Made by a program: the position numbers and the translations under genes
IMG/VR virus record: IMGVR_UViG_3300004151_000006
Location: 64,001 to 128,000 of that record
Reading direction: 5' to 3' (one strand)
Origin: a virus
DNA length: 64,000 nt
In this document: in pieces, positions 1 to 64,000 of the stretch
Numbering within the stretch: the stretch's first letter is position 1
Layout of the letters: each line of letters opens with the position of its first letter
Notes under the pieces: generated by a model
The model's input: the letters and a program-made list of their open reading frames with translations, nothing else
Databases searched by the model: none
What the model was told of the DNA's origin: nothing

Positions 1-2
1 GT

Positions 3-1613
3 ACTGATCCTAATTTAGCCAATGGGAAATATGTCTTAAAAGAAGGATCTGCACCTATAATTGATCGTGAGATAGAAGGTGCTTGTTATTATGTCAAGAG
101 TGTAGATCCCATCACGTTTAAACATACTTTTGCACCATTACGTATTATCATCCCCGATCAAGAAGATGAAGTCTCTATTGTTTCATATGGCAATGATAGA
201 TTCATGTTGTATTATGATGATAGGACTAAACCCACTAAACTCATCGTAGATTCTAAATTGTTTTTTGTTGGTCCTTCTTTGGTGGAGTATAGACTCTATC
301 GTGTGTTGGCTGATGGTACCAATGAATACATTTCTCTTTATTTAGATGCTGATGAACAATTCAAAGGTGAACGTATCCCAATGGCCACAGCCATGGAACG
401 TGGTGATATCAAATATTGTACCAATTGTCACACCTTAAATAAGATCATTGATGGTGAAGTCATTATCTTGGAGATCTACAATACTGTTGGTGTACTTTCC
501 ACTAAAGTGTCTTTAGTAGCTATGCGAGCAAATATCTTAAATGATTTAGCTACTGATGCAAATCCAATCGTCAAATTTGATATGGATTGTTTACAGAAAC
601 GTGGTGAAGATTTTTATATCTATGCTAAGCAAGATCCCTATCAATTAAATATCACGCCTTATGTAATTTATGCTAATGGTGTCAGACGTGATATTCCCAT
701 TGACAATCAAAGATGTTTCCTTTATGGATTTGAAGATTACAATCCTTCTTATCCTGGATATAGACAGCCCATTATGGCTAAGATCTTTTTATCCCCACGT
801 GAAGTGGCTACCATTGGTGAAGATACTGGAAAGAATCGATATATCTCTGCAATCAGAAACCTAGTGACTATCCAGAATAACAATACTGTATATGCTAAAT
901 TCAGTCTCATTCCATATTGGGATAAATTGAGTCAATCTTACAAGATCAGATGGTTTGCATATGTCAATACTCGAGATCATTTCTGGGATGTAACAGACTT
1001 GGTACGTGATGATAGTGAGACTCCTTTTGATGGTACAAAATATACAGGACAGACACAAAAGCTGACTGTCTCTATGGATCTGGCACAATTGATTGGATCT
1101 GACAGTACAATCATCCATTCTCAAAATGTTTGGTTGACTTTGTATCCTCAAATAGATTATATGCGATACACCTTTAAAGATGGTGTCAATGATAATTATT
1201 GTTATGGTGTAGAAGCAGCTTTATTCAGACGCCCATACATTCATTATGATGAAACTTTGACACAATATTTCATCCCAACATCTATCTTTAGGAATAAAGA
1301 AGCAGTACTTGAAAATTTCTATTATAATGCTAGACCCATGTTTAATCCTATCAATGAGACTGCTCCTCCAGTACCCACACATTTTAATATCCGTGATATG
1401 TTTGGACGTATGGTCATCTCTTCTCCTATTGAAATTGAACAATATACACAGGCTTGGAGTATCATCACTACTGGTCTAGCTAGTCAATATGTCAATGATA
1501 CCTTGATTGTAGAATGGTTAAAATCCAATGGTAGTGGTGGATATGAAATCATCTATGGTGTACCTGTAGAAGTACGCCGTAGTGATACTGGATATAACAC
1601 CGTTATTAATTAA
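3..1613 (+). CDS. 3' part of a large unknown (possibly virion) protein
   Basis: The reading frame is open from the first bases of the window to a TAA at 1611-1613, so the gene begins upstream; the visible part is 536 codons. A Met at 204 lacks any ribosome-binding site and should not be taken as the start. The protein is rich in Tyr, Asp and beta-branched residues with no membrane segment or recognised motif, which is compatible with a beta-rich structural protein. A strong palindromic terminator follows directly. No family was recognised; a virion role is a guess from size and composition. Confidence 0.8.
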   Translation, partial: TDPNLANGKYVLKEGSAPIIDREIEGACYYVKSVDPITFKHTFAPLRIIIPDQEDEVSIVSYGNDRFMLYYDDRTKPTKLIVDSKLFFVGPSLVEYRLYRVLADGTNEYISLYLDADEQFKGERIPMATAMERGDIKYCTNCHTLNKIIDGEVIILEIYNTVGVLSTKVSLVAMRANILNDLATDANPIVKFDMDCLQKRGEDFYIYAKQDPYQLNITPYVIYANGVRRDIPIDNQRCFLYGFEDYNPSYPGYRQPIMAKIFLSPREVATIGEDTGKNRYISAIRNLVTIQNNNTVYAKFSLIPYWDKLSQSYKIRWFAYVNTRDHFWDVTDLVRDDSETPFDGTKYTGQTQKLTVSMDLAQLIGSDSTIIHSQNVWLTLYPQIDYMRYTFKDGVNDNYCYGVEAALFRRPYIHYDETLTQYFIPTSIFRNKEAVLENFYYNARPMFNPINETAPPVPTHFNIRDMFGRMVISSPIEIEQYTQAWSIITTGLASQYVNDTLIVEWLKSNGSGGYEIIYGVPVEVRRSDTGYNTVIN

Positions 1614-1621
1614 GATTATCT

Positions 1622-1670
1622 GACTAGGAGGTGGCATCTGCCACCTCCTAGTCTTTCGTCTTCTTTTCGT
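1622..1670 (+). terminator. Intrinsic terminator
   Basis: A 15-bp stem (1622-1636 pairing with 1639-1653) followed by a T-rich run (TCTTTCGTCTTCTTTTCG) lies 8 nt after the stop of the first gene. Confidence 0.85.
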
Positions 1671-1704
1671 TTCACTCAAAGATATAATGGATGATATCCA
1701 TCAC

Positions 1705-1732
1705 ATATTTAAATATATATTATTTTATTGAA
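1705..1732 (+). promoter_or_regulatory. AT-rich phage promoter box (copy 1)
   Basis: The box ATTTAAATATATATTATTTT sits about 50 nt before the start of the 1774 gene and just after a terminator. The same core recurs in front of many other units in this window. Confidence 0.6.
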
Positions 1733-1773
1733 CTTTAATCCTTTAATATCTTTTACTTGGAGGTAATGTACAT

Positions 1774-2283
1774 ATGGATAAAATCTCAAAATTGAGACCT
1801 GAACTACAGGCACTCAAAGATCTATTTGATCCCCGTAAACGTGAACTAAAAAACATCCGTGAATTGGTCAAACATGATCCCTCTTATGTAAAAGAACTGC
1901 TGGGTGTAATTGAAGATGGACTTGATGATTTTAAATATCAATGTGAACTTGATAAATCACAACTTGCAAGTCAGGCATTGATTGGTATGATCGGCTTATT
2001 GTTGGATTATAAAAAGATAGCTAAAATCAACAGTGTTGCCGGAAAAAGAAAATTCTGTATCATGGTTATTGACACCATTTTATATCATTACCCCAACGGA
2101 TATCCTTTTCATGGTAGTCCAAATGATAAACAGTTTGTAGATACCTTTTGTACTTTTTATTTTCATGAAAATATTGCAGATTTACATGGTTCACATTGGG
2201 AAAAAGAAACTAAAGATTGTCATGAATATATGTGTAAGCTAAAGGAACAATGGATATCTATCCAAACAGGAGAAACATCATGA
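1774..2283 (+). CDS. Unknown protein, 169 residues
   Basis: First gene of a tight operon reaching to about 5.6 kb. The start is supported by TTGGAGG 10 nt upstream. The protein is mostly charged and predicted helical in its first half, with a hydrophobic helix (ALIGMIGLLLDY) near residues 67-78 that is too short and polar-flanked to be a clear membrane segment. The stop overlaps the next start (ATGA at 2280). No family recognised. Confidence 0.75.
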   Translation: MDKISKLRPELQALKDLFDPRKRELKNIRELVKHDPSYVKELLGVIEDGLDDFKYQCELDKSQLASQALIGMIGLLLDYKKIAKINSVAGKRKFCIMVIDTILYHYPNGYPFHGSPNDKQFVDTFCTFYFHENIADLHGSHWEKETKDCHEYMCKLKEQWISIQTGETS

Positions 2284-2756
2284 AAAATTTATATCAATAT
2301 GATGTATATGATCCGACTAAACGTGAGATTTTACATTATTATGGTATATCTGGTCCTGACCTGGAAGGTAATGATCTCATTTCTTTTAATATGAGAACTG
2401 AATCTAGTACTCATGCAAAATGTATCAAAAACAAAACTGTAATTCTGCAAGATGTGCTAGATAGTATTTATGTATTGGGTGGTACTTTGGATTCATGGAC
2501 TAAAGTTCATCCATTTAGTGCTGTGCATGAAACACTTATGTTGGCTATGATGAATGATATTAAAAATGAACATGTAGATTTCCTTAGATATGTATATATG
2601 ACAGATATTGATTTTACTGAACTCATGAAAAAAGGTATAGCAACATATACCAAAGAACATACTGCGTCAGTTGTATTTAATGATAAATGTGATAAAATGT
2701 ATAATTTTCATAAACTTGAAAAAATCCCCATCATGGAGGAAACTGATGATCACTAA
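2280..2756 (+). CDS. Unknown protein, 158 residues
   Basis: The ATG at 2280 overlaps the previous stop and follows CAGGAGAAACATC, so it is preferred over an in-frame ATG at 2250 that lacks a ribosome site. The protein is soluble and contains no motif I recognise. Its last codons overlap the next gene by 11 nt, suggesting translational coupling. Confidence 0.7.
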   Translation: MKNLYQYDVYDPTKREILHYYGISGPDLEGNDLISFNMRTESSTHAKCIKNKTVILQDVLDSIYVLGGTLDSWTKVHPFSAVHETLMLAMMNDIKNEHVDFLRYVYMTDIDFTELMKKGIATYTKEHTASVVFNDKCDKMYNFHKLEKIPIMEETDDH

Positions 2757-3081
2757 AATCATGCTTCAAAATCGTGAAGATGATTCAATGTGGCATGTGC
2801 ATGATAAAATCATGTTTGATTTAGCACTATACGTGGATAATAGCTATTATGCTATTCACCTTGAAACTAAAGAAGAAAAACAATACGAATTAATTAATCA
2901 ACTGTATTTGTTGGAATCTTTATTTGGAAAAAAAGAAACCCAACAAATCTCAAATTTTATTTTAACTGATTTTGATAAAGCTGAAGCTGAATTGAAAAAT
3001 ATCATGGATATGTATCGAGAGGTTAAACATGGTAAAGATTATGAAAAACAAGGTATGTTAAATCGAGTCGATTTATGTTAA
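2746..3081 (+). CDS. Unknown protein, 111 residues
   Basis: The start at 2746 follows ATGGAGGAAACTG, a good ribosome site inside the end of the previous gene. The product is acidic and lysine-rich, probably helical in the second half. It overlaps the next gene by 7 nt. No family recognised. Confidence 0.65.
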   Translation: MITKIMLQNREDDSMWHVHDKIMFDLALYVDNSYYAIHLETKEEKQYELINQLYLLESLFGKKETQQISNFILTDFDKAEAELKNIMDMYREVKHGKDYEKQGMLNRVDLC

Positions 3082-3524
3082 TAGTCTTATCACGAATAGA
3101 GAAATATAATGAATTGATCAATAGAGTGATTGAATATACCACCCTACCCGATGGGTGGGGTGGTCATGATACTGATAAAGCACCAAGTGATCTAGTCATC
3201 AATCAGGCACATCTATGGTTGCATCTTTGTAGTGAATATACAGATATCCCACCACCACACGTTACCTGTTCCACTGATAATGAAATTTGTTTAGAATGGA
3301 AACCAGATGGTGAATATAAAAGTTATTGTAGAATATTTATTAAAAATGATAGTATTTATGGTATGTTTGTGGATTATCAGAATAATAAATACTTTTCACA
3401 ATTACCCTGGTTTCATGCTACTACTCGAAAGGAACAATTCAAACAAATGAGTGTACTTCTTTTAAGAAATATTAACAATCTTGAACCCAAAAAGGAGACT
3501 CTAAGGTATGATGGATTATATTAA
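3075..3524 (+). CDS. Unknown protein with 'LPDGWGG' motif, 149 residues
   Basis: The N-terminal half carries LPDGWGGHDTDKAP (residues about 24-37), followed by PPPHV and then LEW (about residues 58-78). This spacing resembles a widespread but uncharacterised group of small bacterial and phage proteins with a 'LP..WDG.G...P' opening and a 'P.V....G...LEW' core. That resemblance is from memory and gives no function. The gene overlaps both neighbours, so it is part of the same operon as the AAA ATPase that follows. Confidence 0.7.
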   Translation: MLIVLSRIEKYNELINRVIEYTTLPDGWGGHDTDKAPSDLVINQAHLWLHLCSEYTDIPPPHVTCSTDNEICLEWKPDGEYKSYCRIFIKNDSIYGMFVDYQNNKYFSQLPWFHATTRKEQFKQMSVLLLRNINNLEPKKETLRYDGLY

Positions 3525-4836
3525 TGAATTGCTCAAAGTAATTCAATCAAATCCGATAGCAGCTAGTATCTTTGGTGCATCCACTGTAGCTGGATTATTT
3601 GTATGGGCTAGAAATATTCCAATGCAATTATTTGATTTTATTATAAACCGTATCACAAAGACTCTCACACTTGACAATTCACAACATGGTTACATTATCA
3701 ATATATTGGAAACTTATATTGAAAAAATCTATTATGCACCTAAAAATGATTTTAGTCTATCCGATGATTTAAATTCTAAAAACCAAAATGGTTCTGCTGA
3801 TAAACTAACCATTGGAGAGAATTCTACATTTTATTGTAAATTGAATGGAAAAATATGTAAAATCTCAAAATATATAGCAGGACAAAATACAAGAAATTTT
3901 ACCATGGGAGCAATTGGTCATGGGCGTAATTCTACAGATAGGCAGGTTTATAATTTTACAATAATGACACTGCGAAATATAACTTTGCTAAATTGGTATA
4001 CTGAGATCAGATCAATTCATGATAGGAACTTAAAAAAGCGAGATCATCTATTGTGTATTTTAGATGAAAATAGAGCCACCTGTGAAAAACCCTTGATCAA
4101 TTTTGATAAACTTATTTTACCAAAATCCACTAAATCTCTGGTAGATACTATCATAAATAATCTTGAATCAAATAACACATTTTATCGAGAAAGAAATATT
4201 CCACATAAAGAAGGTATATTGTTATATGGATCCCCAGGTTGTGGAAAATCTCTCTTTATACAGGGTATAGCTAGCAAATATGGATATGTCATACAATATA
4301 TTAATTTAAATCAGGTTGATGAGAATGGTTTGTTAAATATATTCACTACTGAAATGGAAAAGGTCATATTTCTCATTGAGGATATTGATTGTCAAATCAA
4401 TACTTCAATCAATAGAAATGCTCAAATCAAGTCTGAAAATTCAGGTGTATCCTTAGCACTGTTACTCAATATCTTAGATGGTATCTTGACTAAATCTAAA
4501 CAATTTGTAATCGTGACTACAAATAACATTGATGCTCTTGATCCAGCACTCATTCGTGATGGCCGTTTTAACAGTAGGATAGAATTTAAACCATTTACAT
4601 CAGATTTGATTCTTGAATATTTAAAGATGTTCTATGGTGAAAATCTATGCAGTCTTCGTGAAGAACAAATAAAAAGCTTACTCAATAAATATCCAGAAGC
4701 TACCATCACACCTGCTAAACTTGCATCTATCTGTATCAGACATAAACAGGGTTTAAATAATGAAGCAGTCTCTGAATTAAAACAGCATTTAAAAACAACC
4801 ATTATGCTTCAAAAAGAAGGAAACAACAATGGCTGA
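3508..4836 (+). CDS. BCS1-like AAA ATPase with N-terminal membrane helix
   Basis: The protein has 442 residues. A hydrophobic segment (SIFGASTVAGLFVWA, about residues 20-34) precedes a long unconserved region. The AAA module begins near residue 235 with Walker A GSPGCGKS (241-248) and Walker B FLIEDID (D292, D294), then TTNN and DPALIRDGRFN (sensor 1 and arginine-finger region). 'LLYGSPGCGKS' followed by 'YINLNQVDENGLLNIF' is the arrangement of the BCS1 AAA subfamily, known from the mitochondrial membrane chaperone and from bacterial and phage relatives. The topology suggests a membrane-anchored hexamer facing the cytoplasm. The substrate is unknown. The start at 3508 follows AAAAAGGAGAC; 3511 is an adjacent alternative. 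Confidence 0.85.
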   Translation: MMDYINELLKVIQSNPIAASIFGASTVAGLFVWARNIPMQLFDFIINRITKTLTLDNSQHGYIINILETYIEKIYYAPKNDFSLSDDLNSKNQNGSADKLTIGENSTFYCKLNGKICKISKYIAGQNTRNFTMGAIGHGRNSTDRQVYNFTIMTLRNITLLNWYTEIRSIHDRNLKKRDHLLCILDENRATCEKPLINFDKLILPKSTKSLVDTIINNLESNNTFYRERNIPHKEGILLYGSPGCGKSLFIQGIASKYGYVIQYINLNQVDENGLLNIFTTEMEKVIFLIEDIDCQINTSINRNAQIKSENSGVSLALLLNILDGILTKSKQFVIVTTNNIDALDPALIRDGRFNSRIEFKPFTSDLILEYLKMFYGENLCSLREEQIKSLLNKYPEATITPAKLASICIRHKQGLNNEAVSELKQHLKTTIMLQKEGNNNG

Positions 4837-5635
4837 CACATCATTTGAAACATCAAATGCATACTTAAAGAATTTCCTCAGAGATAAGTTATATGCAAAA
4901 TATACAGAGACTAAAGTCGTAGAACATCATTGCGCTATAAATGAAACATCTAGTACTCCAGAATATAATTACATGTTGGATGAAATCATGTTTCCCACTA
5001 CAAATGAATGGAATGAATGTTTTAAGATTATACTAAAAGGATATGGATATACCTCAGCTGAAATAATGAAAGCTAGTGAACAATTTATTTCAAATATTGG
5101 TGGAATGTTTTATCTTGAATGTGAAAAAGATCCCAAATATAAATTCACACATATAGATTACATCACCAAACAGATCACTGTTCTAGTTTCGCATGATAAC
5201 AAACATCCATGGGAACTTAATCTTGAATTTAATGATAAAAAATCTTTAGAAAATGAATTTAAGTTTTTATCTTCAATCCCCGACATTCAACGTGAAACAC
5301 GCCGATTTTTATATGATTACACTGATAATGATAAATTACTATTTAATATAGATTTTCCTAAAGATATCATTACCTTTCTTAATTTTGGTATAAATATAAA
5401 CAGTCGAATAGATTATAAAAGAAATAAAATCATCTTAGAAGCCACAGTGGCTGAATATTCAGGTCAAAAATATTATTATACTGTAACTGGAAGTAGATTA
5501 CGTGGCATGATGCAAAAACAACCCAATCACATGCATACCATTCCCCCAATTGAACGATACTTGAGTGATATTGGGATCCTTAATATGCATGAGATGTATG
5601 TTGAAATGTATCAGGATTTAATGCTCTTAATTTGA
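4829..5635 (+). CDS. Unknown protein, 268 residues
   Basis: It overlaps the AAA ATPase stop and follows AAAAGAAGGAAACAACA, so it is probably translated with it. It has no membrane segment. The stretch TTNEWNECFKIIL near residues 53-65 is weakly echoed by the next gene (RVGEWDQIFVQVL), so the two may be distant relatives. The function is unknown, though co-translation makes it a candidate partner of the AAA protein. Confidence 0.7.
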   Translation: MADTSFETSNAYLKNFLRDKLYAKYTETKVVEHHCAINETSSTPEYNYMLDEIMFPTTNEWNECFKIILKGYGYTSAEIMKASEQFISNIGGMFYLECEKDPKYKFTHIDYITKQITVLVSHDNKHPWELNLEFNDKKSLENEFKFLSSIPDIQRETRRFLYDYTDNDKLLFNIDFPKDIITFLNFGININSRIDYKRNKIILEATVAEYSGQKYYYTVTGSRLRGMMQKQPNHMHTIPPIERYLSDIGILNMHEMYVEMYQDLMLLI

Positions 5636-5758
5636 ATATATCACTATATTTTTATAAAGTATTTTTATCTTATAATACCACCTCTGTTTACAGTCTATTC
5701 AAGTAGTGATCACCATGTAACTATATACCTACTCTTGGTATGTAAAAAGGATATCGAC

Positions 5759-6262
5759 ATGCAGGCTCTAGCTACTACAATCGATGTGGTGTCTCAGGCT
5801 GATGATATTAATCGTCTCTATGATGAATCTATGGAGATAGTCACACACTACTCTATTGAGCACATGCACTTCGAATTTGAGACGATCAATCCAAAACAAT
5901 ATAGACTGGTCCATCTGGATATGCCACGTGTGGGCGAATGGGATCAGATCTTTGTACAGGTACTCGGTGATATACTCTCGTATAATCAGTATCTCAAGTT
6001 GTATCCTACTTTTATAAAGAATCAATCTGCTACCAAACGTGTGATCTTTCCTTCCAATACTTACATTAACAAATTTAAATATGATACATCTCGAATGGAT
6101 GCTGTGATTGAATGGCCCACCGTAGAAGATACTTCTATGTATCAAGAGCGTACTGTGATTTATACACCCATTTTACTTAAAATTATGCAAAGTATCCACG
6201 GTATGTTGACTAATCTCCATCAGCTACATAATCAATACAATCGTATACATCTCGTCAAATAG
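5759..6262 (+). CDS. Unknown protein, 167 residues
   Basis: The start is set at the ATG at 5759, after AAAAAGGATATCGAC, rather than at an upstream TTG. The gene stands alone between a 123-nt AT-rich gap and a terminator. The N-terminal third is richer in GC and in C-ending codons than its neighbours. No recognisable domain. Confidence 0.7.
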   Translation: MQALATTIDVVSQADDINRLYDESMEIVTHYSIEHMHFEFETINPKQYRLVHLDMPRVGEWDQIFVQVLGDILSYNQYLKLYPTFIKNQSATKRVIFPSNTYINKFKYDTSRMDAVIEWPTVEDTSMYQERTVIYTPILLKIMQSIHGMLTNLHQLHNQYNRIHLVK

Positions 6263-6278
6263 ACAATGCCAATGAATT

Positions 6279-6314
6279 GGATACAGAGGATCCCCATGGG
6301 GATCCTCTGTATCC
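6279..6314 (+). terminator. Palindromic terminator
   Basis: A perfect 36-nt palindrome (18 bp, GGATACAGAGGATCCCC arm) lies 16 nt after the stop. It has no T-run, so its terminator role is inferred from position and from the many similar palindromes here. Confidence 0.6.
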
Positions 6315-6336
6315 ACACCCATAAAGGAGTATCTTC

Positions 6337-6705
6337 ATGATCATTAAAGAAAGTGGTTTTTATGGGATCAGCCCACACCCTACAGACAATATCAACAGTC
6401 CCACCAATCAAATACCAACAGCAGTAGTATATCTCAATGGTGGGTGCATCGAAGGTGTCATTTCCAATATCCCAGGATTAGAAGTACATTTCCTTGATTA
6501 TGATACAGATGGTATTGATCAAGATGATCCTAATCTGATGGATCTCTCTGAAGAAGAAGACAAAACTGATCTCCAATACATGAGTACTCATGTGACAAAT
6601 GATATCATGAGTGATACCGAATATCAACATATTAAAGAATTGGAAGCTAAACGTATGGCTAGACATGAAGTCATTGAAAAGGAGAACAATAATGAACAAG
6701 TATGA
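6337..6705 (+). CDS. Unknown acidic protein, 122 residues
   Basis: The start follows AAAGGAGTATCTTC. The N-terminal half contains AVVYLNGGCIEGVISNIPGLEVHFLDYDTDG (residues about 29-60), a pattern seen in small conserved phage or bacterial proteins of the kind 'v.v.GG.v..V......v.v.DyD'. The C-terminal half is acidic and charged (EEEDK...EYQHIKELEAKR), probably one long helix. It overlaps the exonuclease gene by 14 nt, so the two are co-translated. Confidence 0.7.
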   Translation: MIIKESGFYGISPHPTDNINSPTNQIPTAVVYLNGGCIEGVISNIPGLEVHFLDYDTDGIDQDDPNLMDLSEEEDKTDLQYMSTHVTNDIMSDTEYQHIKELEAKRMARHEVIEKENNNEQV

Positions 6706-7378
6706 TGAAGTCCATTTCATGTTGGATGTAGAGTCTCTTAGTCTTCAACCCGATGCAGTCATTTGTACTATCGGATGTTGTACCGTTAATCCATTTATTC
6801 GACTCAGTGATCCAAATGCAACAATCTCTGTAACTTCAGCTTTATTTTACACAAAAATAGATTGGCAAGTGGAAGATGGACATATTAGTACTGATACTCT
6901 TAAATGGTGGTTTGATAAAGAAAGATCACAAGATGCACGTCAAGAATTAACTCAATCTAAAGTACCCACCAATAAAATAATTCCAACTATTGGAAAGGAT
7001 ATAGAACCCGTAACCCTATCTGTAGCAATGGATAATTTGATGGATTTTTTCAAAAGACTATCTAAACCAGACCGTGTTGATAATAAAAACGTTTATATAT
7101 GGACTACCAATAACTTTGATACAAGTCTCATCCAATATCGATTTAAACAATTCGGTATCCCTTGGCCTTTCTATTATCGTAATATTTGCAATATCCGTGA
7201 TATTTATCGTACTGCTAAAATTAAAGATCCTACTTTTGATGCTAAAGAATATATGAAGAATTTAACTACGGATAAATTTGCAGAACATCGTGTAGATTTT
7301 GTAGCACATCGTGCCGATAGTGATTGTATCACACAATCCATCACACTTGCTGAAGCATATCGTATCATCCTCAGCTGA
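6692..7378 (+). CDS. DEDDh 3'-5' exonuclease (DnaQ-like, T4 DexA type)
   Basis: The protein has 228 residues. Exo I is FMLDVESLS (D12, E14), the middle Asp is in WTTNNFDTSLI, and the last motif is VAHRADSDCITQ, which has the His-x-Ala-x-x-Asp spacing of the DEDDh class. The insert TLKWWFDKERSQDAR after exo I is typical of the T4 DexA / Rv2179c group of DNA or RNA 3' exonucleases. The start at 6692 follows AAAAGGAGAACAATA, and earlier Met codons lack a ribosome site. It probably degrades host nucleic acid or trims ends during replication; the substrate cannot be read from sequence. Confidence 0.85.
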   Translation: MNKYDEVHFMLDVESLSLQPDAVICTIGCCTVNPFIRLSDPNATISVTSALFYTKIDWQVEDGHISTDTLKWWFDKERSQDARQELTQSKVPTNKIIPTIGKDIEPVTLSVAMDNLMDFFKRLSKPDRVDNKNVYIWTTNNFDTSLIQYRFKQFGIPWPFYYRNICNIRDIYRTAKIKDPTFDAKEYMKNLTTDKFAEHRVDFVAHRADSDCITQSITLAEAYRIILS

Positions 7379-7383
7379 TATAA

Positions 7384-7442
7384 CTAGACTACCATGGGAC
7401 ATGTGTCCCATGGTAGTCTAGACACAATCTTTATTTTTTTTT
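7384..7442. terminator. Bidirectional terminator between converging genes
   Basis: A 17-bp stem (7384-7400 with 7405-7421, loop ATGT) is followed by a 10-nt T-run at 7430-7442. It lies between the plus-strand exonuclease and the minus-strand gene ending at 7445. Confidence 0.85.
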
Positions 7443-7444
7443 AA

Positions 7445-8191
7445 CTATTTTGAAACTTTATTCTTTCTGGATTCTACTAAAGTGGTACCCAGGGTTATAT
7501 AACACAGCATCAATTTTTGCACTTCCTCATAGAAAATGATCCCGAATTCCATGAGGAATAAACACATATAAAATCTATCTATAGAATTCTTTGTATCTTC
7601 TTCCTTTTTCAAATTACTAGAAATGTAATCAATAGTATTATTGATAGTCTTTAAGAGATCATCCCAGAATATTAGTTTCATAAGATCCAACATACGATTC
7701 ACTGAGAGTCTCTGATTCAAATATGTGATCTTATCCCAATCCTGGATAGATCTTGATTCACTCATACTCTTGGCTAGATACTTTTCATTCTGAATCACTT
7801 GTATTTTAGAGTACATGAGCTTACCTTGAGAAATATAACTAAAGTCTTCTATCCCGATAGTAGACAAAATATCCTTAGTAAATAGGGTCTTTAGATCTAC
7901 GTATTCTCCTCTCACAGTCTTCCCAAGGGTGATACCCAGGACCTGTGAAAAACGCATTGTACCTTCCCAATGTACCTTCCAATCAGCAAATGGCATAGTG
8001 ATGATATTTACATTCTTTAAAGCTAAAGGATCTATCTCTACTTGTTTAAGTAAAGTCTCCAACTGATCGATATGTAATCTATGATTAGCAAACAATTCTT
8101 TAAACTTGGTGATAAAGTCTTTATATTTAAGCTGCATATTTTTTAACTTCACCATCCCGTCATTGAGAAGGAGTGTGTTCTCTGTATTCAT
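7445..8191 (-). CDS. Unknown protein, 248 residues (minus strand)
   Basis: On the complement the start follows TTAAGGGGAGATC. The product is predominantly helical with many Leu, Lys and Glu and no clear membrane segment. A FYMCLFLMEFGIIFYEE stretch near residue 205 is hydrophobic but flanked by charges. It is transcribed away from the hairpin-rich gap at 8.2-8.9 kb. No family recognised. Confidence 0.75.
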   Translation of the reverse strand: MNTENTLLLNDGMVKLKNMQLKYKDFITKFKELFANHRLHIDQLETLLKQVEIDPLALKNVNIITMPFADWKVHWEGTMRFSQVLGITLGKTVRGEYVDLKTLFTKDILSTIGIEDFSYISQGKLMYSKIQVIQNEKYLAKSMSESRSIQDWDKITYLNQRLSVNRMLDLMKLIFWDDLLKTINNTIDYISSNLKKEEDTKNSIDRFYMCLFLMEFGIIFYEEVQKLMLCYITLGTTLVESRKNKVSK

Positions 8192-8519
8192 GATCTCCCC
8201 TTAAGTTAAGTCTATAACATAAAAACCATAATAGAACTTTCACACATGAGGTGCCTTCAGGCACCTCATGTACTAATTGATAAAAGATAAGATTTACTTG
8301 AGTAAAAATTTGAAGTGCAGCAATCTCGATCCTCCCTCATCTGGTGTGCAGGCCTACCCCCGGCCTGCACACGCAGACTCGGTTCGGATCTCGTAAGGAA
8401 TAAGAACTAGTACCATAAGATAACACAAAGAATATAAAATAATTTTAATATTCTTATTTTTATTAAATTAAACAATCTTAGTTTACTTTCATTACACTTT
8501 CTAAATAAGACAAAGGAAT

Positions 8520-8561
8520 GAGATAGACAGGAGATGGATAAGACCATCTCCTGTCTATCTC
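8520..8561. repeat. 18-bp perfect inverted repeat
   Basis: The arms 8520-8537 and 8544-8561 (GAGATAGACAGGAGATGG) pair perfectly around a 6-nt loop. A further 5 bp (AAGAC/GTCTT) can form beyond an asymmetric bulge. No T-run follows on either strand. Confidence 0.8.
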
Positions 8562-8669
8562 GTCTTAAGAGATCCATATACAAGACAAATACAATATGGA
8601 ACTAGGAGATGTATCTTAAGATACATCTCCCCATATATGATATGAAGATCCCCCCTTCTTCCCCCACCC

Positions 8670-8706
8670 CAGGCAAAGCGGCACCACCACGGTGTCGTTT
8701 TGTCTG
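8670..8706 (+). ncRNA. G.U-containing hairpin, likely a plus-strand RNA structure
   Basis: CAGGCAAAGCGGCACC (8670-8685) pairs over 16 positions with GGTGTCGTTTTGTCTG (8691-8706) around the loop ACCAC, using three or four G.U pairs. These wobbles work only in RNA read from the plus strand. Confidence 0.55.
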
Positions 8707-8805
8707 TGGTACAATATTGAGATATTCACCTTGGGTCATCACCCTTAGGGGCTGTCTTTAGTGTGAGTAAATACTCAGGATATACATCCGATGACCTCAG
8801 GTCAT

Positions 8806-8832
8806 CACTATTTAAAATATATATCATAATGA
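8806..8832 (+). promoter_or_regulatory. AT-rich phage promoter-like box (copy 2)
   Basis: TATTTAAAATATATATCATAATG matches the recurring core with one change. It is about 110 nt before the 8941 gene and immediately after the small hairpin at 8790-8806. Confidence 0.4.
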
Positions 8833-8940
8833 TGAAGACTATGTCATATCTCATTGAAATAGTGATCTTGGATCGGCTTATCTCCGTCGAAGACGCCGGA
8901 TGATCTGACTGTTTTTTCTATCCTTAAAAGGAGGATATTG

Positions 8941-9528
8941 ATGTTTGATGCACATTGTGTTGTAGTGGATCCACTACAATCTCCATTTCCTAAATTATTG
9001 TATCATGATACATCTATTGAATGTTTGATCTTTTGTACCAATGATTGTTCATTCATGGGATATGATCATACACACTTACCTTTTTTATTTGGTAAAGATT
9101 TATTGTGTCGATATGATGTTAAATTTGTATTGAATAATGGTTCTAGTCATTCCATTGAGTTGGATAAATTATATAAATATTGTACTGGTGAATTATTGTC
9201 CAATAAACTATCTGGGGATTCTAGATTAGCCATAGTCAATAGTGATAATTCACTTACTATGATTAATTGTGCTATAGATCCAAGGGAAGTATTTTTTGAA
9301 CTTTGTGCTAATGAAGAATATCATTTGAAAATCATTGATTTCTTAGATGAAAGGTTATATAAAGGGGTTACTTTTTATATGAAGCATGAATTCCAATTGG
9401 TTGAATATATATGTAATACAAAAGGTAATCATAAATCTATCCACACTATTGCTGCATTTCCTAAGATGGGATATCAACAATTTCATATGTTTGATCAATA
9501 TCTCAACAAAGAAGGAGAAAGCTCATGA
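8941..9528 (+). CDS. Unknown protein, 195 residues; first of three tandem paralogues
   Basis: The start ATG at 8941 follows AAAAGGAGGATATTG. The C-terminal third (FQLVEYICNTKGNHKSIHTI and onward) follows the same pattern as the ends of the next two proteins (F-x-x-x-EYI, then a KEI-like segment and P). This suggests three diverged tandem copies. The protein is soluble, Cys- and His-rich in the first half, and has no recognised domain. Confidence 0.7.
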   Translation: MFDAHCVVVDPLQSPFPKLLYHDTSIECLIFCTNDCSFMGYDHTHLPFLFGKDLLCRYDVKFVLNNGSSHSIELDKLYKYCTGELLSNKLSGDSRLAIVNSDNSLTMINCAIDPREVFFELCANEEYHLKIIDFLDERLYKGVTFYMKHEFQLVEYICNTKGNHKSIHTIAAFPKMGYQQFHMFDQYLNKEGESS

Positions 9529-10040
9529 TAGATCAAAACACACCGTTATATGTGGTGGATATGGTCCAAGATCTCTATGTCAAATTGGATATGGTAGATC
9601 GTGAAAGATTGTTTATACCACTCAGTATCACTCAAGTATATCGTTCATATAACGTATTGTTTAAGCTCGATAAAGATAATTTCAATATATCATTCAATAT
9701 GTTTATTGAGAGATATTGTCCACCATTATATCAAATCTTACGTCAGGATAAATATAAGAATAGTTTCACTATTGAACAAATGTGTCAGCCTTTATTTATA
9801 TCCCCATTGAATGAAATATTCTTAAATAATTTACAACAAATACATCCGGTGCATGGATTTCAATTACGTGAGTTTGATGAATTTACTGTAATGGAATACA
9901 TCTACAATTATGATCTTAGTTATTTTCATTGTAAAGAAATTTGTAAGATACCAACTCCTGAGATAGTCAGTATCATGAAAAGTAAACATAAACTTTTCTT
10001 AGAGTCTTTGAAGATCAGATCTATCACTCCATGGTGCTAG
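9525..10040 (+). CDS. Unknown protein, 171 residues; second tandem paralogue
   Basis: It overlaps the previous stop (ATGA). The segments FNMFIERYCPPLYQIL and FDEFTVMEYIYNYDLSYFHCKEI line up with FIRMACPTLMNIL and IKFTVMEYIYVEDMKYIWSKEI in the next gene, so the two are clear paralogues over most of their length. The function is unknown. Confidence 0.75.
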   Translation: MIDQNTPLYVVDMVQDLYVKLDMVDRERLFIPLSITQVYRSYNVLFKLDKDNFNISFNMFIERYCPPLYQILRQDKYKNSFTIEQMCQPLFISPLNEIFLNNLQQIHPVHGFQLREFDEFTVMEYIYNYDLSYFHCKEICKIPTPEIVSIMKSKHKLFLESLKIRSITPWC

Positions 10041-10547
10041 ATGTATCATGATCCAGCATTTAGGACTGATGTCAAAATCATTGAGATGAATAAAGGGCTG
10101 CCATATTGGGAACAGAGTCCGAGCACGATGAACTATCATGTACCAAGTAATATCAATAAATTATATCGAATGTATTGTATGGAATTCTATTTTCCCAATG
10201 GATATTGTGTCATTGAACCATTGGAAGACTTCATTAGAATGGCATGTCCAACACTCATGAATATACTCTCTCAATATAGTGAAAATAGTTTCTATCCAAT
10301 TTTTAATATTTGTATGCTGATGACATCTATTGAACATGTAGAAGAATTTAAACATCAATTAAAAGAAAGATATCTTTCGATTGACGAAGTAATAAAATTC
10401 ACGGTAATGGAATATATTTATGTTGAAGATATGAAATATATATGGAGTAAAGAGATCTATAGTTTTCCATACCCTTCAAAATTTGATATCATCAAACAGT
10501 TGCATAACAAGATCACTGCATGTGATCAGGAGGATCCCAGTGTCTGA
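10041..10547 (+). CDS. Unknown protein, 168 residues; third tandem paralogue
   Basis: The ATG directly follows the previous TAG with no gap. It shares FTVMEYIY, the following KEI and the upstream CP(P/T)L..IL segment with its neighbour. Conservation of these segments and divergence elsewhere fit an old tandem duplication. No known family. Confidence 0.75.
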   Translation: MYHDPAFRTDVKIIEMNKGLPYWEQSPSTMNYHVPSNINKLYRMYCMEFYFPNGYCVIEPLEDFIRMACPTLMNILSQYSENSFYPIFNICMLMTSIEHVEEFKHQLKERYLSIDEVIKFTVMEYIYVEDMKYIWSKEIYSFPYPSKFDIIKQLHNKITACDQEDPSV

Positions 10548-10791
10548 GATCACTATGGCTATCCCATCTATCCTGGCTAACAAGATGAAGCAACGCTATC
10601 GTAGTGATACCTGTACATTTCATGGTCCACAGGAGACACTCCCCAATGGTGTCCTTTGGATCCGTAAAGGTATCAAATATTTTCTTAAAGGTGATAATAC
10701 TGATATTGATAAACTGATCAGACAAGAACCCAATGTCATCCAAGCTATCACCAATACTATCAATCATGCAGAGGAGGATACCACATGTTGA
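10540..10791 (+). CDS. Unknown small protein, 83 residues (GTG start)
   Basis: I chose the GTG at 10540 because CAGGAGGATCCCA lies just before it; an upstream in-frame Met at 10483 has no ribosome site. The product is basic at the N-terminus (MKQRYRS) and ends in an acidic/Cys tail. Base usage is somewhat more GC-rich than its neighbours. It overlaps both neighbours by 7-8 nt. Confidence 0.65.
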   Translation: MSEITMAIPSILANKMKQRYRSDTCTFHGPQETLPNGVLWIRKGIKYFLKGDNTDIDKLIRQEPNVIQAITNTINHAEEDTTC

Positions 10792-11303
10792 ACTGGATCA
10801 AAAGATTGTTTGGTATTAAAGCTAAAGTACAGTTCACTGATTGTCCACAGTATTGGGATTGTCAACATAAAGATTATAAAAGACGTTGTACTATCATGGC
10901 TACACCTGAGATGTGTCGTGAAATCAATAAAGATATGTTTCTGACTCCAAGTAAAAAGCTAAAGCCATATATACCAAATCATCGATCACATGGACCAACG
11001 ATGCGACCAGCCCCACCACCACCTCATGTAGTAGCTGAACAGATCTATGTGAGGGATGACGATGATACTGATTTAGAAGAAAGTGTAGCTGCTGGATTGG
11101 TATTGGGTGCTATGATCATGAGTGATACTCCAAGAACGGATGATATTACCCCTGGTGGTGGATCATTTGGTGGTGGTGGAAGTGGTAGTAGTTGGGATAA
11201 TAATAATGACAGCAGTAGTACTTCTTCTAGTGGAAGCAGTGATTCATGTTCCTCTGATAGTTCAAGTGATAGTGGTAGCTCTGATAGTGGAAGTAGTGAT
11301 TAA
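10785..11303 (+). CDS. Protein with Gly/Ser/Asp low-complexity tail, 172 residues
   Basis: Residues 1-50 contain four Cys (CPQYWDC, RRC, MC) that could bind a metal. A Pro-rich linker (RPAPPPPHV), an acidic patch (RDDDDTDLEE) and a short hydrophobic stretch (AAGLVLGAMIM) follow. The last 55 residues are a Gly-rich run and then Ser/Asp repeats (GSSDSGSSD type). The tail is likely disordered and highly acidic. Its repeats make length changes by slippage likely. The function is unknown. Confidence 0.7.
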   Translation: MLNWIKRLFGIKAKVQFTDCPQYWDCQHKDYKRRCTIMATPEMCREINKDMFLTPSKKLKPYIPNHRSHGPTMRPAPPPPHVVAEQIYVRDDDDTDLEESVAAGLVLGAMIMSDTPRTDDITPGGGSFGGGGSGSSWDNNNDSSSTSSSGSSDSCSSDSSSDSGSSDSGSSD

Positions 11304-11306
11304 ATC

Positions 11307-11891
11307 ATGAATCTTCAACTTAGATTATCTAAAAAATGTGATTATTATAGTGGATGTGGTGGTTATCCATATTCATGGAAAGATACACTTCAAGATATCA
11401 AATTAGCATTTGGGATGTTCTTTATACGTTTGGGTGGTGATGATTTTATTAGGACATCTATTCATTATAAATACAACTTGATAGATAAAGAGCAATTTGT
11501 AATTAATGGTGTGTCTCGTTTTAGAATCTCAAGTAGCCCCGATTCTGTTTTTTACTTATTGTATGGGCATGTTGGTAGAATTGAAGATCACAATCATTGT
11601 GCTACTTTTATATTATTTGAAAATAATATAAAAACTGGTGTGGTGTTACATTTTTGTACTAAAGATTTGTCTGGAAAAATATCCCAACTTCCAGACCTAC
11701 CAATACATGAAGATAAATCTACGTTTTATGATGTAGAACCAGAACCCCATTATGGTGGGCTTATACTCATATGTAGACAGAAATATGTTGGTATACCAAA
11801 AAATAAAGTATTTAAAAGTACTGTTAATTTAAAATTTGATGGAGAAAATTTCCAACTAGCCAATATTGTAAATGAAATGGTCCATTGGTGA
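11307..11891 (+). CDS. Unknown protein, 194 residues
   Basis: It starts 3 nt after the previous stop with a weak upstream ribosome site (AAGTAGTGATTAAATC), so it probably depends on coupling. The product is beta-rich with no membrane segment; the N-terminus (CDYYSGCGGYPYSW) has two Cys. It is the last gene of its unit before a strong palindrome. Confidence 0.65.
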   Translation: MNLQLRLSKKCDYYSGCGGYPYSWKDTLQDIKLAFGMFFIRLGGDDFIRTSIHYKYNLIDKEQFVINGVSRFRISSSPDSVFYLLYGHVGRIEDHNHCATFILFENNIKTGVVLHFCTKDLSGKISQLPDLPIHEDKSTFYDVEPEPHYGGLILICRQKYVGIPKNKVFKSTVNLKFDGENFQLANIVNEMVHW

Positions 11892-11928
11892 GTGTGATGG
11901 GGTGGGGATATCCCCACCCCATCACACT
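11891..11928. terminator. Palindromic terminator
   Basis: A perfect 18-bp palindrome (arm AGTGTGATGGGGTGGGGA) follows the stop at 11891 and ends at the TTG codon at 11928. Confidence 0.65.
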
Positions 11929-11972
11929 TGATCAAAAAAGATAGTATAGAAGAAAGATATGGAGGAAAGCAT

Positions 11973-13325
11973 ATGTATGTGATAGATCGACTCTATAGAG
12001 TCAAAAACAAAGTCATCAAGATCCTTGATATCAGTGAATGCACTTTGATTGATGTAAAGTCTCAGATAGATCTTGATACTAGATTTTTTATAGCAGTGAG
12101 TGTGAAAGATGATCCATGTTATCATACTAGTATTGGTCTACCTGTGAATCTGATGTTACTAGAGACTCCTTTTAATAGTTGTATTACTTGGACAGAATTT
12201 GAAAATACATTGACTGAGATGTGGGTCATGTCTTATAAAGAGAAGATCCCTGGATTTATAGCTAATGCTGATTTTAGATCCGCTTTACGTGGGTATTATG
12301 TGTTTCAATATTACAATGAATTGGTAGATGTGGAGCTCAATACTACCACTGTAGAAAAGTTTACCATAGATTATTTTGATCATAGGGTCTGGGATAAAAG
12401 AAACATCCCATTGTTTAAAGGTGTGATGTATGATCTTTTGATCACTGGACCAGAGAGACTCAATCATAAAAATTGTGTGATCTGTTGTAATGGGCACATG
12501 CTACTTACTGATTATATTCGACCTATGGATGATCATGGTGAACAACTTTTAGTCAAGGATGGTGCTCGTCATCTTTGGAGTACTAATAAGAATTTTTATC
12601 CAGATGTGATTTGTTTTGATTTTAGTGGATTGGGTGATATAGCCCAATATCCACTTTCTACATTTAAAAATTATAATATTCATTATGATGGAAAAAGTGA
12701 TCTTTGTTTTAGATTCCCTGAATTAGACATGACACAATATACCCCTTTGGTAGTGATGGCTGGGAGTCTATTTTTTCCACATGAACTCACTAAATCCGGT
12801 GATAGTGTTTATTTTAATGTATCTAAATCTCGAGTAGGAGAGATGCTCCTTAAAAAGATCCATGATAAAGATGAATATATCTCAGGTACTATTGTACTGA
12901 CTTCAGATTTTACTCCATTAGAATATTTGACAAAAGTGATGTGGGAAGATACTTGTCATGATGCATTTATAATCCTGATTAAGAATAATGAAATTTATAT
13001 AGAAGAACATTTGGATTATCAATTTCCCATTAGTCAAAGTATTCAATCTCAAGTTGATATCCCAGGCATCTTACGTAAAAGGAGTACTGGATCAATTGAA
13101 GGATATGTTGATAGTAAGTATTATACTTGTCATTTACTTTATCTCAATAAGGAAAGCCCATTGTGGAAGCTATCTGAATTAGATAATCAGGGTGTGGTGG
13201 GTGTACCTATTTGGCATTGTAAACACACTAATAGATTGTGGGCTGATAAATTTAATGCATCAGATGATGATAGTTTCACTACTCAACATATTTCTACATT
13301 TGATATGTTTAATTTGATTTCATAA
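11973..13325 (+). CDS. Unknown protein, 450 residues
   Basis: The start is placed at 11973, after TATGGAGGAAAGCAT; an in-frame TTG at 11928 lies within the terminator and is rejected. The protein is soluble, aromatic-rich and probably beta-rich, with a Cys pair (NCVICCNGH near residue 170). It is a single-gene unit bounded by palindromes on both sides. A structural or adsorption role would fit its size, but nothing in the sequence proves it. Confidence 0.7.
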   Translation: MYVIDRLYRVKNKVIKILDISECTLIDVKSQIDLDTRFFIAVSVKDDPCYHTSIGLPVNLMLLETPFNSCITWTEFENTLTEMWVMSYKEKIPGFIANADFRSALRGYYVFQYYNELVDVELNTTTVEKFTIDYFDHRVWDKRNIPLFKGVMYDLLITGPERLNHKNCVICCNGHMLLTDYIRPMDDHGEQLLVKDGARHLWSTNKNFYPDVICFDFSGLGDIAQYPLSTFKNYNIHYDGKSDLCFRFPELDMTQYTPLVVMAGSLFFPHELTKSGDSVYFNVSKSRVGEMLLKKIHDKDEYISGTIVLTSDFTPLEYLTKVMWEDTCHDAFIILIKNNEIYIEEHLDYQFPISQSIQSQVDIPGILRKRSTGSIEGYVDSKYYTCHLLYLNKESPLWKLSELDNQGVVGVPIWHCKHTNRLWADKFNASDDDSFTTQHISTFDMFNLIS

Positions 13326-13330
13326 ACACA

Positions 13331-13359
13331 TGGGATGAGGGCTCAAGGCCCTCATCCCA
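13331..13359. terminator. Palindromic terminator
   Basis: A 12-bp stem (TGGGATGAGGGC arm) lies 5 nt after the stop and is followed almost directly by the ribosome site of the next gene (AAAAGGAGAAAG). Confidence 0.6.
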
Positions 13360-13371
13360 AAAGGAGAAAGT

Positions 13372-14190
13372 ATGGAGGAATCCAAAATAATTGATATGAT
13401 TAAATACTATCACAGTGTTGATGATTTATTTAAAATTGATTCAGTTAAATTGGAGATTGCATTTATTTTTATAAATGAATATCGTGGAATACAGCATAAG
13501 TTGGATGAAAAAGGACTTGAAATTATTAATAAATTAGAAGAAGATCCAATTTATAAACAACATTTTGTATTCATTTTGTGTTCTTACATATATGAACTTA
13601 CTGATGGACCGATATATTCAATATTTAATTGCAATACCATATATCAGAATGAAAAACTTTGGTTTAGACAAAACGTTAATTGGTGTATAGATCTTTTTAA
13701 TAGAATTGATTCAATGGTTGTATCAAACTCTAAAATAAACTACTTTATAAGTTTTGATCATTTTTGTAATTATTATGATGTTAATAATAATATTAACAAT
13801 AAATTATATATTAAATCGCTTTATGATAAGATTCATAAATCTAAAATATATTGGTATTTTGATGATGATATAAAACATAATGTTGAATTGTTTAAACATT
13901 ACATTAGACGATATAAAGAAAACCAATTATTAGAACAATTGCAGGATCCTAAATATGTATATTCTCAAAATACTGAACTTGCAGATTGGATCATTGAAGA
14001 GATTGAAGAGATGAAAAAATGTGTGAATGATCCTTTCATGGATAATATCAGATTTGCCAGATGCGCTTCTACGAGTCAAATGAAACGTTATTATGAACAA
14101 AAATCAAGAGGATGCTGTGGGTTTTATGATGGTATTGTAGTTCATCCGAAATTTGGTAAATATAAGATTGGTTGTAATTACGGGCATTGA
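13372..14190 (+). CDS. Unknown protein, 272 residues
   Basis: The start follows AAAAGGAGAAAGT. It is very rich in Asn, Ile, Lys and Tyr and mostly helical in prediction. The C-terminus turns basic and Cys-rich (KSRGCCGFYDG ... IGCNYGH). No recognised domain. It is probably co-transcribed with the following 113-residue gene. Confidence 0.7.
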   Translation: MEESKIIDMIKYYHSVDDLFKIDSVKLEIAFIFINEYRGIQHKLDEKGLEIINKLEEDPIYKQHFVFILCSYIYELTDGPIYSIFNCNTIYQNEKLWFRQNVNWCIDLFNRIDSMVVSNSKINYFISFDHFCNYYDVNNNINNKLYIKSLYDKIHKSKIYWYFDDDIKHNVELFKHYIRRYKENQLLEQLQDPKYVYSQNTELADWIIEEIEEMKKCVNDPFMDNIRFARCASTSQMKRYYEQKSRGCCGFYDGIVVHPKFGKYKIGCNYGH

Positions 14191-14217
14191 CATTAACCTT
14201 AAACCCAAGAGGACATT

Positions 14218-14559
14218 ATGGAACATGTTATTTATACTCAAAACACTAGATTAATGGATGTATTAGAAAAAGTAGAATCTGCTGTTTTTGAATATGCTAG
14301 GATTAAGCTTGTAGCTTCATTTGATATTTTATTGAAAAATATAACTACTAGAAGATATGTTTATCCAGATGCTCACATCATGAATATATTGTTTGTGAAA
14401 AATGAAGATGGTGATATTAATGAGTTTTTAACTAATTTGCGTAAAGTGTGGAAAAAACTCCCAGAGCACACACATCTTTATTATTTTGAGAAGATTGAAA
14501 ATAAGTATATATTGATCTCTAAACATAAAGTAAATCTTTATTCTGATTGTATCCAATAA
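14218..14559 (+). CDS. Unknown protein, 113 residues
   Basis: The ATG follows CCCAAGAGGACATT. It is a small soluble alpha/beta protein without Cys and with no family assignment. It ends before the next AT-rich promoter box. Confidence 0.65.
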   Translation: MEHVIYTQNTRLMDVLEKVESAVFEYARIKLVASFDILLKNITTRRYVYPDAHIMNILFVKNEDGDINEFLTNLRKVWKKLPEHTHLYYFEKIENKYILISKHKVNLYSDCIQ

Positions 14560-14568
14560 AATCATACA

Positions 14569-14592
14569 TAGTTTAAATATATATTACATACT
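14569..14592 (+). promoter_or_regulatory. AT-rich phage promoter box (copy 3)
   Basis: GTTTAAATATATATTACATA is centred about 43 nt before the 14623 start and matches the recurring core. Confidence 0.6.
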
Positions 14593-14622
14593 TGATACTA
14601 TCCAAAATAAGGAGGATTACCA

Positions 14623-16674
14623 ATGGCTGAATTCATCAAATTCAAAACTGCTGTAGCTAAACAATTTAAACTGATGTGTGAAAGTAATATATTGTATCGG
14701 GTAGATGTAAGTAAAGATGAATTGTGGGAAACTTATTTGGAATCTTATCCTGAAGAAACTAATCAAATTTATAAAGTGCGTAGAGAATATGATTGTAATT
14801 ATTGTAAGCGATTTATTCGTACAATTGGTGATGTGGTGATCATTACTCCTGATAATAAGTTGATGTCTATCTGGGATATCGATGTGGATGTACCCCATTT
14901 TCAATTGGTAGCTGATAAGATGTCTGAGTTGGTAAAGTCAAAACCTATTTATAGTAAATTCATGCATATTGAACGTGTGGCTGGTGTAGATAAGAATTTC
15001 TATGAAATCATCAATCCTGATGAAAGTAAAAGTACTGGTACATATGAACACTTCTTTGTAAATATCCCTGACATTTATGTTGCATCTGAAACTACTATCA
15101 ATGAAATTACTAATATGGTACGTACTGGTCAACAAGTATTTAAGCGTGCGTTGGATACTATCAACATTGAAGCTTTGGATGTAGTATTGGAACTCATTGA
15201 TCAAAATACTTTAGAACGTGGTGAAGAATTCAAAGCTATCGTTGAACGATTCAAAGATTTAAAGATCGAATATGAAAAATTAACCAATGAAGAAGAAAAA
15301 GAATTGTGGGCATGGAATACAAGTGTTAATACAGCCAATGGTCTTGTACATATTCGAAATCATGCTATTGGTACATTACTCATTGATTTATCTGAAGATA
15401 CTGAATTGGATGAAGCAGTACGTAAGTTTGAATCGGTGATGGCACCTGAGAATTATAAACGTACCAAATCTGTTGTTACAAAGAGTATGATTGATAAAGC
15501 CAAAAAGACTATCACTGAACTTGGATATACTTCTGCTTTGGAACGTAGACCAGCCACTATCAATGATATCACTGTCAACAATATCTTGTTCGTAGATAGA
15601 AACATTACGCCAAAACTCAATGGTGATGTATTTGATATGCTTGCTAAGACTACTAAGGAAAAGAAACAGTCTTTTGATAAAGTAGAAGATGTGACCATCG
15701 ATACATTTGTAAAAGATATTTTACCCAATATCAGTACATTGGAGATGATGGTGGAAAATAAACATAGCAATAATTTCATGACACTCTTGACAGCTAAAGA
15801 TCCCACTGCTAAATATATGTTTAAATGGGATAATCCTTTCTCTTGGTCATATCGTGGTGAGACAGCAGATGCTATCAAAGAACGTGTAAAGGCTGCAGGT
15901 GGTAGTGTGACTGGTGATCTGTGTATCAGATTGGCATGGGATAATGAAGATGATTATGATCTCCATGTACGTGAACCTAATGGATATGAGATCTTCTTTA
16001 TAAATAAAGGACGTATGTCTCCAAATGGTGGTATGTTGGATGTGGATAAAAATGCTCAAGGATATACTCTTACAACTACACCTGTGGAAAATGTCATCTA
16101 TACTAATCGTAGAAACATGCAAGAAGGTATCTATCTAGTATATGTACATAACTATTGTCAGCGTCGTAATGTGGATTATGGGTTTGAATTGGATATAGAT
16201 TATCTTGGTAGTGTGACAAAATTTAGTTGGGATAAGCTGTTTAAAACTAATGAACGAGTCAATGTGGTAGCATTTAAATATACATATGAAACTGGAATTG
16301 AAATTATGGATTCTATCCCAGCTAGTGATATGTCTAAGATCATTTGGAATATACCCACACATAAATTTGTAAAAGTGAAAACTATGATGTACTCACCTAA
16401 CTATTGGGATGATCATGGTGTTGGTAATAAGCATTATTTCTTTGTACTCAATGATTGTAAATGTGATGAAGCTGTCCGTGGTTTTTATAATGAATTCTTG
16501 AAAGAAGAACTTCATCTTCATCGTAAAGTGTTTGAAGTGTTGGGTGATAAACTCAAGATGGGTGTTGAAGATAATAGCACTCTTTGTGGTGTTGGATTTT
16601 CTAGTACACTTAGAAATGAAATTGTGTGCCGTGTGACTGGGGCATTCACTCGAGTCCTTCGAGTGAAGTTTTAA
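14623..16674 (+). CDS. Large protein with a DUF2135/YfaP-like domain, 683 residues
   Basis: The start follows AAGGAGGATTACCA. Residues 1-400 are helical and charged without recognised motifs. From about residue 425, GGSVTGDLCIRLAWDNEDDYDLHVREPNG, then GGMLDVDKNAQGYTLTTTPVENVIY and EGIYLVYVHNY, follow the pattern of DUF2135-type beta domains ('D.DLHV..P.G', 'GG.LDVD', 'G.Y.VYV..Y') that occur in surface and von Willebrand-like proteins. An appendage or surface role in the virion is plausible. It has its own promoter box, so it may be strongly expressed. Confidence 0.7.
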   Translation: MAEFIKFKTAVAKQFKLMCESNILYRVDVSKDELWETYLESYPEETNQIYKVRREYDCNYCKRFIRTIGDVVIITPDNKLMSIWDIDVDVPHFQLVADKMSELVKSKPIYSKFMHIERVAGVDKNFYEIINPDESKSTGTYEHFFVNIPDIYVASETTINEITNMVRTGQQVFKRALDTINIEALDVVLELIDQNTLERGEEFKAIVERFKDLKIEYEKLTNEEEKELWAWNTSVNTANGLVHIRNHAIGTLLIDLSEDTELDEAVRKFESVMAPENYKRTKSVVTKSMIDKAKKTITELGYTSALERRPATINDITVNNILFVDRNITPKLNGDVFDMLAKTTKEKKQSFDKVEDVTIDTFVKDILPNISTLEMMVENKHSNNFMTLLTAKDPTAKYMFKWDNPFSWSYRGETADAIKERVKAAGGSVTGDLCIRLAWDNEDDYDLHVREPNGYEIFFINKGRMSPNGGMLDVDKNAQGYTLTTTPVENVIYTNRRNMQEGIYLVYVHNYCQRRNVDYGFELDIDYLGSVTKFSWDKLFKTNERVNVVAFKYTYETGIEIMDSIPASDMSKIIWNIPTHKFVKVKTMMYSPNYWDDHGVGNKHYFFVLNDCKCDEAVRGFYNEFLKEELHLHRKVFEVLGDKLKMGVEDNSTLCGVGFSSTLRNEIVCRVTGAFTRVLRVKF

Positions 16675-16703
16675 CTTAATCTTTTACTTGGAGGATACTC
16701 CCA

Positions 16704-17138
16704 ATGGCTATGATCACTGACAACATCTTCGAAAGCGCTACCCGTCTTGGCCTGACTTTCTCCACTTCTGTGGGTGAACTCATCGTCACTGATATTTGGC
16801 AGCTGCCTCTTCAGGGTAGCCGTTGTAACTTGGATGCACTGCTGGTGGATCTCCATAGTCAGCTCAAGAAGGATGAAGAGACTATCACCACCTTCATCCC
16901 GGAAAAGCAGCAGATCACTACTGCTCCTACGGCTGACCAGTTGAACAAGCTGCGCTTTGATGTGGTGAAGCATATCTTCGACGTCAAGTTGAAAGAAGCC
17001 AATGATGCCAAAGAGCTGCAACGCAAGCGTACCCTCAAGCAGGATCTCCTGGCTATCAAGGCCCAGCGTGAAAAGGACAACCTGGCCTCCAAGTCCGATG
17101 AGGACATCGATGCCCTCATCGCTGGGCTCGATGCTTAG
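16704..17138 (+). CDS. Conserved phage protein of unknown function, GC-rich codons, 144 residues
   Basis: The start follows CTTGGAGGATACTCCCA. The N-terminal half (FESATRLGLTFSTSVGELIVTDIWQLPL) matches the general look of a small protein common in tailed phages ('F..A.R..LrF.t..G.l.v.dLW.LpL', then LD.....L...LK..EE); the recognition is from memory and has no known function attached. The C-terminal half is a charged helix, likely coiled coil. Codons end in C or G far more than in flanking genes, which suggests strong expression tuned to a GC-richer host, or recent gain. Confidence 0.75.
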   Translation: MAMITDNIFESATRLGLTFSTSVGELIVTDIWQLPLQGSRCNLDALLVDLHSQLKKDEETITTFIPEKQQITTAPTADQLNKLRFDVVKHIFDVKLKEANDAKELQRKRTLKQDLLAIKAQREKDNLASKSDEDIDALIAGLDA

Positions 17139-17159
17139 GTCTTAAGACCATCAAACTAG

Positions 17160-17195
17160 GATAGGTGTGGGTGGGATATCCCACCCACACCTATC
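17160..17195. terminator. Palindromic terminator
   Basis: A 17-bp stem (arm GATAGGTGTGGGTGGGA) is separated by 2 nt. A smaller palindrome GGTCTTAAGACC at 17138-17149 precedes it. It closes the GC-rich gene. Confidence 0.65.
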
Positions 17196-17208
17196 TAAAA
17201 AGAATAAT

Positions 17209-17607
17209 ATGCTTATTAAATCTCCACAGTTCGAAATCGATATCTCAAATAATTATATGATGTATTTCACTAAATTATCAGTATCAATACAATCAATGGT
17301 TAAATATATGAATGATATAGCTAAGACTTCAGATAATATTCATTATCGCTTAATTAAACAAAATGTACATGAAAAATATGATCCTGGTGTATCTCACATG
17401 TGGACTTATTACGATCATGAATTTAATACACTCATTGGTATAAAGTTATTTAAAGATGGTATGATACAGTGTCATTGTACTAATGGCAAAGAGCATTCAT
17501 TTCACGAATGCTCTTCTTTAGCTGGACGTAGGACTATGTTAATCACTATAAATGATTTTTATTTTTGGTTTATATCTGGATTTATTAAAAAAGGGAGAAA
17601 CCCATGA
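17209..17607 (+). CDS. Unknown protein, 132 residues
   Basis: The ATG at 17209 is the first after the palindrome, though its ribosome site (AAAAAGAATAAT) is weak; upstream Met and Val codons lie inside the palindrome. It contains CHCTNGKEHSFHECSSL near residues 88-104, a small Cys/His group that might bind metal. It overlaps the next gene by 4 nt. Confidence 0.6.
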   Translation: MLIKSPQFEIDISNNYMMYFTKLSVSIQSMVKYMNDIAKTSDNIHYRLIKQNVHEKYDPGVSHMWTYYDHEFNTLIGIKLFKDGMIQCHCTNGKEHSFHECSSLAGRRTMLITINDFYFWFISGFIKKGRNP

Positions 17608-18269
17608 ATAAATTGGACCTGACTCAATATGTGGAATCAGCATCATTTGATCGGATGATACCAGCTTTCACCATTAAAGGTACATGTAGTGTAGCTATTA
17701 ATAGTGACACTAATAATTCTAGGGAACTTGCAGAACAATATACTGAGTATTGTCTACGTGTTTGTAAATCATTCCATAAAATAAAGATAAATAATGCACC
17801 ACCTGAAATGAAATATTACTACGGACAGGAGATTATATCTCTTCCCAAAATGTTAAACAAAAGAGATCAGCAAGAACTCCATACTGTATTGAAATATCCA
17901 CTTGTGAGTTTCGGACTAGTATTAGAATCACCAACTCCACCAATATTTTCTCCGAATGGTAATACCCTTGTACCTGCTAGAATGAAAAGTGTACCATCTG
18001 GTGAAATATATCTAAGTTACGCTTTAGAAAATAAAACACATATTACCGAGGTTATATCTGATTGGATAGTTAAGCTTCAACATCCTGAAGAGTTTAAATC
18101 AGATGAAGATCCCATAGTAAGTTGGCACCATGATACTTATTCTACAAGTATGTTATTTATCGTGTACAATGAATTACCTACTTTGGAAAATATTAAAACA
18201 GTTATTCAAGATGTTTTAATCATAACTCGAATGTTTCCAATTATAACACCATATGAATCTTTAGTTTAA
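17604..18269 (+). CDS. Unknown protein, 221 residues
   Basis: The start follows AAAAAGGGAGAAACCC. It is soluble with mixed alpha/beta prediction and shows no motif I can name. It is in a tight cluster with the upstream 132-residue and downstream 152-residue genes. Confidence 0.7.
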   Translation: MNKLDLTQYVESASFDRMIPAFTIKGTCSVAINSDTNNSRELAEQYTEYCLRVCKSFHKIKINNAPPEMKYYYGQEIISLPKMLNKRDQQELHTVLKYPLVSFGLVLESPTPPIFSPNGNTLVPARMKSVPSGEIYLSYALENKTHITEVISDWIVKLQHPEEFKSDEDPIVSWHHDTYSTSMLFIVYNELPTLENIKTVIQDVLIITRMFPIITPYESLV

Positions 18270-18280
18270 AAGAGAATATC

Positions 18281-18739
18281 ATGCCAGAACAATCAACCAA
18301 ACTTGAAATCTTTAATAAATTGAAGATCCTTAAATATTATCAGGATGATGGGCATGGTAATAAAGAATTTGTACCAAAGACAATTGAGCTTGAAACTGGA
18401 GAAGTACTCAAATACAACCCAGTCGATTGTTCAGAAGAAGCTGATTTTGATGCAGCATTATTATTTATATATCAGTTGAATTTTGAATATTGCAGTTGTG
18501 CTAATATAGAAGCTGAATTAAGAACTATCTACAGATGTTTAAAGCATGCAATGAATGGTGATATGGAACTTTATTGGGGTGAAGAAGAATCAAAACATTA
18601 TGGTGAACGGATGTTTATTATTAAGACTTTAGATAAATTGGAATTATTGGAGCATGGTACTAGTGTACATTTTTCTTGGCTTACTGATAAAGGTAAAGAT
18701 TTATTTCATGATCTTGATCTCATCTTTACATATGGGTGA
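18281..18739 (+). CDS. Unknown protein, possible winged-helix C-terminus, 152 residues
   Basis: The start follows AAAAGAGAATATC. The C-terminal part (IKTLDKLELLEHGTSVHFSWLTDKGKDLFHDLDLI) resembles the last helix and wing of winged-helix DNA-binding proteins ('LE.LGLL.......Y.LT.KG..L...L'). The evidence is weak and the N-terminus shows nothing supportive. Confidence 0.6.
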   Translation: MPEQSTKLEIFNKLKILKYYQDDGHGNKEFVPKTIELETGEVLKYNPVDCSEEADFDAALLFIYQLNFEYCSCANIEAELRTIYRCLKHAMNGDMELYWGEEESKHYGERMFIIKTLDKLELLEHGTSVHFSWLTDKGKDLFHDLDLIFTYG

Positions 18740-18878
18740 TGATGGTACATTCACGATGTATATTGATGCAGTGGCTGAGACCTATGCAGTGAGTTCCACT
18801 TCTAAAGAACGTATCCCTTGGGGAAATAAATCTATAGTAGAGATGTTTGCTGATGTAAGAAAAAGATCTATCATATAG
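18732..18878 (+). CDS. Small unknown protein, 48 residues
   Basis: A short frame beginning at ATG 18732, overlapping the previous stop by 8 nt and ending before a new GGAGG site. There is no good ribosome site of its own, so it would rely on coupling. The product is soluble (YAVSSTSKERIPWGNKS). Confidence 0.4.
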   Translation: MGDDGTFTMYIDAVAETYAVSSTSKERIPWGNKSIVEMFADVRKRSII

Positions 18879-18901
18879 ATTTTCTATCCTTAGGAGGAGT
18901 A

Positions 18902-19093
18902 ATGATCAAGCTTATTCAATTAATTTGTGTTTCAATCATTGTGATGAGTATCATTGGTGTACTTGCTTGGTTTAGTACTATTGTTTTGATTGGTGTCGGT
19001 GTATTGATCACATGTGGTATTTTGTGGATGACTGTGATCGAACCAATCATTTATAAATTTAAGAGAAAGAAATATCTGACAAAACTTTGGTGA
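18902..19093 (+). CDS. Small membrane protein, 63 residues
   Basis: It is preceded by CCTTAGGAGGAGTA. Two adjoining hydrophobic stretches (residues about 5-28 and 30-47) and a basic C-terminus (KFKRKKYLTK) suggest a two-helix inner-membrane protein with a cytoplasmic tail. It could be holin-like or a host-membrane modulator; nothing distinguishes these. Confidence 0.65.
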   Translation: MIKLIQLICVSIIVMSIIGVLAWFSTIVLIGVGVLITCGILWMTVIEPIIYKFKRKKYLTKLW

Positions 19094-19095
19094 TG

Positions 19096-19127
19096 ATGGA
19101 TGGATCCCCTGTAGGGGATCCATCCAT
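19096..19127. terminator. Palindromic terminator
   Basis: A 15-bp stem (arm ATGGATGGATCCCCT) with a 2-nt loop lies 2 nt after the small membrane protein gene. Confidence 0.65.
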
Positions 19128-19191
19128 GTATAACATAAAGTCATTCATTTTTAAAACCTGAAAAGATAATGTGAACCATTTGGAGGTTATT

Positions 19192-20277
19192 GTGGAAAAT
19201 ATTTCACACGATTTAGTAAAACATAGAAAATTAAATATTATTATGGATGGACAATTTGGTTCTACTGGTAAAGGGAGTTTAGCTGCATGGTTGGGTACTA
19301 TATCACCAGTTGAAATATACGTAAGTAATCTTAGTCCAAATGCTGGACACACCTATGATTTACAAGATGGATATGGTCCTAGAGTAGTAAAACAATTACC
19401 TATTGGTGGGATTATTAATAAACGATCACAGATTTATTTATCTCATGGATCAATCATCGAACCAAAAGCTTTATTAAAGGAAATAGAAACATTTAATGTT
19501 GATAAAGACCGAATATGCATTGATCCTAGAGCTGCTATTGTTACCGATGAATGTAAAGCTTTAGAAAAAGATAATTCTTCTTCAGTAGCTAAGATAGCTA
19601 GTACACAGAGTGGTACTGGTGTAGCACTTAGTCAAAAAATCATGCGTAGTGCTAAATTAGCAGAAGATATTCCAGAGTTAAAAGATATGATACATGAATT
19701 TGATTTAATGGAACATTTACAATTAGGATCAACTGCAGTTATGGAGACATCACAGGGTTTTGATCTTGGATTAAATTATGGACTTAGTTATCCACATTGT
19801 ACCTCTAGAGATGTGACACCATCTCAATGTTTAGGTGATGCAAAAGTGCATCCAAAATTCTTAGGTAATGTATTTCTTACTTTAAGAACATATCCAATAC
19901 GAGTGGGTAATTTGAAAGTTGGAGATATTACATATGGTGAAAGTGGACCATTTTATCTAGATTCTAAAGAGCTGAGTTGGGAAGAATTGATGGTCACACC
20001 AGAGAAAACTACAGTCACTCAACGTATACGTAGAGTAGCTACATTTTCACCAACACAATTGAAAAGAACGATATATTACACTAAACCAAAACATATATTT
20101 TTGAATTTTATCAACTACATCTTAACTGAAGAATATATTGAAATTATAATAGATGCATTCAGACAAATAAAACAATTTCCAAGTTTATTAGGATTCGGTA
20201 GGAGTATACTTGAAATATCACGAGCAAGAAATTTAACAGAATCCAAAGATATCATGTATGCACAATTATGTAAATAA
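19192..20277 (+). CDS. purZ: Adenylosuccinate synthetase family, PurZ-like (2-aminoadenylosuccinate synthetase candidate)
   Basis: The protein has 361 residues, with a GTG start after TTGGAGGTTAT. PurA landmarks are present: the P-loop region MDGQFGSTGKGS (residues about 18-29), NAGHT (50-54), a TSQGFDLGLNYG segment matching the PurA 'GAQG..LD...GTYP' loop, IRVG, and RIRRVATFSPTQLKR. In PurA the P-loop reads GDEGKGK with a catalytic Asp; here the Asp is Ser (S24), the change reported for phage PurZ enzymes that accept dGMP and lead to 2,6-diaminopurine DNA. The GTP-specific TKLD motif is replaced by LNFINY, which would fit an ATP-using PurZ rather than a GTP-using PurZ0. The length (about 360, against about 430 for bacterial PurA) also fits the archaeal/phage branch. 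Activity is inferred. No other Z-DNA gene (DatZ, MazZ, DpoZ) is evident in this window. Confidence 0.7.
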   Translation: MENISHDLVKHRKLNIIMDGQFGSTGKGSLAAWLGTISPVEIYVSNLSPNAGHTYDLQDGYGPRVVKQLPIGGIINKRSQIYLSHGSIIEPKALLKEIETFNVDKDRICIDPRAAIVTDECKALEKDNSSSVAKIASTQSGTGVALSQKIMRSAKLAEDIPELKDMIHEFDLMEHLQLGSTAVMETSQGFDLGLNYGLSYPHCTSRDVTPSQCLGDAKVHPKFLGNVFLTLRTYPIRVGNLKVGDITYGESGPFYLDSKELSWEELMVTPEKTTVTQRIRRVATFSPTQLKRTIYYTKPKHIFLNFINYILTEEYIEIIIDAFRQIKQFPSLLGFGRSILEISRARNLTESKDIMYAQLCK

Positions 20278-20330
20278 TATTAGTTTTTTATGTAAATATT
20301 ATAGTACTTTTCTACAAAAGGAGATGACAT

Positions 20331-21020
20331 ATGACTATTAATTTAGATAAGTATTTTCATATAGATGAAAAGAAGAATGCTACTATCTTTCTTGGTGATA
20401 AGTTAGAGATATTCATTCCCACTAGATATATCAACTATGGTCTTCTCTCCCATGATAAATCCCTTAATGCTTTAGGTATCTTTGAAATGAAGATCAATGA
20501 CACTATTACAGGTGGACTCTGTCTCCCAGCTAAACTCAGTATGATACCAAAAGAAACTTATACAACTACTATTGATGAAGTGTCTTACATGGTAGCTACA
20601 TTTCAAAAACATGATACCTTCATTGAGAATATGACGGTCATTAAAAATGATGCTTTAGGATATGTCCTTTGGAAAGAATTCATCTCTTTAGGTAATTTAC
20701 CTAAGTTCATTACGTATGATAATATTGGTACCCTCTTTGATCTCATTGCTCAAGTATGTGGTATCAATTTTGGTGTCAACCATGCAGTCTTTGAAATGAT
20801 CTATGCTCACCTCTATAGAGATCCAGATGATATCACTAAAGAGTATCGACTTTCTAAAATGAATAAACCACCAGTCTTCATTGAACTCAGGAATGTGAGT
20901 TATGGACCAGATACTACTACGGCTAAGATGCTTGGTAGTTATTGGAATGATGGTATCAATAGTAGTCTAGTCAATGCTTCAGATAAGGTCTCTGAGTTAG
21001 ACCACACCCTATTTAATTAA
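20331..21020 (+). CDS. Unknown, possibly virion-associated protein, 229 residues
   Basis: The start follows AAAAGGAGATGACAT. It is soluble with mixed alpha/beta prediction and no recognised motif. C-ending codons are commoner than in the replication-type genes, as in the protease block that follows. Proximity to the prohead-protease region suggests a structural role, but that is position only. Confidence 0.65.
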   Translation: MTINLDKYFHIDEKKNATIFLGDKLEIFIPTRYINYGLLSHDKSLNALGIFEMKINDTITGGLCLPAKLSMIPKETYTTTIDEVSYMVATFQKHDTFIENMTVIKNDALGYVLWKEFISLGNLPKFITYDNIGTLFDLIAQVCGINFGVNHAVFEMIYAHLYRDPDDITKEYRLSKMNKPPVFIELRNVSYGPDTTTAKMLGSYWNDGINSSLVNASDKVSELDHTLFN

Positions 21021-21036
21021 AAGGAGATACACCCAG

Positions 21037-21396
21037 ATGCAGACATTTAAGATCTATTGGATAAATGGTACTACTGAAATCCTTATGGGGAGAGATATAG
21101 CAGATGCTTTTAATAGTGTTGGATATACTAAAGACCATGTAGAATCTATGGAACGATATGTACTAGTAATTAATGCTGATCCCACTTTAGTAGATAGTAC
21201 CATCTTTTCTTGTGGACGATGTAAAAGCATGCCTACTATAGAAAATAAAGATATTGAAAAGTGGTTAGTCTATTGTCCAGACTGTAGACAGAATGCTCAA
21301 GCTAAATTAATATTTGAACAAGAATGCGATGCTAAGATGGATTGGAATAAGAAACAATTAAAATATACTAGACTCCCTCTAGATACTGGTGAATAA
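21037..21396 (+). CDS. Small protein with a zinc-ribbon-like Cys4 pattern, 119 residues
   Basis: The start follows AAAAGGAGATACACCCAG. Two Cys pairs, CGRCKS and CPDC (about residues 54-57 and 79-82), have the knuckle spacing of a zinc ribbon. The rest is charged. It probably binds Zn; nucleic-acid or protein binding is undetermined. Confidence 0.65.
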   Translation: MQTFKIYWINGTTEILMGRDIADAFNSVGYTKDHVESMERYVLVINADPTLVDSTIFSCGRCKSMPTIENKDIEKWLVYCPDCRQNAQAKLIFEQECDAKMDWNKKQLKYTRLPLDTGE

Positions 21397-21405
21397 AGTT
21401 AAGAC

Positions 21406-21437
21406 AGATGGGAGACGGCCTAGGCCGTCTCCCATCT
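21406..21437. terminator. Palindromic terminator
   Basis: A 15-bp stem (arm AGATGGGAGACGGCC) with a 2-nt loop lies 9 nt after the previous stop, immediately upstream of the next promoter box. Confidence 0.7.
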
Positions 21438-21441
21438 CTGT

Positions 21442-21469
21442 TTCACATATATATTATTTATTTGATGAA
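21442..21469 (+). promoter_or_regulatory. AT-rich phage promoter box (copy 4)
   Basis: CACATATATATTATTTATTTG matches the recurring box and lies about 75 nt before a small candidate gene at 21527. Confidence 0.55.
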
Positions 21470-21526
21470 TTTTAATGATGATCCAATTACTATTTGATTG
21501 GACCATTTACCAAGGAGGCCTTTGCG

Positions 21527-21664
21527 GTGCACAATACCTACAAACCCCAATGGTGTCTCAAGGCCGGATACACTGTTGTTTCAGCAACAATGCATTCCCG
21601 TACAAAAAACAAACAAACCCACATAAGATTTCTATTCAAAATAAAAATTACTATTACAATTTGA
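21527..21664 (+). CDS. Candidate microprotein, 45 residues (GTG start)
   Basis: A GTG at 21527 lies 8 nt after a perfect AAGGAGG. The frame runs 45 codons to a TGA directly before a terminator with a T-run. The first 26 codons are rich in C-ending codons, unlike the flanking AT-rich DNA; the end is basic and beta-branched (FKIKITITI). Having its own promoter box, ribosome site and terminator makes it a believable gene. It could instead be an untranslated RNA. Confidence 0.45.
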   Translation: MHNTYKPQWCLKAGYTVVSATMHSRTKNKQTHIRFLFKIKITITI

Positions 21665-21703
21665 TGCTCCCCGAGAGGGGAGCATCTAGCATATCTTTTT
21701 TTT
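21663..21703 (+). terminator. Intrinsic terminator with T-run
   Basis: A 10-bp stem GATGCTCCCC/GGGGAGCATC with a GAGA loop is followed after 7 nt by a run of eight or more T. Confidence 0.85.
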
Positions 21704-21747
21704 GTTTTTATATAAAATCTAGTAGCATTAAAGATGCTGATCATTTT

Positions 21748-21775
21748 ATTTCAAATATATATAATTCATTTGATC
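21748..21775 (+). promoter_or_regulatory. AT-rich phage promoter box (copy 5)
   Basis: TTCAAATATATATAATTCATTTG is a variant of the recurring box, about 95 nt before the 21857 start. Confidence 0.45.
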
Positions 21776-21856
21776 TAATCTTTAGATCTGTGTCTATGGA
21801 GATCACATTTGGTTCACTATATACTCATCCCAATAGGGATAAGGACGGATAGCATC

Positions 21857-22213
21857 ATGTCGACTCCCATCAAGCAGTTTTTCATTCACCGTTTGGATAT
21901 CTTCAACTGGGTATGTTTCATGGTGATATTACTCACCGTAGAGTATATCTCGTACTGTATTGCACCAGACAATATACTCGTATTCATTGGTACAATTTCA
22001 GTAATCATGTTTCTCATATGTCTTTGGTTTACTTATCTTAGATCACCTAGACGAACATATCGACCCAAATGGATCAAGACATATCTTGAGTTCATGGGAT
22101 ACCATATTTATTCTGAGACAGAACTTAAAATCATCTTTCAATGCAACATAGTGGTGTGTATCATCACAATTGTTATGTTAGTAGAATGTATCTATTTCTC
22201 ATATCGTCCGTAA
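21857..22213 (+). CDS. Three-helix membrane protein, 118 residues
   Basis: The start at 21857 follows AAGGACGGATAGCATC. Three hydrophobic stretches are seen: FNWVCFMVILLTVEYISYCIA, ILVFIGTISVIMFLICLWF and IVVCIITIVMLVECIYF. The loop between the second and third is basic (LRSPRRTYRPKWIKTY), placing it in the cytoplasm. The function is unknown; it forms a single-gene unit between terminators. Confidence 0.65.
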   Translation: MSTPIKQFFIHRLDIFNWVCFMVILLTVEYISYCIAPDNILVFIGTISVIMFLICLWFTYLRSPRRTYRPKWIKTYLEFMGYHIYSETELKIIFQCNIVVCIITIVMLVECIYFSYRP

Positions 22214-22220
22214 TCAAGCA

Positions 22221-22257
22221 CAGGGGAGAGGCACCCATCTCCTGGGTGCCTCTCCTG
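22221..22257. terminator. Hairpin terminator
   Basis: A 12-bp stem (GGAGAGGCACCC/GGGTGCCTCTCC) with a 7-nt loop lies just after the membrane protein gene. The 255 nt from here to 22513 hold no convincing gene apart from a weak 24-codon frame at 22289 and a T-run near 22381. Confidence 0.65.
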
Positions 22258-22513
22258 ACCTGGCTGTTCACCCCAAACAAGGAAGCTCATGGTGCCCACA
22301 TACACCATAGGTATAAGACAGCTGATCCTCATCTATCCTACACCCATAGGATATTTGAGATGAAATATATTTAGATCTATATTTTTTTTTCATGATGAAA
22401 GAAATAAACTATATACTGTGAGTGATCCCATTATATATTCAAAACATCTTATGTCTATAGATACTCACACTAGTAATAGTGTTTACTATATCATTTGGAA
22501 AGGAGTCAAGCAA

Positions 22514-23305
22514 ATGGATGCATCTTGGAAATTTGTAGTGGAGGCTATGTCTGTAGTCGATGGTCGTATGATCAAAGGACTCAAGCCTGATGCTCAAGGA
22601 TACTACCATGATATCCCTTTGATGGGACTAGGTATGTGTGCTCGTAGTGGTATCTATTACAATCCTAAACCTATCATCGATGCTATCCGTTTACCAAAGA
22701 GTACATTCAATATGAAACTCACTGATGGTAATCTCTTTGGATGTATCAATCATCCTCCTACCTTTAAGAAAGAAGATATCCCTCTCATGTTAGAGATAGA
22801 TCAAAAAGAAGTCTCTCATCATTTCAAAAAGATCTATAGTGGTGATCTAGGTAATGACACTGGACTCATCTTAGGATGTCTTCGTCCTTGGGGTCCCTAT
22901 GGTCAGTACTTAGAGACCTCACTGCAAGATGAACATGTCAATACCTCATTCTCTGTACGATCATTGTGTAAACAGTATATGGAGCCCAACACTAGACGTA
23001 TGTGTCGTGATGTCGAGATCTTAGTGACGTTTGATTGGGTCAATGCTCCTGGATATAAAGAGGCTAGTAAACGCTATGTACCTGCTATGGAGAGTTACAC
23101 TATTGATATCATCCCTGAAGAGTTCATTGCTGCTGTAGAGATCTGTGGATGTGAGTCTATCAAAGACATTGATCTCATGAGAGTGTTTGGTATGAGTCAG
23201 ATCGAGATCGGTGAGATCCGTGGTGAGTATAGAGCTGGAAGAAAGTCATTCATTGGCACTGATGGGGATAGACATAGCTTGGTCCATGCACTGTTGGGAT
23301 GTTAG
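22514..23305 (+). CDS. Probable prohead (head maturation) protease, 263 residues
   Basis: The start ATG at 22514 follows AAAGGAGTCAAGCAA; a longer GTG frame from 22418 lacks a ribosome site. WKFVVEAMSVVDGR opens the protein, then LFGCINHPP carries the His expected of the herpes/T4 gp21-type prohead protease fold ('GE..HP'). SHHFKKIYSGDL...LILGCLRPWGPYGQYLETSL follows the 'SH.I......G.l.il.t..G..l' strand pattern, and NTSFSVRSL matches the 'vS.RG' serine segment. It is directly followed by two ClpP-like genes. Catalysis is inferred from pattern only. Confidence 0.55.
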   Translation: MDASWKFVVEAMSVVDGRMIKGLKPDAQGYYHDIPLMGLGMCARSGIYYNPKPIIDAIRLPKSTFNMKLTDGNLFGCINHPPTFKKEDIPLMLEIDQKEVSHHFKKIYSGDLGNDTGLILGCLRPWGPYGQYLETSLQDEHVNTSFSVRSLCKQYMEPNTRRMCRDVEILVTFDWVNAPGYKEASKRYVPAMESYTIDIIPEEFIAAVEICGCESIKDIDLMRVFGMSQIEIGEIRGEYRAGRKSFIGTDGDRHSLVHALLGC

Positions 23306-23313
23306 GAGGATAT

Positions 23314-24051
23314 ATGTTTAAAGTACCTAAGATGCTTGATGGTGAAATCGAATCACTCCCTGTAGATCCTTTGGAGATCCCAGAGCCTACACCAGAATCT
23401 ACTCCAATTCCAGTGAAGACAGAAGATTACAGTGACCAATATTTACATAGTCTCACTGATGCTAAACTCATCCCTACTAAAGCTCTCACTATTGAGCATA
23501 CTGATATCATGGGTCCTATGTCAAAGTGTCCAGTCTTTATCCATGAGCTCCAAGATGGGAGTCTGCATTGTATCGCATATGTGATAGGTCAGATCGGTGA
23601 TGTCAACGATTATCTTGATCTCATTGATATGATCACAGTACTACGTGAGCAAGATAAGATGCGAGTATATATTGATAGTCCTGGTGGATATGTGGCTACT
23701 GGAGCACATGTGGCTAGTGCTATGTCTTTGTGTAATGGTGAAGTCACTACTGTAGCAAGAGGTTTTTGTGCATCAGCTGCATCCCTCATGTGGTCAGCTG
23801 GACACAAACATCAACTCACCCCATTTTCTTTATTCATGTACCATATGAGTAGTCATGGTGATATGGGTAATAGCTTAGGTATCCGCAATCGTGCTGATGA
23901 TATGATCAGATATGTCAAGACTACATTACTCCGTGTACCTTTAGAAAAAGGTCATATCACTCCTGAAGAATTAGATCAGATTTGTATCAAAGGTGAAGAT
24001 CAATATATTGATGCAAAGACTATGTATCAGCGTCTTCGTAAAGGAGTCTAG
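23314..24051 (+). CDS. ClpP-like serine protease, 245 residues
   Basis: The start follows TTAGGAGGATAT. After a Pro/Glu-rich N-terminus, the ClpP core runs from about residue 75. YIDSPGGYVATGAHVASAM matches the 'IYLYINSPGG.V..G.AIYD.M' strand and helix. GFCASAASLMWSAG carries the nucleophile (S154) and FMYHMSSHG the His (H177); the Ser-His spacing is 23 against 25 in ClpP. An Asp in KGEDQYIDAK fits the third residue. S14 peptidases in phages can serve as head maturation proteases; here it could also be a regulatory protease. Paired with the next gene. Confidence 0.85.
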   Translation: MFKVPKMLDGEIESLPVDPLEIPEPTPESTPIPVKTEDYSDQYLHSLTDAKLIPTKALTIEHTDIMGPMSKCPVFIHELQDGSLHCIAYVIGQIGDVNDYLDLIDMITVLREQDKMRVYIDSPGGYVATGAHVASAMSLCNGEVTTVARGFCASAASLMWSAGHKHQLTPFSLFMYHMSSHGDMGNSLGIRNRADDMIRYVKTTLLRVPLEKGHITPEELDQICIKGEDQYIDAKTMYQRLRKGV

Positions 24052-24054
24052 TAT

Positions 24055-24825
24055 ATGAGTCAATCACCTTCACCATATGGGTTTTTAAAAGGATTGATGA
24101 TCAATATGGATGACATCCCTGCTGATCCTTTGGTAGTAGAAGAGACTCCCATTGAACCTATTGATACTCATCCTGATGAGACACCTGATATCACACATCG
24201 TGTAGATGGAGTCACTATAGGTACTGAGAGTATCTCATCTTTCTATCAATCATTTCAAATGGAAAAACAAGATCCACTCACTATAGAACAGAATGCTCTC
24301 AATACTCCTAGTAAAATGGGTATGTTCAACACTGTAAAACCCATGAATCACATACCCCAGATACGTACTACTGACCAGGTCAATTTCAGAGTATTCCTCA
24401 AAGCTCAACATGAATTTACAGATGAGTATATCACCAGGTTATGTAGATTCTTAGATAGTCGTACACCCAATCAAACTATCACATTTTATCTTGGTAATAG
24501 TTTATCATCTAGATACACCATGATCATTGGATCTGTCTTGTCATCTATCATGTCTTGTCCAGCTAAGACGATAGCTATTGCTGCTGGATGTTGTGGTGTA
24601 CCTGAGTCTATGATGTGGTGCTTTTGTCAGGAAAGACATATCGCTGAATATAGTGCACTCACTTTTGGTGGTACCAATCTCATCACCCACTATTCTTTTT
24701 ATAAATACTATTTAGAAGTCTGTTTTGAAAGAGCTGTGGAAGTGGGTATATTGAGTAAAGAGCAAGTGGATACTATTTGGAATGAAAATAAAGAGATCAT
24801 GATCACATATGTAGAACAGCAATAG
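24055..24825 (+). CDS. ClpP-like paralogue lacking catalytic residues, 256 residues
   Basis: It starts 3 nt after the previous stop, with AAAGGAG upstream. The core FYLGNSLSSRYTMIIGSVLSSIM aligns with the SPGG strand and helix of its neighbour. GCCGVPESMMWCFC replaces the GFCASAASLMWSAG nucleophile motif, and ALTFGGTNL replaces the FMYHMSS His motif, so Ser and His are both lost. The N-termini of both proteins share a P-x-D-P-L...E-x-TP pattern. This is like the ClpP/ClpR pairing of active and inactive subunits known in plastids and cyanobacteria. Confidence 0.7.
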   Translation: MSQSPSPYGFLKGLMINMDDIPADPLVVEETPIEPIDTHPDETPDITHRVDGVTIGTESISSFYQSFQMEKQDPLTIEQNALNTPSKMGMFNTVKPMNHIPQIRTTDQVNFRVFLKAQHEFTDEYITRLCRFLDSRTPNQTITFYLGNSLSSRYTMIIGSVLSSIMSCPAKTIAIAAGCCGVPESMMWCFCQERHIAEYSALTFGGTNLITHYSFYKYYLEVCFERAVEVGILSKEQVDTIWNENKEIMITYVEQQ

Positions 24826-24833
24826 TGATATAT

Positions 24834-24861
24834 TGGGATGGGGGCCCAAGCCCCCATCCCA
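24834..24861. terminator. Palindromic terminator
   Basis: A 12-bp stem (TGGGATGGGGGC arm) with a 4-nt loop closes the protease operon; a short T-run at 24876-24879 follows. Confidence 0.7.
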
Positions 24862-24876
24862 TATGCTGATCATCTT

Positions 24877-24901
24877 TTTACAAATATATATAATCAAAGT
24901 G
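24877..24901 (+). promoter_or_regulatory. AT-rich phage promoter box (copy 6)
   Basis: TTTACAAATATATATAATC lies about 45 nt before the GC-rich two-gene unit at 24932. Confidence 0.55.
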
Positions 24902-24931
24902 AAGATAAACTTAAAGCCTAGGAGAAACACC

Positions 24932-25228
24932 ATGGCAAGTTATAATTTTAGCCTCCCCGGCCATTGCATGTCTTTCATTTCGAAGTTGCGGAAGCATCGT
25001 AATGACCCGCGTCGTTTGGTGGATTACATTCTTGTAGCCTTCGATACCACTGATCCTACCCATCCAAAGGAGCACCCCATGTGGGAGCATCTGGAGGAAG
25101 CCATTGCTGTCTGCAAGCAATATGGGTGGCAGTTCAGGACTATGTCCTGGAAGGATCAGGGGATCCAGGCTGTGGCAATATCCCCAGAAGAAGGATATTA
25201 CCATTCCAAGTTTCAACACAGCCATTAA
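24932..25228 (+). CDS. Unknown protein, 98 residues, GC-rich
   Basis: The start follows CTAGGAGAAACACC. It is soluble, with DDPxHPxxHPMWEHLEEAIAVCKQYGW-like content in the middle and a His-rich C-terminus. Codon choice is GC-rich compared with surrounding genes and like the MYG1 gene downstream, with which it is probably co-transcribed. No family recognised. Confidence 0.7.
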   Translation: MASYNFSLPGHCMSFISKLRKHRNDPRRLVDYILVAFDTTDPTHPKEHPMWEHLEEAIAVCKQYGWQFRTMSWKDQGIQAVAISPEEGYYHSKFQHSH

Positions 25229-25254
25229 ACCTTCTAACCTAAACGAGGTATATC

Positions 25255-26136
25255 ATGCAGCGCATTATCACTCACTCCGGTAAGTTTCACGCTGACGAAA
25301 TCATTGCATGTGCCATCCTTCGCATGCTCAATCCACAGATCGAGATCATCCGTACCCGCGACACCAGCATCATCACCGACGATGATATCGCGGTCGACTT
25401 CGGCGGGATCTATGATCCCGAGAAGTATCGATTCGACCATCACCAAAAGGACGCCCCCAAGCGTCCCAATGGCAAGTCCTACTCCAGTGCCGGCATGGTC
25501 TGGAATTCCCCCCAGGTCCACTGCATGATGATGCAACTGGGCATGCCCAGCAATCTGCTCTCCGAAATCGTAGCTAAGGTTGATGAGAGCTTCATTGCCC
25601 ACATCGATGCGATCGACTCCGGGGAAGGATCTCTCGAAGGCTACAGTTTCAGCGCAGCCATCGGGTCCTTCAACACGTTCAATCTCCAGGATGGAGAAGA
25701 CGTGTGTTTCATGAAGGCCCTGGACTTTGCGCTGCAATTCCTGCCAAATATCATCCATGAGACTTATCTCCGCCTCAGTGAGGCGGAGTATGTCCGCGAT
25801 GCCGATACGACGTTCGATGGCAAGGTCATCGTCCTTGGTCGGGGGGTCCCATGGATCGAGACCGTCCTGACCGAGGCGAAGTTCGACAATGCCGAGTTTG
25901 TCATGTTCCCTCATATTGATGGGGTGACATGGAGACTCCAGGCCATCCCCAAGGAGATGGGGAGCTTCGAGAAGCGTCGAGCTTTGCCTGCCTCTTGGGG
26001 CGGATTGAATGGTCAAGACCTGGAATACGTCACCGGCGTGAAGGGTGCCGTGTTCTGTCACAAGGCCCTGTTCATTTGCGGTGCTAATAGCTTTGAAGCC
26101 ATGTTTGACATGGCTGGGTTGGCAGTGTCGCAGTAA
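25255..26136 (+). CDS. MYG1-family metal-dependent hydrolase/exonuclease, 293 residues
   Basis: THSGKFHADEIIACAILRML (residues 6-25), IIRTRD, then DIAVDFGGIYDPEKYRFDHHQ with an Asp and a His pair, SYSSAGMVW, and a C-terminal FCHKALFICGANSFEAMFDMAGLA together match the MYG1 family (UPF0160), which is related to DHH phosphoesterases. Eukaryotic MYG1 has been described as a 3'-5' RNA exonuclease; phage members are likely to act on nucleotides or RNA. The metal ligands are in place (H.D of FHADE, D of VDFGG, DHH). GC content is far above the window average. Confidence 0.85.
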   Translation: MQRIITHSGKFHADEIIACAILRMLNPQIEIIRTRDTSIITDDDIAVDFGGIYDPEKYRFDHHQKDAPKRPNGKSYSSAGMVWNSPQVHCMMMQLGMPSNLLSEIVAKVDESFIAHIDAIDSGEGSLEGYSFSAAIGSFNTFNLQDGEDVCFMKALDFALQFLPNIIHETYLRLSEAEYVRDADTTFDGKVIVLGRGVPWIETVLTEAKFDNAEFVMFPHIDGVTWRLQAIPKEMGSFEKRRALPASWGGLNGQDLEYVTGVKGAVFCHKALFICGANSFEAMFDMAGLAVSQ

Positions 26137-26143
26137 TTTATAT

Positions 26144-26177
26144 CTGCATGGGGGCCCATCCTTGGGCCCCCATGCAG
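26144..26177. terminator. Bidirectional palindromic terminator
   Basis: A 15-bp stem (CTGCATGGGGGCCCA arm) with loop TCCT stands between the converging MYG1-family gene and the minus-strand chemoreceptor gene; a T-run follows at 26185. Confidence 0.8.
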
Positions 26178-26190
26178 TACTGTGATTATT

Positions 26191-28221
26191 TTATTTTTTC
26201 ATTTCTTGGATCACCATATCTAAAGTCTGGGTTTGATCAGATAAGGTGTGTATAGCTTTTGTAGAATGTTGCATAGCTGTAAGATTTTGTTTAGCTATAT
26301 CTGCTGTAGAGATGATGAGTCTACCTATTTCTTCAGCAGTAGCAGATTGTTCTTCAGCAGCTATAGCAATGGATTGTATTTGACTAGTAGTACCATCAAT
26401 AAGAGTATAGATCTCAGAGAGTGTATCACCACCTATCTTGACACGTTTATCTATTTCATTGATAGCTGAAGCTACTTTCTCAACATAATTAATACTTTTT
26501 AATGTACTATCTTGAACAGTGGTAATGGTGGTTTCAATATCACGTGTAGCTACTTGTGTACGTTCTGCTAACTTTCTTACTTCATCAGCCACTACAGCAA
26601 AACCTTTACCAGCTTCTCCGGCGTGAGAACTTTCGATTGCCGCGTTAAGTGCTAATAAATTAGTCTGATCTGCAATATGTGAAATAGTTTCAATGATCTC
26701 ATTGATACCACCGACTTGATCACCTAATACATGAATATCATTTTTAAGGATGATAGCTAACTCTCGGATACCATTGATTTCACTGATGATAGTTTGAATA
26801 ACAGTAGTTCCATCATGTGCTTTCTGTTTAGCTATAGATGCTGATTCACTAGTGTGACTGCTATTTTTAGCTACTTCTAAGATGGTAGCATTCATTTCTT
26901 CTACTGCTACTGCTGTTTCATCCATCTGAGTAGATTGTGCTTCACTACCACGAGTAGATTGTTCTATTTGTGTGGATAAAGATTCAGTGTGATTAGCTAT
27001 CTCTCTGACTGTAGTGTCTAATTTGATAGCAGCTTGGTGGATACCATCTTTGAGTGCTTGCTCAGCAGCAGCTTTAAGCCGATTGACATCTGTGATATCT
27101 TGGATGAGTTCAATATATCCGATGGTATCACCATGTCTATTTTTGAGTATGGAAGTATCCACCATGTAATCATTTTCTGGTATGCCAGGTATATTGAAAT
27201 GGCATTTTGTATTACCTTGTTTACATTGTTTTACTGCGCAATCAGTTTCATTACAGATGGTAGTACCTAAAGATATACAAGCTTTTCCTATATAAGTTTC
27301 TTTATCAAGATGAAAAGTCTTGAGAGCATGATCATTAAGATATGTGATATATTTTTCATTACTGACTACCATGATAGGAAAACTAATAGAGTTCAATACA
27401 TTTTCATACCAATGAAGTTTATCCACTACTGTATCCAATGCTTTATTGAGATACTTTGATGTTTTACCTATTTCATCATCACTGTTGACCTGGAGCCTTG
27501 TAGTGAAATCACCTTGAGAAAAAATGATAGCTGCATTAAGTATCTTCTTTAAAGGTACACTGATCTTTTGTACAATGAAGATACTGATAGCTATACCAAT
27601 CATAAAAGATAAACCAAGTACAATCAATATAGTATCCATATCACGATTGACAATACGTTGTGTCTCTATCTTAGCTAGTGAAGTAGATTCTTTAGTATCT
27701 TTGATGATAGCTAAGATCTCATTGAACATTTGACCGTTGACACGATTTCCAACAGTATAACAATAATCAAAAGCATTTTGATATAAATCAAGATTATTAA
27801 GATCATTTTCCCATGTATGTATCATATCAAATATCTTATTGTTTTCTCTTTTAGCTTCATCTAAAGTGGTAGTGAATTTCTCCCATAATACCTTTTCTTT
27901 ATATCCTCTGGGTATAGTACTGAGTGTTTTGATTATTTCAGTATATTTATCTCTATGTAATTTGATATCCTCGTATTGTTTAGCTCTTTGTTCTTTAGTG
28001 ATATTTCTTTTAAGCAACATAGTCTGTGCTAACAATATTGATTGAAAATGATAGGGTAAAATATTGAGTGCTTCTAAACTTGGTAGATGTGTTTCTGTGA
28101 TAGTGCTGAGTGATTCCTCTGCATCCTGCATCCCAGTGTATCCTACTATCCCACTAATAGATGAAATACAGATCAGGGCCATAGTACCTATGATCAGTTT
28201 AAGTTTTAAAGAGATGTGCAT
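26191..28221 (-). CDS. Methyl-accepting chemotaxis protein with HAMP and PAS domains, 676 residues
   Basis: The start on the complement follows TATAGGAGGTAGT. TM1 is about residues 7-29, a helical periplasmic sensor about 30-195, TM2 about 198-219, and HAMP about 220-272 (VPLKK ... GDFTTRL ... DDEIG). A PAS domain spans about 275-380 with a Cys cluster (C315, C323, C328, C333, C340), and the signalling domain runs from 381 to the end. The hairpin tip is complete: [21 protein letters not shown] then [13 protein letters not shown]. There is no C-terminal CheR pentapeptide. Architecture and the PAS Cys cluster resemble receptors typical of Desulfovibrio-like bacteria. The gene is AT-rich like the phage, not a recent GC-rich gain. 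It should insert in the inner membrane and couple to host CheW/CheA. Confidence 0.92.
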
Positions 28222-28286
28222 ACTACCTCCTATATATGTTGTGTGCGTATAATATCTGAGTCATCAATACATTGAAATCCATGAAT

Positions 28287-28311
28287 ATACAAATATATAT
28301 TACATATAGGA
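28287..28311 (+). promoter_or_regulatory. AT-rich phage promoter box (copy 7)
   Basis: TACAAATATATATTACATATAGG lies about 42 nt before the regulator gene at 28339, in the divergent gap next to the chemoreceptor gene. Confidence 0.6.
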
Positions 28312-28338
28312 TACAACCATTTATTTAGAGAGGTATGT

Positions 28339-28653
28339 ATGTCTGAAAGATCTCGTATTTGTTTTACTGTTGATAGTGATCTGGTAGAGCACATCATCAT
28401 GCGGCTAGAAGCTACCTGGGGAATTAAAAATGCTTCAGTGAATCCCATTTTCTCAGGTACTCATGGTGAGTACCTAAAGATGCTTCGAAAGAAGAAAAAG
28501 ATGACCCAACAACAATTAGCTACACTTTCTGGGGTACATCAAGTGAATATCACAATGATGGAACGTAACAAACGTACTATTGGTTTAAAGAGTTCAATAG
28601 CTTTAGGTGAAGCCCTTGGTGTCAACCCGTTATCATTTCTTATGGAGGAATAG
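28339..28653 (+). CDS. Xre-type helix-turn-helix regulator, 104 residues
   Basis: The C-terminal half is a clear Xre/Cro HTH: YLKMLRKKKKMTQQQLATLSGVHQVNITMMERNKRTIGLKSSIALGEALGV. The N-terminal 40 residues (ICFTVDSDLVEHIIMRLEATWG) are a small alpha/beta extension. The stop abuts the helicase ATG, so the two are translated from one transcript. The regulator could control its own divergent region, including the chemoreceptor gene; no operator repeat was obvious. Confidence 0.85.
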   Translation: MSERSRICFTVDSDLVEHIIMRLEATWGIKNASVNPIFSGTHGEYLKMLRKKKKMTQQQLATLSGVHQVNITMMERNKRTIGLKSSIALGEALGVNPLSFLMEE

Positions 28654-31113
28654 ATGATTTCATTACCTATCGATAAATACTATCCGGAGATCATGGCTTC
28701 TATCAAAGATTATCCGGTGACACTCATTGTGGGTGAGACTGGGTCTGGTAAATCAACTCGTGTTCCTCGGATGTGCATTGAAGATGGTCATTCTTGTATC
28801 ATCACTCAACCCAGACGTTTGGCTGCTATCAATGTGGCTAAGCGTGTGGCAGATGAACTCAATGGTGACTTGGGTGGTGTGGTGGGTTATTCCACCAGAT
28901 ACGAAAAGGAGTATTCAAAATATACTACTTGTTTATTTTGTACTGATGGTCTTGGTCTGGTGAGAGAGATGTTGACTGAACATAAGTTTGACATCCTCAT
29001 CTTAGATGAAGTCCATGAATTTAATTTATCTATTGAAGCCTTGTTGGCTTGGATCAAATATCAGTTGGATCATGGTGAAATGAATCGTAGATATGTACTC
29101 ATGTCAGCCAGTGTAGATGTGATTAAATTTAAAGAATATTTTGGTGAATATCTCCATATTTTAGAGGTTGAAGGTCGTACCTTTCCAGTGATAGATCACT
29201 CTGAAAAATATAGTAGAGTGATCTGTGATGAGCATGATGTATTTAAAGTGGTTGTTAATTTGATACATGAAGAAAAAGATATCCTTATGTTTTTGCCTGG
29301 TAAAAAAGAGATCTCTGATTATAAGCGTAGATTCAATGATGCTGGTTTAAATGCAGAGGTATTAGTGTTACATGGTGATATGACATATAAAGAACAGTGC
29401 TTAGCATTTGGAGAATATGGTAGACCTAGGTTAATCTTATCTACTAATGTGGCACAGACTTCAATTACACCAGATGTTGATGTGGTATTGGATTCTGAAT
29501 TGGAAAAGTGTATATTGATACGTGATGGTGTAGAAGGTCTTTATCTGCAACGTATCTCCAAAGCTGATGTGCAGCAACGAATGGGTCGTGCAGGTAGAAC
29601 CAAAGTGGGTGAATATATTTCATTTATTCAGGTAGCCAATTTAGATGTGGAAAGTTTGGTACAAAATGATTATGCCACACCCGAGATAGAACGGTTGTAT
29701 CTTGATCATGTATATCTTAAATTGTGTGCTGCTGGATTGGATCCGCTTCAGTTGGATTTCTTTCACAATCCCAATATCCGCCAATTGGCAATGGCTAAAA
29801 AAGGTCTTTATCAATTGGGTTGTATCACTTTTGATAGTGAAATTACGGAATTAGGTAAAATACTGGTGAAATATCCACTGGATGCACGTTATGCTAAGAT
29901 CCTTTATTTAGCATCTGAATATGGTGTCTTTGAACCCTGTCTTCAGATCATATGCTGTTTGATGTCAAATGTGAGATATAAATATCCCAGAAGAGATGTT
30001 TCTTCTGATCTTGAAGCATACGGTACATATTTACAATATACAAATAATAAATCTAATGATGAGTTGAAGCGTGCTGAGCTCAATCTTAAAGCACATTATG
30101 GTATGATAGAAATGTACAAACGCATGTTTAAAGATAAAAATATTGAAATCAATAATGATAATACACATGATGATTGGAATAAAATGCATGATACAATTGA
30201 ACGTATCTTCGTATCTTGTATGTTAGATAATTTATGGGCTACAGGTAATATCACATATGGAAATTTTTATCATTTGGATTCATTGAATGTCAAACAGAAT
30301 GTGTGTACTGAAGCAGATATTGTAGGTAGATCAGTTAATAAAAATTATAACAATACACACAATATGGTATGTTGTGTTGGTATCCCCATCGACATTCAAA
30401 TAAAAACTAGATATGGATACAATACTTTAAGACTTTTGAATTTCATTATTCCTTATCGTGATATTTGGATGGAATGGTTCCCTGATAAATTTAAATTGGA
30501 TTTGGAATTTAAAGAGAGTTTCCAATATAATGTGGTGGGGTATCCAATTATGAAATGTGGTAATATTAAATTAGGAAATACTCAATATAGTGGTTTAGAT
30601 TTTCATATTGTAGATAAATGCCCCACAGCATTACAGTACATTAAGTTCTTTAATATGCGCATAGCACAATATTTGAATTCATTTAAAGATGAATATAATG
30701 TAGTCCCTTCAGATAAATCTGTTGAACAATTGAATATACTCATCCTTGGTATGTTGAAAACATATGCACGTTGGAATAATTTTGAAATGTGGGATCCATG
30801 GACTAATCTTAGAATTTATCGTGGTAAACAACCCAATCAATATGGTGAAGTTAACCATTTTGCAGAATATAAAGAATTTACAGATGCTCGAGATGATATT
30901 CCTGAAGTAAAAGTGGATTATAAACAATATATTCCAGTGCCTAAAATGATTCCTAAAAAGGAGGTGCAACTTTGGCATTCTGTTAGTGCTGGAAAAGTAA
31001 TGTGTCCTAAAGGACATGTCATGAAGATGTCAAAAGCATTGGATCATGATCCAACTAAGTTATATTGCCCTATCTGTAAGACTGAGGGCAAGATCACTGG
31101 TCTTGGATCTTGA
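28654..31113 (+). CDS. DEAH-box RNA/DNA helicase (HrpA/HrpB-like), 819 residues
   Basis: Motifs in order: GETGSGKST (I, residues about 26-34), QPRRLAA (Ia), DEVHE (II, about 118-122), SAS (III), STNVAQTSIT (V) and QQRMGRAGRT (VI, about 308-317). These define a DEAH helicase of the HrpA/HrpB group. The HA2-like region follows to about residue 430. The remaining C-terminus is phage-specific and ends in a CPxGH...CPIC zinc-binding pair (about residues 789-812). It is translated directly behind the Xre regulator. A role in host or phage RNA turnover or translation is likely but unproven. Confidence 0.9.
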   Translation: MISLPIDKYYPEIMASIKDYPVTLIVGETGSGKSTRVPRMCIEDGHSCIITQPRRLAAINVAKRVADELNGDLGGVVGYSTRYEKEYSKYTTCLFCTDGLGLVREMLTEHKFDILILDEVHEFNLSIEALLAWIKYQLDHGEMNRRYVLMSASVDVIKFKEYFGEYLHILEVEGRTFPVIDHSEKYSRVICDEHDVFKVVVNLIHEEKDILMFLPGKKEISDYKRRFNDAGLNAEVLVLHGDMTYKEQCLAFGEYGRPRLILSTNVAQTSITPDVDVVLDSELEKCILIRDGVEGLYLQRISKADVQQRMGRAGRTKVGEYISFIQVANLDVESLVQNDYATPEIERLYLDHVYLKLCAAGLDPLQLDFFHNPNIRQLAMAKKGLYQLGCITFDSEITELGKILVKYPLDARYAKILYLASEYGVFEPCLQIICCLMSNVRYKYPRRDVSSDLEAYGTYLQYTNNKSNDELKRAELNLKAHYGMIEMYKRMFKDKNIEINNDNTHDDWNKMHDTIERIFVSCMLDNLWATGNITYGNFYHLDSLNVKQNVCTEADIVGRSVNKNYNNTHNMVCCVGIPIDIQIKTRYGYNTLRLLNFIIPYRDIWMEWFPDKFKLDLEFKESFQYNVVGYPIMKCGNIKLGNTQYSGLDFHIVDKCPTALQYIKFFNMRIAQYLNSFKDEYNVVPSDKSVEQLNILILGMLKTYARWNNFEMWDPWTNLRIYRGKQPNQYGEVNHFAEYKEFTDARDDIPEVKVDYKQYIPVPKMIPKKEVQLWHSVSAGKVMCPKGHVMKMSKALDHDPTKLYCPICKTEGKITGLGS

Positions 31114-31179
31114 TATATCTTTCTATAGGGATCTGAAATAATTCAGATTTCAAACACATCATCACTCAGGAGGATCACC

Positions 31180-31605
31180 ATGGGTAAGAAACTCATCGAC
31201 ATGACGGGGACCAAGACTGAAGACATGAGCATCGAGAACCGGATCACCGTTGGGATGTCCGAAGAGCTCATGCGCATAATGGCTCTGTCCGATGAGGCCA
31301 AGATCACCGTCATCGGTGACCTTGAAATCCTTTCCGATGCCGGGAAGGCTTATTTTAAGAAATACAGTGAAAAACTCGTCAATGACGAGATCTCTGGCAA
31401 GTACTATGCTGCAATGCATGTCACCAAACTGAAAGCTATGGTACCCCGTACCATTGATACCAACTACCGTGAGTACATTAAGTACCTGCGCAAGCTTTGG
31501 CGTCGCCGCAATGAACTTTCCGTCACCAACATCACGTTGGGCGACATCAGCAATACGGTGCTCCAGCAGCTGATGCCGCAAGTGGCGGAACAAGCCCAAG
31601 CCTAA
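31180..31605 (+). CDS. Unknown protein, 141 residues, GC-rich
   Basis: The start follows CAGGAGGATCACC. It is a mostly helical, basic protein (YIKYLRKLWRRRNEL) with codons much richer in C and G than the helicase and terminase genes either side. This may reflect high expression or later acquisition. No family recognised. Confidence 0.7.
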   Translation: MGKKLIDMTGTKTEDMSIENRITVGMSEELMRIMALSDEAKITVIGDLEILSDAGKAYFKKYSEKLVNDEISGKYYAAMHVTKLKAMVPRTIDTNYREYIKYLRKLWRRRNELSVTNITLGDISNTVLQQLMPQVAEQAQA

Positions 31606-31619
31606 AGTTCATTTCACCA

Positions 31620-31657
31620 GAGGAGGATGCATCCCATATGGGATGCATCCTCTCCTC
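31620..31657. terminator. Palindromic terminator
   Basis: A 13-bp stem (GAGGATGCATCCC arm) with loop ATAT, plus outer pairs around a bulge. A run of seven T occurs at 31672-31678. Confidence 0.7.
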
Positions 31658-31667
31658 AAGTGATTTC

Positions 31668-31694
31668 ACTATTTTTTTATATTATGCTATGAAA
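31668..31694 (+). promoter_or_regulatory. Possible AT-rich promoter, variant box
   Basis: TTTTTTTATATTATGCTATG is a weak variant of the recurring box, about 40 nt before the terminase start. Confidence 0.35.
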
Positions 31695-31720
31695 TCTTAA
31701 ATAGAATTGGGGGAATTTAT

Positions 31721-33967
31721 ATGTTGATGTTTGAATCAGATTTTACAAGACCGTTTTCTATTAAGTTGGGCCATGATGTATCTAGGACATTTTATCCTAG
31801 ATATCATGCCAATACAAAAAATGATAGTTTTATAAGAGTATGTATGATATTGAAAAATATGGGCGTAGAAAACCATTTATTCCCTTTAGGTATTTATCAT
31901 CATGAATTATTAGATGTAGATCCAAGATCTAATGATCTCTCAGATGAACAAAGACTCATGATAATGACAGAGATTAAGATTAATCCGTGGTATTATTTTC
32001 GAGAGGTAGTGAGAATCCCCACTACTGGTGGTGAACCAATCCCATACATTTTATCGAGAGCAAACTTAGCTCTTACGTGGTGTTATTACAATGGTATTGA
32101 TGTTGGCTTAGTACAACCTCGTCAAACTGGTAAAACTATTGGTACACAGGCTATCATGTCACATGTTATGTATTTCTTAGGATTTCACTTTGAAATAGCC
32201 ATGCTCACTAAAGATGGTGCCTTAATTAAAGACAACGTAAGACGTCTTCGGGATATTAAAGAAACATTACCAAAATGGATGATACTTAAAAATTACAATG
32301 GTAAAGATGAAGATAATAAAGAAGGACTTTCTTATACTTTTTTAGAAAATATCTATAAAACTTTTACCAATGCTATTGATGATGCAGGTGCTGATAAACT
32401 CGGTCGTGGTATGACTTCTCCCACTCAACATTGGGATGAAATTGCTTTCTTTAGATATATCTGGACAACATTTCCTGCTGCAGTGGCAGCTACTGGTGCT
32501 GCTCGAAAGAATGCTGCTGAACGTGGACTTCCTCATGCTAACATATATACCACTACTGCAGGTAACCCAGATAAAAGATCTGGTAAATTTGCTATGGATC
32601 TTTTTTTAGATTCATGTTTATTCACTGAGAAACTTTATGATTGTAAAGATCTTAATGATCTTCATAATACCGTAATTAAAAATAGTGTCCAAGGTACGAA
32701 GTCTGTCTATTGTGTATATTCACATAGACAATTGGGTTTCACTGATGATTGGCTTAGAGAACAGATTTTACGTACTAAAGCTACACAAGAAAAAGTGGAT
32801 AGAGATTATTTGAATTTATGGAAATCTTCTTCTGATGATGGACCTATTCCACCAGATTTATTAGATAAAATCAATAGAAATGTTATTGAACCCCTGTATA
32901 GTGAAGTGAAAGATAGATACATTCTTAATTGGTATCTCTCTGAACAAATGGTCAATTCTGAAGAATTTAAAAATCGTACGCTTATCGCTGGGCTAGATAG
33001 TTCAGAGATGATAGGTAGAGATTTTACTACATTTGTCATTCTTGATTCGTATGACATGAGTGTAGTTGGTACACTTCGGTGTAATGATTCTAATGTTATT
33101 AATCTTGGTAATCGCATAGCACAGATTATGTTGAAGTATAGAAAGATGATATTAGTACCAGAATGTAAATCTACTGGAGTAGCTATTGTAGATGCTATCA
33201 TCAATGTACTCAAAGAAAATGGTATCAATCCTTGGCAACGTATCTTTAATTTGGCAGTACAAAAGAAAGATGAAAGGGAGTTTGAAAATTTTAATATTCA
33301 TACAGAACCCACTGAAGGTCTTAATAAGAAGTTGTTTGGATTTAGGACTACTGGAGGTACTGGTTTATTTAGTCGTAATATGCTTTATAAATCCACAATG
33401 CTAAAAGCTATATATCTTAACTATTCCCGTGTCCATGATGAGATGCTCATTAAAGAATTCAATGGACTTCGTACTAAAAATGGTAGAATAGATCACAATG
33501 AAGATAGCCATGATGATATGATCATCTCTTATTTATTGGCTTGTTTCTTTATATTCTTTGGTAAGAATCTTCATCATTATGGGATCAAACCAGAACTCTT
33601 TTTACATAAAATTACCAATGATGAAGATGGTGTGGATAAGTATAAAAAACAAGAACAATTGGAAGTTCGTAGTCATATAGCCCAATTAGAACATGCTGTC
33701 AGAAGATCAACTTCGCATCTTGTACGTATGAGTTACGAACGTGAACTCAACGAAATAAAGAGATATCTTGATGATGGGATCATTGATGTAAAACCTATTG
33801 CCACTACTCAGTTTAAACGTGATAGTGAATTGGTGTCTACTTTTAATAAACCCGATACTGAGCAAGCAGTTAACTTATTATCTAGTGTATACACTGCCAA
33901 TAATATGAATACTTCAAAATACCAATATCCTCAATATAGGGTAGGCTATGGTGGCATAGTCAATTGA
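31721..33967 (+). CDS. terL: Terminase large subunit (T4 gp17-like), 748 residues
   Basis: The ATPase has Walker A QPRQTGKT (132-139) and Walker B HWDEIAFF (D239, E240), with a TTTAGN coupling segment (motif III-like). The nuclease domain opens with LIAGLDSSEMIGRDFTTF (D426), continues with LVPECKSTG and ends with DHNEDSHDDMIISYLLA, matching the RNase H-like acidic residues of TerL. It packages DNA into proheads and cuts the concatemer. The length is large, with a charged coil-like C-terminus after the nuclease. The start has only GGGGGAATTTAT upstream; a second Met three codons in is an alternative. Confidence 0.95.
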   Translation: MLMFESDFTRPFSIKLGHDVSRTFYPRYHANTKNDSFIRVCMILKNMGVENHLFPLGIYHHELLDVDPRSNDLSDEQRLMIMTEIKINPWYYFREVVRIPTTGGEPIPYILSRANLALTWCYYNGIDVGLVQPRQTGKTIGTQAIMSHVMYFLGFHFEIAMLTKDGALIKDNVRRLRDIKETLPKWMILKNYNGKDEDNKEGLSYTFLENIYKTFTNAIDDAGADKLGRGMTSPTQHWDEIAFFRYIWTTFPAAVAATGAARKNAAERGLPHANIYTTTAGNPDKRSGKFAMDLFLDSCLFTEKLYDCKDLNDLHNTVIKNSVQGTKSVYCVYSHRQLGFTDDWLREQILRTKATQEKVDRDYLNLWKSSSDDGPIPPDLLDKINRNVIEPLYSEVKDRYILNWYLSEQMVNSEEFKNRTLIAGLDSSEMIGRDFTTFVILDSYDMSVVGTLRCNDSNVINLGNRIAQIMLKYRKMILVPECKSTGVAIVDAIINVLKENGINPWQRIFNLAVQKKDEREFENFNIHTEPTEGLNKKLFGFRTTGGTGLFSRNMLYKSTMLKAIYLNYSRVHDEMLIKEFNGLRTKNGRIDHNEDSHDDMIISYLLACFFIFFGKNLHHYGIKPELFLHKITNDEDGVDKYKKQEQLEVRSHIAQLEHAVRRSTSHLVRMSYERELNEIKRYLDDGIIDVKPIATTQFKRDSELVSTFNKPDTEQAVNLLSSVYTANNMNTSKYQYPQYRVGYGGIVN

Positions 33968-34001
33968 GGATACTAATTATTACTCAGGAGGGATAGATCT
34001 C

Positions 34002-34508
34002 ATGTATAAAGGAAAAGGATATTTATTTGTTGTTTTTAGTGTTATGATGCTCTTGAGTTTTGGTTGTGTGAAAAAGACTGTACCAAATAATAATCCAGCT
34101 AGTTATATTAATGAAGATAAGGCTGTAGTTGAAAAGAGTAATGAAATTAAAGCTACTGTAGATACTACAGTTACTCCCACTGTTGCTGATATCAAAGATC
34201 CGGTTGTACAAGTAGATCAAAAGACTATGGGTGATCTTAAAGCAGGATTTAAATATATCAAAGCTTCTTATACTGCTATTTTAGCTGGGATTGATAAAAT
34301 CAAAAATTATGATATTGGTAAGTATAATACAATCATTGATAAAATTTATCCTTTGATGGTACAACTTGGTGAAGTCATTGATACCTACAGCGATGCACTT
34401 AATAATATGGATGATAATAAAGCACTCACAGCATACAATATTGGGAGACCTCTCATTACCACTATTCTTAAGGTGGGTGGACCCATCTTGATTTCGATGA
34501 TCTTCTGA
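34002..34508 (+). CDS. Lipoprotein, 168 residues
   Basis: The start follows CAGGAGGGATAGATCTC. A basic N-terminus and hydrophobic stretch end in LSFGC (Cys at about 23), a good lipobox. The mature part is Lys/Asp/Val-rich with helices and a hydrophobic C-terminal tail (ILKVGGPILISMIF) that could also touch a membrane. A phage lipoprotein of this size might block superinfection or act in lysis; nothing decides between these. Confidence 0.75.
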   Translation: MYKGKGYLFVVFSVMMLLSFGCVKKTVPNNNPASYINEDKAVVEKSNEIKATVDTTVTPTVADIKDPVVQVDQKTMGDLKAGFKYIKASYTAILAGIDKIKNYDIGKYNTIIDKIYPLMVQLGEVIDTYSDALNNMDDNKALTAYNIGRPLITTILKVGGPILISMIF

Positions 34509-34516
34509 GTCATGAT

Positions 34517-34560
34517 GTGGGATGGTGGGGATCTCCCCACCATCCCACTGTAATTCTTTT
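34517..34560 (+). terminator. Intrinsic terminator
   Basis: A 15-bp stem (GTGGGATGGTGGGGA arm) with a 2-nt loop is followed by TAATTCTTTT. Confidence 0.8.
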
Positions 34561-34564
34561 AAAA

Positions 34565-34594
34565 GGATGTGAGTAGATGCAGCCACTCACATCC
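34565..34594. repeat. Second hairpin in the 34.5-34.7 kb gap
   Basis: GGATGTGAGT (34565-34574) pairs with ACTCACATCC (34585-34594). It lies directly after the terminator above, in a 194-nt gap that carries no gene. It may be part of a small RNA or a tandem terminator. Confidence 0.5.
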
Positions 34595-34742
34595 ACACTG
34601 GACGACAAGACCACCCGGATCAGATCCCACGGAGGAGTGGGGGTATGTCCCTTTTTAATATGCTGCATCATACTTCAAAAGTTCATAGTATATCTCTACT
34701 GACGATACTATAGATGCATTATTGTACAAGGAGAGACTGACG

Positions 34743-36041
34743 ATGTCAGATCAAATAAAGACTGCTTTAGATGGTGCAATTCCAATTACCATGGATAAGC
34801 TCCATGCTGATAAAGTACGTAGATTTTGTTTTATGTTTGAAACTACAGGTACTAATCCAGAGGCTCTCAATACACCATTTTTAGGTGTGACTAAGATCTA
34901 TTTTCTTCCAAGAGATCAAGAAGAATTTCTTGATATATTTCAAGTGACTAATCTACAACTTAATCGATTAAATATAGATAAATTTATGAATTCTATAGTT
35001 GGATCAGATATTAGAAAAATATTATCCAAATTAGATGCTGTTGATACTAGCCGTAAAGTACAATCTGATCCTTTTAATATTTTCATATCTTATTTACTTC
35101 ATTGTACATATAGAAACAATAGTTTGACGTTAGAAGAGAAACAAAATACCATGCTTGCATTGGTGAAGATATTACAGTATAAATTTTTTACTTCATTGGT
35201 GAATCATCGATTTGTATATGGTACTGATCTAGCTACAATGCAAGCGACTATCAATAGTCTTTCTAATAAATTTTCTATAGTTCAATATGGTACTTGGAAA
35301 AAAGTCATGGAAGTCAGAGCTGAAGAACTCACTGCTAAAAATAGTATTCATTTTTCAACTATAGTCAATTACAATGATGATGCTGGTATCTTTTATCTTA
35401 TCACTGACATTCAGACACGTATACGTAATCAAATCAATCTTATCATGGTACAATATCATAAACACAAAGAAGAAAATGACAAAGTCTCTTCATATGGTCT
35501 AGCTGGAAATGATATTGATGGTGAAAAAGTGATTCTTGGGAGTACTTCCACTTTAGATGCCATGACTTCTAACATATCTGCCGAAATACTCAGTGTACAT
35601 CAATTTATTGATATGCAACTCATTGCTAGTACTTGTAAATTATTTCCGGGTTTAAAAGAATATATGTTTAAACAGACTTTAGAAAGATTTAGTGTATTAG
35701 CTTTAGAACAGAGACAGAAGAATGATTTACTTAAAGTAACACATCGTAATAATACTGAACAGTATGTTGGTGCATCTATATTGGTACGTAATATTATTCA
35801 AAAGACATATCGGCATTGTGCACAAAATAAAGTTAATATCAAAGCAAAGATACCAATTTTAATTTGTGCTAAAGATGCCTATAGCAGTTCACGTATCATT
35901 GATCCCGATATATTAGCAGTAAGAAATTCAGTCAGTACTTTTATTGATAGTTGTAATATTACAAGACGTGAAGCTACTAAATCATCACTCAAGATAGCTT
36001 TTATACTATATATAATCATTAAATCCTTTAAATATATCTAG
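34743..36041 (+). CDS. Unknown protein, 432 residues
   Basis: The start at 34743 follows AAGGAGAGACTGACG. It is largely helical with many polar residues and a hydrophobic last 18 residues (KIAFILYIIIKSFKYI), so a C-terminal membrane anchor is possible. No domain recognised. Confidence 0.7.
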   Translation: MSDQIKTALDGAIPITMDKLHADKVRRFCFMFETTGTNPEALNTPFLGVTKIYFLPRDQEEFLDIFQVTNLQLNRLNIDKFMNSIVGSDIRKILSKLDAVDTSRKVQSDPFNIFISYLLHCTYRNNSLTLEEKQNTMLALVKILQYKFFTSLVNHRFVYGTDLATMQATINSLSNKFSIVQYGTWKKVMEVRAEELTAKNSIHFSTIVNYNDDAGIFYLITDIQTRIRNQINLIMVQYHKHKEENDKVSSYGLAGNDIDGEKVILGSTSTLDAMTSNISAEILSVHQFIDMQLIASTCKLFPGLKEYMFKQTLERFSVLALEQRQKNDLLKVTHRNNTEQYVGASILVRNIIQKTYRHCAQNKVNIKAKIPILICAKDAYSSSRIIDPDILAVRNSVSTFIDSCNITRREATKSSLKIAFILYIIIKSFKYI

Positions 36042-36061
36042 GGATCAGGAGGTACCACCAT

Positions 36062-37111
36062 GTGTGGCTAGAGGGTCTGTTGAAATATTCTAAAAATTAT
36101 ATACCCTCTACTTCAGAAAATATAAAATTGGTGCCACTTAAATATCGAGATAAAAAGACATTGAAGAAATACGGTGATATTGTACTTCATATGTATAATA
36201 GTTTTCAAATGTGGCATCATGAAAAAGACATCCTCATTGTACGCCAAGTATCAAAAAGACTCAGACCATTATTTGTCACCATAGAAGATCTACTCAATAA
36301 CATTATTACAAATATAGATGTGGAATTGTCAGTAGTTTTATTTGAAGATATTGTGATTGGTTTCGTATCGTATTATATCAAACCAAATACATGCCTTTAT
36401 ATGTTAGATGTATGGATAGAACCAGATTATAGAAATAAAGGAATGTTTACAGTGGTTCATCGGATACTAAGACGTATGGCTACAGTACTTCATTGTAAAT
36501 ATATGGATCTTGAAGTACTTATGAATAATAAAGATAGTTATTGTAAATATGTCACTATGGGTTATATACCCTATATTGGAACTTATACTCAGGGGATATC
36601 TAAGGAAAGATTAAAAATCACAGATAGTTTAAAAGATATATTTATACCAATTTTGCTCAATCAAAACAATTATAAATTATATGAAAAAGATATTGAATTT
36701 TTATGGTATAAATATCATGAATATAAAATACTCAGATTTAAATTATTGGGTGTGGATATCATGAGAAATATTCCATGGGATATGAAATATGTTATACAAG
36801 AAAGACTCAAAGCTGAAGTATCTTGGATACTCTTTTATTTAGAGAAAGATCCGGTTGGTATAATCACCATTGTAAGATCTGATTTACATGTAGTAGCTGC
36901 AGCACAGATCAATGATTTTTATTTTCTTGAACCATATCTAGAGAATTTTATAGATATCATTTTACGATATATTAAAGAGTATATTCAATCACATTTACGT
37001 AATGTAGTTTATTTTTCCACATTTGCAGCATTGAGTGACAATATTAAAATTAATGCCTTTGAAAAGAATATAATGATACATAGAGCTGACAATCTTTATT
37101 TAAAAATATAA
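36062..37111 (+). CDS. GNAT-like acetyltransferase, 349 residues (GTG start)
   Basis: The GTG at 36062 follows CAGGAGGTACCACCAT. An ATG two bases earlier is out of frame and stops after three codons, so GTG is the likely start. IVIGFVSYYIKPN then LYMLDVWIEPDYRNKGMFTVVHRILRRMA (about residues 100-140) matches GNAT strands and the R-x-x-G-x acetyl-CoA loop, with a downstream GYIPYIGTY. A second half (about 200-349) has a similar helix/strand order, so a double-GNAT layout is possible. The substrate is unknown. Confidence 0.65.
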   Translation: MWLEGLLKYSKNYIPSTSENIKLVPLKYRDKKTLKKYGDIVLHMYNSFQMWHHEKDILIVRQVSKRLRPLFVTIEDLLNNIITNIDVELSVVLFEDIVIGFVSYYIKPNTCLYMLDVWIEPDYRNKGMFTVVHRILRRMATVLHCKYMDLEVLMNNKDSYCKYVTMGYIPYIGTYTQGISKERLKITDSLKDIFIPILLNQNNYKLYEKDIEFLWYKYHEYKILRFKLLGVDIMRNIPWDMKYVIQERLKAEVSWILFYLEKDPVGIITIVRSDLHVVAAAQINDFYFLEPYLENFIDIILRYIKEYIQSHLRNVVYFSTFAALSDNIKINAFEKNIMIHRADNLYLKI

Positions 37112-37131
37112 TCAAAGGAGGATATCTGACT

Positions 37132-37371
37132 ATGCACATTTATAAAGATAAGAAAGGACAAGAAAAATATATTATTGCGGGTCAAGTATTTACAAATATG
37201 AATGAAGTTATGAATTATCTGGTAGATGTGAAACAATTGACTCCTGCAGTACTTGAAGTATATCTTAGTAAACATACAAACAAACCGAGTATCAATAAAA
37301 AACAAGCTATCCAAACTATTAGAGATATAACCAATGTTAGTATTAAAAAGGCGTCCATGATGTTGGAATGA
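37132..37371 (+). CDS. Small protein with L7/L12-like C-terminal helix, 79 residues
   Basis: The start follows AAAGGAGGATATCTGACT. The last 25 residues (KKQAIQTIRDITNVSIKKASMMLE) resemble the 'K..vIk.vREiTgLgLkeAk.lVe' element of the ribosomal L7/L12 C-terminal domain. The rest does not, so this may be a generic helix-turn-helix-like fold. The function is unknown. Confidence 0.65.
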   Translation: MHIYKDKKGQEKYIIAGQVFTNMNEVMNYLVDVKQLTPAVLEVYLSKHTNKPSINKKQAIQTIRDITNVSIKKASMMLE

Positions 37372-37376
37372 TATGC

Positions 37377-37404
37377 ATCAGGGTGGGCATATGCCCACCC
37401 TGAT
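37377..37404. terminator. Bidirectional palindromic terminator
   Basis: A perfect 28-nt palindrome (ATCAGGGTGGGCAT arm) stands between the converging genes ending at 37371 (+) and 37408 (-). Confidence 0.7.
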
Positions 37405-37407
37405 ATC

Positions 37408-38217
37408 CTACAACATAAAAGCCAACAATGATCCCATTTCATCTCTAGACAATAAAGTGGCACCACAAAAGAGTCTCAATTTCTCAGGATATTGTTCTAA
37501 ATATTGTTTACCTTCTTCTATCATTTCTTTCATGACATTGAGTTCTTGACCTGCAGATAAAAAGGTCCTACTTGATTCAAAGATACCCATGGTATATATG
37601 TATCCTCTCACTGCAGTATAAACTAGATCAATAAAACTATGTATGGTGGTAGGATCCATACTGGTAAAGTTTCTATCCCATTCTAAACGACATTCAATCA
37701 CCCAATCCATATGAGTCATTTGAGGTGGTATCAATTGCACCATATCACCTTGTAACGGCTTAGCTATTGGGGTAGGATATGAATTAGCAAAAGTCTGTGC
37801 ATTGAGTACAGCTGAAGCAAGACTACCCATAGTAACACCACCCATCCCATTTGTAAATGGTTGATTCATTCCACCATATGAATTGAAATTATAGGGATAT
37901 CGTACACCTTGGATAGATACAATGTTTCTATATTCTCTATCTTGTGGTGGAATTCGATATATTGCATATTGTCCTACATCCAGACCATATGTGGGTGTAG
38001 GAGGAGGACAATACACTGCATTTTCAGCCTTCAAAGGTATAGTGGTTTTAGCTCCACCCACTAAATTGATATCATTGAGTACTTTGCCATCTATGATATC
38101 ATGTCTAATAGCTTCATCTAAGGTAATACCCCGTAACATAGGTTTGAATATATTGATCAACAGTTCTGGGGATATATTGAAATACAGATGCTGTAATGTC
38201 ATCTGGATAGCATCCAT
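37408..38217 (-). CDS. Unknown, possibly structural protein, 269 residues (minus strand)
   Basis: The start on the complement follows CCTTAGGAGATCAGAC. The centre is Pro/Gly/Asn/Tyr-rich (YCPPPTPTYG, YNFNSYGGMNQPF), flanked by helical ends. The composition resembles a virion accessory protein, but no family was recognised. It is the third of the few minus-strand genes in this half of the window. Confidence 0.7.
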   Translation of the reverse strand: MDAIQMTLQHLYFNISPELLINIFKPMLRGITLDEAIRHDIIDGKVLNDINLVGGAKTTIPLKAENAVYCPPPTPTYGLDVGQYAIYRIPPQDREYRNIVSIQGVRYPYNFNSYGGMNQPFTNGMGGVTMGSLASAVLNAQTFANSYPTPIAKPLQGDMVQLIPPQMTHMDWVIECRLEWDRNFTSMDPTTIHSFIDLVYTAVRGYIYTMGIFESSRTFLSAGQELNVMKEMIEEGKQYLEQYPEKLRLFCGATLLSRDEMGSLLAFML

Positions 38218-38248
38218 GTCTGATCTCCTAAGGTATAATGTTCATAGT

Positions 38249-38431
38249 ATGGATATTTTTAATATTGTGACCATTAATACTCTAAAAGATATATCTGATA
38301 TTATATGGTTAGGCCATGCTAATCATCCTGCTCATCCCGCTATGCTACAGTGCTTGGTCAGTGCACTCCTTTATCCTCCACGCCATGGGGGACTCCAGTG
38401 TGGGTTTGATATCATCATCGATCACGGGTAA
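38249..38431 (+). CDS. Candidate small protein, 60 residues
   Basis: A frame divergent from the minus-strand gene above, beginning at ATG 38249. The upstream AAGG is weak and rather far (about 15 nt). The product has a His/Pro-rich middle (LGHANHPAHPAMLQC). It may be a chance frame. Confidence 0.35.
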   Translation: MDIFNIVTINTLKDISDIIWLGHANHPAHPAMLQCLVSALLYPPRHGGLQCGFDIIIDHG

Positions 38432-38520
38432 GATGATATATCATCGGTGGCTGTACCCCACGTAACTGACTATACAGTATCACCACTGGTGTGGTAGTCC
38501 TTCCCATACCGTCACATCTA

Positions 38521-38556
38521 CTACATGAGGCATGGTGCGGGCCATGCCTCATGTAG
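38521..38556. terminator. Hairpin terminator
   Basis: A 15-bp stem (CTACATGAGGCATGG arm) with a 6-nt loop. It lies in a 208-nt gene-free gap. Confidence 0.6.
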
Positions 38557-38573
38557 TATGTGGATGTCAATGG

Positions 38574-38600
38574 ATCATGGATATATATTACTAGTATGAA
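38574..38600 (+). promoter_or_regulatory. AT-rich phage promoter box (copy 8)
   Basis: CATGGATATATATTACTAGTATG is a variant of the recurring box, about 57 nt before the 38640 start. Confidence 0.45.
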
Positions 38601-38639
38601 ATCTGTCATTAACCTAAACTTTTTAGAGGTAAACACATC

Positions 38640-39170
38640 ATGGAAAAGCTCAGCAAGGTCATCGGTACTATCGTTCCGTTTTCTTATAAGACGTCGACAT
38701 ATACCCGTGTGCTGGATAACTGTACACTATCCGATCATGACCAATACTACAACATCTGTCACATGGATGAAAATGAAGTCGTACAATCCATACTCGAATA
38801 TCTCTGTATCATGTTGTTGAATTATCATGTATTGGAAATACCGACAGGATCAATGTTTCGACTCATCTGTCATCCAAAAAACAGGAATCGGTTGCTCAAA
38901 GGACTCAACTCCGAAAAACTGAAAGAATACACGGTACAGCGTGATGGGGTGATTTCTTTGAAATTCACCTGGGATAACCTTCAAAAGGCTCAAGAGGTGG
39001 CTGGTTTCATAGATACTCAAAAAGGATTTATCATTCCGGATGAACCGGGTTGGCTCACCGTTTCCGATGAAGCTAAAGAGCTCATTGATGCCAATGGTGT
39101 TGAAAAGGTAGCAGAATTTCTGGCTACGGAATTTGTGGCCACACATATGGTGGATAAAACCAAAAACTGA
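38640..39170 (+). CDS. Unknown protein, 176 residues
   Basis: The start follows TTTAGAGGTAAACACATC. It is soluble with alpha/beta character and codons richer in C/G than the downstream cluster. It is probably co-transcribed with the secreted Pro-rich gene that follows 10 nt later. No family recognised. Confidence 0.7.
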   Translation: MEKLSKVIGTIVPFSYKTSTYTRVLDNCTLSDHDQYYNICHMDENEVVQSILEYLCIMLLNYHVLEIPTGSMFRLICHPKNRNRLLKGLNSEKLKEYTVQRDGVISLKFTWDNLQKAQEVAGFIDTQKGFIIPDEPGWLTVSDEAKELIDANGVEKVAEFLATEFVATHMVDKTKN

Positions 39171-39180
39171 GGATACCATC

Positions 39181-39468
39181 ATGAAAAGTATTCGGACGAT
39201 ATTGATAGTGACGGTAATTTGTTTGTTTACCACGGTCGCATATGCCCAGCCTCGGGGATATGGTCCGGGACCAGGCCCTGGTCCTATCCTGGCATTGCCC
39301 ATATTCATGATGGGCATGCTCTTTGGTGGGATCATAGCATCGACCCCTTCTCCCCCACCGCAAGTGTACTATGTCCCACCGCCACAGTATCCGGGAGTAC
39401 CTTGTCCTCCAGGGTATATGTTTGTGCCACCCTATCCACCATATGGTGGATACTGTACACCACGATGA
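39181..39468 (+). CDS. Secreted Pro/Gly/Tyr-rich protein, 95 residues
   Basis: A signal peptide (KSIRTILIVTVICLFTTVAYA, cut after AYA) is followed by a GPGPGPGP stretch, a hydrophobic segment (LPIFMMGMLFGGIIAS, about residues 39-54) and a Pro/Tyr-rich C-terminus with two Cys. The export signal and the inner hydrophobic segment suggest an envelope-located protein, perhaps membrane-anchored with a periplasmic extension. The gene is GC-rich. No family recognised. Confidence 0.7.
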   Translation: MKSIRTILIVTVICLFTTVAYAQPRGYGPGPGPGPILALPIFMMGMLFGGIIASTPSPPPQVYYVPPPQYPGVPCPPGYMFVPPYPPYGGYCTPR

Positions 39469-39476
39469 AAAGTCTC

Positions 39477-39507
39477 GATAGGGTGCTGCATAATGCAGCA
39501 CCCTATC
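39477..39507. terminator. Palindromic terminator
   Basis: A 14-bp stem (GATAGGGTGCTGCA arm) with a 3-nt loop, 8 nt after the stop. Confidence 0.7.
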
Positions 39508-39524
39508 ATCCATTGAAATTCATA

Positions 39525-39553
39525 TATTTTTTAAATATATATTATTTTAATGT
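39525..39553 (+). promoter_or_regulatory. AT-rich phage promoter box (copy 9)
   Basis: TTTTTTAAATATATATTATT is a full match to the best form of the recurring box, about 56 nt before the 39593 start. Confidence 0.65.
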
Positions 39554-39592
39554 AATGATTAGTTAACCTTTAATTTATCCTTGGAGGATATC

Positions 39593-39931
39593 ATGGAATT
39601 TGTAACAAAAGAACCTGAAATGAAAGATAAAACAATACCTATTTCAGAATGTAAAATCGGTGATACTTTTATGCTGTGGACTACTGATGATCGAGTATTT
39701 ATGGTCACAGATGATGAAAACTTTTTTCATCGTGAAAGTCAGAATGTTGAAGCTGGTGGATTATTTCATATGAATAAAGGATTTGGTATTGAGTATAGTA
39801 AATGCATATTGACAATTGATCTTAAAAATAATAAATTGTATCTTTTTAATAAAAAGGTTAATGTGATCAAAGTTGATATTACCATAACTGTAAAGTTACC
39901 ACCAAAGATTGTGGTAGAAGGAGATAATTAA
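39593..39931 (+). CDS. Unknown protein, 112 residues; tandem paralogue A
   Basis: The start follows CCTTGGAGGATATC. CKIGDTFMLWTTDDRVF, SQNVEAGGLFHM, FGIEY and DLKNNKLYLF are all repeated in the next gene, which has the same length, so this is a tandem duplication. The fold is probably a small beta barrel. It leads the radical SAM operon. The function is unknown. Confidence 0.75.
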   Translation: MEFVTKEPEMKDKTIPISECKIGDTFMLWTTDDRVFMVTDDENFFHRESQNVEAGGLFHMNKGFGIEYSKCILTIDLKNNKLYLFNKKVNVIKVDITITVKLPPKIVVEGDN

Positions 39932-39958
39932 TGTCAGACATCATTCCACTAAATTAGG
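39932..39958 (+). pseudogene. Vestigial copy of the start of the radical SAM gene
   Basis: ATGTCAGACATCATTCCAC here is identical to the first 19 nt of the radical SAM gene at 40308, but runs into a stop after 8 codons. It sits just after paralogue A, exactly where the intact start sits after paralogue B. It marks the edge of the duplication. Confidence 0.65.
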
Positions 39959-39966
39959 AGGAAAAC

Positions 39967-40305
39967 ATGAACTTGACCATGAAACATGACCAACCAAATT
40001 ATCGATCTTTAGCTGTAGCTAAATTGTGTGTTGGTGATGTATTTATGTTGTGGGCTGAAGATTCACGAGTATTTATAAAGCTTCAAGATGAAGAATTTAG
40101 AACAAGACCATCACAGAATATAGAAGGTTCATCCCTTTTGGATATGGGTGCGGCATTCGGTCATGAATATAATAAATATGTATTAGCAGTAGATCTTAAG
40201 AATAATATATTGTATGTGTTTAAAAAAGATACATCAGTTATTAAGGTTTCATATGAATTGAAAATCACACTACCATCAATTATGCTAAACAAAGGAGAAA
40301 ACTAA
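39967..40305 (+). CDS. Unknown protein, 112 residues; tandem paralogue B
   Basis: The start follows TTAGGAGGAAAAC. It matches paralogue A along its whole length (CVGDVFMLWAEDSRVF, SQNIEGSSLLDM, FGHEYNKY, DLKNNILYVF, VIKVSYELKITLP). Two nt separate it from the radical SAM gene, so they are co-translated. It may be a partner or substrate of that enzyme, but it lacks an obvious precursor-peptide leader/core layout. Confidence 0.75.
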   Translation: MNLTMKHDQPNYRSLAVAKLCVGDVFMLWAEDSRVFIKLQDEEFRTRPSQNIEGSSLLDMGAAFGHEYNKYVLAVDLKNNILYVFKKDTSVIKVSYELKITLPSIMLNKGEN

Positions 40306-40307
40306 AC

Positions 40308-41330
40308 ATGTCAGACATCATTCCACATCCGGATAACTCATGTGGTGGAAACTATTCTGATTGGTTAGATGTCATGCTTCTTCCGGAATGTAATGGACAT
40401 TGTTCTTGGTGTATTGAAAAAGATGGATATCATCCAGAAGAAAGAGCCAATGTAGATACATTGCTTGATAAAGTTAAATTGATTGGTAGAAAGAATATTG
40501 TGTTGCTTGGTGGTGAACCTTTTCTTTATCCAAATTTATTGCGATTAGTTAAAAGACTCCATGGAGATGGATTTAATGTATATATCACTACCAATGGTTC
40601 ATATATCACACATCCTATTTTTGAAGAGGTTGCACCATATTTGACTGGTATAAATTTTTCTATTCATCATCATGATTTACCTAGAAATCGAGTCATTACT
40701 GGGATCACTATAAATCAATATACATTATTTACTAAGATTCAATATTTGAAAAAGTTTGGTGTCAAAGTTAGATTTAATTGTAATTTGATCAGAGGACAAA
40801 TTGACACAGGTGTAGCATTTAATACCTATGTGATTTTCAGTAAAATGATGTATGCTGATTCAGTTAAGTTTTCAGAATTGTCTAATGTTGAACCTGAAGA
40901 TTTTGTCAGTATGAATGTCATTGGGATACCTGGATTAGATATCAATCTTTCTGCAGATCCTTTTATCCATGGATGTAGTAATAAATCATTCATCCACATG
41001 GAACAAATGATCCACCTTAAACAATCATGTGGTATCATTCAACATGGTATTGGTAGATCAGATCATAATGGTGTTGAATGTGTACTTAAACCAGTGTTGT
41101 ACTACGATGGATATATTTATTCTGGATGGAAAAGTAAAAATTGGAATGGTGAAAATATTGATTCTTTGTATGAAGCTAAGGATGTAACTGTTTATATGAC
41201 GAAAAGTAAATTTGAAGAAATCTCTAAATTGATGCCAGTCGTTGCAGAAAATTCATGTAGACGATCTACCCCATGTAAACAAACATATCAGTATACTGGT
41301 TGTCATAGTAGTGGGTGTGGGAGAGATTAA
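40308..41330 (+). CDS. Radical SAM enzyme, 340 residues
   Basis: The cluster motif CNGHCSWC (C28, C32, C35) has the CxxxCxxC spacing, followed by NIVLLGGEPFLYP (the GGE S-adenosylmethionine motif) and NVYITTNGSY. The C-terminus is Cys-rich (C around 227, 246 and 260, then SCRRSTPCKQTYQYTGCHSSGC), suggesting one auxiliary iron-sulfur site as in SPASM/twitch enzymes. The start follows AAAGGAGAAAACTAAAC. The substrate is unknown; the two paralogues upstream are the nearest candidates. Confidence 0.88.
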   Translation: MSDIIPHPDNSCGGNYSDWLDVMLLPECNGHCSWCIEKDGYHPEERANVDTLLDKVKLIGRKNIVLLGGEPFLYPNLLRLVKRLHGDGFNVYITTNGSYITHPIFEEVAPYLTGINFSIHHHDLPRNRVITGITINQYTLFTKIQYLKKFGVKVRFNCNLIRGQIDTGVAFNTYVIFSKMMYADSVKFSELSNVEPEDFVSMNVIGIPGLDINLSADPFIHGCSNKSFIHMEQMIHLKQSCGIIQHGIGRSDHNGVECVLKPVLYYDGYIYSGWKSKNWNGENIDSLYEAKDVTVYMTKSKFEEISKLMPVVAENSCRRSTPCKQTYQYTGCHSSGCGRD

Positions 41331-41331
41331 T

Positions 41332-41628
41332 ATGTGCAAAACCTATCGTGATTGTTTTCTTGAAGAGATGCAAAAACATAATGAATGTTTTGAAGATGTC
41401 AAATATCGCATTGGTAAAGGATTTGATCATCTTGATGAAACAGTACTTGAACACACTGATGCTACTCAACCCGAATTAGATATCGTCTTTCATGTATATA
41501 CGGATAATTGGTTATATTGTTTAAGATATTTTGAAGAATATGAAATTAATTTACATTGGTATGTAATTTCATTACCACTTCCTAATAATCCGCAGTTTAA
41601 AGATCTCGCCATTAAGGAGAAACCATGA
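41332..41628 (+). CDS. Unknown protein, 98 residues
   Basis: It starts 1 nt after the radical SAM stop, with GGGAGAGATTAAT as ribosome site. It is acidic, helical and then beta, with Cys at 2, 9 and 20. It overlaps the next gene by 4 nt. No family recognised. Confidence 0.65.
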   Translation: MCKTYRDCFLEEMQKHNECFEDVKYRIGKGFDHLDETVLEHTDATQPELDIVFHVYTDNWLYCLRYFEEYEINLHWYVISLPLPNNPQFKDLAIKEKP

Positions 41629-42437
41629 AAGTCAAACTCACCAAGGAAGCTAAACTTTTTGGGTATTATAATTGTATTGAGAGTAATGATGAATTTAATG
41701 ATTGGATTCAAATTAAACCAGACAATCAATACGATCTGATGCCGGCACTTAGTGCTTATATTGAAATTGAAGAAGGTTTTACTCTACGACATTTCTTTGA
41801 ATTCATCAAAGAGTATAAATTAGAAAATCTTCATAAGGGGTTTACTTCTTTCATGGTGTTTTATGAAAAGTATTGTAAAAATGGTCCTATTAAAATGGAT
41901 CCAAATTATGAATATCTTGAACTTAGTAGATGTACAATGCTTAATAGAAATAAAGTATTTTTTCAACGTAAACTCAAAGAAAAGATGCCCAAGATGGAAT
42001 TTAAACTCAAATATTCTACTCAAGATATGAGCCTTTCCATTTATGATGATCTAAATTTGATTGTGTGTGCATATAGAGATGATGAAGATGGTATGGGATG
42101 TAAAAAAGGTGATCCAATAGTTTATTCCATTAGTATGTTAACTATTAATAAGATTATTGACCTAGAGATACGCATTACACCCCGTGAATTTCAAATTGAA
42201 AAAGACCGCGAACGATATGAAGATTTTACTAACCATAAAATTGAAAAGTTTTTAATGGATGATTGGCACTTTACCCTGATTCAATTTATCCAAATTATCA
42301 TGGAAAGTATCACTGCTTGGGGTGATACAGTAGAAGAGAATGAAGCACATGAAGCATATATGTTAGATTGTGTAGATGAAGTAAAAGATAAAGAAGAAGT
42401 ATATAAAGTGTTGGGTCTAGACCAAGAGGAAGACTAA
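41625..42437 (+). CDS. 'DLPI' family member 1, unknown, 270 residues
   Basis: The start follows TTAAGGAGAAACC and overlaps the previous stop. FTLRHFFEFIKEYKL near residue 54 and NKIIDLEIRI near 175, followed by FTLIQFIQIIMESI, place it with the genes at 43816, 48259 and 50884, which share T-x-R-x-x-x-x-FI and xxI(I/L)DLPI followed by an F-rich helix. Acidic C-terminal tail. The function is unknown. Confidence 0.7.
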   Translation: MKVKLTKEAKLFGYYNCIESNDEFNDWIQIKPDNQYDLMPALSAYIEIEEGFTLRHFFEFIKEYKLENLHKGFTSFMVFYEKYCKNGPIKMDPNYEYLELSRCTMLNRNKVFFQRKLKEKMPKMEFKLKYSTQDMSLSIYDDLNLIVCAYRDDEDGMGCKKGDPIVYSISMLTINKIIDLEIRITPREFQIEKDRERYEDFTNHKIEKFLMDDWHFTLIQFIQIIMESITAWGDTVEENEAHEAYMLDCVDEVKDKEEVYKVLGLDQEED

Positions 42438-42439
42438 TC

Positions 42440-43306
42440 GTGAATAGACAACAACTTTCACAATACCCCGTGCATTTTGTACGTGGAATGGTGTTAGGTG
42501 AGATCACACCAAATCATTTCATCTGGGATACTGAATCGAAAAATTATCGAAGTATAGCTTTAGATTTTGACATAGTACTAAATCAAGAACAATATGACGA
42601 AGTATTTCCTTTACCTAAAGATATTGATATTTCACCAAATTTTGATATTGAAGCACGGTGTATCAAACAGAAAAAGACCATTGAAATGTTTAATGAATGT
42701 TATAAAAATGGATCAGAGCCGATTAGTTGGCTTAAATTCTTATTTGGTATTGATATATATATCAACCATCCTACTTTGGAATCGTATGAGATTTGGAAAC
42801 AATTTCATGAAGAAAGAATCAAAGCTAAACAAACTAAATTACCCAGACGTTTTGTGCGATCTGTTTTATGTGGTGAAATAAATTATACCCATTTTACAAA
42901 AGAGGATTATATTACCAAATCATGCACTTTTATTTCTCAAGATCTAATACGTATATATGGTCAAATTACAATCACTGAGGGTGAGTTTAATATATTATTT
43001 CCAGAAGATCCAAATAGAAATAAATTTTCTAATATATATGCATTTACTGAAAACCACAGAATGGGAATTGGGGTATTAAGAATTGCAGATGTATTGGTTC
43101 GTATGGCAGATTTTGCTAATATCGATGTAACTACGGTATTACGTTGTTTGACACAATTTAATCATGAATTTCCCAATGCAACTTTACTGCCAGCTGAATG
43201 TGTGAATGTAGCCATTGAACAATATCAACAACATAAAGAATCTATTGAGAAAAATTTTAATATAATTGAAGCTGTAGATATGGGAGGAACTGATCATGAT
43301 TCATAA
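42440..43306 (+). CDS. Unknown protein with an internal repeat, 288 residues (GTG start)
   Basis: The GTG follows AAGAGGAAGACTAATC. RGMVLGEITPNHFIW (about residues 14-28) is repeated as RSVLCGEINYTHFTK (about residues 138-152); each is followed about 30 residues later by a QYDEVFPLP or EFNILFPEDP segment. The repeat unit is about 124 residues. The function is unknown. Confidence 0.7.
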   Translation: MNRQQLSQYPVHFVRGMVLGEITPNHFIWDTESKNYRSIALDFDIVLNQEQYDEVFPLPKDIDISPNFDIEARCIKQKKTIEMFNECYKNGSEPISWLKFLFGIDIYINHPTLESYEIWKQFHEERIKAKQTKLPRRFVRSVLCGEINYTHFTKEDYITKSCTFISQDLIRIYGQITITEGEFNILFPEDPNRNKFSNIYAFTENHRMGIGVLRIADVLVRMADFANIDVTTVLRCLTQFNHEFPNATLLPAECVNVAIEQYQQHKESIEKNFNIIEAVDMGGTDHDS

Positions 43307-43739
43307 AACACACAGTGTGATAGATATTCTTGATCTAGAAAATAGAATAAATAAGGAAAAGATTGCTGTATTGCGGAATTTACTCAATACTAAATGTGTG
43401 GATGTTAATAACTTAGAAGATAGTCATGGACTTATTTTAAAATTTAACAAAGTCAATGGAATTGAACATTACATCTTGGAGGAATTGAAAAAATCCAGTG
43501 ATGCTGGTTTTGGTAAATTTAAGTGGATGATAGTGTACTGGTGTTTTGGTGGATTTGCTGGTGAGTGGTGGATTGATCATGCTGTAAATGTAGATGGGGA
43601 TATTGCAAGTGTTGAATTTGATAAAGATACAAACAGTCTTGTTTTAAAAATCACTACATTTAAAGATTGTGATGTATCGGCTCATATTAAATGTTTAATT
43701 TATTCTAGATATTTGTCTTGTATGGAAAAAGATATCTAA
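43296..43739 (+). CDS. Unknown protein, 147 residues
   Basis: The start follows ATGGGAGGAACTGATC inside the end of the previous gene. It is a charged N-terminal helix, then a Trp/Gly-rich middle (KWMIVYWCFGGFAGEWWIDH) and beta strands. It is not clearly membrane-bound. No family recognised. Confidence 0.65.
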   Translation: MIHKTHSVIDILDLENRINKEKIAVLRNLLNTKCVDVNNLEDSHGLILKFNKVNGIEHYILEELKKSSDAGFGKFKWMIVYWCFGGFAGEWWIDHAVNVDGDIASVEFDKDTNSLVLKITTFKDCDVSAHIKCLIYSRYLSCMEKDI

Positions 43740-43772
43740 AGTTAAAACGTTATTTCAGAAACACTATAGACT

Positions 43773-43800
43773 CATACTGGATACAGCTGTATCCAGTATG
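43773..43800. terminator. Palindrome in the leader of the 43816 gene
   Basis: A 12-14-bp palindrome (CATACTGGATACAG arm) ends only 2 nt before the GAGGAGG ribosome site. It can act as a terminator for the upstream genes or as an attenuator for the next one. Confidence 0.55.
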
Positions 43801-43815
43801 AGAGGAGGAGCTCTT

Positions 43816-44520
43816 ATGGCTGAATATGTATTGTTAGATGGGACTAAAAAGGACCTTAATTTGGGATTTGCAGAAATCAACACTCCTGTCAGTGGTGAAA
43901 AATATCAAACTAAACAAAAATTCATTCCTGCTGAAAAAATCTATGAATATCTTAATTATCCGTTGATCCCAAATCAAATGACTATTCGTAAATATTTTCA
44001 ATTTATTGAAAGATATGGTCTGTTTAAGTTTCACCATCAGCTTAAAGATTATAATGATGCTGTAAAACAAGTGAAACCCCTCGAGAAAAAAGATGGATAT
44101 ATCAGAATGTGCAAACAACATGGCGTAGAATACACTGATGGTATGGAGAAGAAGATCTTAGAATTTTTAAATAGTCCTAAAGATAAATTATTAATTGATA
44201 CATCGATGTTATCGAGTGATCACATTTATGATGAGATGGCTATTTGGAGAAGACCTGCAGATAATAAAGATTTAGATGGTGTGCCCGAAGGATATTACAC
44301 TATCGGTGAATATATCCCAACTAGTTTAGCTATTTGTAAATTAGAAAATATCATTGATCTCCCTATTGTATTTGAAAATGATAAATGTATCATTGAATGT
44401 GGTATGGTAGAAGAGATACAGTTCCTTGATAATGAAAGTACCATCTCTCTTTATAACTTCATCTGGGGTGTGATCGATAGTCTTTGTGAAATGAATTGTG
44501 ATCCTAAGGGAAGGATTTAA
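43816..44520 (+). CDS. 'DLPI' family member 2, unknown, 234 residues
   Basis: The start at 43816 follows GAGAGGAGGAGCTCTT. MTIRKYFQFIERYGLFKFHHQL (about residues 56-77) and KLENIIDLPIVFEN (about residues 176-189), then SLYNFIWGVIDSL, match the shared family pattern. The middle has a DG(V)PEGYYTIGEYIPTS segment comparable to GDPIVYSISML in member 1. Soluble; the role is unknown. Confidence 0.72.
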   Translation: MAEYVLLDGTKKDLNLGFAEINTPVSGEKYQTKQKFIPAEKIYEYLNYPLIPNQMTIRKYFQFIERYGLFKFHHQLKDYNDAVKQVKPLEKKDGYIRMCKQHGVEYTDGMEKKILEFLNSPKDKLLIDTSMLSSDHIYDEMAIWRRPADNKDLDGVPEGYYTIGEYIPTSLAICKLENIIDLPIVFENDKCIIECGMVEEIQFLDNESTISLYNFIWGVIDSLCEMNCDPKGRI

Positions 44521-44525
44521 ATACA

Positions 44526-44936
44526 ATGAGTACTGAAAATGTTTTCAATAGATTTAAAAAGAAAATGGTTGCTTTTTTTAATAAGAAAATAAATGCCCTT
44601 TTTAGTGTAGAAATAGTCAATGGTGGACCACAGTCTGTAGTGGAAGATGAATCACCAGAACATGCAATTATTGGTATATCAGAACCTATGTATGGTGCAT
44701 TAAAATGTATTGCTATATCACATCATCTTTCCACGAATGAGGTTATACAACAATTTTTTAAACTTGGGTTTTTAGTCAATCATATCGAGCAGACTGGTGG
44801 TAAATTTGGTATTAAAAATAAAGATGCTAAACGTATTGAATATTGTTCCTTTTTAAAAGATCTAGATAGTAAGCGACAAGTAGCACGCTTACTTGATGAA
44901 GTCCTCAACACTTTACCAAAGAAGGAGGAAGACTAA
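44526..44936 (+). CDS. Ribbon-helix-helix-like protein, 136 residues
   Basis: The start follows AAGGGAAGGATTTAAATACA. ISEPMYGALKCIAISHHLSTNEVIQQFFKLGF resembles a strand plus two helices of a ribbon-helix-helix DNA-binding domain. QTGGKFGIKNKDAKRIEY follows it, closely like KQGGRLYIKRKNGSKEY in the smaller protein at 45695. So the two are probably paralogues with the same wing-like extension. It may be a DNA-binding regulator; this one has an extra N-terminal basic helix. Confidence 0.6.
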   Translation: MSTENVFNRFKKKMVAFFNKKINALFSVEIVNGGPQSVVEDESPEHAIIGISEPMYGALKCIAISHHLSTNEVIQQFFKLGFLVNHIEQTGGKFGIKNKDAKRIEYCSFLKDLDSKRQVARLLDEVLNTLPKKEED

Positions 44937-44937
44937 T

Positions 44938-45702
44938 ATGTTTATTTTGACTAAAGGTGGTAGTGTTTATTATACGGAACGTTCTTATGAGGATATTTTT
45001 CAGTTCCACATGGAATATATCCAGGGTATCATAGAGGATAATAAAGAAGTCACCTTGGTGACTAGTAATAAGATCTTACATAACATGCATGCGCAAGATG
45101 TATATTTGGAAGAAGGATACACATTCTTTGATTTCATCATGATGTTGGTGAATTATCCCAACCTTAAGTTGTTGAATGTATATATTCAAAGCCATCTGGA
45201 TCGATTGGAAACCATCGATCTCAATTATGTTGATGGTAAAACTTATGATGGTGGGCATCTGGGTATTCTTAAAATGTTTTATCCCCAAAATGAAGAACAT
45301 TATTTTGGTACTTTTGATACACAAAACACCCAATTACGATGGTTCTTTGATAAAAATGAAGAACGTCATGAGGGTGTAATGATCAATACTTGGGAAACCT
45401 ATAAAGAAATGGTCGGAAATAGTACTTTAAATTATGGTTGGATAGAACAATATGGTTATGGAATGGATGGTGAAATTCATTGGGATAAATTGATCAATAA
45501 TGAAATCTTTCTCATGTACAATATCTATGATTATGAAGATGGTACCATGATCTCCGAATGTCCCAGTATCAACTTTCATGAATTCTTGACTACACTATTG
45601 AATTCTGTGTGCTGCAGGCCAGCTGATGAAGTAGGTGGATATATTCAGTCTATCATTGGTAGTGATGATGAAGAATTAGAAGATGTGACAGAAGATGAGT
45701 AA
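44938..45702 (+). CDS. Unknown protein, 254 residues, possibly distant 'DLPI' relative
   Basis: The start follows AGAAGGAGGAAGACTAAT. YTFFDFIMMLVNYPNLKLL near residues 58-76 and INFHEFLTTLLNSV near the end occupy the same places as the FxxFI and F-rich helix segments of the 'DLPI' proteins, but the DLPI motif itself is missing. Strongly acidic C-terminus (GSDDEELEDVTEDE). Its stop overlaps the next start. The function is unknown. Confidence 0.68.
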   Translation: MFILTKGGSVYYTERSYEDIFQFHMEYIQGIIEDNKEVTLVTSNKILHNMHAQDVYLEEGYTFFDFIMMLVNYPNLKLLNVYIQSHLDRLETIDLNYVDGKTYDGGHLGILKMFYPQNEEHYFGTFDTQNTQLRWFFDKNEERHEGVMINTWETYKEMVGNSTLNYGWIEQYGYGMDGEIHWDKLINNEIFLMYNIYDYEDGTMISECPSINFHEFLTTLLNSVCCRPADEVGGYIQSIIGSDDEELEDVTEDE

Positions 45703-45907
45703 AAATATCAAACGATATAATCTAGCATTACCTAAACGGATAATGGATGATATCATTGAAGTATGTAAACAGGAAGGTATGACTATCCTGGAATTTATCA
45801 GAAAGTGTGTTCGTATGGGCGTATTTATCGACACTGCTATAAAACAAGGTGGGAGATTATACATTAAACGTAAAAATGGGAGTAAAGAATATTTGGAGAT
45901 CATTTGA
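45695..45907 (+). CDS. Ribbon-helix-helix protein, 70 residues
   Basis: KRYNLALPKRIMDDIIEVCKQEGMTILEFIRKCVRMGVFI has the strand (RYNLALP), helix, turn and helix order of ribbon-helix-helix repressors. GGRLYIKRKNGSKEYLEII follows, a tail often seen in small bacterial members of this class. It probably binds DNA as a dimer and may regulate this operon. It overlaps the gene before it by 8 nt. Confidence 0.72.
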   Translation: MSKNIKRYNLALPKRIMDDIIEVCKQEGMTILEFIRKCVRMGVFIDTAIKQGGRLYIKRKNGSKEYLEII

Positions 45908-45908
45908 T

Positions 45909-46346
45909 ATGATGAAAGAATTTAAATCTTTCATCAGGGCACTTACTGTAGCAAATCAATTTATTATAACAGATGATCCAATTGGAATGAAATTAAAAAG
46001 ACAGATATGTATGACATGTACTTTTGATTTTAGAGTCACATTAGTTATCTATACTGCTGGTTATTCAAACAAACTATCACACAATAAATTTAATGAATAT
46101 TTAGTTGCTTTAGTAAATTTTGAATATACGAATATCAGTAGTCTAAAACCTTGGATACAAGAGTATTGCGATAAATGGGGATATTCTTTTGAATCTCAAT
46201 ATCAAAAATTTAAGAAAGGTAAAGGTCAGATTTGGAGCTATTATGTACTTGAACAATATGTAAAATATTTAGAATTTGATATTTTTAAAGATTCTAAAAC
46301 TGAAATATTAGTTCTAGGCATGGTGGATATTTTGGAAAATATGTAA
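45909..46346 (+). CDS. Unknown protein, 145 residues
   Basis: The start at 45909 follows TGGAGATCATTTGAT, one base after the previous stop. It is soluble and rich in aromatic residues and Lys. No recognised domain. It is the last gene of the 39.6-46.3 kb cluster. Confidence 0.65.
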   Translation: MMKEFKSFIRALTVANQFIITDDPIGMKLKRQICMTCTFDFRVTLVIYTAGYSNKLSHNKFNEYLVALVNFEYTNISSLKPWIQEYCDKWGYSFESQYQKFKKGKGQIWSYYVLEQYVKYLEFDIFKDSKTEILVLGMVDILENM

Positions 46347-46350
46347 TAAA

Positions 46351-46397
46351 GTACACTACAGGGGTATAGTCGAGATGACTATACCCCTGTAGTGTAC
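46351..46397. terminator. Long hairpin terminator (20-bp stem)
   Basis: Arms 46351-46370 and 46378-46397 (GTACACTACAGGGGTATAGT) pair perfectly with a 7-nt loop. It is the longest perfect stem noted in the window. Confidence 0.75.
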
Positions 46398-46408
46398 ACA
46401 AATTCATG

Positions 46409-46436
46409 TGTTTTTAAATATATATTATTCGAGTGA
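46409..46436 (+). promoter_or_regulatory. AT-rich phage promoter box (copy 10)
   Basis: TTTTTAAATATATATTATTC lies about 54 nt before the HNH gene start. Confidence 0.65.
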
Positions 46437-46471
46437 TAAACATTATTTCTTCTCAACGGAGGAGTGTACAT

Positions 46472-47530
46472 ATGTCTTATTTGGAGAATCGACCACAAAT
46501 ACAATTAGAGTTGGATGATATCTTAAATGTGGATTCAAATCGATCGATTCCTGATTTAGAATGGTTCTATGAACAGATTATACAAGATCGTTTCGAATTA
46601 TTGGAAAAAGATACAGTAGTTTATGATAAATTACGTGATAAAATTTCCATTCCAGGCAAGCAGGTACGAGAAAATGAAACCAAAGAATGTATAAAACATT
46701 ATTTAAAATTGAGATTGAAGGGATTGATTGAAATCCCAAATGTCAGACAAATTGATTTTCATCGATTTGTATGGATGTATTATCATCGTCAGTTGATACC
46801 GGAAGGATATCAGATACACCATAAAGATGAAGATAAGTGGAATAATTGGCATGAAAATTTAGAACTAATAACTCTAAAAGAACATGTTGGGCATCACTAT
46901 AATAAAAATAATGGAGTTAACTTACATTCGGAAGTCTCTAAAAATGAATCGTTGGTAGGAAATCTGGAATTTAATAAATTGAGAAAGAAATATTTTTATA
47001 TGGGCAATATGAAATTGTGTTCATGCTGCAACAGATTTCTTACATTGGATAAATTTACTAAAGACGGTGGAACGCATGCTGCTATAAATTTTAGACCAGA
47101 ATGTAAAGAATGTAGAAGTGTGCGTCGTAGCAAAACATCAAAAGAGATCTATCAATTTCCACTAGGTATGCTCAATGACTACATCATCACCGATATACGA
47201 TTCAAATTTAATATCATGAATTGGACTTTTAATGCGATTCTAAAGAAATATATTTCAGAAGGGCTCACTGAAGAAACTCTCAAGGATATACTTTTAGGTA
47301 AGACCTATACTCATCTTAAACTAGTACATGGTAAAAGTAATACCACGTATAGAAATCCAGAATATGTAACAGAAATCGAGTACAACCATATCCGTACAGC
47401 CAAAGCACAAGCTGACTTTACTATAGATGAACTTTGTATGATCTATGGAAGAGATAAAGAGATTATAGAAACTATATTGAAACATAGAAATTATGAAAAT
47501 ACATTTGGGCAACACATTATATGTGAATAG
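46472..47530 (+). CDS. HNH homing-type endonuclease with zinc-binding region, 352 residues
   Basis: The start follows ACGGAGGAGTGTACAT. FHRFVWMYYHR, then GYQIHHKDEDKWNNWHENLELITLKEHVGHH (about residues 112-142), is a standard HNH nuclease core with the His pair and Asn. A second part has CSCC ... CKEC (about residues 188-218), a Cys4 zinc site. The C-terminus (FTIDELCMIYGRDKEIIETIL) looks like a helix-turn-helix for target recognition. It is free-standing, directly upstream of two tRNA genes, as is common for mobile endonucleases in phages. Confidence 0.88.
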   Translation: MSYLENRPQIQLELDDILNVDSNRSIPDLEWFYEQIIQDRFELLEKDTVVYDKLRDKISIPGKQVRENETKECIKHYLKLRLKGLIEIPNVRQIDFHRFVWMYYHRQLIPEGYQIHHKDEDKWNNWHENLELITLKEHVGHHYNKNNGVNLHSEVSKNESLVGNLEFNKLRKKYFYMGNMKLCSCCNRFLTLDKFTKDGGTHAAINFRPECKECRSVRRSKTSKEIYQFPLGMLNDYIITDIRFKFNIMNWTFNAILKKYISEGLTEETLKDILLGKTYTHLKLVHGKSNTTYRNPEYVTEIEYNHIRTAKAQADFTIDELCMIYGRDKEIIETILKHRNYENTFGQHIICE

Positions 47531-47538
47531 TTCTTAGT

Positions 47539-47615
47539 GGCCGGGTAGCACAGAGGCAGTTTGCGCCCCGCTTACACCGGGGAGGTCGGGATTTCAAAAT
47601 TCCCCCTGGCCACCA
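47539..47615 (+). tRNA. tRNA-Val (anticodon UAC), CCA encoded
   Basis: The acceptor stem GGCCGGG pairs with CCTGGCC (one G.U), discriminator A, then CCA at 47613-47615. The anticodon stem CCCCG/CGGGG encloses CTTACAC, giving UAC. The D-stem is short and the last pair of the T-stem is T.T, so the molecule is slightly degenerate. It lies 9 nt after the HNH gene. Confidence 0.88.
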
Positions 47616-47621
47616 ATCAAT

Positions 47622-47694
47622 TCCTCGGTAGCACAATTGGCAGTGCTGGCGACTGTTAATCGCCCCGTTGGCAGTTCGAGTCTGTCCCGAGGAG
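47622..47694 (+). tRNA. tRNA-Asn (anticodon GUU)
   Basis: The acceptor TCCTCGG pairs perfectly with CCGAGGA and the discriminator is G. The anticodon stem GGCGA/TCGCC encloses CTGTTAA, giving GUU. The T-stem GGCAG/CTGTC and loop TTCGAGT are regular. No CCA is encoded, unlike the neighbouring tRNA. Confidence 0.9.
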
Positions 47695-47700
47695 AAGATA

Positions 47701-47720
47701 TCGGAGCGATTTCGCTCCGA
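47701..47720 (+). terminator. Hairpin after the tRNAs
   Basis: TCGGAGCG pairs with CGCTCCGA around ATTT, 6 nt after tRNA-Asn. It may be a processing or termination signal. Confidence 0.55.
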
Positions 47721-47742
47721 CCATATATTGAGCAGTGTGATC

Positions 47743-47772
47743 ACCAGAGCACCCAGTATTGGGTGCTCTGGT
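47743..47772. terminator. Palindromic terminator
   Basis: A 13-bp stem (ACCAGAGCACCCA arm) with a 4-nt loop closes the HNH/tRNA unit just before the next promoter box. Confidence 0.7.
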
Positions 47773-47788
47773 AGTCCTCGATTCTCAT

Positions 47789-47817
47789 ATATTTTTTAAA
47801 TATATATTATTTTAGTG
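47789..47817 (+). promoter_or_regulatory. AT-rich phage promoter box (copy 11)
   Basis: ATTTTTTAAATATATATTAT is nearly identical to copy 9 (39525), about 51 nt before the 47853 start. Confidence 0.65.
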
Positions 47818-47852
47818 AACATGGATGTTTAAACTTTTTTAAGAGGGGTTAT

Positions 47853-48257
47853 ATGGAACCAAAATTTATGAAAACTACATTCTCTCAAATACTATACGTA
47901 CTTCAATTTACTTCTTATCATGATCGACATGATAATAGTGATTATATCAATGAATATTTGGAATTCTTACATAGCTGGAATGATTGGGATAGTTGGGAAA
48001 ATAGGGCTAAATATAGAGGCTTAGCTAATTATATTCTTTGCATGAATCTCTGGATAATAGTCAAGAAATTACAATATCGATATCAATATAAAGAAGGATA
48101 TTCCAATCTTATTATAAATTTGAAAGATTTTTTATATGAGAATAAAATTCCTATCAATGAACAATTTGACTATCAATATATTCTAGGCTATCTTTTTGGA
48201 TTTTCTGATAGATATAAATTAGGTATTGATGATATCTTTAAAAAGGAGGAGTCCTAA
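47853..48257 (+). CDS. Unknown protein, 134 residues
   Basis: The start follows AAGAGGGGTTAT. It is helical and aromatic-rich (SWNDWDSWENRAKYRG), soluble, with no recognised family. It is the first gene of a unit that reaches to about 52.2 kb. Confidence 0.65.
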   Translation: MEPKFMKTTFSQILYVLQFTSYHDRHDNSDYINEYLEFLHSWNDWDSWENRAKYRGLANYILCMNLWIIVKKLQYRYQYKEGYSNLIINLKDFLYENKIPINEQFDYQYILGYLFGFSDRYKLGIDDIFKKEES

Positions 48258-48258
48258 C

Positions 48259-48840
48259 ATGAATACAACTAGCTATATTGTCCCAGCATGCCCTGACATT
48301 ACAGATAAATTATCACTTCAATTCAATCTGGTGATCAAAGATGATCAACAAATATTGGAACATTGGAATGATAATAATATTGGAGAATTGTTAGCTGGTG
48401 AAGTGTTACTACTTAATCCATTTCCAGAGAAAACATCATTTCTATTTACCATGAGACATCTCATTGAATTTTGTATACGTAGGCCTTCGATAAATATGAT
48501 ATTTCAAAATTTTACATATCTGATGGATGCATATCTGGATCTTATTCCAACGATGAATAAATCCGAATATACTGATAAGAATATTAACTTTGATTTTGAA
48601 GATATCTTATTCACACAAAAACACGGTGATTATCAATTCATTCTTTCAGAGAATGGTGTTGGTGAATCTGATACAGCATTTAAATTGAATAGACCTAAAC
48701 AATTTGGAAACATTCATTTGATTGATATTTTAGATCTCCCTATCTTTTATGATAAAAACTATAATTTCAATACCTGGTTTAATTTTATTACTATATTTAT
48801 AAATAGTACCATTTATACTGTTAATATTGTTTTAGTATAA
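48259..48840 (+). CDS. 'DLPI' family member 3, unknown, 193 residues
   Basis: The start at 48259 follows AAAAGGAGGAGTCCTAAC. FTMRHLIEFCIRRPSI (about residue 65) and HLIDILDLPIFYDK (about residue 158), then FNTWFNFITIFINS, match the family pattern found at 41625, 43816 and 50884. The function is unknown. Its stop overlaps the next start (TAATG). Confidence 0.7.
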   Translation: MNTTSYIVPACPDITDKLSLQFNLVIKDDQQILEHWNDNNIGELLAGEVLLLNPFPEKTSFLFTMRHLIEFCIRRPSINMIFQNFTYLMDAYLDLIPTMNKSEYTDKNINFDFEDILFTQKHGDYQFILSENGVGESDTAFKLNRPKQFGNIHLIDILDLPIFYDKNYNFNTWFNFITIFINSTIYTVNIVLV

Positions 48841-49349
48841 TGTTGATAGATATTAAATCCCTTATTGTTGGAAATGAATCCATATTGCTTTCAAATGTAA
48901 AATCTGTATCAGATATACAAGAGTGTATGAAAGATATTGAATATGAAAGATTTACTGATGAAACTAAATATATTGTAAAGACACCAGATCAAGTGCTTAA
49001 GCAAAAGAAGTGTGTGTGTTATGATGCTGTGGAATTGGAAAGAGTATTATTTGAAAAATTGAGATATGAATATCGAACATATTTTATCTATGAATTTGAT
49101 GAGTCTGGTATATCGGGTACTCACACTTTTCTACTTTATAAAGAAGATATGAAATATTGGTTATTTGAACATAGTTGGGTAAAACATCGTGGTATCCATG
49201 GTCCATTTAAAACCTATGAAAATGGAAAACAATATGTAACTAATAAGTTTAAAATGGAATCTCATGTGGCTATCAAAGAATATAAAAAGTTTAATTTCAA
49301 AGGTATGGATCTAAACCAATTCGGGCAATATATCATGGATCATTATTGA
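48840..49349 (+). CDS. Transglutaminase/papain-like protein, 169 residues
   Basis: KKCVCYDAVELERVLF (C60), SGTHTFLLY (H95) and YWLFEHSWVKHRGIHGPF (E110 or H111) give an ordered Cys-His-acid layout like small transglutaminase-like cysteine enzymes of bacteria ('G.CyD...le......THtfl......yw.EhsW....G'). The pattern is recalled rather than searched. It could hydrolyse or crosslink a peptide or amide bond. Coupled to the upstream gene through TAATG. Confidence 0.55.
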   Translation: MLIDIKSLIVGNESILLSNVKSVSDIQECMKDIEYERFTDETKYIVKTPDQVLKQKKCVCYDAVELERVLFEKLRYEYRTYFIYEFDESGISGTHTFLLYKEDMKYWLFEHSWVKHRGIHGPFKTYENGKQYVTNKFKMESHVAIKEYKKFNFKGMDLNQFGQYIMDHY

Positions 49350-49398
49350 TTCTAATCCTCTTTAATCTCTTAACCCTCTAACCTAAGGAGAAGACTCC

Positions 49399-50118
49399 AT
49401 GGAACTTAATATCATTGCTGGGGTTGCAGGGTCTGGTAAAACTCTTAAATTGATGAATACAGTATTTGAAATTGAACCAAATAAAGAGGAACCAAAAGAA
49501 TTGGTTGTTATCACTACTAACATGACTGGTGCTATTGGTGTATTGATTAGACTTATTGCTGATGAAATGGAAAGACCTATGTGGGAGAATCTCTCTTTTG
49601 ATGAAAAGCTTATTTATGTGAAAAAATATTTTAGCATGAAGAAAAGATACAATATTGTGTTTTATGATACCATTACTGAATTCTTATTTAAGACTGAATA
49701 CAAACCTATTGATATTGATCATTTATATATTGATCGTCCCGGTGAAGATCCCACTAAATTTGAAGATATTGCTCGAGTGTATAAAGCCACTGAGTGTGTT
49801 ATTTTCATGGTATTTGATCTTAATCGTGCTGCACACCAGTTAATGTTTGAACAATATTCTCGTAATGATCCAAATGGATTGCGTGAATTGAATCATACTC
49901 ATTTTTGTAGTATACAAGAAGTAACTTTATATAAAGAAGCAGATCGTGTAGTGATGACAAGAATAAGTCATAACCCAAGTCCTGAAATGGATGGTGATGG
50001 TAAAAGCATATTTTATCAATATATCAATAAAGAAAGATATACTAAATGTCAGGGTAATCTTTATAAATATGAGATTAAACCATCTTGTAAATTAGTGGGA
50101 GTTGATAATACAGATTAA
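49399..50118 (+). CDS. P-loop NTPase, 239 residues
   Basis: The start follows CCTAAGGAGAAGACTCC. Walker A is GVAGSGKT at residues 8-15, directly after the first strand, and YNIVFYDTI (about residues 85-93) is the likely Walker B strand. The order resembles small RecA/AAA-like or T4 helicase-like NTPases, but no subgroup is certain. The C-terminus is Lys/Tyr-rich. Its stop overlaps the next start (TAATG). Confidence 0.75.
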   Translation: MELNIIAGVAGSGKTLKLMNTVFEIEPNKEEPKELVVITTNMTGAIGVLIRLIADEMERPMWENLSFDEKLIYVKKYFSMKKRYNIVFYDTITEFLFKTEYKPIDIDHLYIDRPGEDPTKFEDIARVYKATECVIFMVFDLNRAAHQLMFEQYSRNDPNGLRELNHTHFCSIQEVTLYKEADRVVMTRISHNPSPEMDGDGKSIFYQYINKERYTKCQGNLYKYEIKPSCKLVGVDNTD

Positions 50119-50504
50119 TGTGTAAGCTCAATCCACCAATTGAAACTGATTTAAAATCAAACACTCTTCAAATGTATTGGGATGAATTATCATTTTTCTC
50201 TACACCAGGATTGACAAGATGGGCGTTTAATCAGATAGTGGAAGATTGTATTCTTGAAAGAGATGGGTGGGTCAATACTGATATTTCCAATAGTGAGTTT
50301 ATATTAAAATGTAAAAAATCAATCAATGGAGAGCATAAAGCAGATATAAGTCGTATGTATCATTGTAGAGGCACCAGTAAATCAAACTTAGTTGCAGCTT
50401 CATTTATCAAACAAATTTTAGATAAATATATATATCGTTGGAATCCCAATTATAGTTTTATAGATAGTATTTATAAATGGAGGGCTTCCCATGGATCTGA
50501 ATGA
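50118..50504 (+). CDS. Unknown protein, 128 residues
   Basis: The start overlaps the NTPase stop. The protein is mixed alpha/beta and Trp-rich (MYWDELSFF, LTRWAFNQIVED, DGWVNTD), without recognised motifs. It may be a partner of the NTPase. It overlaps the next gene by 14 nt. Confidence 0.62.
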   Translation: MCKLNPPIETDLKSNTLQMYWDELSFFSTPGLTRWAFNQIVEDCILERDGWVNTDISNSEFILKCKKSINGEHKADISRMYHCRGTSKSNLVAASFIKQILDKYIYRWNPNYSFIDSIYKWRASHGSE

Positions 50505-50871
50505 TTACCCTAAGTCTGTGGTAGAAAGTGCAATAAAAGTAAGTGAAATGTTTCGAACGCTTTATTGCAATCCTGAGATATTTTCTGGAAAAATGACCGA
50601 TGAAGAGATTGTGATAGCACTTCTTAATGAATATGGAATTTCTAAAAAAGATAAAATGTGGGATTATGTTAGTGGTGATAGTTTACTTGGTATAAAAGAG
50701 ATTATGGAAGTGTGTGAATTCTTTGAAATTCATCCAGGAATATTCACAAAGTTTAGAGTGTTGTGTTTGAAAGTTCCTCAAAAATATCGAATTCAAGAAG
50801 ATAGTGGTGATGACGATGATCTTCCTCCAACCAATCCAATTGGTGCATTTATTCATAAAAATTACTTTTAA
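50491..50871 (+). CDS. Unknown protein, 126 residues
   Basis: The start follows ATGGAGGGCTTCCC. It is helical for about 105 residues, then has an acidic linker (EDSGDDDD) and a short hydrophobic tail. IKEIMEVCEFFEIHPGIFTKFRVL could be a helix-turn-helix but is unconvincing. No family recognised. Confidence 0.62.
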   Translation: MDLNDYPKSVVESAIKVSEMFRTLYCNPEIFSGKMTDEEIVIALLNEYGISKKDKMWDYVSGDSLLGIKEIMEVCEFFEIHPGIFTKFRVLCLKVPQKYRIQEDSGDDDDLPPTNPIGAFIHKNYF

Positions 50872-50883
50872 TGAGGAAACTAA

Positions 50884-51450
50884 ATGAAAATAGTCATTCA
50901 GAATGATGGTGTTTTATGTACCTTAGATAATAATAATGATTATACTGAACCCCATTGTATGTTTGAAAGAATTGTATACAGATTCAACCATAAAATATTA
51001 CAATATTTAAACTATCCAGTAGAATTCTGGGGTACTGTGCGTTTAAGTAGTATCATGATGATGTTAAAAAAGTATCCCAGTTTTTATAAATGTTTTCCTG
51101 AACTCAAAAAACTTGTAGATAAATATGAGGAAGTAAAATATAAGCCATGCAATAAACCAAAGTTTAAGTATATTGAATTCTTTAGTTACATTGATACACA
51201 AATTACTATTGAAAAAATTAAGATTGATAATAAACTTGAAATTGAATATGTTCCAGCAATGATCCATACTGATATTGATATTGGGACTAAAGATGAAACA
51301 ATATGTACACCAAGTAATAATCTTGAGGATATCTTAGATCTACCCATTAGACTCAATACACAACGTCTACCAAATAAAATAAATTTTACTTTATTTGAGT
51401 TTCTTGGTATATTGGAATATAGTCTTTGTAAGGAATTCAAACAATATTAA
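50884..51450 (+). CDS. 'DLPI' family member 4, unknown, 188 residues
   Basis: The start follows ATGAGGAAACTAA. TVRLSSIMMMLKKYPSFYKC (about residue 43) and NLEDILDLPIRLNT (about residue 147), then FTLFEFLGILEYSL, place it in the family described for 41625, 43816 and 48259. The function is unknown. Confidence 0.7.
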   Translation: MKIVIQNDGVLCTLDNNNDYTEPHCMFERIVYRFNHKILQYLNYPVEFWGTVRLSSIMMMLKKYPSFYKCFPELKKLVDKYEEVKYKPCNKPKFKYIEFFSYIDTQITIEKIKIDNKLEIEYVPAMIHTDIDIGTKDETICTPSNNLEDILDLPIRLNTQRLPNKINFTLFEFLGILEYSLCKEFKQY

Positions 51451-51461
51451 GGAGAATTACC

Positions 51462-51770
51462 ATGTTTAATCGTCTCATCCAAACTCTGTGTTTTATAGTC
51501 ATGTTGCTTTCTACCACTGTAGCTATCTCTGGTCCCTATCAGGGATACAATCACACACAACATCCCTCCATCTATTTTGGTGGAGATGAATATCGACCTT
51601 ATACTCCCGGTTTTCAAGAGGATCTGATGTCTGGTGATGATACTGCGTATGATAAAGCATTTAATAATGAATATGATTGGGCTCCTGGTACAAATTCTTC
51701 AAGTTATTATAATCCCATTGGGTTACCTCGAGTAGTGTGGGTAAGCCCATATACTAAATCCGGATATTAA
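51462..51770 (+). CDS. Secreted small protein, 102 residues
   Basis: The start follows AAGGAGAATTACC. A signal peptide (FNRLIQTLCFIVMLLSTTVAIS) is followed by an 80-residue Tyr/Pro/Gly/Asn-rich mature part without Cys. It is likely periplasmic. No family recognised. Confidence 0.68.
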   Translation: MFNRLIQTLCFIVMLLSTTVAISGPYQGYNHTQHPSIYFGGDEYRPYTPGFQEDLMSGDDTAYDKAFNNEYDWAPGTNSSSYYNPIGLPRVVWVSPYTKSGY

Positions 51771-51772
51771 AA

Positions 51773-52225
51773 GTGGATACATACTCATTATTTAAACATG
51801 GTTATTCTAAACAATATGATCATAAGAATCAATTACGCCGATTAATGTTTGATCCGGTAAGGGCATTTGCATATTTAATTCATGATAAATATAATAGTTA
51901 TATTCAGTATTTTAAAGAAGCAGTAATTTCGGGTATTTATGAGAATATGTACGTGGATATGTCTCATGTGTTTGCTGCAGATTTTGTAGATATTAGTGTG
52001 GATGTTGATGATGAAAAAGATTTGCGATTGTTGTTTCATTTGGTGATAAAGGATCCTAAATATGGATATCACATATATGGTATGTTAAAACGTGGTGAAC
52101 TGGTAGCTGATGGATATCGTGATCGCATAGAGGCCACACATATGTGGGATTTGAATAAATTACAAAAAATATTTAAGTTAAAAAATAATGCTTATTCTGA
52201 GTATATCAACAATTGTAATAAATAA
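51773..52225 (+). CDS. Unknown protein, 150 residues (GTG start)
   Basis: The GTG at 51773 follows the previous TAA by 2 nt; there is no strong ribosome site, so coupling is likely. Soluble, His/Tyr/Lys-rich. It is the last gene before a terminator. Confidence 0.6.
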   Translation: MDTYSLFKHGYSKQYDHKNQLRRLMFDPVRAFAYLIHDKYNSYIQYFKEAVISGIYENMYVDMSHVFAADFVDISVDVDDEKDLRLLFHLVIKDPKYGYHIYGMLKRGELVADGYRDRIEATHMWDLNKLQKIFKLKNNAYSEYINNCNK

Positions 52226-52232
52226 TTTATTT

Positions 52233-52263
52233 GATAAGGTGCTCCACAGTGGAGCACCTTATC
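52233..52263. terminator. Palindromic terminator
   Basis: A 14-bp stem (GATAAGGTGCTCCA arm) with a 3-nt loop, 8 nt after the stop. Confidence 0.7.
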
Positions 52264-52275
52264 TCAGGAGTTTTA

Positions 52276-52374
52276 ATGGAACCATCTATCACCTTTTTAG
52301 AATTTTTATATAGTGTCATGGATAATTTTAGGAGGAATAATGGAAGAAATCTTCATAACATTGCAACGATGTAG
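52276..52374 (+). CDS. Candidate 32-residue leader peptide
   Basis: ATG 52276 follows CAGGAGTTTTA. The frame ends 35 nt inside the next gene in another frame. It may couple translation of the small membrane protein that follows, or be chance. Confidence 0.35.
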   Translation: MEPSITFLEFLYSVMDNFRRNNGRNLHNIATM

Positions 52375-52588
52375 TATTCCACTTATTGTTTATTTTATTA
52401 CTTTTCTAATTTATTTTAACAATGGTGAAAAACTTGTACTATTTTTTCCAGCAATACTGGGTGCTGGCCCAGTCTTATTTATGGCTAGATTATATCAGGA
52501 CGTTTATTCTTTGATGTTGTGGGCATTAATGTTATTATTGGTGATAGCTGTTGGAATTCATCATACACCAAATCGTACCTCATCTTAG
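52340..52588 (+). CDS. Three-helix membrane protein, 82 residues
   Basis: The start follows TTTTAGGAGGAATA. Hydrophobic stretches are PLIVYFITFLIYF, LVLFFPAILGAGPVLFMA and LMLWALMLLLVIAVGI. It is small and polytopic, with a His/Arg tail. Holin-like in shape but with no family match. Confidence 0.65.
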   Translation: MEEIFITLQRCSIPLIVYFITFLIYFNNGEKLVLFFPAILGAGPVLFMARLYQDVYSLMLWALMLLLVIAVGIHHTPNRTSS

Positions 52589-52600
52589 TCCGGGAGTAAT

Positions 52601-52846
52601 ATGGACTATTATCTTAATATCTTGATTCAATACTACACTATTTGGATCATAATTTGGTTTTGTGGATTTTTATTTGCATTAAGTTTACCGGATTTAGCAC
52701 CTCTCGGAGCTATAATATCCGTTATATTTTTAATTGTAGCTAATTTTTATGGTCACATTAACATAGATGTCACTATTGTTGGATATGTACTTTTTATAGT
52801 ACTTGGTACAATGCAATTTGGTATATTGTTTGGAAGAGATTGGTGA
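52601..52846 (+). CDS. Three-helix membrane protein, 81 residues
   Basis: The start follows CCGGGAGTAAT. Hydrophobic stretches are YTIWIIIWFCGFLFALSL, PLGAIISVIFLIVANFYG and VTIVGYVLFIVLGTMQFGILFG. It forms a pair with the preceding small membrane protein. Its stop overlaps the next start (GTGA). Confidence 0.65.
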   Translation: MDYYLNILIQYYTIWIIIWFCGFLFALSLPDLAPLGAIISVIFLIVANFYGHINIDVTIVGYVLFIVLGTMQFGILFGRDW

Positions 52847-53145
52847 ATATAATTCTGTGTCATGGTGGTGATAGGTTTTTAGATAACAATGATGAAATCT
52901 TGTGTCCAAATGCAAAGTGGTGTTTATGCCACAATATGTTAAAATATCAAAAAATTATCCATGATGAACCATTGAAAAATGCAGCTAATAACGTCGGTGG
53001 TAGAAATCAATATGGTGGTGGATACATTACAATGGGTCCTGGTAGTATTGACCAGTGTTTCCCAAATTGTTCAGATTTTATACCAATTTATAAACCCTAT
53101 CGAGGTATGATAGCTACAATAAAGAAATGGAGGAAATGCAAATGA
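52843..53145 (+). CDS. Unknown Cys-rich protein, 100 residues (GTG start)
   Basis: The GTG at 52843 overlaps the previous stop, with TGGAAGAGATT upstream. It contains six Cys, including CPNAKWCLCH, and a Gly/Asn-rich middle (NNVGGRNQYGGGYITMGPG). The Cys spacing could bind a metal. No family recognised. Confidence 0.6.
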   Translation: MNIILCHGGDRFLDNNDEILCPNAKWCLCHNMLKYQKIIHDEPLKNAANNVGGRNQYGGGYITMGPGSIDQCFPNCSDFIPIYKPYRGMIATIKKWRKCK

Positions 53146-53300
53146 AATATTGGATCTTTGGGATATGTTGTATTGTAGCTAGCACATTCAGTTCATATAT
53201 TTTAATGACTGCTGGTATCATCTCAGTGTGTCTTGGTATCTGTAAACTGGTAGAAGAACATCTCCCTAAGAGTGTCAAAAATTATGTAGAGCTGCTTTAG
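53142..53300 (+). CDS. Small membrane protein, 52 residues
   Basis: ATG 53142 overlaps the previous stop (ATGA) and follows ATGGAGGAAATGCAA. The first 37 residues are almost wholly hydrophobic with four Cys (GICCIVASTFSSYILMTAGI, VCLGICK), followed by a charged tail. One or two membrane helices. It joins the two other small membrane proteins in this stretch. Confidence 0.6.
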   Translation: MKYWIFGICCIVASTFSSYILMTAGIISVCLGICKLVEEHLPKSVKNYVELL

Positions 53301-53328
53301 ATATAGTGTACTATAAAGGAGGAAATCT

Positions 53329-55683
53329 ATGAAAAAGAGAAAATTATTTCCTAAAAACAGTTTTAACAATTCCAAGATTCGAACTGTGTATAAATTTAAA
53401 TCATTAAAAGATTGTAAAAAGAAAAATCCTTTTATTAATTGTCATGAACACCAAAGTCCTTGGTGTTTCGGATGGATTAAATTAATAGTGGACGATATGG
53501 TTAAACGTCCAACACTTCTTTATGGTGAATTAGTATTTGATTGTTGTCGTGGAAAAAAGATGCCATGTGTGGTGTTTGATGATCATGCATTTTGTAATCC
53601 TACATTAACTTGGACTGAAACATATGAAAAAGATTCACGTTGGCATCCTGATAATTTAAAGAAATGGGTAGAATTTATTAAGGATAACAATAAAGCTCTT
53701 GCTTCTGAATGGGACATTGCAGATATACCCAAATTTATGAAAGAGAAATATGCTAGTATGACCAAAACAGATAAACCTCATTTTAATTTTATCATTACTA
53801 CTCCTGGTAATGACACTAAATACACCCATCTATTTGAAGCAATGAAGAAGTATAATGAAGAACATGGTGTGACTCTTTCTACTGATTTTGGTAAATGTAC
53901 TAAAGACAGCCCTTTTTATGTACGTAGAGGAATGAAGAATCCTACCACTGAAAAGATGGATTGGAGTGATATAGTTCTCATGAAACCTGAAGATATCAAA
54001 AAGAAATATAATTATAAAATCCCACTTAAAGAAGGAAGGATGTTTCCAGTTGATATTGAATATACTTATGATGAATTACGAAGAGAATTAACTCCTGAAG
54101 AATTGGAAAATGGTATCAAAATAAATTATACTTTCATGCCTGGCAATGGTAACCCAGTTAAATCTGATGACATCATCATGAAATTTAGAAAACCAAATAT
54201 TGAAAAAGATAATATTTCTTTTGAAGATCAATGTGAACAATGGAGAAAAGATATAGCTAATGCATGTATGGTACCATACAATATGTTATTTGGAAACCTT
54301 TATTCTAATGATATTTATAAGTATGCATTTATATCTAAAATATTTCCTTCATTTGGAATTTGTGTCGGTAAAGAAGGACAACATATTGGAAGGGTGAAAC
54401 ATGAAATAAAACGATTTGTTGATTTAGCTATGAACAATAATGATTTATGTATGAGATCAAAAGTATTTAAGTTCTATAGTGAGTTTATTAAATGGATTGA
54501 TAAAACATATGAAAATATGGAGTTAATGCCACTGAATATTAAATATTTGAGATGGTTACTTTATTGTAAGCGATACCAACTAAAAATAGAGTTGAATTCT
54601 GTATATGGATATCCAGGTATGAGTATTAGAGATGTTGAAAGTAATAAAATATTCTTTCCAGATAGTTGGCACATTGATTGTCGTAAAGGAAATATTAAAG
54701 AATTTAGAAATATTACAGATACAGCTAGATCCTTTATGGATAATTTCAAACATATGCAACAACCACCATACAATCAATTTGTTGAATATATGGGTGAAGA
54801 TGTTGTACATATTGATACTGGCCATTTTAAAATATCCAATATAAATGGTATTCCAATGGTATCTATGGACTATAATTATAAACTTGAAGATAAAGAAGGT
54901 TTGGTTGAAGGTAAACCGATTGAATCCATAAAAGACATACATTTACAGTTTGGACTTAATTACAGTGCTGTCATGACTGAATTTGATAAAGCAGTATCTG
55001 ATCCTAAATTTATGGAAGATGTGAGACAGATAGTCAGAGAAACACCATTGAGTGGAAAACCTTTAGATTTGGGTGATATTAAAATTGGTGGGATTATTGA
55101 ATCATTGACAATTAGTAGGGGTGATGAAACTATAGATTATGGTACACATATTACTGAATTTAATGAAAAGATGTCATTTAAACAATTTATTAAAAATGGA
55201 GAACAAATGTTTCAAAAATTTATCAATTCCAAAGGAGGGACTCCCATGTCGGAGCAAAAGACTGATTCGGTTATCAATATTCCATTGCCAGATAATCATA
55301 TTTATGAACTCTTGGGACAAGAAGAAATTGATCATGAAAATGGTGAAGTGATTCGTGATGTGCGTGGTAAGATCATTGATTATAAGTGGCGTGTAAAATT
55401 GATCAATTATCAGAATGCTAAGGGTGTCTTGATTGCTTGGCCTGATGAGAAAAAGAAAGTGATCTTTGTTGGTATGTCGTGTTGTGATGCTGATGAACAG
55501 TTTGAATTTGGAAAGAAAGTGATGCAAGCTATGCAGAATGCTTATGATCGCGATTATGAATTTCCTGAAGATTATAACCAACATTTGAATACGTTTCTTA
55601 GTAGGTGTCGTGTAGAATATCCTCAATTGGAAGAAGCTGATTGGGGTCTGTATTTTTATGATCGTAAGACTGGAGGTAAGTAG
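53329..55683 (+). CDS. Large unknown protein with polymerase-like motifs and a C-terminal added domain, 784 residues
   Basis: The start follows AAAGGAGGAAATCT. Residues 1-639 show no clear family. YQLKIELNSVYGYPG (K419, N423, Y426) has the K-x3-N-S-x-Y-G spacing of family B DNA polymerase motif B, FISKIFPSF (334-342) recalls motif A without its Asp, and VVHIDTGH (D496) recalls motif C with the second Asp lost. If related, it is a degenerate, inactive polymerase fold; this is tentative. Residues 640-784 form a separate domain with its own perfect ribosome site and start at 55246, and it is homologous to the next gene. Confidence 0.7.
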   Translation: MKKRKLFPKNSFNNSKIRTVYKFKSLKDCKKKNPFINCHEHQSPWCFGWIKLIVDDMVKRPTLLYGELVFDCCRGKKMPCVVFDDHAFCNPTLTWTETYEKDSRWHPDNLKKWVEFIKDNNKALASEWDIADIPKFMKEKYASMTKTDKPHFNFIITTPGNDTKYTHLFEAMKKYNEEHGVTLSTDFGKCTKDSPFYVRRGMKNPTTEKMDWSDIVLMKPEDIKKKYNYKIPLKEGRMFPVDIEYTYDELRRELTPEELENGIKINYTFMPGNGNPVKSDDIIMKFRKPNIEKDNISFEDQCEQWRKDIANACMVPYNMLFGNLYSNDIYKYAFISKIFPSFGICVGKEGQHIGRVKHEIKRFVDLAMNNNDLCMRSKVFKFYSEFIKWIDKTYENMELMPLNIKYLRWLLYCKRYQLKIELNSVYGYPGMSIRDVESNKIFFPDSWHIDCRKGNIKEFRNITDTARSFMDNFKHMQQPPYNQFVEYMGEDVVHIDTGHFKISNINGIPMVSMDYNYKLEDKEGLVEGKPIESIKDIHLQFGLNYSAVMTEFDKAVSDPKFMEDVRQIVRETPLSGKPLDLGDIKIGGIIESLTISRGDETIDYGTHITEFNEKMSFKQFIKNGEQMFQKFINSKGGTPMSEQKTDSVINIPLPDNHIYELLGQEEIDHENGEVIRDVRGKIIDYKWRVKLINYQNAKGVLIAWPDEKKKVIFVGMSCCDADEQFEFGKKVMQAMQNAYDRDYEFPEDYNQHLNTFLSRCRVEYPQLEEADWGLYFYDRKTGGK
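55246..55683 (+). CDS. In-frame internal gene, 145 residues
   Basis: AAAGGAGGGACTCCC precedes an in-frame ATG at codon 640 of the large gene. From this point codon use becomes more regular and the product (…GVLIAWPDEKKKVIFVGMSCCDADEQFEFGKKVM…) aligns with the start of the next gene (…GLMLAWPDEENKLIRIGYSRCHTSDKFNMVDAI…). It is probably made both as a fusion and as a free protein. Confidence 0.6.
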   Translation: MSEQKTDSVINIPLPDNHIYELLGQEEIDHENGEVIRDVRGKIIDYKWRVKLINYQNAKGVLIAWPDEKKKVIFVGMSCCDADEQFEFGKKVMQAMQNAYDRDYEFPEDYNQHLNTFLSRCRVEYPQLEEADWGLYFYDRKTGGK

Positions 55684-55685
55684 TG

Positions 55686-56444
55686 ATGTCTCAGACTTTC
55701 ACCTGTACTAAAGAACATAATGTGACTTTACCTAAGCATGCTATCTACGATTATATCGCTGATGAATACATTGATGTTGAAACAGTGATGGAAGTGAAAG
55801 ATGAACTTGGTCGTGTGAAAGATTTGGAATACAGTAAGAAACAAAATATCAAAGGTTTGATGTTGGCTTGGCCTGATGAAGAAAATAAACTCATTCGTAT
55901 TGGATATTCGAGATGTCATACATCTGATAAATTCAATATGGTAGATGCTATCAATGTAGCACTGGAACGTGGTAATACTAAATATGAATATATTGTATTT
56001 GATGAAGTGAGAGAATTTGAAACCCAGTTTATGAAGTTTCGTGATCGTGTGAAGAAATATTACAAACAACTTATGTTTAAAGAGTGGCGTATGTTTAGAT
56101 ATCTTGAAAAGTGCCAATCACCAACAATAACTCTCGTATCTGTTGATGAAAATGGATTTGTACGTATGAAAATTCCTGAAAATTTTAATTTTAGTTGTAA
56201 TCGTAATAATCGTATTTATACCCCAGAAGCAGTGGGTGAAGCTATTGGAAAAATACATGAAGAAAGTAAAAAGTGTTTTAAGAATAAAACTACTACGGTT
56301 ACTAATGAAGGTAAGAATGATATTGTCCATTTAATTATCAGTGGTACTAGTCATATTGATTTTTCTATGATTAAGTTTAATCATGTTGGAAATAATAGTA
56401 TTCATATCCCTGGTGACGTGGTAGTTACCGTTAGACCCAAATAG
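55686..56444 (+). CDS. Unknown protein, paralogue of the preceding C-terminal domain, 252 residues
   Basis: The start ATG at 55686 follows CTGGAGGTAAGTAGTG. Residues 1-140 match the 145-residue domain upstream (shared LAWPDE, ISRC-like Cys, and a final YPQLEEADWGLYFY versus YKQLMFKEWRMFRY). The C-terminal 110 residues are extra and beta-rich. A tandem duplication with extension. The function is unknown. Confidence 0.7.
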   Translation: MSQTFTCTKEHNVTLPKHAIYDYIADEYIDVETVMEVKDELGRVKDLEYSKKQNIKGLMLAWPDEENKLIRIGYSRCHTSDKFNMVDAINVALERGNTKYEYIVFDEVREFETQFMKFRDRVKKYYKQLMFKEWRMFRYLEKCQSPTITLVSVDENGFVRMKIPENFNFSCNRNNRIYTPEAVGEAIGKIHEESKKCFKNKTTTVTNEGKNDIVHLIISGTSHIDFSMIKFNHVGNNSIHIPGDVVVTVRPK

Positions 56445-56452
56445 TATAGCTA

Positions 56453-56480
56453 TGAGTGGAGAGCCTTAGCTCTCCACTCA
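56453..56480. terminator. Palindromic terminator
   Basis: A 12-bp stem (TGAGTGGAGAGC arm) with a 4-nt loop, 8 nt after the stop. Confidence 0.7.
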
Positions 56481-56494
56481 CACAAGGAGACATC

Positions 56495-57211
56495 ATGGAT
56501 TTTAATTTTTCAACACACCGAAAACTTAATTCATTAAAGAAACAAATTGTAGATGAATTTAATGAATATTTAAAACCTAGAAACATTCTGTTAAATGATC
56601 ATTCTCCTCTTGCAGTACAAATGGAATTGCATGCTGTAAATCTGAAGTTTATTGAAATACCTTTAAATGATGATGATGTGATGAATGCTAGACTGGTAGT
56701 TATGGCTGATAAAGAAATATTTGATATTTATTTCAATACACATAATAAAGCTACTGAATTCTATGAAAGTATTGATAAACCAACACAGGCAGCAATGGTG
56801 TTTGGTATGTGCACAATGTCAATTCCATCTGATTTACAATGTTTGATTCGTGAACTTAATGATAAAAATAATAAGCTATATCAGATGTTTATTGAATTGT
56901 GTATGGAAATCCGATTAGCCAATCTGGAATTGATGATAATTAATAGTTTAGTGAATGTTGATAGATATGAGTTGGGAAAAGATATTCAAGATTTACTCAA
57001 TACTGGAGAACATGCATATATTCATGTATTGATTGATTATTGGTTTGGTACCATTACACTAGAAGACTTAAAGAGTAAAGTTGGAAAGGCGGACAAATAT
57101 GGAATATTGAAGATCATTGATAGGGTTATTATTTCTAAATATCAAATCTATCGTGAATATCAAGATCATTATACTGATTATTTTCAAAGTCACTCTGCAA
57201 AGGATAGATAG
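56495..57211 (+). CDS. Unknown helical protein, 238 residues
   Basis: The start follows ACAAGGAGACATC. It is almost wholly helical by prediction and acidic, with no membrane segment. The stop lies within the palindrome that follows. No family recognised. Confidence 0.68.
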   Translation: MDFNFSTHRKLNSLKKQIVDEFNEYLKPRNILLNDHSPLAVQMELHAVNLKFIEIPLNDDDVMNARLVVMADKEIFDIYFNTHNKATEFYESIDKPTQAAMVFGMCTMSIPSDLQCLIRELNDKNNKLYQMFIELCMEIRLANLELMIINSLVNVDRYELGKDIQDLLNTGEHAYIHVLIDYWFGTITLEDLKSKVGKADKYGILKIIDRVIISKYQIYREYQDHYTDYFQSHSAKDR

Positions 57212-57240
57212 TGTGGGCCCCATATGGGGCCCACACTATC
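57207..57240. terminator. Bidirectional palindromic terminator
   Basis: A perfect 34-nt palindrome (GATAGTGTGGGCCCCAT arm) separates the converging genes at 57211 (+) and 57262 (-). The plus-strand stop codon is inside the stem. Confidence 0.75.
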
Positions 57241-57261
57241 ATCATAAGTTTATTATATTTT

Positions 57262-58164
57262 TTATCTACTACCTGGAAAAGGTTTATCCCATTTACATTC
57301 AGTAGCTGCAGTATGTATCCAATATACACCATCAGATAACCTTTCAGCTTTTCCAGTCTTTAAGTATTTTTCAATATCTTTAAAAATATGTTCACACTCA
57401 TTAGCTCTTTCCCAAGCAAATCCAACTGTACCAACATATATACCTTCTTCAAAGAGTGGTGTCTTTAAGACATCAAGAACGATGAGTTTATCACCAATAT
57501 ATCCACATTCTACATATCTACATTGTTTACCTTGATCTCGAGCATGAAAATCAGTATTCATACAAAGATCACCAAAAGTATGTCTGATTTTTTTAGATTC
57601 TCTAAAAGCATCTAAGAGTTCAGCATCATCCATACCAACAATGTCACAAGTATCTTTCATACCAAAAAAGAAATCACACCAAGTGGGATCACAATATAAA
57701 TATCTACCTTTACTATCTTTGTACCAAACATATCCACCAGCAGCAGCTACCATAGCTTTGATGATCTTATTTTGTCTACGTAATGCATCATATTTAAATT
57801 CTTTTCTAACTAAGCCATCACTATACCAACACAATGAAGAGAAAATAATAAATATCATACCTTCTAAGAGTGGCCAAATCAAATCATGGAATTCATCATT
57901 TGGTACAAAGATATCAATAGTCTGTGCCATCAAATATGAAATAGATAACATGATAGTACCCCAAGTAAGCTTACTAATATAGACTAATGAAACAGGATTC
58001 TCATTGGGTTGATTGAAGGGATAAATCTTTCTAATGTTTTGATAATATATATAAAGTTTGATACCTAAAGTAAGTGCCACAATAGCTGCCACTAATGAAA
58101 ATGAATATTGTATTAATTTTGTGATCACTGGATGAAGATCAATGAATATGTTAATGGGAAACAT
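57262..58164 (-). CDS. Membrane-anchored PAS-domain protein, 300 residues
   Basis: Three membrane helices (about residues 15-40, 62-88 and 98-117) are followed by a PAS domain (about 130-260): GGYVWYKDSKGRYLYCDPTWCDFFFGMKD, DIVGMDDAELLDAFRESKKIRHTFGDLC, then LDVLKTPLFEEGIYVGTVGFAW. The VWYKD...RYLYCDP...IVGxxD wording is typical of PAS sensors in Desulfovibrio-like bacteria. There is no output domain: no kinase, GGDEF or MCP part follows. The start overlaps the end of the upstream holin-like gene by 14 nt, so the two are translationally coupled. It may sense redox or a ligand and act by protein contact. Confidence 0.82.
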   Translation of the reverse strand: MFPINIFIDLHPVITKLIQYSFSLVAAIVALTLGIKLYIYYQNIRKIYPFNQPNENPVSLVYISKLTWGTIMLSISYLMAQTIDIFVPNDEFHDLIWPLLEGMIFIIFSSLCWYSDGLVRKEFKYDALRRQNKIIKAMVAAAGGYVWYKDSKGRYLYCDPTWCDFFFGMKDTCDIVGMDDAELLDAFRESKKIRHTFGDLCMNTDFHARDQGKQCRYVECGYIGDKLIVLDVLKTPLFEEGIYVGTVGFAWERANECEHIFKDIEKYLKTGKAERLSDGVYWIHTAATECKWDKPFPGSR

Positions 58165-58786
58165 CTTTTTTACTCTTAGATTTGGTGGTAGTTTTCTTTT
58201 TAGGTGTTACATCTTTAACTGGAGTATCTTTTACTGTAGGCGTGATTTTCTTAGATTTAGTTGATGGTGTTTTCTTTTTTGGTATAGTTACTTTTTTAGG
58301 AGGATAATCACAAAAAGTATCATCTGAATCAATAGATAAACCACCATCTTCATCATCTAAGAATTCTTTTGGGATCCTTTTAGGTGAACGATATTCAGTT
58401 TCGTCATATTCATGTTGCATTTTACGTAAAGCATATTTTTCACGTTTACTCATTGGTACAATCCGTTCAATGATTAAATGAATAATGGTAATAAAATGTC
58501 TATCCCAGTGGGTGGATGTAAATCCAACAGCAATACATAGAATCATTTTCATATGAGCAGAAATAGCAGTCCATTCATAAACAGCTAACATAGTCATCCA
58601 ACAAAAAACAATACTCACACCACAGTTACTGAAGATCTCTTTAAATTTAGTCTCACTGTTATTTTTATTTCTCCAGTTAGCAGAAAAGTATCCTGTGACA
58701 GTACCGATAAATGTGGGTATAGATAAGATCTTGAATAAATAACTGAAAGTGAGGACTTCATCCATGTTCTGGACTGGCTGTGACAT
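58151..58786 (-). CDS. Holin-like membrane protein with long charged tail, 211 residues
   Basis: Residues 1-115 contain three or four hydrophobic stretches (LFKILSIPTFIGTVTGYF, GVSIVFCWMTMLAVYEW, MKMILCIAVGFTS, ITIIHLIIERIV), in an arrangement like LydA/phage holin families. Residues 150-211 are a Lys/Thr/Pro-rich tail with repeated TPSTKSKK- and VTPKKKTT-like units. The basic tail is probably cytoplasmic. The gene is co-translated with the PAS protein and sits near the GH108 lysozyme, which favours a lysis role, but the holin call is tentative. Confidence 0.6.
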   Translation of the reverse strand: MSQPVQNMDEVLTFSYLFKILSIPTFIGTVTGYFSANWRNKNNSETKFKEIFSNCGVSIVFCWMTMLAVYEWTAISAHMKMILCIAVGFTSTHWDRHFITIIHLIIERIVPMSKREKYALRKMQHEYDETEYRSPKRIPKEFLDDEDGGLSIDSDDTFCDYPPKKVTIPKKKTPSTKSKKITPTVKDTPVKDVTPKKKTTTKSKSKKDVSH

Positions 58787-58801
58787 GTGTTTTCACCTAT
58801 C

Positions 58802-59473
58802 CTATTTCGGGACTAAAAATAAAAAATAGGACCAGGTACCAACTAAAAACACTAATGAATATGAAACTACATTGATAACATTTTTAATGATCAACCAAGA
58901 TACTATTTCCACTAATGCCATAAACATAGATAACAAACTGACAGCCAACAAATATTGATCTGGATCCCATGTGTGAAAATGATTACCATATGTATACATG
59001 CCATGACTAAATACCATACCAACAAAGATACTAGCTAATACGAGGTACCATTTGAAAGTGGCATTTACTCCAGATTTACCCCGATTATCCAACTGACATT
59101 TACAAGATGTAGACATATAGACTTGAGCTGCCCACAATATCAATGTAGTACACATGGGTGAAATAAAGAAATTGATATATGCTTCCATTGGTTTTTTAAT
59201 AGCAAATTCTGGATCTAATGATAATGAAATCCGCACAATAGATACACCAATTTGTATGATCGGTATAAGTGCACATACTAGTATCATTAATTTGACTATA
59301 GGTGCAGTATGTCTAGTTGGGTGTAAGCGTAAGAATACAAATTGCAAAAGTAAAAAAATACATCCCAATAATTGGATGACTATCAAATACCTATATAAAA
59401 ATACTGGATCTATCCAATATTGCATATTAGCCGTTGGGCTACAACCACAGACAATACTTTCAACAATAGACAC
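58802..59473 (-). CDS. Six-helix membrane protein, 223 residues (GTG start)
   Basis: On the complement GTG follows CCAGGAGGTGATAT. Six hydrophobic stretches are evident, for example YLIVIQLLGCIFLLLQFVF, VKLMILVCALIPIIQIGV, FFISPMCTTLILWAAQVY and VSLLSMFMALVEIVSWLI. A Cys pair lies near the N-terminus (CGCSP) and another in a loop (STSCKC). No family recognised. It belongs to the minus-strand membrane/DsrE/PAS unit. Confidence 0.68.
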   Translation of the reverse strand: MSIVESIVCGCSPTANMQYWIDPVFLYRYLIVIQLLGCIFLLLQFVFLRLHPTRHTAPIVKLMILVCALIPIIQIGVSIVRISLSLDPEFAIKKPMEAYINFFISPMCTTLILWAAQVYMSTSCKCQLDNRGKSGVNATFKWYLVLASIFVGMVFSHGMYTYGNHFHTWDPDQYLLAVSLLSMFMALVEIVSWLIIKNVINVVSYSLVFLVGTWSYFLFLVPK

Positions 59474-59515
59474 ATATCACCTCCTGGGTGTGATGAATCA
59501 AAAGACTGTTTAGAT

Positions 59516-59884
59516 TTAAAAAGTAATAGTACTGATGTTTTCAGAAGAAGCGATCTCCATGGCAGTGACACCAGTGCCAAGGATGAATCCAGGAGGAAGA
59601 TCATCTTCACTGATATTACGTGTAGCACAGCAGGGTTTACAACACAGGATCTCAATACCGCTATCCAAGATGACTTTCATGTGATCAGCCATCTGATCAC
59701 CAGTGACAGCTTTCACATTCGCTGTCACCTGGGGGTTGGTAAAATAGACTGCATCATCCACCAACATGATACCTTTAAGGGTACCGCTGTCTTTGGCCAG
59801 CTTTGCAAACTGAAAACAGCGAGTAGCCTTTGTGGGATTTTCAGGACCACAGGTCAAAATGAAAAAGAGTGATTGACGGGTCAT
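59516..59884 (-). CDS. DsrE/DsrF-like protein, 122 residues, GC-rich
   Basis: The start on the complement follows ATAGGAGTTATACAC. SLFFILTCGPENPTKATRCFQFAKLA, then GIMLVDDAVYFTNP, then ILDSGIEILCCKPCCATRNISEDDL, is the strand-helix order and conserved Cys loop of the DsrE/DsrF family (sulfur-carrier and related proteins). Four Cys cluster at CCKPCC, where DsrE has its catalytic Cys. The gene is much richer in GC than its AT-rich neighbours. In the host such proteins take part in sulfur transfer or redox; its role in a phage is unknown. Confidence 0.78.
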   Translation of the reverse strand: MTRQSLFFILTCGPENPTKATRCFQFAKLAKDSGTLKGIMLVDDAVYFTNPQVTANVKAVTGDQMADHMKVILDSGIEILCCKPCCATRNISEDDLPPGFILGTGVTAMEIASSENISTITF

Positions 59885-59903
59885 GTGTATAACTCCTATC
59901 GGA

Positions 59904-60275
59904 TCACAGATCCGTAGTCGATTGAAAAAGATCAGAATGATTTTCAACAGTTTTATTGTCCGGATGATCCACTTTATAACTCACTAAATACATACTGATA
60001 ATGTATACCCACAATGCACCATGCTTACAGAAGAAAGGTATCCACCATCCAGCATTGAGATTACCCTCTATCATCACAATAGATTGATAACATTGCATGA
60101 TAGAGAGAAACATTACACTGACCACCATAAAGTGCATATACTTATTATTCTCTTTATTTTGAGTCTTAAATTTAGTAGAGATCCAAATAGATATTCCGAC
60201 ACAAAAAACTGATGATGCTAAGAGATAAAAATATCCAATCTTAATCAGATTGACTTCCATTGATGTGAATTGCAT
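59904..60275 (-). CDS. Three-helix membrane protein, 123 residues
   Basis: The start ATG at 60275 (complement) follows TGGGAGGTGTA. Hydrophobic stretches are IGYFYLLASSVFCVGISIWI, FMVVSVMFLSIMQCYQSIVM and GALWVYIISMYLVSYKV. The tail is polar. It is the first gene of the minus-strand unit. No family recognised; a holin or antiholin is possible. Confidence 0.62.
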   Translation of the reverse strand: MQFTSMEVNLIKIGYFYLLASSVFCVGISIWISTKFKTQNKENNKYMHFMVVSVMFLSIMQCYQSIVMIEGNLNAGWWIPFFCKHGALWVYIISMYLVSYKVDHPDNKTVENHSDLFQSTTDL

Positions 60276-60371
60276 TACACCTCCCATGTGAAACACATTC
60301 TTGCCCCAACTCATAAGATATTTTTTAAAGACCTATCGTATGAGTAAATATTTTAAGGAGGGATATATCCC

Positions 60372-61118
60372 ATGACTACAAATTTTCAAGCTGCTAAAGC
60401 AGAATTGGGTGATATTGAGGGATTCTATTCTAATGATTCAAAAGATAGGGGTGGTGAAACTCTTTATGGTTGGGCAAGAAATTATCATCCTGAGATTGAA
60501 TTTTGGTCTAAACTTGACCAATATAAAAAACAGTATGGTGGTTGGAATGATAAGTGTGCTGCTGCAGTAAAGGCTGATCCATATTTTAAAGAAGTATCTG
60601 ATAGAGAATATAAGAAGCAATATTGGGATTTCTTTGATGGTGATAATATACCCTATTCATTATCCCTTGAAATTTTTGAGGTTTGTGTCAATCTTGGCGT
60701 TGGTGGAGGAGTGAGATTGCTTCAAGCCGTGCTCAATGGTCACAATTATGAAAATAAATTTGGTATTGATTTGAAGATGCCTTATGATGGGGTGTTTGGT
60801 GATAATACACGAAAAATGTTCAAAGCTATGTTAGCTGCTGGGTATGCTGAATCTATTCAATATGGGATAAATGCTGAGCAGGGACATTATTATCGGACAA
60901 GGACTGAAGAAAATATAGATAAACGAAAGTATTATCGGGGTTGGTTACGTACTCGGTGTAAAGCATCTTTTAAACAAAATCCTGGAGACATTGTTGTAAC
61001 AAATACTGCACCTGTGATAGTTGAATCTAATTCAACCAATCTATTTACAGAAGATGATATTAATAATATTAAGATGTTGACTGAAACGTTACAATCAATC
61101 TTAAAGAAAGTGATGTAA
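60372..61118 (+). CDS. GH108-type lysozyme (endolysin), 248 residues
   Basis: The start follows TAAGGAGGGATATATCCC. The N-terminus IEGFYSNDSKDRGGETLYG (E16) matches the catalytic 'EGGY.ND..D.GG.T..G' signature of glycosyl hydrolase family 108 muramidases. WDFFDGDNIP, then EVCVNLGVGGGVRLLQAVLN and YDGVFGDNTRKMF, follows the family order including the peptidoglycan-binding-like C-terminal part. There is no signal peptide, so release would need a holin. A 35-residue low-complexity tail follows. It lies head-to-head with the membrane-protein unit on the other strand. Confidence 0.9.
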   Translation: MTTNFQAAKAELGDIEGFYSNDSKDRGGETLYGWARNYHPEIEFWSKLDQYKKQYGGWNDKCAAAVKADPYFKEVSDREYKKQYWDFFDGDNIPYSLSLEIFEVCVNLGVGGGVRLLQAVLNGHNYENKFGIDLKMPYDGVFGDNTRKMFKAMLAAGYAESIQYGINAEQGHYYRTRTEENIDKRKYYRGWLRTRCKASFKQNPGDIVVTNTAPVIVESNSTNLFTEDDINNIKMLTETLQSILKKVM

Positions 61119-61190
61119 ATTTTATTATAGTAGTGAAATTATAGTTGTTATCTTGATAAAGTTAGCTATTAAATTGTAAATGACAATATC

Positions 61191-61223
61191 ATAGCTCTGG
61201 GTGCACAGTGCACCCAGAGCTAT
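61191..61223. terminator. Palindromic terminator
   Basis: A 15-bp stem (ATAGCTCTGGGTGCA arm) with a 3-nt loop, 73 nt after the lysozyme gene. Confidence 0.7.
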
Positions 61224-61228
61224 ATTCA

Positions 61229-61256
61229 TCAATATTTTAAACATATATTACACAAT
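61229..61256 (+). promoter_or_regulatory. AT-rich phage promoter box (copy 12)
   Basis: AATATTTTAAACATATATTA lies about 27 nt before the macrodomain start, the shortest such distance in the window. Confidence 0.55.
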
Positions 61257-61270
61257 AAGGAGGATAATAA

Positions 61271-61810
61271 ATGATCAAATATAAACACGGTGACATAGTT
61301 GAAGCACTGATTAAAACTACAGATATAGATGTATGTTTTCACCAAGCAAATTGTTTCTGCAATCTTGGAGCGGGCATAGCTAAACAATTAGCAGCTGTAT
61401 TTCCAGCATTGGTGGATGTAGATGATACTACTTCTGTAGGTGATAAAAATAAATTAGGTACATTTACGTATGCTGAATTTTATCAATCACATCAATTTAG
61501 AATCTACAATTTATATGGTCAATGGGCATTTAGATATGGTCTTATCTATAAATGGATAGATGGAGTAAAACATCAATTTACAATACCTGAAGAATATGAT
61601 GAAAATGGTCTTAAGCCCATGACTTCACTCCCGCATCTAAGACAGGCTATCGAAGGTATGATCAATCATGTCTGTGGTGTCAAACATGACTTAAGATTTG
61701 CTACAGTGAAGATTGGTGCTGGTCGTGGTGGTGCTGATTGGAATAGTCAAGTATATCCCATGCTAGAGGAATTGTTTGATGGTTTGGATTTGACAGTATA
61801 TAGATTTTAA
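61271..61810 (+). CDS. Macrodomain protein (ADP-ribose binding/processing), 179 residues
   Basis: The start follows TAAGGAGGATAATAA. KYKHGDIVEAL, VCFHQANCFCNLGAGIAKQLAAVFP and FATVKIGAGRGGADWNSQVYPMLEE contain the GDI, N-x(6-8)-G-x-GIA and final G-x-G-x-GG ADP-ribose contacts of macrodomains, closest to Poa1p/TARG-like ADP-ribose-1''-phosphate enzymes. The family hydrolyses ADP-ribose phosphates or protein ADP-ribosylation; in a phage it may reverse ADP-ribosylation used in defence or recycle tRNA-repair by-products. Confidence 0.85.
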   Translation: MIKYKHGDIVEALIKTTDIDVCFHQANCFCNLGAGIAKQLAAVFPALVDVDDTTSVGDKNKLGTFTYAEFYQSHQFRIYNLYGQWAFRYGLIYKWIDGVKHQFTIPEEYDENGLKPMTSLPHLRQAIEGMINHVCGVKHDLRFATVKIGAGRGGADWNSQVYPMLEELFDGLDLTVYRF

Positions 61811-61835
61811 ATCAAGTATAAAGGAGAGCCTACTT

Positions 61836-61865
61836 ATGAAGATTTTCATTGAGATTTTAAAATGA
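61836..61865 (+). CDS. Nine-residue leader peptide
   Basis: ATG 61836 follows AAAGGAGAGCCTACTT. The nine codons end in TGA overlapping the ATG of the next gene (ATGA at 61862). The next gene has no ribosome site of its own, so this leader may load ribosomes for it. Confidence 0.45.
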   Translation: MKIFIEILK

Positions 61866-62047
61866 AGAAAGATTATTTTTATTATAAACAGTTAGGATAT
61901 TGCACACAAGAACATTATTTCATGCGAGAATTGTTAATTATCAAAAATAAAGAATTTGAAAAATCACTGATATTTAATTTAATTGTATTGGGTTTAATAA
62001 TAATACTGATATGGTGTACAATTGATCTATTTATTTTAAAAAATTAA
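61862..62047 (+). CDS. Small membrane protein, 61 residues
   Basis: A soluble charged first half (KKDYFYYKQLGYCTQEHYFMREL) is followed by a C-terminal membrane helix (LIFNLIVLGLIIILIWCTIDLFIL). Its start overlaps the leader stop. It is tail-anchored, with the N-terminus probably cytoplasmic. The function is unknown. Confidence 0.6.
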   Translation: MKKDYFYYKQLGYCTQEHYFMRELLIIKNKEFEKSLIFNLIVLGLIIILIWCTIDLFILKN

Positions 62048-62150
62048 TAGTTTATCGGTTTTAAATCAACCATAAGAGGGAAAGTTAATAAAGGTGATCT
62101 ATAATAATTTAAGATTTTCATTGTGGAAATCCTGAATTGATCTAATGTAC

Positions 62151-62183
62151 CTATGATATGGGGGTTACACCCCCATATCATAG
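62151..62183. terminator. Palindrome touching the ribosome site of the lipoprotein gene
   Basis: A 15-bp stem (CTATGATATGGGGGT arm) with a 3-nt loop ends in TAG, directly abutting GGAGG of the next gene. Terminator, or control of ribosome access. Confidence 0.6.
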
Positions 62184-62192
62184 GAGGTCCAC

Positions 62193-62345
62193 ATGCGTTA
62201 TCTTCTTTTCATGTTGTTGGCCATGTTGATTAGCTGTCAAAAAGTCTCTATAGGTAAATTTGATTTGAAGTATGGTACTGGATCAGATACTTGGGAAAGT
62301 AATGAACGTGGAGATAGAGTCAAAAGACAAGATCATTGGCACTGA
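62193..62345 (+). CDS. Small lipoprotein, 50 residues
   Basis: ATG 62193 follows TAGGAGGTCCAC. RYLLFMLLAMLISC is a signal with a lipobox (LISC, Cys 15); the mature 36 residues are polar and end in DHWH. The size and lipobox fit an outer-membrane spanin (Rz1-like) near the lysozyme, but there is no proline-rich mature part and no obvious partner spanin. Confidence 0.6.
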   Translation: MRYLLFMLLAMLISCQKVSIGKFDLKYGTGSDTWESNERGDRVKRQDHWH

Positions 62346-62354
62346 TATTCATTT

Positions 62355-62382
62355 TATCTAGAATATATATTATTCTTTCGAG
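62355..62382 (+). promoter_or_regulatory. AT-rich phage promoter box (copy 13)
   Basis: TCTAGAATATATATTATTCTTTC lies about 95 nt before the start at 62462. Confidence 0.5.
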
Positions 62383-62461
62383 AACTCAAGAATGTGATCC
62401 ACCACTATGATGTGACTTGGGTAACCCTGTAACACCAATCGACATCAATGGAGTATTTGAT

Positions 62462-62677
62462 ATGTTTAAAAGTAAATTCTCTACTGGTCTTTATAATAAA
62501 ATAAATACAGTATATTTTTGGAGAAAGTGTCAAGTGTTGGGTTATGGAAAACCCATTCCTGCACGATTTTTAATGGTCCATGCTTCCATTGAAAATCCAC
62601 ATGTAATGGCTTATGTGGAATGGGAAGATGGGTCTGTCATGGAGTATCAGTTTGATCAAATCAAATTTGATAAATAG
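62462..62677 (+). CDS. Unknown small protein, 71 residues
   Basis: ATG 62462 follows ATGGAGTATTTGAT; an upstream TTG at 62417 lacks a ribosome site. It is beta-rich, probably an SH3-like barrel (GYGKPIPARFLMVHASIEN ... VMAYVEWEDGSVMEYQF). No family recognised. Confidence 0.6.
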   Translation: MFKSKFSTGLYNKINTVYFWRKCQVLGYGKPIPARFLMVHASIENPHVMAYVEWEDGSVMEYQFDQIKFDK

Positions 62678-62712
62678 TTGTAACATTTAACAGTATTGGG
62701 GAGGGCAATTCC

Positions 62713-62991
62713 ATGAATAAACTTAAGTCTAATACCATTACCATAGATACTTCCAATTATAATCAGTTCAATCAGCTGTATTTTCATCATCCGGTAGAAG
62801 TACATTACACTGAAGTGATAATGGATACATCAAAGGGATATCCTGAACCAAAAAGTGTGCCCACTAGTGTAGTTAAAAAAGGAAAGATTCTTTATACCAC
62901 CAATGGTATTTGTGTCACAGTGCTTCTTGACAGTGGTGATATTGAAAACGTGTATAACAGTAACCTCAAATTACTCCCCAAGGAGGAATAG
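62713..62991 (+). CDS. Unknown small protein, 92 residues
   Basis: The start follows TTGGGGAGGGCAATTCC. It is beta-rich; the last part (ICVTVLLDSGDIENVYNSNLKLL) parallels the end of the preceding protein (VMAYVEWEDGSVMEYQFDQIKF), so the two may share a barrel fold. The stop is 2 nt before the next gene. Confidence 0.6.
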   Translation: MNKLKSNTITIDTSNYNQFNQLYFHHPVEVHYTEVIMDTSKGYPEPKSVPTSVVKKGKILYTTNGICVTVLLDSGDIENVYNSNLKLLPKEE

Positions 62992-62993
62992 CC

Positions 62994-63383
62994 ATGCGCT
63001 ACATCTTTATGATCATCCTCATGCTGTGTACCACACAGCTGTATGCCCAGACCAGGACCCAGTCTGTGCAAGGCAAAGTGGTTCCCAACTTTAGCAACAA
63101 TTCTGTGGACATCTATACTCGTAGTGGCCAAAAGCAGACCGTCCCTCTCTATGGGGTGACTGTGGATCCCAAGAAGGCTGCTGCCGCTAACAAGACCTTC
63201 ATCGATAAACACAAGTCCCAGGACTATTCTAATGTCCGTATGTACACGGACAAATACGGCCAAAGCCGTGTTGAAGTAAATGGTCAAGATATTGGCCGTT
63301 CATTAACTTCAAAAAAATATGCTGTCCCCGATAGCCAATGTATTTCCAATCCCGGAAATCCATACTGTGCCAGATTGAAATAA
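62994..63383 (+). CDS. Secreted SNase-fold-like protein, probably inactive, 129 residues
   Basis: A signal peptide (RYIFMIILMLCTTQLYA, cut after LYA) is followed by SVQGKVV, SVDIYTRSGQKQTVPLYGVTVDPKKAAA, VRMYTDKYGQSRVEVNGQDIGRSLTSKKYAV. This is the strand and helix order of staphylococcal-nuclease (thermonuclease) domains ('V.GkVv..DGDTi.v...G....vRLyGID.PE', 'D.yGR..a.V...g.dv...l...G.A'). The first Arg (VRL to VPL) and the catalytic acids are lost, so it is likely not a nuclease. GC-rich codons. It is probably periplasmic. Confidence 0.62.
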   Translation: MRYIFMIILMLCTTQLYAQTRTQSVQGKVVPNFSNNSVDIYTRSGQKQTVPLYGVTVDPKKAAAANKTFIDKHKSQDYSNVRMYTDKYGQSRVEVNGQDIGRSLTSKKYAVPDSQCISNPGNPYCARLK

Positions 63384-63394
63384 TATTGATATAT

Positions 63395-63426
63395 GAGACA
63401 GTGGTACCAACAGGTACCACTGTCTC
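63395..63426. terminator. Palindromic terminator
   Basis: A 14-bp stem (GAGACAGTGGTACC arm) with a 4-nt loop; the next ribosome site (AAGGAG) begins 2 nt later. Confidence 0.65.
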
Positions 63427-63440
63427 TAAGGAGAATAAAT

Positions 63441-63638
63441 ATGATACACAGAAATGTTATTTGGTATCTGATTTATCTTTTTATATTGTTTGGGTGTTTC
63501 TTTGGTATAGCTTATAATACACAGATTGAACTTATTGGTGGTTCTGGAGTATTCTTAATTATCGGTGTTGGATTTTGTAGTCTTGAAATAGTGTCAGTAA
63601 TCATAAATTATATTTACAAGAAATTCAACCATGATTAA
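63441..63638 (+). CDS. Two-helix membrane protein, 65 residues
   Basis: The start follows CTAAGGAGAATAAAT. Two hydrophobic stretches (VIWYLIYLFILFGCFFGIAY and GVFLIIGVGFCSLEIVSVIINYI) and a basic C-terminus (KKFNHD). Overlaps the next gene by 8 nt. The function is unknown. Confidence 0.62.
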   Translation: MIHRNVIWYLIYLFILFGCFFGIAYNTQIELIGGSGVFLIIGVGFCSLEIVSVIINYIYKKFNHD

Positions 63639-64000
63639 ACTTAAATTTCCTTTGAGAGATCCAGTTTTAAGAGTCAATCCACAATATAATTACGTCTCAT
63701 ACAATATGGCAGATGCAATATTGTGTGATAATGATTTATTCAAAAGGAGTGTTGATATGGATGACTTCACATCAGAATATTCTATTGGATACTGGAAACA
63801 GTTTAAAGATGAAGATGTTGATTTACCTTGGCCAACAATAAATCCTGAATTGACAGATGAAATTAGAATGGATTATTTACGTTTACTTGATTTAGCTGAA
63901 AAAGATAAAGCTACTGCACATGAAAATTACAGAGGATGGTCTATGTGTCGATTGTGTAGAAAAGCGAATGGGATTGGTGAATTTGAAATGGTGATAGATG
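63631..64000 (+). CDS. Unknown protein, 5' part (123 codons in window)
   Basis: ATG 63631 overlaps the previous stop and is likely coupled; the frame stays open to the end of the window. The visible part is acidic and Trp/Tyr-rich, with CRLC near residue 108 that could begin a zinc-binding site. No family recognised. Confidence 0.65.
   Translation, partial: MIKLKFPLRDPVLRVNPQYNYVSYNMADAILCDNDLFKRSVDMDDFTSEYSIGYWKQFKDEDVDLPWPTINPELTDEIRMDYLRLLDLAEKDKATAHENYRGWSMCRLCRKANGIGEFEMVID

Follow-up and report, generated by a model that had tools for sequence, protein, structure and literature searches.

An intact chemoreceptor gene in a phiKZ-like jumbo phage, with a putative role in the sensory arrays of its host

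Among described chemoreceptors, Escherichia coli Tsr (b4355) has the familiar layout of a transmembrane segment, sensor, second transmembrane segment, HAMP domain and signalling domain with a hairpin tip, and contains no PAS domain. A methyl-accepting chemotaxis protein (MCP) on a plasmid of Lawsonia intracellularis (Desulfovibrionaceae; WP_263615842.1) is likewise without a PAS domain. Proteins of this type are also present in two isolated jumbo phages: the complete genome of Vibrio phage vB_VmeM-Yong XC31 encodes an intact MCP with dCache_1, HAMP and MCPsignal domains (QAX96201.1, annotated as hypothetical), and Asteriusvirus A4 encodes an annotated MCP (USL83455.1) that has the signalling domain and the whole tip and is without a recognised sensor or HAMP domain. 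Both proteins match the phage family phrog_8572, as does the receptor described here (E 9e-65), although the family is listed as of unknown function and its best match spans the signalling half. We found no paper on phage-encoded chemoreceptors in the open-access literature, and the jumbo-phage overviews that we checked do not contain the words.

The window analyzed here is a stretch of 64,000 nucleotides, bases 64001–128000 of a 286,688-bp IMG/VR virus record (IMGVR_UViG_3300004151_000006), and it contains one complete chemoreceptor gene, which is the only MCP gene in the record (Table 1). The record encodes homologues of the 201phi2-1 RNA polymerase subunits gp107 and gp129, DNA polymerase gp83, DnaB-like gp197 and SbcD; with a phiKZ-type terminase, its own multisubunit RNA polymerases and a DNA polymerase, the phage is, judged by its gene content, a jumbo phage and a distant relative of phiKZ. 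A bacterial contig, which the earlier note had named as the finding that would overturn its reading, is ruled out by the terminase, the polymerases, the head protease and the single MCP. A candidate of ~580 residues for chimallin (ChmA), the shell protein of the nucleus-forming Chimalliviridae (record positions 173537–175285), lies upstream of an RNA polymerase subunit gene, and is proposed from synteny only, with no sequence match; its single-sequence fold prediction has a pLDDT of 31. PhuZ was not found in the record.

Table 1. Features of the chemoreceptor locus (window coordinates unless a record is named)
Feature	Position	Strand	Basis or match
Phage-encoded methyl-accepting chemotaxis protein	26191..28221	-	ORF, translation, Pfam
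TM1, residues 7–28 (about)	28138..28203	-	hydropathy
TM2, residues 196–217 (about)	27571..27636	-	hydropathy
HAMP domain, residues 215–264	27430..27579	-	Pfam PF00672, E 2.8e-8
PAS domain (PAS_4), residues 276–379	27085..27396	-	Pfam PF08448, E 1.2e-6
MCPsignal signalling domain, residues 458–638	26308..26850	-	Pfam PF00015, E 1.2e-39
Shine-Dalgarno region, ATATAGGAGGTAGT ahead of ATG	28222..28234	-	read from sequence
Strong GC-rich hairpin between convergent MYG1 and MCP genes	26144..26177	.	-36.5 kcal/mol, z = -7.5
Cargo block: ORF 24833, MYG1, MCP, HTH, DEAH helicase, ORF 31180	24826..31720	.	gene order vs L008/L009
S80 head maturation protease, Clp protease-like gene and third gene (left border of insertion)	22418..24825	+	
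MYG1/UPF0160 homologue, GC3 0.69	25255..26136	+	Pfam PF03690, E 1.9e-66
Small HTH_3 protein, divergent from MCP gene	28339..28653	+	Pfam PF01381
DEAH-type helicase	28654..31113	+	Pfam PF00271/PF00270
phiKZ-type large terminase	31721..33967	+	35–36% to 201phi2-1, KTN4, PA7; phrog_2, E 6.5e-43
Intact MCP of related phage	G012:43497-45557		
Deletion scar of MCP in sister phage	G023:25650-25850		

The receptor gene encodes a full-length protein of 676 residues from an ATG start, and the reading frame, the order of Pfam domains and the hydropathy profile all agree with the minus-strand layout set out in the earlier note: two hydrophobic segments flank the sensor (4HB_MCP_1, residues 4–140, E 7.5e-12) and are followed by HAMP, PAS and signalling domains. 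The signalling domain scores 136.4 bits against a curated MCPsignal cut-off of 34.6, and an E value of ~1e-39 rules out a chance match. The cysteine cluster that had been noticed in the PAS domain is located at residues 315, 323, 328, 333 and 340, so that five of the seven cysteines of the receptor fall within 26 residues, with the spacing C-x7-C-x4-C-x4-C-x6-C. No PAS relative with the same set of cysteines was found in the plasmid collection or among the MCPs of viral contigs, and a single-sequence fold prediction of the domain is uninformative (pLDDT 39). The viral and genome contigs searched contain no close relative of the receptor as a whole, the sole genome-contig match being a distant Bacillus MCP.

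Alignment with Tsr places the hairpin tip near residue 526; a 28-residue length difference has to be allowed for when the receptor is matched to the crystallized fragment of Tsr. Nearly all of the checked positions that are common to other MCPs are kept, including those corresponding to Tsr N376, L380, N381, E385, E391, G395, V398, E402 and R404, and the hairpin tip that serves trimer and CheA/CheW contact is conserved. Tsr Arg388, a known trimer contact, is however a His in the phage receptor and is preceded by Ser-Ser, while Tsr Phe373 is an Asp. Ser-Ser-His is present in this receptor only among 212 MCPs compared, 200 of which have Ala-Ala-Arg; in the same comparison an MCP of a 504-kb phage has Ala-Ser-His, with Ser-His at the Ala387-Arg388 positions. 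The tip is thus intact, as had been claimed, but nonstandard in places. Glutamate pairs at about residues 441–442 and 622–623, one on each arm, are candidate adaptation sites, and their flanks fit a relaxed consensus only.

We identified no CheW/CheA domain, receiver (CheY/CheB) or CheR in the 286.7-kb record, which may be incomplete, and with no Che partners of the phage's own the receptor would need those of the host. In our proposal, the phiKZ-like jumbo phage acquired its chemoreceptor gene, which is of Desulfovibrionaceae type, and carries it within a cargo block flanked by the head-protease genes and the terminase. The protein would be made during infection and inserted in the host inner membrane, where its conserved tip would assemble into trimers of dimers, perhaps mixed ones, and would join the existing CheA-CheW arrays of the host. 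Inputs through the four-helix bundle and the Cys-bearing PAS domain, the latter plausibly reading redox state or a metal cofactor, would then bias host CheA output, and the swimming of infected cells may be shifted to the phage's favour. On the sequence evidence, we put the prospect of a functional receptor that enters the arrays of the host and biases the movement of infected cells at somewhat better than even, and the replacement of Arg388 by His in the tip counts against it.

That same substitution bears on an alternative, in which the protein joins or titrates host CheW and CheA without any useful sensing and locks their output in one state, for example to halt costly swimming or to alter motor bias. 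An unusual Ser-Ser-His variant at a trimer contact position would suit such a role, and there is precedent for viruses gaining by stopping motility, as HFTV1 lowers the expression of host motility and chemotaxis genes and so shuts motility down (PMC12542753). However, a protein that jams an array would have no need of HAMP and PAS domains or of an intact sensor in the periplasm, and related phages retain full sensors of different families; for these reasons we favor a working receptor and regard jamming as unlikely. As to what a working receptor might gain for the phage, chemotactic fronts can outrun phage (PMC12873837), and infection by the flagellotropic nucleus-forming phage PCH45 needs rotating flagella and not cheABWRYZ (PMC11797060). 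Taken with the behavior of HFTV1, these reports make a benefit after infection likelier than a benefit in adsorption.

The ~6.9 kb cargo block in which the gene lies is missing in the closest terminase relatives that we found (L008 and L009, 42%), where only 22 bp separate the terminase from the homologue of the gene at 24055–24825. The block is a mosaic, with GC3 near 0.68 in MYG1 and ORF 31180 versus 0.235 in the MCP gene, and MYG1 is compositionally foreign. Genes with GC3 of 0.56–0.69 in this phage of 34% GC are located at 25255–26136, 31180–31605, 16704–17138 and 24833–25228. The MCP gene is AT-rich like the phage, as originally described (34.2% GC, against a window mean of 33.9%), and its codon usage, at the 49th percentile among window genes, is phage-like; this could reflect either long residence, with adjustment to phage composition, or an AT-rich source, and the data fit both. 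A strong Shine-Dalgarno sequence (AGGAGG) precedes the gene. The hairpin in the gap where the MYG1 and MCP genes converge has no T run, and probably ends the transcript of at least one of the two genes. Neither sigma-70-like promoters nor a phiKZ-like AT motif occur more often than chance predicts. One half of the hairpin, ATGGGGGCCC, is also present at 24838, such that the two copies flank the MYG1 segment, and is perhaps a trace of the insertion of MYG1.

A second MCP is encoded within the same phage lineage, in two records (L023, IMGVR_UViG_3300035529_000008, and L024, 3300036942_000112) whose DNA polymerase is 38% identical to that of the window's phage and which share many collinear genes at 23–52% identity. 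The two MCPs are alike in belonging to phiKZ-like phages, in having signalling domains that are 38% identical, and in being sisters in the tree, albeit weakly (98/47); they differ in that the L023/L024 protein has a Cache-type sensor (sCache_3_3), has no PAS domain and is encoded at another genomic site. That site lies between homologues of the genes at 22.7–23.5 kb and 23.9–25.1 kb of the window's record, and adjoins a probable tail-fibre gene (judged by eye, in an ORF with no Pfam match); no MCP remnant is present at the corresponding position in the window's record. This distribution could result from a single insertion that later changed both place and sensor, or from two insertions. Two sister records (G023 and G034), at ~81% nucleotide identity, retain only a deletion scar: ~1.75 kb of the locus has been deleted, and what remains is part of the first membrane segment and part of the last ~60 codons, with a TAG stop between them. 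The scar indicates that the MCP is ancestral in the L023/L024 branch and has been lost once. Besides the window's record, intact MCPs are present in two of 50 DNA-polymerase-related records (L023 and L024) and in none of 11 terminase-related ones, counts that are lower bounds as many of the records are fragments. Because of this patchy presence and the loss in sister phages, such genes are best regarded as optional cargo, and retention of the full tip, offered in the earlier note as an argument for function, is a fair argument but a weak one.

These observations also bear on the prospect that a host gene was caught by chance in the cargo block and is a neutral passenger, useless or only briefly useful to the phage and bound for loss. 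Its rarity in the lineage, its lineage-specific insertion beside the foreign MYG1 gene and the decay in the two sister phages are what would be expected of a passenger, and the rarity and the decay also weigh against a working receptor. A passenger would not be expected, however, to keep a 676-codon frame open with phage-like codon usage and a good ribosome site while its MYG1 neighbor is foreign, nor would MCPs of different clades be expected in several unrelated phages. We therefore consider a passenger improbable. The open frame, and the fact that MCPs recur both in unrelated large phages and, at another site and with a different sensor, in a related phage, argue instead for a working receptor.

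The signalling domain agrees with a Desulfovibrionaceae type. Of the 4,381 plasmid records that matched, the best is that of the Lawsonia protein (44% identity over the signalling domain, 211 bits), with a runner-up at 151 bits among the matches listed, and in a 74-row tree the window MCP, the Lawsonia MCP, L021 and the MCP of phage contig L023 form a clade with 100/99 support. The Lawsonia protein shares the tip backbone, but is encoded on a bacterial plasmid and has another periplasmic domain and an Ala-Ala-Arg tip. Bacterial genomes are sampled thinly in these comparisons, and a closer cellular donor may have escaped notice. The Desulfovibrio-like affinity suggested earlier thus holds for the signalling half of the receptor, and the evidence does not extend to the PAS half. 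Bacteria also have Che-like pathways that are not flagellar, and as nothing in the sequence ties the receptor to flagella, it could conceivably feed a pathway controlling a second messenger, surface attachment or type IV pili; its closest relatives are however ordinary membrane MCPs, and we think this very unlikely.

MCPs are present in large phages well outside this lineage. Those of Yong XC31 and Asteriusvirus A4 belong to other clades than the window MCP, and a 504,279 bp virus record with a terminase (L106/G014) encodes a Cache-sensor MCP adjoining a tail collar gene. The positions of these three proteins in different parts of the tree point to separate acquisitions, although several of the branches are long. 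A 437-kb record (L189) contains an MCP fragment and has no terminase match. Most IMG/VR MCP matches were left out of the phage count, as the contigs on which they lie are GC-rich and may span the border between a prophage and its host's DNA, and the MCPs of Acinetobacter 'phage' MD-2021a and Microcystis 'phage' MaAM05 were rejected on account of their bacterial neighbors (proS, cheA and cheW; rpmA and rplU). The second MCP of the lineage with its different sensor and site, the deletion scar in sister phages, and the count of two intact MCPs in 50 related records are new, and repeated acquisition with different sensors, together with one loss on record, indicates that this is more than a single odd gene. 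A more general proposal, that capture of whole chemoreceptors has happened repeatedly in large lytic phages, which exchange the sensors and steer infected cells through host arrays, is a tentative one that we think has perhaps one chance in three of being right. If true, it would define a class of phage-encoded behavioral control: whereas viruses are known to cut host motility by turning genes down, a virus with its own taxis receptor would control behavior through the sensory array of its host, with an input of its choosing. The genomes of Yong XC31 and Asteriusvirus A4 are from isolated phages, are complete and contain intact MCPs, and the question can thus be tested without recourse to an uncultured phage.

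Several other genes in the window deserve mention. A PurZ homologue (19171–20277, plus strand) matches 6fm1 (E 1e-42) and PurZ of S-2L (7odx, 3e-40) and has a Ser in its GSTGKG motif, as does the best PDB match; the PurZ matches listed are all in small phages (39–68 kb), several of them bearing the annotation 2-amino adenylosuccinate synthetase. A phiKZ-like phage with PurZ may thus have 2-aminoadenine in its DNA; we identified neither DatZ nor MazZ as a partner. The gene at 40308–41330 (plus strand) encodes a phage radical SAM protein, and that at 14623–16674 (plus strand) a 683-residue protein (phrog_1735; 48% to Caulobacter phiCbK) that is strongly conserved among large phages of very different kinds.
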